DNA of 22,616 nt, from the IMG/VR virus record IMGVR_UViG_3300032288_001128, positions 1 to 22,616 of that record; one strand, 5' to 3'. Source of the stretch: a virus. Below the pieces are notes generated by a model, which saw only the letters and a list, made by a program, of their open reading frames with translations, made no database searches and had not been told where the DNA came from. Each line of letters begins with the position of its first letter. Position 1 is the stretch's first letter. Made by a program: the position numbers and the translations under genes. Of the stretch, positions 1-22,616 are shown in pieces.

Positions 1-215
1 AGTTCTGTTTCTTTACCTAGAGAATGCACAGATAAAAATTGATTCAAATCATAAATGCAAAAATCTTGTGGAAAATCATCAGTCAAAGTTGCCTTTGCGA
101 GAACGGTTTTTGTTGAAGAAATTGTTGCAATTTTCGTGCCTCTTTTAAACTCAATGCCTGAGTTGATATTGGCAAAGTTTTTTAAAATATTCAAAGTGTC
201 GGTAGAAAGTTTCAT
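1..215 (-). CDS. gp45: DNA polymerase sliding clamp gp45, N-terminal part (cut by window edge)
   Basis: Reading the minus strand from ATG at 215 gives 71 open codons that run off the window, starting MKLSTDTLNILKNFANINSG. This lines up with the start of T4 gp45, whose N-terminus has the same MKLSxDTxxxLKNFAxINSGI pattern, followed about 40 residues later by a matching CIYDLNQFL (T4 has AIYDLNGFL). In T4 the trimeric clamp tethers the DNA polymerase and also activates gp55-dependent late transcription. A good AAGGAG ribosome site lies at about 222-227. The gene follows the dNMP kinase with an 10-base gap and is probably co-transcribed with it. About two thirds of the protein lies outside the window. 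Identification is firm from sequence similarity remembered from T4. Confidence 0.93.
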   Translation of the reverse strand, partial: MKLSTDTLNILKNFANINSGIEFKRGTKIATISSTKTVLAKATLTDDFPQDFCIYDLNQFLSVHSLGKETE

Positions 216-225
216 AATATACTCC

Positions 226-879
226 TTATTTCAATTCACCCATTATACCTGATCCAAAGGATAAAGCAATACTTTTAATTAATTGTTTTTTTAAATTTTC
301 CATAGTGTCATTATTGTCAATGACATAATCAATGTCGCCTCCGATCCATCTCCATTCGGACTCATGTATGCCGGAGTTTTGTATCATAAATTTTTCAGCT
401 TTATAATCACCATTATTTGCTTTACCTGCAACATCATACCAATGTGGTTTTATTCCTCTTTGTATTTCAATGCATATACCATTCATTTGTTGAATAAAGT
501 GTATCTCATTTTGAAATCTAACATCAGTGACCACATAGTTAAGTTCTGGATTTTTCATCATCTTTTGTTTCAATTTAATGATCCAAAAATCTTTATGAAA
601 AACATATCGACCAACTTCTGTTCCCATTAATTGCAAAGCAAGTCTTGGTGTAAATGATTTACCTAGTTCCTTAGACCAAAATTCGTCTGGTTGTTCACGC
701 CAAGAGCGTGATTCATCCGTATTACCTTCAAGTAAATGTCTAGGCCATCCAAACATTTCCGATGTAACATCTTTTACGCCTTCAGCAAAAGATACAGGAG
801 TGAAGCCTATGTCTTTTAGAACTTCACCTGCTGTTCCTTTACCAGAACCTATGAACCCTAGTAAACCAATTACGGTCAT
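226..879 (-). CDS. gp1: Deoxynucleoside monophosphate kinase (T4 gene 1-like)
   Basis: The 217-residue protein opens with a P-loop, GFIGSGKGT (residues 8-16), typical of nucleoside monophosphate kinases. It shares with T4 gp1 (241 residues) the order of later blocks: RLALQLMGTEVGR, then KDFWI, then VVTDVRFQNE followed by a strand ending in EIQR, and an acidic C-terminal helix. The family phosphorylates dNMPs to dNDPs for phage DNA synthesis; T4 gp1 also accepts 5-hydroxymethyl-dCMP. The ATG overlaps the stop of the upstream glycosyltransferase gene as TAATG, so translation is probably coupled. It lies directly upstream of the clamp gene. Substrate range cannot be read from the sequence. An adenylate-kinase-like P-loop enzyme of other specificity is the main alternative. 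Confidence 0.85.
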   Translation of the reverse strand: MTVIGLLGFIGSGKGTAGEVLKDIGFTPVSFAEGVKDVTSEMFGWPRHLLEGNTDESRSWREQPDEFWSKELGKSFTPRLALQLMGTEVGRYVFHKDFWIIKLKQKMMKNPELNYVVTDVRFQNEIHFIQQMNGICIEIQRGIKPHWYDVAGKANNGDYKAEKFMIQNSGIHESEWRWIGGDIDYVIDNNDTMENLKKQLIKSIALSFGSGIMGELK

Positions 880-1697
880 TACATTTCTCCGACATAATTA
901 GCAACTGCTGGCATGTCACCTCTAAAATGATAGGTACCGATGTGGTCGGTTTTCATCCAAGGACACAACCAAATTTGGCCACCAAGCTTGCGCCAAAGCT
1001 GACAGAACATATAATCTTCCGAGAGATAACGGTCAGTACCTCCGCCTGTGGCAGAATCTTTGGTGTCAATGATTGTATCAAAGTATGCATGAATGTAACG
1101 AGAACCATCAAAGTGTGCCTGGCCAACATGGTCTGGCCTGTAGTGCAACTGAGGATATGCTGCAGCAAACTTAGGGAATACTTCCCGTTTCACCATCATA
1201 AAACCAGTTCCAATTTCCAATACTTCTAGTGGTTCAGTCACAGAAAACTTTTCTGTACCTTTTACTGGATTGAAAACATAATCACCGGTAACATTCGCCA
1301 ATGCGTTTGGATCAATATCAGGATTCTTTTCCATGGCTTTTTTGACTGCACGCCATTTGATAGATTTCTTGGGATAAGGACCACCAATCACATCTTTATC
1401 AAGTGCAAGCATAGCAATCACATCACGTGGATCAAAGTGAATATCCGAATCGATAAACAACATGTGTGTACAATCCGAACGGTTCAGATATTCATCAACA
1501 AGGTAGTTTCTTGCCCTAGTGATTAGAGATTCATTGAAAAGAAATGAAAATTTCACTTGAATGCCGTACTGCATACAAAGTGCTTGTAAATCTAAACATG
1601 CTTTGGCATATAGACCATGATTCATTCCACCATACATTGGTGTTGCAACGAAAATACTTTTCTTTTGCAAATCTTCTTTTTTAATTGAAATTTCCAT
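879..1697 (-). CDS. GT-A type glycosyltransferase
   Basis: I start the gene at ATG 1697, giving 272 residues, because GGAGAG lies 5 bases upstream. The longer reading frame to a TTG at 1730 would run through the terminator of the previous gene. The protein begins with a beta strand (SIFVATPMYGG), then NESLITRARN at about 55-64, then a DSD metal-binding motif in MLFIDSDIHF (residues 79-88), all typical of nucleotide-sugar-dependent GT-A enzymes. Further on are GTGFMMVKREVF and SEDYMFC, a plausible acceptor/catalytic region, and a C-terminal DHIGTYHFRG. Similar proteins are common in aquatic T4-like phages. The sugar and acceptor (phage DNA, virion protein or host surface) cannot be told from the sequence. 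No signal peptide or membrane segment is seen. It overlaps the dNMP kinase gene by one base. Confidence 0.8.
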   Translation of the reverse strand: MEISIKKEDLQKKSIFVATPMYGGMNHGLYAKACLDLQALCMQYGIQVKFSFLFNESLITRARNYLVDEYLNRSDCTHMLFIDSDIHFDPRDVIAMLALDKDVIGGPYPKKSIKWRAVKKAMEKNPDIDPNALANVTGDYVFNPVKGTEKFSVTEPLEVLEIGTGFMMVKREVFPKFAAAYPQLHYRPDHVGQAHFDGSRYIHAYFDTIIDTKDSATGGGTDRYLSEDYMFCQLWRKLGGQIWLCPWMKTDHIGTYHFRGDMPAVANYVGEM

Positions 1698-1711
1698 TTG
1701 CTCTCCAAAAA

Positions 1712-1747
1712 TAAAAAAAGGGGAGTCCAATTAAATGGAACTCCCCT
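1712..1747 (-). terminator. Rho-independent terminator after the winged-helix gene
   Basis: On the minus strand an AGGGGAGT arm pairs with ACTCCCCT, extended by a GG/CC pair with a one-base bulge, around an A+T loop. A run of seven T follows. It begins 14 bases after the stop of the winged-helix gene. It also sits just upstream of the glycosyltransferase ribosome site, so that gene depends on read-through or on a start not visible here. Confidence 0.88.
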
Positions 1748-1760
1748 GTGTCACCTTAGA

Positions 1761-2030
1761 TTAGGCGGTGAAGCTGTAACCGGCACGAAGAGCAGATTTA
1801 ACCATAGCTTTGGTTGGTGTGCCCATACGATAAACGGAAACTTTAGTACCATCACCACGTGTCTTGGTGTTGGTGTAGATGCAATGACCTTCTTGACGAA
1901 GTTCATCGATACGTGCGGTAACGTTCTGAATACCAAAACGAGCACGGGCTTGTGCAACGGAAAGGGTGTTGTATCCCTCTTTCTTGCTCAGATAGTTGAG
2001 GATGCGTTGCTTGGCGGATACTTTAGACAT
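1761..2030 (-). CDS. Small winged helix-turn-helix protein, probable regulator
   Basis: This 89-residue basic protein has the layout of a winged helix: helix 1 at about 5-15 (SAKQRILNYLSK), helix 2 at 24-32 (SVAQARARF), a likely recognition helix at 35-47 (QNVTARIDELRQE), and a beta wing at about 50-69 (CIYTNTKTRGDGTKVSVYRM). The pattern resembles DNA-binding domains that read 'LS..QA...FGI.N..ARI.ELR..G'. I recall close relatives as conserved unnamed proteins in marine T4-like phages. It is the only gene here with its own consensus promoter and its own terminator. It has a TAGGAG ribosome site. A role as transcription regulator or DNA-binding structural factor is inferred; no target is known. 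Inverted repeats in its promoter are compatible with self-regulation. Confidence 0.75.
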   Translation of the reverse strand: MSKVSAKQRILNYLSKKEGYNTLSVAQARARFGIQNVTARIDELRQEGHCIYTNTKTRGDGTKVSVYRMGTPTKAMVKSALRAGYSFTA

Positions 2031-2055
2031 ATCAATCTCCTAATTACAAAGTTAT

Positions 2056-2070
2056 CTTGCAAATTGCAAG
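2056..2070. promoter_or_regulatory. 15-bp perfect inverted repeat at the predicted transcript start
   Basis: CTTGCAAATTGCAAG consists of two 7-base arms around one base. It lies just downstream of the predicted transcription start (near 2071), about 26 bases upstream of the winged-helix start codon. As DNA it could be an operator. As RNA it could form a 6-bp hairpin with a 3-base loop at the very 5' end, which often stabilises mRNA. Confidence 0.55.
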
Positions 2071-2076
2071 TTTTTC

Positions 2077-2098
2077 TATTATACTAGTATGTATAATA
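2077..2098. promoter_or_regulatory. 22-bp inverted repeat spanning the -10 box and spacer
   Basis: Arms TATTATAC (2077-2084) and GTATAATA (2091-2098) are perfect 8-base complements separated by 6 bases. One arm contains the -10 box of the winged-helix promoter. The repeat also places a TATAAT on the plus strand. A dimeric repressor bound here would cover the -10 region. Confidence 0.5.
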
Positions 2099-2106
2099 CT
2101 TGTCAA
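2078..2106 (-). promoter_or_regulatory. Consensus sigma-70 promoter for the winged-helix gene
   Basis: On the minus strand TTGACA (2106-2101) and TATAAT (2083-2078) are separated by exactly 17 bases, a perfect match to the bacterial housekeeping consensus. The predicted start is near 2071, leaving a leader of about 40 bases before ATG 2030. Host RNA polymerase should use it without phage factors, so expression is probably early unless repressed. Confidence 0.88.
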
Positions 2107-2126
2107 GTGGTTTTGTGGCACACTTG
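2104..2126. promoter_or_regulatory. Inverted repeat overlapping the -35 box
   Basis: CAAGTG (2104-2109) and CACTTG (2121-2126) are perfect 6-base arms 11 bases apart. They overlap the -35 box of the winged-helix promoter and start just beyond the stop codon of the upstream gene. The arms use the same CTTG/CAAG ends as the repeat at 2056-2070. It could be an operator or a weak hairpin; there is no T tract to make it a terminator. Confidence 0.4.
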
Positions 2127-2128
2127 AT

Positions 2129-3394
2129 TTATCTGCCAACTTGTGGCAAATATTTGGCCTTGGTTTCTTCCCACGACATGAAGATAAGATCATCATAGAA
2201 TAGTGATTCATATGATACATTATTCTTTTTCTTCAACATGGAAATTCTACCTTTGGCATATTTGGTTTTCCAAATTTCTGTCAAGGTTTCGACACTGGTA
2301 TCAAAAGACTTTACCAGTTTATCTTCCGTAATTTCTTTACGGAGGAATTCGGGTGTGTTGTTATACAAAGGAGAAAAATAAATTCCCCGTTGATGAGCAC
2401 ACTTTACCATTTCTTTCGGTATTTTAAGTTTACTGTATGCAAAATGCAGAGTTCGGTTTTTATGGTCACGTTTGTATGGTAGGCCATTGGGTTTCTTGGC
2501 TTCCCACCATTCAAAGTAATGTCTTGTATGATTTTCTTTTACCCAATTATAGATTTTATTAAGTACACTTCTATCGGGATCGAAAGCAACAGAGCCGGAA
2601 CTAAAACCCATTTTCTGCCAGTGTTCGAGCCCATCATACTGGGAAAGGCCATTGGATTTTGTATTACCATAAAGGCTAGTAGTAGTAACGCCAACAAGAA
2701 CATTTCCATATTGTTTTTTCCAATCGTTTTGTACAGTGTCAGAAAGACACAACAAGGCCAACAATTTACCGCCCATATAGTTAAATCCAAGAGGTTGTAG
2801 TGGTACAATTGTTGAACCAATTGCTGTGTGGTTAATCATATTACCGGTTGTCTTAATGTCTTTAGGCCAACCGATATATTTATCTCTTGGTGTTAAGTCC
2901 AAGAAATCAGATGAGATGCAAATAACTCCAAGGAATTTTTCAGTCACTTCATCAATGACTGTGTAATATAAGTTGCGACCAATATTGGAGTTGTTCTTCA
3001 TCGTGGAAGAAAATGTGCGTAGAGTATTCCATTTATCGGCCAATGGACCATTTGATAAAACCATTTTAGGTTTCAAATTGGCATAGTCATCGGCATCTTT
3101 AGGCATCCAAATATTGGATTTTATTGAGTTAATTGTGTCCTGTTGAGCCATATCAACCATTTGACGCTCTTCACCGAATAGAGTGGAGATCGTCCTGGTG
3201 GGAAATTTTTCGTGTACTTCACACCATTTTTGATAAAGTGTATATTCACGAACATCCATTTGTGATTTCTGTGACAAATCACCAATAATTTCTTGTTTCA
3301 ATTGTTCTGTATCGATGTGTTGAAAACGCTCTGGCTCATTTTCAATTTGCCATAGTCGCCATTGTTCATCGATATCAGGAATACTTTTCGCCAT
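2129..3394 (-). CDS. Protein with DUF4338/DruA-like core, function unknown
   Basis: The protein has 421 residues. Its middle (about 130-270) matches the pattern I remember for DUF4338, the domain of DruA in Druantia defence systems: GRNLYYTV, a strand ending in SS, RDKYIGW, VPLQPLGFNYMGGKLLALL, then DWKKQYG and a strand with VTTTSLYG. Some authors relate such domains to acyltransferase-like folds, but I cannot verify that here. The N-terminal 120 residues are charged and helical. The C-terminal 150 are basic (for example KRDHKNRTLHF and KGRISMLKKKN) and could contact nucleic acid. The start overlaps the deformylase stop as TAATG, so it is the last gene of the run beginning at uvsY. Function is unknown; DNA modification or interference with host systems are guesses. 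The domain call itself is moderate. Confidence 0.6.
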   Translation of the reverse strand: MAKSIPDIDEQWRLWQIENEPERFQHIDTEQLKQEIIGDLSQKSQMDVREYTLYQKWCEVHEKFPTRTISTLFGEERQMVDMAQQDTINSIKSNIWMPKDADDYANLKPKMVLSNGPLADKWNTLRTFSSTMKNNSNIGRNLYYTVIDEVTEKFLGVICISSDFLDLTPRDKYIGWPKDIKTTGNMINHTAIGSTIVPLQPLGFNYMGGKLLALLCLSDTVQNDWKKQYGNVLVGVTTTSLYGNTKSNGLSQYDGLEHWQKMGFSSGSVAFDPDRSVLNKIYNWVKENHTRHYFEWWEAKKPNGLPYKRDHKNRTLHFAYSKLKIPKEMVKCAHQRGIYFSPLYNNTPEFLRKEITEDKLVKSFDTSVETLTEIWKTKYAKGRISMLKKKNNVSYESLFYDDLIFMSWEETKAKYLPQVGR

Positions 3395-4023
3395 TAATTA
3401 AAAATTTCATTAGGTTTAATTTTGCCGGCCTTGACTGCTCTTCTAATCTTTTGATTTAACTTGTTCAATTTCTTAAAGGCAAATTCTAAAGCCAACGGTT
3501 TAACCCTTGTAGTATACACTATTCCGTTCATGTGGTCAAGCTCATGGAGGAAACACCTTGCTGTAATACCATCGAATGTTATGGTACGTTTCGTACCTGT
3601 AAAGTCCTGGTATTCAACCACAATCTTTTTTGGTCTGGTAATTTTTAAATTCAACATTGGAAAGGACAAACAACCTTCGTCCATATGTGTCTCACCTTCT
3701 GTTGAAATTATTTTTGGATTAAAACAGGCAATGTATTCATCGCCAGCACCCATCACAAAAACACGATATGCATATCCACATTGGTTTGCGGATAAACCAA
3801 GGCCATTATATTTTTTACAAGTTTCTACCAGACTTGATGCAAATGCATTGGCATCAACAGGAGGATTGGCAAAATCAAATTCTTGTAATTGTGTATAAAG
3901 AATTGGATGTTCCGGTGAAACCAAATTAAAAACCGGAATTTCCGGTTTATTTGTTTTAATTACTTCTTTTGTGTCATATAAAACAATCGACTCATCATTT
4001 ACATTTGTGTTTTCAATATTCAT
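3394..4023 (-). CDS. def: Peptide deformylase
   Basis: All three family motifs are present: motif 1 GLGLSANQ (74-81), motif 2 EGCLS (116-120) with metal ligand Cys118, and motif 3 HELDH (160-164) with ligands His160 and His164 and catalytic Glu161. The enzyme removes the formyl group from the N-terminal methionine of new proteins. At 209 residues it is longer than most phage versions, which often stop soon after motif 3. It has about 35 extra N-terminal residues and a basic, lysine-rich C-terminal tail. The ATG overlaps the gp46 stop (ATGA), so it is translated with the recombination genes. Deformylases are frequent in cyanophages and other aquatic phages; which nascent proteins are targeted here is unknown. 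Confidence 0.93.
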   Translation of the reverse strand: MNIENTNVNDESIVLYDTKEVIKTNKPEIPVFNLVSPEHPILYTQLQEFDFANPPVDANAFASSLVETCKKYNGLGLSANQCGYAYRVFVMGAGDEYIACFNPKIISTEGETHMDEGCLSFPMLNLKITRPKKIVVEYQDFTGTKRTITFDGITARCFLHELDHMNGIVYTTRVKPLALEFAFKKLNKLNQKIRRAVKAGKIKPNEIFN

Positions 4024-5738
4024 TTTGCAATCCTAGAAAAGTTTCCTTTTTTCTCAAATTTAACAACTGAACGAAACTTATCGAACAGTTGATCTCCTTT
4101 GTGTGAAATAACAAACACATTGGTGTCTTGTCCCATTTCATGTATCAGTTTTAAAAATTCTTCTGTGCCTACTGTATCCAAACTTGAATCAAACACTTCA
4201 TCCAAAATCAATAGATTGGTATTGGTACTGTTCTTTAATTTGGCAACTTGGCGCCAGGTAAATAGTAAGGCGAGATCAATACGCATCTTTTCTCCTTCAG
4301 AGAAATTAGCGTAAGAAAACTCATCACGATGCCTACTCTTAATAGTTTCATTGAAGTTCTCATCAATATTAAAGTTAACAAAAAAGTCCATTGCTGTTAA
4401 ATACTTGTTAATTAACTTATTCATAATTGGCAAGTATTGTTTAATAATCTTTGTTTTGATACCCGTATCTTTCAACAATGTACCGGCAAATTCATTGTAA
4501 TGTTTTTCTTGCAAAAGTCCTTTGTATACTTCTTGGTAACCTTCCAATTCGGTTTTAAGTGTCTGCAATTTTTCATTACCATCCTCACTTATACCAACCT
4601 TTGTGGACAGAGATTGAATTTCTTTATTTAACTTAACAACATAATTATTAATGGCAGCAATTGTTGCATTGTGTTTTGTAATTTCATTTTGGTGTGCTGC
4701 AATATGGTTTATCGTGTTTGTTATTTGTGTTATCTGATTGGTAACTTTCGTAAACTCACTCTCAACTTCCTCAAGATTCTTTTTTTGTGAACCAATTTTT
4801 TGTCCCTTTTCGACAACTTGTGAATTTTTCCATTCGGTTGTAATGGATTGTTTGCATGTTGGACAATCATGGTTTGTTTCATAAAAGTCAATCTCCTTTT
4901 GATTTCTTTCAATATTGGTTTCTATTTTTCCTTTTATCTGTAAAAGACTTTTAGACTTCTTTTCCAGTTTTTGTTTGTTGTCACCAATTTTGGAATTCAG
5001 TTGATTAATATGTTTCTGTATAAGTTCAACATCTTTGTTCAACTTAACCAACTGTTCATTTGACTTTTCTATTTCGACTCTTTTGTTTTCGATTTCCACA
5101 TCGTTGTGTTTTTTGTGGTCCTCTATGGTCTCTTTTTGTAGTTTGATTTTTTCTTCTACCAAATTAATATCATATTTGATTTTGGTAATACCATCTTTGA
5201 GTGATGATAGTTTTTCTTTGACCACTGAATTCATGGCAGAGAAGATTTGAATATCAAGTAAATCCTCAATGATTGTTCTACGGTCAGAGGCAGACAATTG
5301 CATGAAAGGAATAAATGATGCTGAACCTAGGATGACAACCTGCGTGAACGACTTAAAATTTATTTTGAGAATTTGATTCTCTAGTACGTCTTGGTAGTCT
5401 TTCGCAGCTGCATCCTGGTTCAACAAAACTTTGTTGCAATAGATTTCAAACACATTTGGTTTGATACCTCTTACAATCTTATATTTTTTCTGACCTACTG
5501 TGAACTCTATTTCGACTACACATTCTTTTCCATTGATAGAGTTTAACAGTTGCGGTTTATTTATCTTTCTGAAAGGTTTACCGAACAGACCAAAACACAG
5601 AGCATCAAGAATGGTAGATTTACCCGCACCATTCTGGCCAATAATCAATGTGTTGTTTGACTTGGTTAGATTAATTTCAGTAAATGTGGCTCCAGTAGAA
5701 AGAAAATTTTTCCATCGGACTTTTTCAAAAGTTATCAT
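4020..5738 (-). CDS. gp46: Recombination endonuclease subunit gp46 (Rad50/SbcC-like ATPase)
   Basis: The 572-residue protein shows the full SMC/Rad50 layout: Walker A GQNGAGKST (34-42), a coiled coil, a zinc hook CPTC with Cys292 and Cys295, a second coiled coil, the ABC signature NFSEGEKMRID (478-488), Walker B LLILDEV (509-515) and an H-loop His546 in VISHK. Length is close to T4 gp46 (560). With gp47 it forms the Mre11/Rad50-type complex that resects DNA ends for recombination-dependent replication and helps degrade host DNA. Its ATG overlaps the gp47 stop (ATGA), the usual arrangement for this pair. Confidence 0.96.
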   Translation of the reverse strand: MITFEKVRWKNFLSTGATFTEINLTKSNNTLIIGQNGAGKSTILDALCFGLFGKPFRKINKPQLLNSINGKECVVEIEFTVGQKKYKIVRGIKPNVFEIYCNKVLLNQDAAAKDYQDVLENQILKINFKSFTQVVILGSASFIPFMQLSASDRRTIIEDLLDIQIFSAMNSVVKEKLSSLKDGITKIKYDINLVEEKIKLQKETIEDHKKHNDVEIENKRVEIEKSNEQLVKLNKDVELIQKHINQLNSKIGDNKQKLEKKSKSLLQIKGKIETNIERNQKEIDFYETNHDCPTCKQSITTEWKNSQVVEKGQKIGSQKKNLEEVESEFTKVTNQITQITNTINHIAAHQNEITKHNATIAAINNYVVKLNKEIQSLSTKVGISEDGNEKLQTLKTELEGYQEVYKGLLQEKHYNEFAGTLLKDTGIKTKIIKQYLPIMNKLINKYLTAMDFFVNFNIDENFNETIKSRHRDEFSYANFSEGEKMRIDLALLFTWRQVAKLKNSTNTNLLILDEVFDSSLDTVGTEEFLKLIHEMGQDTNVFVISHKGDQLFDKFRSVVKFEKKGNFSRIAK

Positions 5739-6805
5739 TGTTCAGAATTCAACGCTTCAATATAAAGTGTTTTTAATAATTTTTTCAATTCGTTATTGTC
5801 AATACTATCTTCGGTGATACCATCAACGTACTTGTTTAAAATCGTTAAGGTATCTTCAGCTTGGTCTACCAAGTTATCATCAATTCCTTCAGTCAACTCG
5901 GTAAAATCTTCCGCAACAGTAATATCGGTTGGATTGACATTATACAAGTTATTCATAAACTTGTCAAACAAATATGGATTGGTTTTATTAATTACAACCA
6001 CTTTAACATATGTGTCTTTGTAACCAGACAAATCTTTGCCGTCAATCTCTTTGATGGTTTCTTCTTTGTCATTATAGATTATACGGTGAAACATCTTGTA
6101 GGGATTCTTTACGAACTCTAAATCTCCAGTATCCATATCAAATAAATGAAAACCTCGGTCATCGTTGTAATCTTGCCAAGTAAGTTCATACGGGTTACCC
6201 AAGTAATGAATGCCATCAGCACTAGACTTATGATGGTAGTGGCCACTAAATGTGTTTGAGAACTTCCTAAAAATTCCACGATCTAGACCTCCCTCACTTG
6301 GCATACCACGATACATGGCGAAACCAGCAATCTCAAAATGTCCCATGCAATATTTGGCATCAGAATCTTTTAATGTTTCCATACTGTCATCATAATTTTC
6401 AGGACATATCCAAGGCATCATACACACCTTGTGCGGTCCAACATAGATGTGTGAAGGATGGTCTATGACATTAAATGATGATGCATATTCATTCAATAAC
6501 AAACCAACAGAGTTTACATCGTTGGTATTTTTAAAGTAAGTGTCGTGATTACCGGCCAAAATATGTACATCAATACCCATGTATGCCAAAGGATCAAAGA
6601 ACATTTCTTTGGCACGTTTCAGTGTGTAGAAGTTCATGTACTTTCTTCGGTCAAATGTGTCACCAAGAATCAATACAGTTTGTACATTTTTTTCTTTTAT
6701 TTTTGGAAAGAAAACATTCTCATAAAATTTTTGGAAAAAATCCAAAAATTGTGGTGAATCATTACGAGCACCAAAATGTTGGTCGGTAATTATTGCTACT
6801 TTCAT
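5735..6805 (-). CDS. gp47: Recombination nuclease subunit gp47 (Mre11/SbcD-like)
   Basis: The protein has 356 residues and the calcineurin-like phosphoesterase motifs in order: DQH (8-10), GDTFDRR (48-54), GNHD (85-88), GHFE (155-158) and GHYHH (188-192). These hold the two-metal site of Mre11/SbcD nucleases. T4 gp47 is of similar length (339). It acts with gp46, encoded immediately downstream with a 4-base overlap. It overlaps the upstream cytidylyltransferase-like gene in the same way. Confidence 0.96.
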   Translation of the reverse strand: MKVAIITDQHFGARNDSPQFLDFFQKFYENVFFPKIKEKNVQTVLILGDTFDRRKYMNFYTLKRAKEMFFDPLAYMGIDVHILAGNHDTYFKNTNDVNSVGLLLNEYASSFNVIDHPSHIYVGPHKVCMMPWICPENYDDSMETLKDSDAKYCMGHFEIAGFAMYRGMPSEGGLDRGIFRKFSNTFSGHYHHKSSADGIHYLGNPYELTWQDYNDDRGFHLFDMDTGDLEFVKNPYKMFHRIIYNDKEETIKEIDGKDLSGYKDTYVKVVVINKTNPYLFDKFMNNLYNVNPTDITVAEDFTELTEGIDDNLVDQAEDTLTILNKYVDGITEDSIDNNELKKLLKTLYIEALNSEQ

Positions 6806-7263
6806 TTCTTACAATCGTTATATTCTTTATTCAAAATTTTCATTCTGTTTTCTTCGGCTTCCCAAACTCTTTTTCTTAAACTTGAACTACTATATGGATG
6901 TTGTCTTTCATGGTAGAACAATTCTATTCCTTGATCCAAACACCATTGTTTTCCTGTAAAGTCTTTGGTTTTGTATTCATCACCTAAGAATCGTATATCA
7001 ATGTGTATTGTTTTCAACATGTTGAGTAAATCTTCTTCAGTATGGTACACCATAACTTCATCAACATATTTACAAGCAGATACACATATGAATCTTTCAT
7101 ATATTGACATTACTGGTTTGTTTTTGGTATCTGGTCTATCCACAGTGGGATCGACTTGAACTGCCACAACCAAATAGTCACAATGCCTTTTTTCTTCACG
7201 CAACATTGTTACATGTCCTGCATGAAACAAATCAAACGTGCTACAATTAAATCCAATTTTCAT
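6802..7263 (-). CDS. Cytidylyltransferase-like nucleotidyltransferase
   Basis: I start at ATG 7263 (153 residues). A longer frame upstream only overlaps gp55 in another phase, and the true N-terminus MKIGFNCSTFDLFHAGH is typical of the family. The HAGH motif (14-17) is the HxGH nucleotide-binding signature. GDEYK (94-98) and SSSSLRKRV (125-133) correspond to the second conserved region, which in TagD-type glycerol-3-phosphate cytidylyltransferases ends in a Ser/Thr-rich K/R motif. The family joins CTP (or another NTP) to a phosphorylated alcohol or sugar. The acceptor cannot be read from sequence. The gene lies between gp55 and gp47, seven bases after the gp55 stop and overlapping gp47 by 4 bases. 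A link to the glycosyltransferase near 879-1697 is possible but speculative. Confidence 0.85.
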   Translation of the reverse strand: MKIGFNCSTFDLFHAGHVTMLREEKRHCDYLVVAVQVDPTVDRPDTKNKPVMSIYERFICVSACKYVDEVMVYHTEEDLLNMLKTIHIDIRFLGDEYKTKDFTGKQWCLDQGIELFYHERQHPYSSSSLRKRVWEAEENRMKILNKEYNDCKK

Positions 7264-7270
7264 TATATCA

Positions 7271-7810
7271 TTACTCCATAAATTTTTCAATACCCTTTGG
7301 CTTCTTTGCCGATTTGGCTTCTTTCTTTGCCTGTTTGGCATCCTCATAGTTCTCAATAAATTCGGCAATGTTATCGTACAACTCAAATTGTTTGGTTGTA
7401 CCATCTTCGAATTCCATCATTTCAAATTCGTCTAATATACCAATCTGTTCGGTTGCTTTATACTTCACATACAGTTGTTTCTTCTCTTTCTGTATTCTTC
7501 GGAGAAATGCGTAGTAGATGATTTGTGTGAAGTATGCAAATGGATTCTTTGACTTGGTTGGATCAAAGTTCTCAAAATACATCAGGCAGTTTTCGATGCC
7601 ATCGGATACCATTTCATCTCGGTATGTGTAGTTGATGAAATTGGGTTTATGGGATAATCCTTCGGCAATTTTCCACCAACATTCGCCAATGTAATTTGGT
7701 ATGATTGGTTTTGGTTTGCCTTCTTTTTCGGCTAGTTCGCAAGACTGTTTGTAGTCTGTAAGTGCCTTTAGGAAATCTTCATTATTAATGTAGTGTCGTT
7801 GTTTACTCAT
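7271..7810 (-). CDS. gp55: Late-transcription sigma factor gp55
   Basis: The 179-residue protein aligns with T4 gp55 (185 residues): IAEGLSHKPNFINYTYRDEM matches the T4 stretch around IAEGLSKRFNF, and DGIENCLMYFENFD plus KSKNPFAYFTQIIYYAF matches T4 DGIEASIKGLHNFD and KYKNPHAYITQACFNAF. This is a minimal sigma region 2 (about 45-115) that recognises the TATAAATA late box. The C-terminus ends in a short hydrophobic-acidic tail (GIEKFME), plausibly the clamp-binding tail found in T4 gp55. No clear ribosome site precedes the ATG (the upstream bases are A+T-rich), which is unusual among its neighbours. Confidence 0.92.
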   Translation of the reverse strand: MSKQRHYINNEDFLKALTDYKQSCELAEKEGKPKPIIPNYIGECWWKIAEGLSHKPNFINYTYRDEMVSDGIENCLMYFENFDPTKSKNPFAYFTQIIYYAFLRRIQKEKKQLYVKYKATEQIGILDEFEMMEFEDGTTKQFELYDNIAEFIENYEDAKQAKKEAKSAKKPKGIEKFME

Positions 7811-7832
7811 TCAAATATACCATAAAAAGTTG

Positions 7833-7861
7833 TTGACAGGGGGCTTGACATGTGATATAGT
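7833..7861 (+). promoter_or_regulatory. Sigma-70-like promoter on the plus strand, antisense to the operon
   Basis: TTGACA (7833-7838), a 17-base spacer and TATAGT (7856-7861) with a TG extended -10 (7853-7854). A second TTGACA sits inside the spacer at 7845-7850. It lies in the 72-base gap between the Sm-like gene and gp55 and points into the antisense strand of the Sm-like gene and uvsW. No convincing plus-strand gene or ribosome site follows, so it may make an antisense or short non-coding RNA, or be chance. Confidence 0.5.
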
Positions 7862-7882
7862 TCACGGTGTTGACCATTGAAA

Positions 7883-8254
7883 TTAATGTATGGATGTTCC
7901 TTTTACGGATTCCAATTCAGATATTGCATCCAGTATTTCTTTTATTTCTTCCTTCTTTCTCTTTTTCTTGGAAGATTCTTCTTCCGGTGCAAAGAGTTTT
8001 TCGGTAACAGTAATAAAATACTCTTTAAAATCATCTGTGGGTTCAAAAGAACAAAGGATATTATCCTTATCTATAGATATCATATCGTTTTTAACCACAC
8101 CCATAGGAATCCATTGCATCATTTGTAAGTTAGCATTTCTAACTTCAAACAACATTGGATTGGTTAACTCAAAGTTGTTTTCTTTTTGTTCAAAGAAACA
8201 AACAACATCAAGACCATCTTTAAATCTTACAATCTTTACTGCTTTATTTTCCAT
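7883..8254 (-). CDS. Sm-like (LSm/Hfq-fold) protein, putative
   Basis: The 123-residue protein begins with strand-rich segments KAVKIVRFKDGLDVVCFF and LTNPMLFEVRNAN, then QWIPMGVV and DNILCSFEPTDDFKEYFI, consistent with the five-strand Sm barrel. It ends in a highly charged tail (EEESSKKKRKKEEIKEIL) that looks flexible. I recall a crystal structure of an Sm-like protein of presumed cyanophage origin with this kind of sequence, and relatives placed next to uvsW and gp55 in cyanophages. That memory, not a search, supports the call. Sm/Hfq folds usually form rings that bind RNA. The gene overlaps the end of uvsW by 11 bases and has an AGGA ribosome site. The alternative is a family-specific protein of unknown function. 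Confidence 0.6.
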   Translation of the reverse strand: MENKAVKIVRFKDGLDVVCFFEQKENNFELTNPMLFEVRNANLQMMQWIPMGVVKNDMISIDKDNILCSFEPTDDFKEYFITVTEKLFAPEEESSKKKRKKEEIKEILDAISELESVKGTSIH

Positions 8255-9734
8255 TTTTTAATCCTATGTTGTAGATTTTAAAGGTGAACTTCTCCTCATT
8301 ATATATCTTTGATCTTTCAACAAAGTGTTGCAGAGTGAAATTCATTCTTTTTTTGTATCTAAGATCGTCTGCAATGTCGTATAGAGTTGCTTGTTCTTTT
8401 CCTGTAGATTGTCGTAATCCTCTTCCAATGCTTTGTAAATTACGTATGCGTGACTTAGACGGACTTGCAAAGACGATGTTGTGTAAATTGCGAATATTAA
8501 TACCAGTACTGAAAGTACCAAAAGAAGCCACAATAATAGCATCATTTTCTATTTCCATGATTCGTCGAACTTCTTCTCGGTCTTCCGTTTCAACTTTACC
8601 GTGAACAAAGAATACCTTTCTGCCGTTTGCTTTCTCTTTGATTAGTTCGTACAATATTTTTCCATGCTTCTCTACCATCTGAAACAGAACAAGAGTGTTC
8701 TTATTCATACTAATGGCCAAGTTTCTAATAAAACGATTTCGGTTAGGTGAAGATATCAAATATTCAATTTCTTCTTGATAGGACATTTTGCTGATTTGTT
8801 CAGCAATATCTTCTTCATATTTTAATATAAGGCATTTAATGGTAAAACCGGCAAGTTGTTTTGTATCAATCAATTCCTTGGTTGTTGTAACCTTTTCAAC
8901 AGGACCAAATAAACCTTCAAGTACCAGTTTGTGAGTTTTAGTTCCGTCAAGTGTACCTGTTAGACCAATACGATATTTTGTATTGATACAAGAAGTCATA
9001 ATGGTCGTTAAAGACTGTGCTTTGAATAGGTGTGCTTCATCACCAATTACAAAATCAAACTGTTCGAAATAATCTTCAGGCATCTTATATAGAGATTGCC
9101 AAGTAGAAATAATTACTGGTTTATCAGAAACTTTATCTTTGCCTTGATATACTCTGTGTACGTTTTCTGAAACATCGAAACCATTTTCAGATGAATAGTC
9201 TGCAAAGTCTGAGTATAGTTGCTCAACCAAAGAGGTGGTGGGAACAATAATCAATCCTTTTAAATTCTGATACGTCAATAGTTGTCTGATGAGAAGATAG
9301 ATGATTAAAGATTTGCCTGATGCGGTAGGAGATAATAACAGTGCTCTACGATTTTGCATTGCATGAATGAATGCATTTTTTTGATGGTCTCTGACCTCAA
9401 TTTTTTTACCGTTGGCGTGTATGTTTAATGAATCAAAAAATTTATTTGCATGGTATACTGAATACTCATCTTGAGTTTCTTCGTATTCATAGGTGTAACC
9501 ACGTTCTTCTGCAAACTCTTTTAGATAAGGAGTAAGGCCAAGATAGATTTGTGATGTGGTTAAATTGTATAACCTTATTTTTCCATCCCAAATTTTATTT
9601 CGAAATGCAGGAGTAAATTGAAATCCTGGAACAAAGAATGTAAAAAATTGAGATATCTCCATAGCAACATGTCTTTCACATGTCAACTTGGCATATACCT
9701 CATCTTTCTTTACAATAACAATATCACTGGCCAT
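8244..9734 (-). CDS. uvsW: RNA-DNA and DNA helicase UvsW
   Basis: This 496-residue superfamily 2 helicase is close in length to T4 UvsW (503). Motifs are in order: Walker A SPTASGKS (135-142), DEAH (232-235), GLTGT (257-261) and motif VI QSIGRGLRQ (434-442). The N-terminal 115 residues are the UvsW-specific domain preceding the helicase core. In T4, UvsW unwinds R-loops and branched recombination intermediates and helps switch from origin-dependent to recombination-dependent replication. It overlaps uvsY by 11 bases and has only a weak ribosome site, so translation is probably coupled to uvsY. Confidence 0.95.
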   Translation of the reverse strand: MASDIVIVKKDEVYAKLTCERHVAMEISQFFTFFVPGFQFTPAFRNKIWDGKIRLYNLTTSQIYLGLTPYLKEFAEERGYTYEYEETQDEYSVYHANKFFDSLNIHANGKKIEVRDHQKNAFIHAMQNRRALLLSPTASGKSLIIYLLIRQLLTYQNLKGLIIVPTTSLVEQLYSDFADYSSENGFDVSENVHRVYQGKDKVSDKPVIISTWQSLYKMPEDYFEQFDFVIGDEAHLFKAQSLTTIMTSCINTKYRIGLTGTLDGTKTHKLVLEGLFGPVEKVTTTKELIDTKQLAGFTIKCLILKYEEDIAEQISKMSYQEEIEYLISSPNRNRFIRNLAISMNKNTLVLFQMVEKHGKILYELIKEKANGRKVFFVHGKVETEDREEVRRIMEIENDAIIVASFGTFSTGINIRNLHNIVFASPSKSRIRNLQSIGRGLRQSTGKEQATLYDIADDLRYKKRMNFTLQHFVERSKIYNEEKFTFKIYNIGLKNGK

Positions 9735-10158
9735 TTATAAATTTTTCCCATGAAATAAAATCACGCAGTTGCCATGTTCTTTGTTTAAGTTCATTCATAA
9801 TGGCTTCAATAACTGAAACACATTCATCATGGTATACCTTCTTCTCCAACAGTCGGATAAGGTCGGAGTCTGCTTCCATGTAAGTACTAATGTCGGACTT
9901 CAAAGCAAATTGAAACGGTTCCCATCCGTTTTTTTCCAGTTCTTCCTTTGATAACTTACCAGTAAAGTATTCCCACTTCACTTTCTTCATACGCAAATAA
10001 TCATAGTGTGCCTTTTTACTGGCAATCTTATGTGCAGTAAGAATCTTCAAATATTTACTGTGATAAACTGGAATCTTTATCAGTTCTTTAGAAGGTTCAG
10101 TCTGGTCTATGACCGCATCTTCTTCCCACATCTTTAAAATTTTTTCTAAATTGTCCAT
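9724..10158 (-). CDS. uvsY: Recombination mediator UvsY
   Basis: I choose ATG 10158 (144 residues). A TTG at 10176 would extend it by six residues but would lie only about 3 bases from the predicted transcription start. The protein is helical and charged, with T4 UvsY-like features: an N-terminal helix (DNLEKILKMWEEDAVID), a central YLKIL...KKAHYDYLRMKKVKWEYFTGKLS segment matching the T4 region KARLDYYSGRG, and a C-terminal helix with MNELKQRTWQLRDFISWE. In T4, UvsY loads the UvsX recombinase on gp32-coated single-stranded DNA. It is the first gene of the recombination operon. No strong ribosome site is seen before the ATG. Confidence 0.85.
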   Translation of the reverse strand: MDNLEKILKMWEEDAVIDQTEPSKELIKIPVYHSKYLKILTAHKIASKKAHYDYLRMKKVKWEYFTGKLSKEELEKNGWEPFQFALKSDISTYMEADSDLIRLLEKKVYHDECVSVIEAIMNELKQRTWQLRDFISWEKFINGQ

Positions 10159-10185
10159 ATTAACATCAAAAAACAAATAATGTAG

Positions 10186-10214
10186 ATTATATCAGAAAAG
10201 TATTAATTTGTCAA
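10186..10214 (-). promoter_or_regulatory. Consensus sigma-70 promoter for the uvsY-uvsW operon
   Basis: Minus strand TTGACA (10214-10209) and TATAAT (10191-10186) are 17 bases apart, a perfect consensus. A perfect palindrome CAAGTACTTG (10212-10221) overlaps the -35 box. The -35 lies inside the last codons of the tail-tube-fold gene (stop at 10203). The predicted start near 10179 leaves about 20 bases before the uvsY ATG. It separates the late virion genes from the recombination genes. Confidence 0.88.
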
Positions 10215-10721
10215 GTACTTGTATGATTGATACCTGAATGTGGCTCTGCATGTAATAATTGTATCGGCAGACAATCTGGTATTGAATTGAATGTCACTCA
10301 TTGATAATGGAAATACATTGATGTATTGTATTCTTACCAATGGATTGTTTAGATTACTTAATACGGTCAAAGTGGCATCTGAGAAATGTTTATTTGTTTG
10401 TAGTTCACCATCACCATTGTGGTCTCTTTTCTCAAAACCATCCGGATCAGCAATAGAAATAAACCAATTGTACATACTTCTCCAAGAATACAATTCGGAA
10501 TCAACAATGAATTCCATATCCAATGGTTCATAATTTAATTTGGTGCCAGGTGAATACAAGTCTAGAAACGGTGTGGCACGATCAACTTCACCCAATGATA
10601 TGCCTGGAATATTAATGCTTTGGCAAAAATATTGTGTGTCTCTTATTCTATTAAAAGTTAAGAGAAATTTGGTAGGTTGTAATGGATTGGTATTCTGTGG
10701 TGTTCTGGTTAAAACAGTCAT
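10203..10721 (-). CDS. Second tail-tube-fold protein (tail terminator/completion candidate)
   Basis: The 172-residue protein has the look of the gp19 tube family: a start with PTKFLLTFNRI, a CQSINIPGISLGEV loop, GTKLNYEPLDMEFIVDSEL and a C-terminal ADTIITCRATFRYQSYKY strand pair. It is a paralogue rather than the main tube protein, which is at 17233-17799. In related phages the gene after gp23 is often called gp3 (tail tube terminator); gp54-like tube initiator is another option. Residues 100-111 form an EF-hand-like loop (DHNGDGEL). It has its own AGGAG ribosome site. A terminator separates it from gp23, so it needs its own promoter; the only candidate is a weak CCTAAATA at 10741-10748. Confidence 0.65.
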   Translation of the reverse strand: MTVLTRTPQNTNPLQPTKFLLTFNRIRDTQYFCQSINIPGISLGEVDRATPFLDLYSPGTKLNYEPLDMEFIVDSELYSWRSMYNWFISIADPDGFEKRDHNGDGELQTNKHFSDATLTVLSNLNNPLVRIQYINVFPLSMSDIQFNTRLSADTIITCRATFRYQSYKYLTN

Positions 10722-10752
10722 TGTAATCTCCTGTATCCACTATTTAGGAGGC

Positions 10753-10780
10753 AAAAAAAGAGGGTGCCGAAGCACCCTCT
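10753..10780 (-). terminator. Rho-independent terminator after the capsid gene
   Basis: Minus-strand hairpin AGAGGGTGC-TTCG-GCACCCTCT with a perfect 9-bp stem and a TTCG tetraloop, followed by seven T. It begins 30 bases after the gp23 stop. A second short hairpin (arms ACCAC/GTGGT, 10788-10803) lies between the stop and the terminator. Confidence 0.92.
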
Positions 10781-10809
10781 GTAAAGACCACTCTGCGGTG
10801 GTTTCGTAA

Positions 10810-12159
10810 TTACATCAAGTTCTTTACTTGGAAAATTCTGTAATATACGTTGCTACGTGCGTTCAATGCACCGTTGCCAGTTGTAAGACCTGTTGCGAAT
10901 GGGTTTGCAACCATGCCGTAACGAGTCTTGAAACCAATCTTAGGTTGGAATGTGTACTGGTCAACTGCACGAACCATTTGTAGAGGAACGTATGGGCAGT
11001 AGAAAATACCTGCGTCATATGGTGACGAACCTTTGTAACCTACAGTAACCAATTCTTGGTTGGAAGTGTATCCACCAAAGTATGGGTCAATGTAAACTTT
11101 GATACGACCGTGCAATAGACCTGCGAAGGTGTTGCCGGTGTCATCAACTTGTAGGTCAGCACTTAGAGCAGGTGTGTACTGTAGAACACCAGCCATAGCC
11201 ATAGCAGAAGCAACGTCTGAAGAAACGATCAGAACGTTACCTTTACCACGACGAGTCTGCTTAGCAATAACGTTAGCATCACGTTCGATTTGGAAAATCA
11301 AACCTTTGAAACGTTCAACAGACCAACGACCATTAGAGTCGGTATCAAGGTCGAATGTACCAGCAGTTGTTGTACCATACTGAGCACCTGCAACAGCGCA
11401 TGTGTAAATTGTACGGATAACTTCACGGTTGATTTCAGCAAGAATCTCTGTAGAAAGAATGTTGCTCAACTCGGTTTCAGCATCCAAACCATGGATTGCT
11501 TTCAAGTCTTGAGCAAGTTCTAGAGAGTATTCAGCCTTCAATGCACGTGATTGAGCGGTAACAGTAACCTTCTCAATGCTGAATGCCATTTGGTTGAAAA
11601 TGCCAGTAGCATCATCAGCACCCAAACCTTCTGCACGGCTGGTAGGCATAGCAATACCAGTTGTGTAGGCGTTAGCTGTCAAGTCTGAAACTGGGTTTGT
11701 CTTAACGTCTGTGGTGTTATTACCAGCAAAACCGTATGGGTTAGCAGAAGAATTAACACCAGAGAAGATTGTGTTGGCTTCGTTGAAGAATGCTTCGTTG
11801 GTGTTGTTTGGTGCACCAGTCATTGCATTGTAACGAGCACGCATTGCAAAAATCAAACCTGTTGGTCCTGTCATTGGCTGAACGCCAGCAACATCATAAG
11901 CAATCAGGTTAGGCAATGCACGGCGAACCAAACTAATCAAGATTGGGTCATAGTTGGCAACACCAGAACCTGTCACGTTTGTGGGAGCGGCAGAGTATGT
12001 GGTTTCGTTCAACTGTTGTGCAGTTTCCATAAGAGCCTGCTGTTGGTTTTCTAGAACCAAAGCTGTAACGGCTTTCTTATATGGATCTTTAATGGCTTCT
12101 AACTCTGGATGTTCCAGAACAGGTTGCCATTTCTTTTGTAGTTCTTCAGATAGAAACAT
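10810..12159 (-). CDS. gp23: Major capsid protein gp23
   Basis: The 449-residue protein contains recognisable gp23 blocks: DPILISLVRRALPNLIAYDV then GVQPMTGPTGLIFAMRARY (70-109), SIEKVTVTAQSRALKAEYS, LSNILSTEILAEINREV, KGNVLIVSSDVASAM and a C-terminal VFPxx-like NPFATGLTTGNG. It is shorter than T4 gp23 (521), as in aquatic relatives. The first 50 or so residues form a helical delta domain that the gp21 protease should remove; candidate (L/I)xE sites are LME (43-45) and LNE (50-52). It assembles into the head hexamers. It has a strong AAGGAG ribosome site and a late-type box at 12196-12203. Confidence 0.95.
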   Translation of the reverse strand: MFLSEELQKKWQPVLEHPELEAIKDPYKKAVTALVLENQQQALMETAQQLNETTYSAAPTNVTGSGVANYDPILISLVRRALPNLIAYDVAGVQPMTGPTGLIFAMRARYNAMTGAPNNTNEAFFNEANTIFSGVNSSANPYGFAGNNTTDVKTNPVSDLTANAYTTGIAMPTSRAEGLGADDATGIFNQMAFSIEKVTVTAQSRALKAEYSLELAQDLKAIHGLDAETELSNILSTEILAEINREVIRTIYTCAVAGAQYGTTTAGTFDLDTDSNGRWSVERFKGLIFQIERDANVIAKQTRRGKGNVLIVSSDVASAMAMAGVLQYTPALSADLQVDDTGNTFAGLLHGRIKVYIDPYFGGYTSNQELVTVGYKGSSPYDAGIFYCPYVPLQMVRAVDQYTFQPKIGFKTRYGMVANPFATGLTTGNGALNARSNVYYRIFQVKNLM

Positions 12160-12195
12160 TTATTATCTCCTTGTGAGTTTCTAATTTGGTAAGTT

Positions 12196-12203
12196 TATTT
12201 ATT
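12196..12203 (-). promoter_or_regulatory. T4-type late promoter box upstream of gp23
   Basis: Minus strand AATAAATA matches the T4 late box TATAAATA at 7 of 8 positions. It lies about 37 bases upstream of the gp23 ATG, in the gap after gp22. Confidence 0.55.
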
Positions 12204-13464
12204 TTACCAGAGTTTTTGATATTGTTCTTGCGGCTGCGTCAATAAAAGGATCGATAGATGCTGCAGGCTTCTTATCTTCCTCAATTTGCACTTCTTCATT
12301 CAAAGCAGAACTATCAGCTGCTTTAACTGGCTTCTGTAGATAAGATTCTACCAGTGTGTCCAGTTTTTGAGCGAACTCTTTTTCAGTAGTAAACTCAACA
12401 CTCTCTGCGAGTGATTTTAGTTTTTCTACCTGAGTCTGCGTTAGGCCCTCACATACTGCATGTATAGCCTCCATTTTTTTATGTTCGTTCAATTCTTTGC
12501 GTAATTCTACGGAAGATTGAATCTGTTCGTTCAACTCACCTTCAAGTTCTTCAACTTTGGTGGCAAGTTCTTCAACAACATTTACTTTATCTTCTGGAAT
12601 CTCGATGTAATGTTGTTCAAATAGACCTTTTAGACCTGTGATGAATTCTTCAACAATTTCAGAACGCAATCCTTTTTCGATTGCAATCTGGTTTTCTTTC
12701 ATCCATTCTCCAGCCATATAGTTGATGTAATCATCCAACTTAACAGCCAAATCTTCTTTGATTTCTTCTACAGAAGCTTCAAATTCTTCGTACAATGCTT
12801 CTTCGATTTCTTCCAAAATTGCTTGTGAACGAGCAATAACGGCAGCTTCAAAAATTGTAGATGCTTTTTGTTTAAATTCTTCTGATAGGTTTTCGCCAGA
12901 AAGAAGTGCGTCAACATCTGACTCCATATCTTCTTTCATTTTTTGTTTCTTCATCATAGATTTAATAAGCTTTTTATCTTCAGCTTCATCTTCATGCTTT
13001 TCTTCTTTTTCTTTTTCTTCGGCAACTACTTCTTCCACTTCTGTTTCTTCAGCGTAAGATTGGAATGTTGCACCAGGATTTGACTTCATTGTTTGTGCAG
13101 CAAGTTTAGCTTTGATGCGGTCACGAATTGCGTTTAAGTCTGTTGCGTCAGCCTGAACAACCTTGTGCTCAGAACCTTGTGAATCTGCTGGACCAGAAAG
13201 TTTTCCGCCAGGTTGTGCGCCTACTGGAGGTGTTGCACCTGGAGGTGTTGCGGTTGGTGCACCTTTTGTATAATCAGGCTTGTCATCATCTTGTTTATCA
13301 ACAACGCCTGCAACTTCACCTGCATCTTTTGTGCCATAAGCAACAGATGTAGGAAGTTTTGAAGGTGCATCTTTGTGGCCACGAGCAATTGAAGCATCAA
13401 AAGTTGATTTTGCATCTTCACTTAAAATTGCTTTAGCGGCATCTGTCAGATTAAATTTTCCCAT
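12199..13464 (-). CDS. gp22: Prohead core scaffolding protein gp22
   Basis: The position between protease gp21 and capsid gp23, the acidic composition and the long coiled-coil regions identify this as the scaffold. At 421 residues it is much longer than T4 gp22 (269). The first 100 residues are low-complexity and rich in Gly, Pro, Asp and Lys (for example GAPTATPPGATPPVGAQPGG). Residues about 145-170 are a Glu/Lys-rich acidic stretch. Helical coiled coil follows from about 190 to 370, with one aromatic-containing segment around GEWMKENQIAIEKG. The scaffold nucleates the prohead core and is degraded by gp21 during maturation. A perfect late promoter box and a strong AAGGAG site precede it. Confidence 0.85.
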   Translation of the reverse strand: MGKFNLTDAAKAILSEDAKSTFDASIARGHKDAPSKLPTSVAYGTKDAGEVAGVVDKQDDDKPDYTKGAPTATPPGATPPVGAQPGGKLSGPADSQGSEHKVVQADATDLNAIRDRIKAKLAAQTMKSNPGATFQSYAEETEVEEVVAEEKEKEEKHEDEAEDKKLIKSMMKKQKMKEDMESDVDALLSGENLSEEFKQKASTIFEAAVIARSQAILEEIEEALYEEFEASVEEIKEDLAVKLDDYINYMAGEWMKENQIAIEKGLRSEIVEEFITGLKGLFEQHYIEIPEDKVNVVEELATKVEELEGELNEQIQSSVELRKELNEHKKMEAIHAVCEGLTQTQVEKLKSLAESVEFTTEKEFAQKLDTLVESYLQKPVKAADSSALNEEVQIEEDKKPAASIDPFIDAAARTISKTLVK

Positions 13465-13493
13465 TTTGAGAATCTCCTTGTTTTTATAATGGA

Positions 13494-13501
13494 TATTTAT
13501 A
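13494..13501 (-). promoter_or_regulatory. T4-type late promoter box upstream of gp22
   Basis: Minus strand TATAAATA, a perfect match to the T4 late consensus recognised by gp55. It lies 30 bases upstream of the gp22 ATG and directly after the gp21 stop, with AAGGAG in between. Confidence 0.75.
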
Positions 13502-13502
13502 A

Positions 13503-14147
13503 TTAAAGTTTTTTGATGAAGTTTTCGAATATTTGTAGACTTACAATTTCAATTTCTTTACGAGAAGCTTGGCGAATTTGTTTCTTCGCTTCTTCATATT
13601 GAACTTCAGTCCATTTTCCGTCGACCAACATCCATTCTTTACCTTCCATAATGCCTTGAACAAAAGCTCCAGGCGCAGAAGGATCTGCTACAATATCTGC
13701 CGCTGTGGCGAGATGAAAGTCATCTTGAACTATATTAACACCGTTAACTGCTTTCAAAGAACCCATACCTCTAGATGATACACCTAATTGTGCGCCACCT
13801 TCAATAAGATTCTTTGCAATGTTACCCATTGGTGTTTCAAGAATTTTAGCTTTGCCTATCCAATCATTACCTTCTTGACGTAAACCCACAATTAAGTGAG
13901 AAACACGATCTAGATTGATTGATGGTGTATCTGGGTGTCCAAGTTCACCAAAGGCACGATTTTTATTAATGTATTCTTCTGTATAACGAGAAACTTCTTT
14001 ACGCATAGTTTCCTCTTTATACATGCGATTATTTTTATTTGTTTTTTCCGAAACAAGGAAAGGACCTTCAATAAAAAGGGTTTTCTTGCCGTCTTTTTCT
14101 TCTGTCAAATAGTTAACAGATTCGGTAATTTCTTTAATTAACTTCAT
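13503..14147 (-). CDS. gp21: Prohead core protease gp21
   Basis: The 214-residue protein matches T4 gp21 (212) in its catalytic blocks: AFGELGHP with His71, GVSSRGMGSL with Ser124/Ser125, and ADIVADPSAPGAFV (150-163). It belongs to the herpesvirus-assemblin-like serine proteases that cleave scaffold and capsid at (L/I)xE sites and then destroy themselves. The N-terminal ENGxxxN-like block here is EKTNKNNRMY (34-43), the usual substrate-side feature. It follows the beta-rich unknown gene by 13 bases with an AAAGGT ribosome site. Confidence 0.94.
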   Translation of the reverse strand: MKLIKEITESVNYLTEEKDGKKTLFIEGPFLVSEKTNKNNRMYKEETMRKEVSRYTEEYINKNRAFGELGHPDTPSINLDRVSHLIVGLRQEGNDWIGKAKILETPMGNIAKNLIEGGAQLGVSSRGMGSLKAVNGVNIVQDDFHLATAADIVADPSAPGAFVQGIMEGKEWMLVDGKWTEVQYEEAKKQIRQASRKEIEIVSLQIFENFIKKL

Positions 14148-14160
14148 TTTTGATTACCTT

Positions 14161-14703
14161 TTATGGACGAATTGAATATTGTCCGAAGTTAAATGCAGCA
14201 GGATCATTAAATTGACCACGTTGATAGTATTCATTTTCTTTACGCAGTTCTATAATGATTGTGTAAGATGCATTTGCAACTTGGCCACGGGTGTGTATTG
14301 CAATATCGCCGTTATTGTTTGCTCCAACGGTTGGATTCTGAACAGTATTCCAGTTTCCGTTGCCATCGAATTCTCCGTTACCTTGCATGAAGAAAAGTGG
14401 AACACCATCTTCTGCGGTAGCACTTGCTGTGTTTGCCCAATATAGTTCAACTGAACCAGAAGATGTGTCAGTATCATACCACAAACGATTCACAGTCAGT
14501 CCATAATAAGGTTTTGCTGTATTTGAAACGCTTAGAGCAGAACGCAAAGGAACATTGTTGGCATCCAAAGCACCATAGAATGTGTTTGCTTTAATTCTGT
14601 AAACATTATCTTCTTGATCGGTACCGTCAAAAGTTCCAGTAAGCTTAATGACAACATGTTGAGTGTCATCTTTTAAAACTTGATATGAATAAACGTTTGC
14701 CAT
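14161..14703 (-). CDS. Beta-rich protein of unknown function, probable virion component
   Basis: I do not recognise a family. The 180-residue protein is rich in Asn, Thr, Ser, Gly and aromatic residues, with alternating strands (SYQVLKDDTQHVVIKLTG, GSVELYWANTASATAEDGVP, ASYTIIIELRKENEYYQRG) and few helices, consistent with a beta-sandwich. There are no cysteines, signal peptide or membrane segment. It lies between the prohead core genes and the protease in the late operon, where aquatic T4-like phages often have one conserved unnamed gene. A capsid decoration or fibre-type structural role fits the composition and place but is inference. Its stop ends in a short proline tail (YSIRP). Confidence 0.6.
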   Translation of the reverse strand: MANVYSYQVLKDDTQHVVIKLTGTFDGTDQEDNVYRIKANTFYGALDANNVPLRSALSVSNTAKPYYGLTVNRLWYDTDTSSGSVELYWANTASATAEDGVPLFFMQGNGEFDGNGNWNTVQNPTVGANNNGDIAIHTRGQVANASYTIIIELRKENEYYQRGQFNDPAAFNFGQYSIRP

Positions 14704-14715
14704 TTTTTGTTCCTA

Positions 14716-15231
14716 TTAACTGTTTTTAATATTATTCCATGCAAAACTGGCCACCTTGTTGAAGTCAATTTTACTTTGTTCCATTAAACCTGTAACCTTT
14801 TTTTGGTTTTCAGTATTTAATCCTTTGTAGACTTCTAATATATTTTTAGCCGTTCTAACATCCACTTTTAATGTATCACCATTTGCAAACTTAATTGTTC
14901 CTGGAGTGCCTTCTGAAATGACTTTGAGCTTGTCTACAATAGTTTCTTCATACTTTGGCATAGTTGCCCATGCCTTTGGACCATAAGGTATTGTTACATA
15001 TTTATCTAATCTTGGTATATAATACATAGCAATTTTTTGGCCGTCAGGAAATACTCTGAAAGATTTTCTTTGCATTACTAAAACCGCTGGCAAGCTTCCT
15101 TGAGTATTAGGATCAATAGCTGCTTCTTCCAGTTCTTCCAATTCTTTATCTGTCAAAAATTCCAAAGACAAATCATTCTCCATTTCTGAAGAATTATCTT
15201 TTTCAGACAAATAATTTTTAAGCGTTCTCAT
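14716..15231 (-). CDS. Prohead-cluster protein, positional gp68 candidate
   Basis: The gene lies between the gp67-like core gene (14-base overlap) and the beta-rich gene, where T4 has gp68. The 171-residue protein starts with a short basic helix (MRTLKNYLSE), then an acidic stretch (FLTDKELEELEEAAID, 25-40), a strand-rich middle (SFRVFPDGQKIAMYYIPRLD) and a C-terminal helical part (NQKKVTGLMEQSKIDF). I see no residue-level match to T4 gp68 that I can vouch for, so the assignment rests on position and size. A role in the prohead core or as a late structural protein is likely. Confidence 0.5.
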   Translation of the reverse strand: MRTLKNYLSEKDNSSEMENDLSLEFLTDKELEELEEAAIDPNTQGSLPAVLVMQRKSFRVFPDGQKIAMYYIPRLDKYVTIPYGPKAWATMPKYEETIVDKLKVISEGTPGTIKFANGDTLKVDVRTAKNILEVYKGLNTENQKKVTGLMEQSKIDFNKVASFAWNNIKNS

Positions 15232-15424
15232 TATCCGTTTCTACTCCAACCGCAACTTCTGTTTCCAATTCTGGTTGATTAAACATTGTTTTTGCGATTC
15301 TTTGTTTTTCTGCTTCTAGATGATCCATTACCTTGGTTTCAATTGCAGAATAAAGTGCGTTGCGTACTTCTATTGCATTGCCATCTTCGGCATAGTCAAC
15401 AATTGCTTTGGTTGTTTCTGACAT
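15218..15424 (-). CDS. gp67: Prohead core protein gp67-like
   Basis: This 68-residue acidic protein sits directly after the portal gene, exactly where T4 has gp67 (80 residues). Like gp67 it has an N-terminal helix with a charged pattern (AIVDYAEDGNAIEVRNALYS), then a helix IETKVMDHLEAEKQRIAKTMF resembling T4 RTIDLIKEEKIAIARNF, and an acidic tail. The tail is shorter than in T4. It is a minor core component needed for prohead shape. The ribosome site AAGGAG is strong. Confidence 0.75.
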   Translation of the reverse strand: MSETTKAIVDYAEDGNAIEVRNALYSAIETKVMDHLEAEKQRIAKTMFNQPELETEVAVGVETDNENA

Positions 15425-15433
15425 AATAACTCC

Positions 15434-17167
15434 TTATAATATACGTTTCAATTTAGTGAAGGTCGAATCTTCCAAACTTAAATCATAGTTGCCTTTTGGT
15501 TTTGAATTTGACTGTGATTTTGTTTGTGTATTAGATGAAGATTTGGCCGCAGGTTTTGCGGGTGAACCAGTATCTTGTGGCATCATTTCTTGTTGTTGTG
15601 CCATTTGATCCAATTGAACATCACCCATCATTTGTTGTTGTGCAACTTGATTGGTAATTTCTGTTGGTAATCCTAAACCTTTAGACTTTTCTTTATCAAT
15701 TTCTTTTTGCATTTCAGCTATATCATCATCGTTCATGCGTAGTACATTTCTTTGTACCCATGCTTGAGAATAATATGATCCAACATATGGATCAATTGCA
15801 CCCAAAAGACCCAATCGTTCTTTCATCAATTCAGCTTCTTTAAGTTCCGAGAAGTTATTGTCCTTGATGAAGTCGTAGTAAATGTTTTCTTTGAATAGAT
15901 CCCATTCTTCTGCGGTACAGATACCTTTAAGAACACACTGTACACGTAGAGCCTGGTCAAATAGGTCTGAAAATTTATTGCGTAGTCTATCAACAAACTT
16001 AGCAAACTTTAATTCATCACGTGTAACTTCTGCCACACGGCCAATGGTGAAACCTTGATTTGGTTCCAACCTGGAGACTGGAACGTTCAATGACTGATAC
16101 AGTTTCTTTTGAAAGTACTTTACATCTTCCAACTCACCTAGGTTTTGTCCACCTGGTAGTGTGGTGATTTCTGTACCTTTACCGCCTTCACGGCGTGGTA
16201 ACCAGAAATCTTCCATCATAGAAAGAAACTTGCGGTCATCACGAACTTCACCTGTATTGGCATCATAGACAAGTTTGTTCTTATATTTGACCATAATATC
16301 ACGCAGGTATTGTTCCGCTTTTAATTTTGGTAGATTACCCACATCAATGTAAAAGATGCGGCGTTCAGGTGCTCTTGAGATACGGTAGATAACCGTTGCA
16401 TCTTCTATCATACGTAATTGATTAAGAGGCTTAATTGACTTATGTAGATAACTCAGAACAACCGCACGACGAGAATCCATTAGACCAGAAACAACTGAAA
16501 TAATAGAATCTGTTGTAATCCTAACCCCAACAGGACCATAATTGGAAGAACTTCCAGTAACAACCTTGTCGTTATAAAGGTAGTATTCATTGACGGTGAC
16601 CATTATTTCGGCACCAGTCCTATCGTCTTTTTGTTTTTTAATCTCACGTACTTTTCGTAGTTTACGTGGATCGATGTATCTTAGTTCTTTGATACCTTCT
16701 TGTGGATTATCTTTGTCAATGATGATGTGGTAATACATTCTGCCATCTACGTAGTATCTGCGGAATATATCTTGTGCTAAATTGTTATAATTTAAAAGTC
16801 TTAATAGTGTATTAAATTCTTCTTTAATTGCTTTTTTAATTTTATCAGGTTGTTTTAAATTGTCTAAAACTATATCTGTAATTTTACCATCATCATCTTG
16901 ACAAATAGCTTCATTAACTATATCATCTATTGCTGATTCAATTTCTGGTTGCATTGCCATTTCACGATAACGAGAAATAAGTTCTACCTCATTTTTCGCA
17001 GTACCGTCTAGGTCAACATATGTGCCATAATAAGCAGCAGATGTTATAGTTAATGCGCCGTCATCCGAAGCCGGAGGCGCAAAAGAGGGTTGAACTTGTG
17101 TGTCAAGTTCCTCTTTATCACGGGATATTTTAAAACCGAATAGTGAAAATTTATTTGTATTGGCCAT
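15434..17167 (-). CDS. gp20: Portal vertex protein gp20
   Basis: The 577-residue protein carries gp20 blocks: EIESAIDDIVNEAI (75-88), RRYYVDGRMYYHIIID (136-151), ELRYIDPRKLRKVREIKK (161-178), VVLSYLHKSIKPLNQLRMIEDATVIYRISRAPERRIFYIDVGNLP, and LEPNQGFTIGRVAEVTRDE. It forms the dodecameric ring through which DNA is packaged. T4 gp20 is 524 residues; the extra length is a C-terminal low-complexity tail rich in Gln, Met, Ser and Lys (about 505-565). No ribosome site is seen before the ATG, and the nearest late-like box (ATTAAATA, 17177-17184) is only about 10 bases away, so the leader may be almost absent. Confidence 0.95.
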   Translation of the reverse strand: MANTNKFSLFGFKISRDKEELDTQVQPSFAPPASDDGALTITSAAYYGTYVDLDGTAKNEVELISRYREMAMQPEIESAIDDIVNEAICQDDDGKITDIVLDNLKQPDKIKKAIKEEFNTLLRLLNYNNLAQDIFRRYYVDGRMYYHIIIDKDNPQEGIKELRYIDPRKLRKVREIKKQKDDRTGAEIMVTVNEYYLYNDKVVTGSSSNYGPVGVRITTDSIISVVSGLMDSRRAVVLSYLHKSIKPLNQLRMIEDATVIYRISRAPERRIFYIDVGNLPKLKAEQYLRDIMVKYKNKLVYDANTGEVRDDRKFLSMMEDFWLPRREGGKGTEITTLPGGQNLGELEDVKYFQKKLYQSLNVPVSRLEPNQGFTIGRVAEVTRDELKFAKFVDRLRNKFSDLFDQALRVQCVLKGICTAEEWDLFKENIYYDFIKDNNFSELKEAELMKERLGLLGAIDPYVGSYYSQAWVQRNVLRMNDDDIAEMQKEIDKEKSKGLGLPTEITNQVAQQQMMGDVQLDQMAQQQEMMPQDTGSPAKPAAKSSSNTQTKSQSNSKPKGNYDLSLEDSTFTKLKRIL

Positions 17168-17200
17168 GTTTTGGTATATTTAATAACGAAATCAAAAAAC

Positions 17201-17224
17201 ATAAAAGGAGGGCCGAAGCCCTCC
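17201..17224 (-). terminator. Rho-independent terminator after gp19
   Basis: Minus-strand hairpin GGAGGGC-TTCG-GCCCTCC with a perfect 7-bp stem and TTCG tetraloop, followed by TTTTAT and, shortly after, a second T run. It starts 8 bases after the gp19 stop and ends the sheath-tube transcript. Confidence 0.92.
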
Positions 17225-17232
17225 GTTTAATA

Positions 17233-17799
17233 TCAGGTTGTAGAAACTGCTTCCCAATACTGATAAGCAAATGTTACGCTGAATTCTTCAATCGTATCAT
17301 TTGAACCCCAATCTAAATCAATTGGAGCAATATCAATTGGGAAAATACCAACAAAGTTGTAATTTCTTATTGCTGCACCGCCAGTTTTTCCGTATTGAGA
17401 AACTGTGGCATCAGTTGTATATCCACCAACAGTCTGTGGACCTGTACCATTTGACAGTGCGGCCGGTGTACGAACGTTGCCTCTGTTGCTGTTGATAGCA
17501 TTCATCCATCTTTCCATTGCGTCACGAATCTTGAAATCTTCATCATTGATGACGGTAATGGTCCAATCGGCAAATGTTCTGTTGCCAGCGAATTTCATTT
17601 CACGACCAAAATAAAACACAGGAACTGTTCCAATTGTTGAACCAGGAATCTGTGAGGTTTTGGCCATGAATTCTACTTTTCTAGCTGCTTCTGTTCCACC
17701 TGTGATGTAAGATGGAATTGATAGACCCACTTTGAATAGATTGGGACGGGCACCGTCACCAATCATATTTGCTCTGAAATCTGTTACATTAAAAGCCAT
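17233..17799 (-). CDS. gp19: Tail tube protein gp19
   Basis: The 188-residue protein directly follows the sheath gene, as in T4 (gp19, 163 residues). Typical tube-family features are the early ARPNLFKVGLSIPSY, KTSQIPGSTIGTVPVFYFGREMKFAGNRTFADWTITVIND across residues 46-85, FKIRDAMERWMNAINS, and a C-terminal EEFSVTFAYQYWE strand. Stacked hexamers form the inner tube for DNA passage. It has a strong AAGGAG ribosome site and a terminator behind it. Confidence 0.93.
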   Translation of the reverse strand: MAFNVTDFRANMIGDGARPNLFKVGLSIPSYITGGTEAARKVEFMAKTSQIPGSTIGTVPVFYFGREMKFAGNRTFADWTITVINDEDFKIRDAMERWMNAINSNRGNVRTPAALSNGTGPQTVGGYTTDATVSQYGKTGGAAIRNYNFVGIFPIDIAPIDLDWGSNDTIEEFSVTFAYQYWEAVSTT

Positions 17800-17818
17800 T
17801 TTGTTCTCCTTATGGTAT

Positions 17819-17826
17819 TATTTATT
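17819..17826 (-). promoter_or_regulatory. T4-type late promoter box upstream of gp19
   Basis: Minus strand AATAAATA, 7 of 8 matches to TATAAATA, overlapping the last bases of gp18 and about 20 bases upstream of the gp19 ATG. It would give gp19 its own strong late transcript ending at the terminator at 17201-17224. Confidence 0.5.
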
Positions 17827-19537
17827 AGACTGCGCCAACGATTGTTGTGAAGTCAACACCAGTAGCTACTGCAACAAAGTTCAACTGAATGTAGTTGACA
17901 GAACGAGCAGGTTTAATGTAAATATCACCCACAAATTGATTTGAGTCAATAACTTGTGGTGTATTGTTTGTCTCATCGCAAACAACTTTAAAATCAGTAA
18001 TACCACGGCGACCTTGAATGTCACGCAAGAATGGTGTTACATAAGACACGAACTGTGCTCTGGTAAATTCATCGTTCAATTCAAACAATGAGAATTGAGC
18101 TGCATTAGCAATTGCTTTCTCCAAAATGATGAACAGTCTACGTACATTGATACGATCAAATGCAGAAGGTCTATTCAACATTGTCTTGTCGCCATACAGA
18201 ACGGTACCTTGTCCAGCAAAAGAAACAACAGGGTTTACGCCAGCTGCATACAATGTGTCACGGTATGTTTTGTTTGGATTCCATGCCAATTTAATGGCAT
18301 TTTTGATTGTACCACGAGCAAAGCCTGCTGGAGAGAACCATGGATCACGAACAGAATCTGTGTATACACATAGACCAGCAACGTCAGCATTTAATGGTAT
18401 CCAACGATAGGTATTGTTATATTTGTCGAACTGATATTTCCAACCAGAATCTGCAACTGCATAAGAACTCTTTGTTAAACCTGCAATCCAATTACCAACG
18501 TTTGTTGCTGCGGTTGAATCTGTTTTATTAACAACGTTTGCGCTTGGGGGTGAAACAAATGCCAAGCAATCTTTTCTTGATCCAGCGGTACTTACAACAT
18601 AATTTTGTACTGTTGTATTTGAGTCGCCTGTAATCATTAGAGAAATGTCAGTTGTATCACTATTTGAGAATAAATCCCATCCAGATTGTAAGTTACCATC
18701 TGTTGCATTGTCATCTATACCGCCAGATAGTGCAACAACAGCTGTTGCTATACCTGTGGAATATGTTTTTCCATTTGCAACTGCTGTACCCCAAGTTGCA
18801 TTGGTATTTGCATAATCTGGGTGTGAAGCAACATAAATGTATCTAGATTGGTCAAATAAAACTTGTTTGTAATAATTACTTTGGCCATTTGTAACGGCAT
18901 CAGAAGCCTTTGAAACATATCCAAATTTTTCCAATACGCTATTTGCTGTTCCTGATATTGCACCTGTTCTGTCTAGAACAACAATATGCATTTCGTCAAC
19001 CGAGGCGCCAGCATTTGATGCATAATCTGATGTTCCTGGAGCACTTTGGAAATTACCTTTGTAAGGCCATGTTGTAAAGTTTGCTGAACTGTCGCAAATC
19101 GAAACACCTAAACCGTTGCCCAATGCACCAGCATATCTCGCTACAATAGCAGAAGCATTTGATGTTGCGCCAGAATTTGTCAAAAGATATGTGCTCTGAA
19201 ATACATCTTCGTTTTCAACTTTTAATGCAGATGCTGAACCGCCTGCACCAATTACACCTGTTGCGTTATTTGATGTTGTACCTAAACCACGAACAATTTT
19301 TAAATTATTTCCATAAGCCAAGAAGTTGGCAGCAGAAAAGAAAGAGATTGCTGTATTATCACTTGGTTTTCCAAAAGTGTTTACTAAATCAATTTCACTT
19401 GTCACAGTGGTGATGGTGTTTGCGGGGCCCCAACTAAAATTTCCCACAAAAGCACCGGCAGTTGTAAGTACAGAAGGAACTGTTGTTGTTAAGTCAACTT
19501 CTGATACACTTACACCTGGAGAGATTTGAATTGCCAT
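17825..19537 (-). CDS. gp18: Tail sheath protein gp18
   Basis: The 570-residue protein starts with ISPGVSVSEVDLTTTVPSV, the standard sheath opening. It ends with the conserved C-terminal domain: RINVRRLFIILEKAI, NDEFTRAQFVSYVTPFL and GDIYIKPARSVNYIQLNFVA. The polymer contracts to drive the tube through the host envelope. It is shorter than T4 gp18 (659), with the variable middle domain (roughly 90-290, rich in Ser, Asn, Thr and Ala) reduced. It is preceded by a late-type box and a GGAG ribosome site. Confidence 0.95.
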   Translation of the reverse strand: MAIQISPGVSVSEVDLTTTVPSVLTTAGAFVGNFSWGPANTITTVTSEIDLVNTFGKPSDNTAISFFSAANFLAYGNNLKIVRGLGTTSNNATGVIGAGGSASALKVENEDVFQSTYLLTNSGATSNASAIVARYAGALGNGLGVSICDSSANFTTWPYKGNFQSAPGTSDYASNAGASVDEMHIVVLDRTGAISGTANSVLEKFGYVSKASDAVTNGQSNYYKQVLFDQSRYIYVASHPDYANTNATWGTAVANGKTYSTGIATAVVALSGGIDDNATDGNLQSGWDLFSNSDTTDISLMITGDSNTTVQNYVVSTAGSRKDCLAFVSPPSANVVNKTDSTAATNVGNWIAGLTKSSYAVADSGWKYQFDKYNNTYRWIPLNADVAGLCVYTDSVRDPWFSPAGFARGTIKNAIKLAWNPNKTYRDTLYAAGVNPVVSFAGQGTVLYGDKTMLNRPSAFDRINVRRLFIILEKAIANAAQFSLFELNDEFTRAQFVSYVTPFLRDIQGRRGITDFKVVCDETNNTPQVIDSNQFVGDIYIKPARSVNYIQLNFVAVATGVDFTTIVGAV

Positions 19538-19587
19538 TTTATTCTCCTTGAATTAATTTTGATATTGGCAGTTAATACCATAATAGA

Positions 19588-19595
19588 TATTTATG
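19588..19595 (-). promoter_or_regulatory. T4-type late promoter box upstream of gp18
   Basis: Minus strand CATAAATA, 7 of 8 matches to TATAAATA, in the 69-base gap between gp17 and gp18, about 50 bases before the gp18 ATG. Confidence 0.5.
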
Positions 19596-19606
19596 AAAGG
19601 CTGATT

Positions 19607-21319
19607 TTACAACCTGTTCATCATTTTTCTGATGAAACCTGAATAAGTTTCGCCACCATCGGCGACTTCCCAGATATCACCGCCCATAATTTCGAAATCG
19701 TGTTCCAAACCATCTTCTATAATTGGTGCCGGTAACGTTTCTTCATCAATCTGGTTCATGCTTTCTAATTGAATTTGTTTGCGTATGTCGTGATTAACAA
19801 TCTCTTTGAAGTATTGTTGTGTTGAAACCCACGCAAAAATGACCAAAGACATAACTAAATCGTCATTTGCTCCATCAGCTGCAGCAAATGAATTCTTTTT
19901 TTGTTCAAAAGTAGTCAACTCGGAATATGTATCAAAGTCTTGAATTATAAGTTTGTCGCCTTCAATCAAAGTTTTAAGGTTGGAACAACCAATTGCCTTG
20001 ACCTGAGGTGACATTTTTAGTCCCATTTGTATACCACGGGCAAAACCTGCACTTAATTGTTGTGGTTTTTTATTGCCAGTATAAATTTTCCACAAGTTTT
20101 CATATTCGAAATCGGCATGTAATGAGTCTGCAACCTGTGGATTGTTGTTGATTTCTACCAAAACATAGGCGTCATTATACATTCTGGCTGCATTGTAGAT
20201 GACCGTTGGGAAAAGAATGGGTGTTATGGATGAACTTGCATATGTCGCCACCTGTTTATATGGTGTTTGAGATATGTCAATAATTTGAAAAGCAGAACAA
20301 TCCAAATTTTTACCTTCAGAAACATCGACGCAAATGCAATACAGATGGTCGGATTTTGCACCGTTTTCACCCTCTTTGATTGGCATCTCATAAATCTTCA
20401 TCATGTCATGTGTGTGTATTGGGTCTTTGTATGCAATTGTCTGCAACTTGTAACCAGAAACCAACGTGTTGGACGAACCTAAGAACTCGGTTTCAAACTC
20501 CTGTCTAAACTGACGTTCAGATGTGTTACGAATGGTTTCTTCTTTCCAGGCCTCATCCCTACCTGGCACCATAGACCAATGAATCTCAAAGGTTTTGTAA
20601 TTGTTTTTCTTATTAATGGCATCCATCCACAATTTATAGAACAGATTCATACCATTTGGTGTGGAAACAATAATAATCTTGGTTGTTTTACCAGATGAAA
20701 TTACAGGATAAACTGAGTTAAAGAATTCTTCCGCAATGTTATTTGGAACGAACGCAAATTCATCCAAGAATACACAGTTAAATGCACCACCTCGGATGGC
20801 AGAACTTGATGTTGATGCGGCAATAATTTTTGAACCGTTTTCCAGTTCTACGTTACCTTTGTTCCAGACCAAAACACCCTGTTGTAAAAACATTGGTAGA
20901 TTTTCGTATGCAAGTTGGTATTTGGATAGAATGTCACGAGCCAAAGAACCTTTGTTGGCCAAAACAGCCACGTTTTGTGTGTCTGTGAATAAGGTTAACC
21001 AAAGAAGATATGCAACTGATGTGGTGGTTTTACCAACCTGACGAGGACATTTTGTGATTGAGAAACGATTTTCATGGTAATTCTTAATCATTTCTTTTTG
21101 AAAGTTCCACATTTTGAACTTCATCAAACCTTCATCAACGTTAACGATTTTGATGTAGTTTTCTGCAAAATAAACAGGATCTTTGGCACATTTAACATAC
21201 TCATCAACTTGTTCTTGAGTATATTCAATCTTAACACCCGCCTTTTTAAGTAACGGGTTGTCACGATAAGTTTCTTTCGAATCTATTTCGTAGTCATCAA
21301 TCTCAAATTCTAAACTCAT
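19607..21319 (-). CDS. gp17: Terminase large subunit gp17
   Basis: The 570-residue protein has an N-terminal packaging ATPase: Walker A CPRQVGKTT (91-99), Walker B VFLDE (183-187) with catalytic Glu187, and coupling motif STPNG (219-223). The C-terminal RNase H-like nuclease has Asp332 in CVDVSEG, Glu389 in VLVEINNN and Asp residues in GANDDLVMS near 495. T4 gp17 has 610 residues. It pumps DNA into the prohead through the portal and cuts the concatemer. The start overlaps the gp16 stop by 4 bases, with AAAGGT as ribosome site. Confidence 0.97.
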   Translation of the reverse strand: MSLEFEIDDYEIDSKETYRDNPLLKKAGVKIEYTQEQVDEYVKCAKDPVYFAENYIKIVNVDEGLMKFKMWNFQKEMIKNYHENRFSITKCPRQVGKTTTSVAYLLWLTLFTDTQNVAVLANKGSLARDILSKYQLAYENLPMFLQQGVLVWNKGNVELENGSKIIAASTSSSAIRGGAFNCVFLDEFAFVPNNIAEEFFNSVYPVISSGKTTKIIIVSTPNGMNLFYKLWMDAINKKNNYKTFEIHWSMVPGRDEAWKEETIRNTSERQFRQEFETEFLGSSNTLVSGYKLQTIAYKDPIHTHDMMKIYEMPIKEGENGAKSDHLYCICVDVSEGKNLDCSAFQIIDISQTPYKQVATYASSSITPILFPTVIYNAARMYNDAYVLVEINNNPQVADSLHADFEYENLWKIYTGNKKPQQLSAGFARGIQMGLKMSPQVKAIGCSNLKTLIEGDKLIIQDFDTYSELTTFEQKKNSFAAADGANDDLVMSLVIFAWVSTQQYFKEIVNHDIRKQIQLESMNQIDEETLPAPIIEDGLEHDFEIMGGDIWEVADGGETYSGFIRKMMNRL

Positions 21320-21732
21320 TCTTTACCTTTTAGGAGTTTGTTGAGTTCTGCGGTAGAACCAACAAAAATGGCTTTGTCTATTTTGGTATCACCGTCGTTT
21401 TTCTTTTTGCCGTCCATATCACGCATCTGTTTTTGTATGTTAAGTAGTTCTTTGTTTGCATCCACCATATTTTTCAATAGTGTTGCATACACCTCAAATG
21501 CTCTTGGATGTTGGCCTGCTGATGCAATTTGACGCAATTCTTCCATTGCATCTTTACCATTATCAATCAGGTCTTGTAGATTTTCTTTTGATTGTTCGTA
21601 TGCGTCTTTGAGGTCTTGTTTGAGGTCAGAATTTTCGATCAAAGCTTTGTTTTCAACCGGCAAAAGAGGTTTATCTACTTCTATCGGCGTTACATCAAAG
21701 ATTTTTTCCATGTTTTTATCAAATGTATTCAT
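21316..21732 (-). CDS. gp16: Terminase small subunit gp16
   Basis: The 138-residue helical protein matches T4 gp16 (164 residues) in its central helix pair (PRAFEVYATLLKNMVDANKELLNIQKQMRDM against T4 [31 protein letters not shown]) and in the C-terminal AIFVGSTAEL (T4 TVFMGSPTEL). It forms a ring that binds DNA and regulates gp17. It follows gp15 after two bases with no clear ribosome site, so translation is probably coupled, and it overlaps gp17. Confidence 0.92.
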   Translation of the reverse strand: MNTFDKNMEKIFDVTPIEVDKPLLPVENKALIENSDLKQDLKDAYEQSKENLQDLIDNGKDAMEELRQIASAGQHPRAFEVYATLLKNMVDANKELLNIQKQMRDMDGKKKNDGDTKIDKAIFVGSTAELNKLLKGKE

Positions 21733-21734
21733 GC

Positions 21735-22616
21735 TTATTCAAACTCATTAATGGTTGTATTTGCCACGTAGTTGCTGTTTGCTGTTGCATTTGCTGGATC
21801 TGGTATAATATCAATCTGAACATACTTATGTGGTATCATATTGTATGATGTGAATTTGTATCCGTTTTTATTATTTAAACCATAAATTGGCAAAGTAGAA
21901 ACAAAATCACCATTAATATTTTTCAATCTTAATACATTTATATCTGGATTCCAATGCACAACTATGCCGGTGGCCGATGCAGTACTGTATGAAAACCCTT
22001 GGTACACTGGTTCTCCTGCCTGATATTCGCCCACACCTGTTGCTGTATCTATGGTAAATTCAACAATATCTTCTTCCGTTATTTTATTGTAAATGTTGGT
22101 AATAGAATGTGTAATAACATTTGCAGTAGAAGATTTACCAAATATAAATCCTTTAACTGTAAATCTGAATGTCCAGATAATCATTCTGGTTTCTTGTTCT
22201 CTATCACCTTCATACACTATTTCATGGTCCGCATCTTTAAATAAAACCGGAACATCTTTTACGATTCCCATTTCGGGAACCAAATTAATTTTAAGTGTGT
22301 AATCTGGTGTGAAATAAGGTAATATATGTTCTATTACTTGTGATGCATCTTCAATGTTTCTGACATACAAATAAAGACTGAAATCAAAATCATATGGTAC
22401 AGGATTGTATTGGCCAATGACGCCATTATTTGTCTGTGCAAAATTACGAATGTTTGTATTTAACTTTCGATTGGCATCATAACTCATACCAGTCATTTCA
22501 TATGAAAATTTTGGCAAAGCCATTTGAACTTTTTTATCTAAATTGTAATCTGCCTCCAAACGCATTACATATCGTTCTTTTGTGGCATATACAATTGGTA
22601 TTAAAAAACGTTCCGC
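21735..22616 (-). CDS. gp15: Tail sheath stabiliser/completion protein gp15 (start outside window)
   Basis: The reading frame is open from the right edge, 17 codons before the first visible ATG at 22565. The extra residues, AERFLIPIVYATKERYVMRL, match T4 gp15 around FIRVPITYASKEHFMMKL, so that ATG is internal. Further matches are LPKFSYEMTGMSYD, GVIGQYNPVPYDFDFSLYLYVRNIEDASQVIEHILPYFTPDY, and EQETRMIIWTFRFTVKGF. In the window 293 residues are seen; perhaps 30 to 40 are missing. The protein caps the tail below the neck. The C-terminal 100 residues after the conserved part (a GVGEYQAGEPVYQGFSYS module) appear specific to this lineage. Confidence 0.92.
   Translation of the reverse strand, partial: AERFLIPIVYATKERYVMRLEADYNLDKKVQMALPKFSYEMTGMSYDANRKLNTNIRNFAQTNNGVIGQYNPVPYDFDFSLYLYVRNIEDASQVIEHILPYFTPDYTLKINLVPEMGIVKDVPVLFKDADHEIVYEGDREQETRMIIWTFRFTVKGFIFGKSSTANVITHSITNIYNKITEEDIVEFTIDTATGVGEYQAGEPVYQGFSYSTASATGIVVHWNPDINVLRLKNINGDFVSTLPIYGLNNKNGYKFTSYNMIPHKYVQIDIIPDPANATANSNYVANTTINEFE

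What the first reader, a model, noticed from the sequence alone, without database searches (positions are those of the whole stretch)
2056..2126. Three stacked inverted repeats on one consensus promoter
The promoter of the small winged-helix gene has perfect -35 and -10 boxes with 17-base spacing. It is also covered by three perfect dyads: over the -35 (2104-2126), over the spacer and -10 (2077-2098), and at the start site (2056-2070). Two of them share CTTG/CAAG ends. Such density in 70 bases is far above what the surrounding A+T-rich sequence shows, and fits a tightly controlled switch, perhaps self-regulated by the protein it drives.
Basis: partly seen in the sequence, partly recalled or inferred. 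Interest (0 to 1): 0.65.

Follow-up and report, generated by a model that had tools for sequence, protein, structure and literature searches.

The report
Conserved 5'-end hairpin of phage mRNA
A small DNA-binding-protein gene in T4-like water phages has a strong promoter whose transcript begins with a hairpin kept in all 79 relatives checked, probably to protect or control the message; it is an RNA structure, not the three stacked repressor sites first suggested.

Summary
The perfect sigma70-type promoter (2106-2078, minus strand) carries three perfect inverted repeats; no other 80-base stretch of the window has three, and none of 5000 local shuffles did. Comparison with about 80 related loci shows that they are three different things. 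(1) The start-site repeat (2056-2070) is in all 79 loci with enough sequence, beginning at about +2 of the transcript. It keeps its pairing through at least nine independent double changes and eleven loop-length changes (3-6 nt), and occurs once per genome. It is a 5'-terminal mRNA stem-loop. (2) The -35 repeat is perfect in only 44 of 77 loci, although gene and promoter remain. (3) The window's -10 repeat is not conserved and is expected about one time in eleven from local composition. The gene is a one-gene unit: promoter, 5' hairpin, short leader, 89-residue winged-helix protein, terminator. A sister clade (about 50% protein identity) has a covarying H-type pseudoknot in the same place. Most likely the hairpin shields the 5' end from decay enzymes and makes a stable early message; translational control by the protein itself is the main rival. 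Three stacked operators are not supported; a -35 operator remains possible. No function was tested.

The parts
2078..2106 (-). sigma70-type early promoter, -35 TTGACA (2106-2101), 17-base spacer, -10 TATAAT (2083-2078)
   Evidence: a TTGAC-type -35 and a near-consensus -10 with 17-18 spacing in all 43 distinct relatives aligned
2071..2071 (-). inferred transcription start (A), 7 bases after the -10
   Evidence: inferred from promoter geometry; the base is A in over 90% of relatives
2056..2070 (-). 5'-terminal mRNA stem-loop CUUGCA-AUU-UGCAAG (conserved core CUUGC/GCAAG), starting at about +2
   Evidence: paired in 41 of 41 aligned sequences and present in 79 of 79 loci with at least 9 compensatory double changes and at least 11 loop-length changes; predicted in the folded mRNA
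2103..2127 (.). inverted repeat over the -35; in most relatives AAGTATA-N7-TATACTT; optional, possible DNA operator or upstream 3' hairpin
2077..2098 (.). inverted repeat over spacer and -10; not conserved on this axis
2037..2040 (-). Shine-Dalgarno GGAG, 15 bases after the hairpin
   Evidence: sequence
1761..2030 (-). 89-residue winged-helix gene (Pfam HTH_39, PHROG 4973)
   Evidence: AlphaFold2 model of winged-helix type, mean pLDDT 82
1710..1746 (-). intrinsic terminator GGGGAGTTCCA-TTTAAT-TGGACTCCCC followed by T-run
   Evidence: sequence and fold; a terminator of varying sequence follows the gene in the relatives printed

Best explanation
The region is the promoter and 5' leader of a one-gene early transcription unit. 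Host RNA polymerase starts at about 2071, and the message folds at once into a 5'-terminal stem-loop that leaves about one unpaired nucleotide. It then has a U/A-rich unstructured stretch, the ribosome site, an 89-residue winged-helix protein and an intrinsic terminator. The most likely role of the stem-loop is to hide the 5' triphosphate end from RppH and RNase E, so that together with the 3' terminator hairpin this small message is long-lived and gives much of an early DNA-binding protein. Shown here by sequence: the unit, the hairpin, its position relative to the promoter, its universal conservation by covariation, and that it is peculiar to this gene. Inferred: start site, use of the host RNA polymerase, stabilising effect, and role of the protein. 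The -35 dyad may be an optional operator; the -10 dyad is probably incidental.
For: Hairpin in 79 of 79 loci; at least 6 independent double changes at one pair and at least 3 at another; loop 3-6 nt with at least 11 changes. All 205 pair cells form, against 22-47% when the partner is slid by 1-3 columns. The stem begins at base 8 after the -10, i.e. +2. Of 58 other early promoters of these phages only 6 have any perfect 5-bp stem in that stretch and only one (L122, five A-U pairs) starts at +2; the promoter-plus-CTTGC-hairpin pattern is found at most once per genome. A terminator right after the gene is kept in the relatives printed. In most loci the hairpin begins 34-37 nt before the Shine-Dalgarno, so it does not mask it. 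5' stem-loops block RppH access in E. coli and raise stability elsewhere (PMC3997798, PMC4843948). The sister clade also has 5'-terminal structure, starting at about +3.
Against: No transcript, half-life or host is known. Stem identity (C-G at pair 1, G-C at pair 4) never varies, which is more than a generic stabiliser needs and may point to a specific binder. The sister clade's pseudoknot is more elaborate than a stabiliser requires. A 5-6 bp stem is modest: the leader's folding energy is only 0.8 sd better than shuffled.
Confidence: 0.5

Rival explanations
1. The leader stem-loop (and the sister clade's pseudoknot) is an RNA operator: the winged-helix protein, or another phage RNA-binding protein, binds it and spreads over the U/A-rich leader to repress translation, as T4 gp32 does at its own pseudoknot leader.
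For: The sister clade has a covarying H-type pseudoknot in the same place (28 of 31 leaders against 3 of 155 shuffled; 9 pairs with double changes). The stem core in the window clade is highly conserved. The A+U-rich unstructured leader before the ribosome site resembles gene 32 (PMC3014915).
Against: Loop sequence and length vary freely. The window clade has no second stem (1 of 43 against 3 of 43 shuffled). Nothing links a winged-helix domain of this family to RNA.
Confidence: 0.25
2. Classical autorepression: a dimer of the winged-helix protein binds one or more of the dyads as DNA and blocks RNA polymerase.
For: The -35 dyad is a 21-bp palindrome AAGTATA-N7-TATACTT in many relatives, persists with different upstream genes, and is essentially confined to this promoter. 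The protein is a winged-helix protein.
Against: The -35 dyad is absent or imperfect in about 40% of loci with at least 12 changes, and in one lineage its half-sites change to AACATAT/ATATGTT while symmetry stays. The -10 dyad is not conserved. The start-site half-sites vary in spacing. The shared CTTG/CAAG ends face opposite ways.
Confidence: 0.15
3. The -35 dyad (and the dyad at the end of the upstream gene) form hairpins in read-through RNA at the 3' end of the upstream message, so that all the dyads are parts of stacked RNA structure rather than operators.
For: T-G mismatches outnumber A-C mismatches 21 to 6 at the -35 dyad. Other early promoters of these phages overlap terminator hairpins.
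Against: Most T-G cells come from one column. No T-run follows. The consensus fold of the region gives only the start-site hairpin.
Confidence: 0.08
4. The dyads are chance in A+T-rich sequence.
For: Plausible for the -10 dyad (p = 0.09).
Against: 0 of 5000 shuffles have three; the start-site dyad is universally conserved.
Confidence: 0.02

Closest known systems
5'-terminal stabilising stem-loops of bacterial mRNAs (E. coli ompA and papA, H. pylori vacA)
   Same: stem-loop within a nucleotide or two of the 5' end, ribosome site downstream and free, long-lived message proposed
   Different: lytic phage gene; small stem of 5-6 bp; stability not measured; stem sequence unusually conserved
T4 gene 32 leader pseudoknot (autogenous translational operator)
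   Same: T4-like phage DNA-binding-protein gene with a structured 5' leader followed by an A+U-rich stretch; the sister clade has an H-type pseudoknot
   Different: window clade has a simple hairpin without second stem; protein is a winged helix, not a single-strand-binding protein; no binding evidence
Self-regulating phage repressor operators (lambda-type)
   Same: DNA-binding protein gene with dyads over its own promoter
   Different: dyads are of three different sequences, two are not conserved, and the conserved one has variable spacing and behaves as RNA structure
HTH_39 winged-helix family (PF14090), PHROG 4973
   Same: protein scores above the curated cut-off
   Different: PHROG 4973 is listed as unknown function; nothing known on leader RNA

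Membership tests
5'-terminal mRNA stabilising stem-loop | stem begins within about 1-3 nt of the 5' end | tested here: met
   base 8 after the -10, i.e. +2, in nearly all relatives; the true start is not mapped
5'-terminal mRNA stabilising stem-loop | base pairing is what selection keeps | tested here: met
   at least 9 independent double changes, no broken pair, one G-U
5'-terminal mRNA stabilising stem-loop | removing the stem shortens mRNA half-life | not testable with these tools
   needs an RNA decay assay
DNA operator of an autorepressor | same half-sites with fixed spacing in relatives that keep the gene | tested here: not met
   start-site spacing varies by 3 nt, -35 dyad perfect in 44 of 77, -10 dyad not conserved
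DNA operator of an autorepressor | binding by the gene's own protein | not testable with these tools
   needs gel shift or footprint
gene 32-type leader pseudoknot operator | H-type pseudoknot in the leader | tested here: not met
   window clade 1 of 43 against 3 of 43 shuffled; sister clade 28 of 31
HTH_39 (PF14090) | profile score above curated cut-off | tested here: met
   33.6 bits against 21.3
sigma70-type early promoter | TTGACA-17-TATAAT, conserved | tested here: met
known Rfam RNA family | match at gathering score | tested here: not met
   no match in the window or in 12 loci

The most novel reading that the evidence does not exclude
A phage winged-helix protein controls its own translation by binding a structured leader RNA, a hairpin in one clade and an H-type pseudoknot in its sister clade, which would be a second T4-type example of pseudoknot-based autogenous control, unrelated to gp32.
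Probability: 0.2. Interest if true: 0.7.

Novelty: new member of a known kind. Interest (0 to 1): 0.42.

Why it matters
It shows that a single small regulator-like gene, set apart from the other early promoters examined in these phages, has kept a 5'-terminal RNA structure over wide divergence, and that a sister clade has a pseudoknot there. A 2010 review calls the T4 gene 32 pseudoknot perhaps the only viral pseudoknot used to autoregulate translation (PMC3014915), so a second candidate in T4-like phages is directly testable. It also corrects the reading of the dyads as stacked operators.

Tried and rejected
A shared upstream motif TACCACAAA before the -35, also seen at tRNA-cluster and other early promoters, was considered as an activator site. 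At several of those promoters it is just the last codons (Pro-Gln) of the upstream gene, so it was not pursued as a binding site. A hidden pseudoknot between the window hairpin's loop and the downstream leader: no excess complementarity (3.56 against 3.74 shuffled). Ribosome-site sequestration by leader structure: the consensus fold gives only the hairpin. The plus-strand terminator-like reading of 2056-2070 fits the window alone; relatives have no T-run on that side. HTH_39 relatives of this kind in bacterial genomes: none confirmed. Foldseek gave only weak winged-helix hits, E 0.015 or worse. HTVC008M's distant homologue lies in an operon behind another gene and has no comparable leader.

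Full report
What was checked. The promoter at 2106-2078 (minus strand) is a perfect sigma70-type promoter and the three dyads are at the stated places, the -35 one being one pair longer than stated. Three dyads of 7 bp or more in 80 bases occur nowhere else in the window, and in 0 of 5000 local shuffles. The observation therefore holds.

Setting. The window is a 22.6-kb virus record of T4-like content: a late sigma factor gp55 homologue and, by inspection of the translated frames, gp46/gp47-, UvsW/UvsY- and structural-protein-like genes. The gene driven by the promoter encodes an 89-residue Pfam HTH_39 winged-helix protein. The AlphaFold2 model has the element order of a winged helix with mean pLDDT 82; Foldseek finds only weak winged-helix matches. 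The gene upstream is DruA/DUF4338-like. An intrinsic terminator follows the gene at 1746-1710, and a terminator of changing sequence stands in the same place in the relatives printed. The gene is thus a one-gene transcription unit.

Relatives. 80 loci with 69-88% protein identity were fetched. Their upstream regions were read, 43 distinct ones aligned and 41 trimmed to the promoter and hairpin. The promoter is kept in every one. The start-site dyad, core CTTGC/GCAAG, begins at base 8 after the -10 with few exceptions, hence at about +2 (the automatic pick in three rows of that table is a different weak stem, but the CTTGC-type stem is there too). All 205 pair cells form a standard pair, against 22-47% when the partner is slid by 1-3 columns. 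On a tree of 77 loci the inner pair changed between C-G and T-A at least 6 times and the middle pair at least 3 times, always on both sides; loop length, 3 to 6 nt, changed at least 11 times; 79 of 79 loci have the stem. A DNA operator would be expected to hold its half-site spacing, so this is best read as an RNA stem-loop. Of 58 other early promoters from ten of the relatives' genomes, six have some perfect 5-bp stem in the first 36 transcribed bases and one of these (L122, A-U pairs only) starts at +2. The promoter-plus-CTTGC-hairpin pattern is found once in 12 of 14 genomes and not elsewhere; the other two carry stem variants.

The other dyads. The -35 dyad reads AAGTATA-N7-TATACTT in many relatives, is perfect (6 bp or more) in 44 of 77 loci, and was gained or lost at least 12 times. 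It occurs with different upstream genes and essentially only at this promoter, so it belongs to the promoter, but it is dispensable. In L021 and L036 both arms changed to AACATAT/ATATGTT. It could be an operator or an RNA hairpin; the evidence does not decide. The window's -10 dyad is not conserved on its axis. A neighbouring axis does better, but in most sequence clusters the region has no longer inverted repeat than shuffled sequence.

Sister clade. A Stenotrophomonas phage DLP6 protein is 50% identical to the window protein, and its relatives in the virus collection also stand behind near-consensus promoters and carry a leader structure starting at about +3: stem 1 ATTTGAGAG/CTCTCAAAT, whose loop pairs with a segment just before the ribosome site (GAATCGC/GCGATTC, GGTCGC/GCGACC, GGTCTC/GAGACC, GACTGC/GCAGTC and others). 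It is found in 28 of 31 leaders against 3 of 155 shuffled, with double changes at 9 of 16 pairs; a terminator after the gene was found in 8 of 12 examined. The window clade lacks the second stem. Rfam has no match.

Mechanism. The position of the stem at the very 5' end, the ribosome site lying downstream and free, the 3' terminator and the single gene fit a message built to last: in E. [quoted passage not shown] This step is inferred. The rival, autogenous translational control as in T4 gene 32 (PMC3014915), is favoured by the sister-clade pseudoknot and the unvarying stem pairs, and disfavoured by the free loop. Stacked DNA operators are the least supported of the regulatory readings.

Limits. 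No isolate, host or transcript is known for the window phage; the start site is inferred; loci come from metagenomes and some are near-duplicates, which is why counts of independent changes are given.

Noticed in passing
L166-L216, leaders of HTH_39 homologues (e.g. L201:1435-1495, L206:1423-1479): Covarying H-type pseudoknot in the 5' leader of sister-clade homologues, between transcript start and ribosome site; not in Rfam.
   Followed up: partly
window 7818-7861 (+): Promoter-like TACCATAAAAAGTTG-TTGACA-17-TATAGT on the strand opposite to most genes, just upstream of gp55, conserved at one place in nearly every relative genome; would fire antisense into gene 7883-8254.
   Followed up: no
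L110, L115, L129, L142, L145: Compact terminator-promoter hybrids: the -35 TTGACA sits in the loop of a terminator hairpin and the T-run is the promoter spacer.
   Followed up: no
L098-L101: In four relatives a promoter resembling the HTH promoter stands upstream of tRNA genes such as tRNA-Thr.
   Followed up: partly
window 2129-3394 (-): DruA/DUF4338-like gene directly upstream, in 66 of 79 loci; its last codons form a hairpin (TTTGCCA..TGGCAGA).
   Followed up: no
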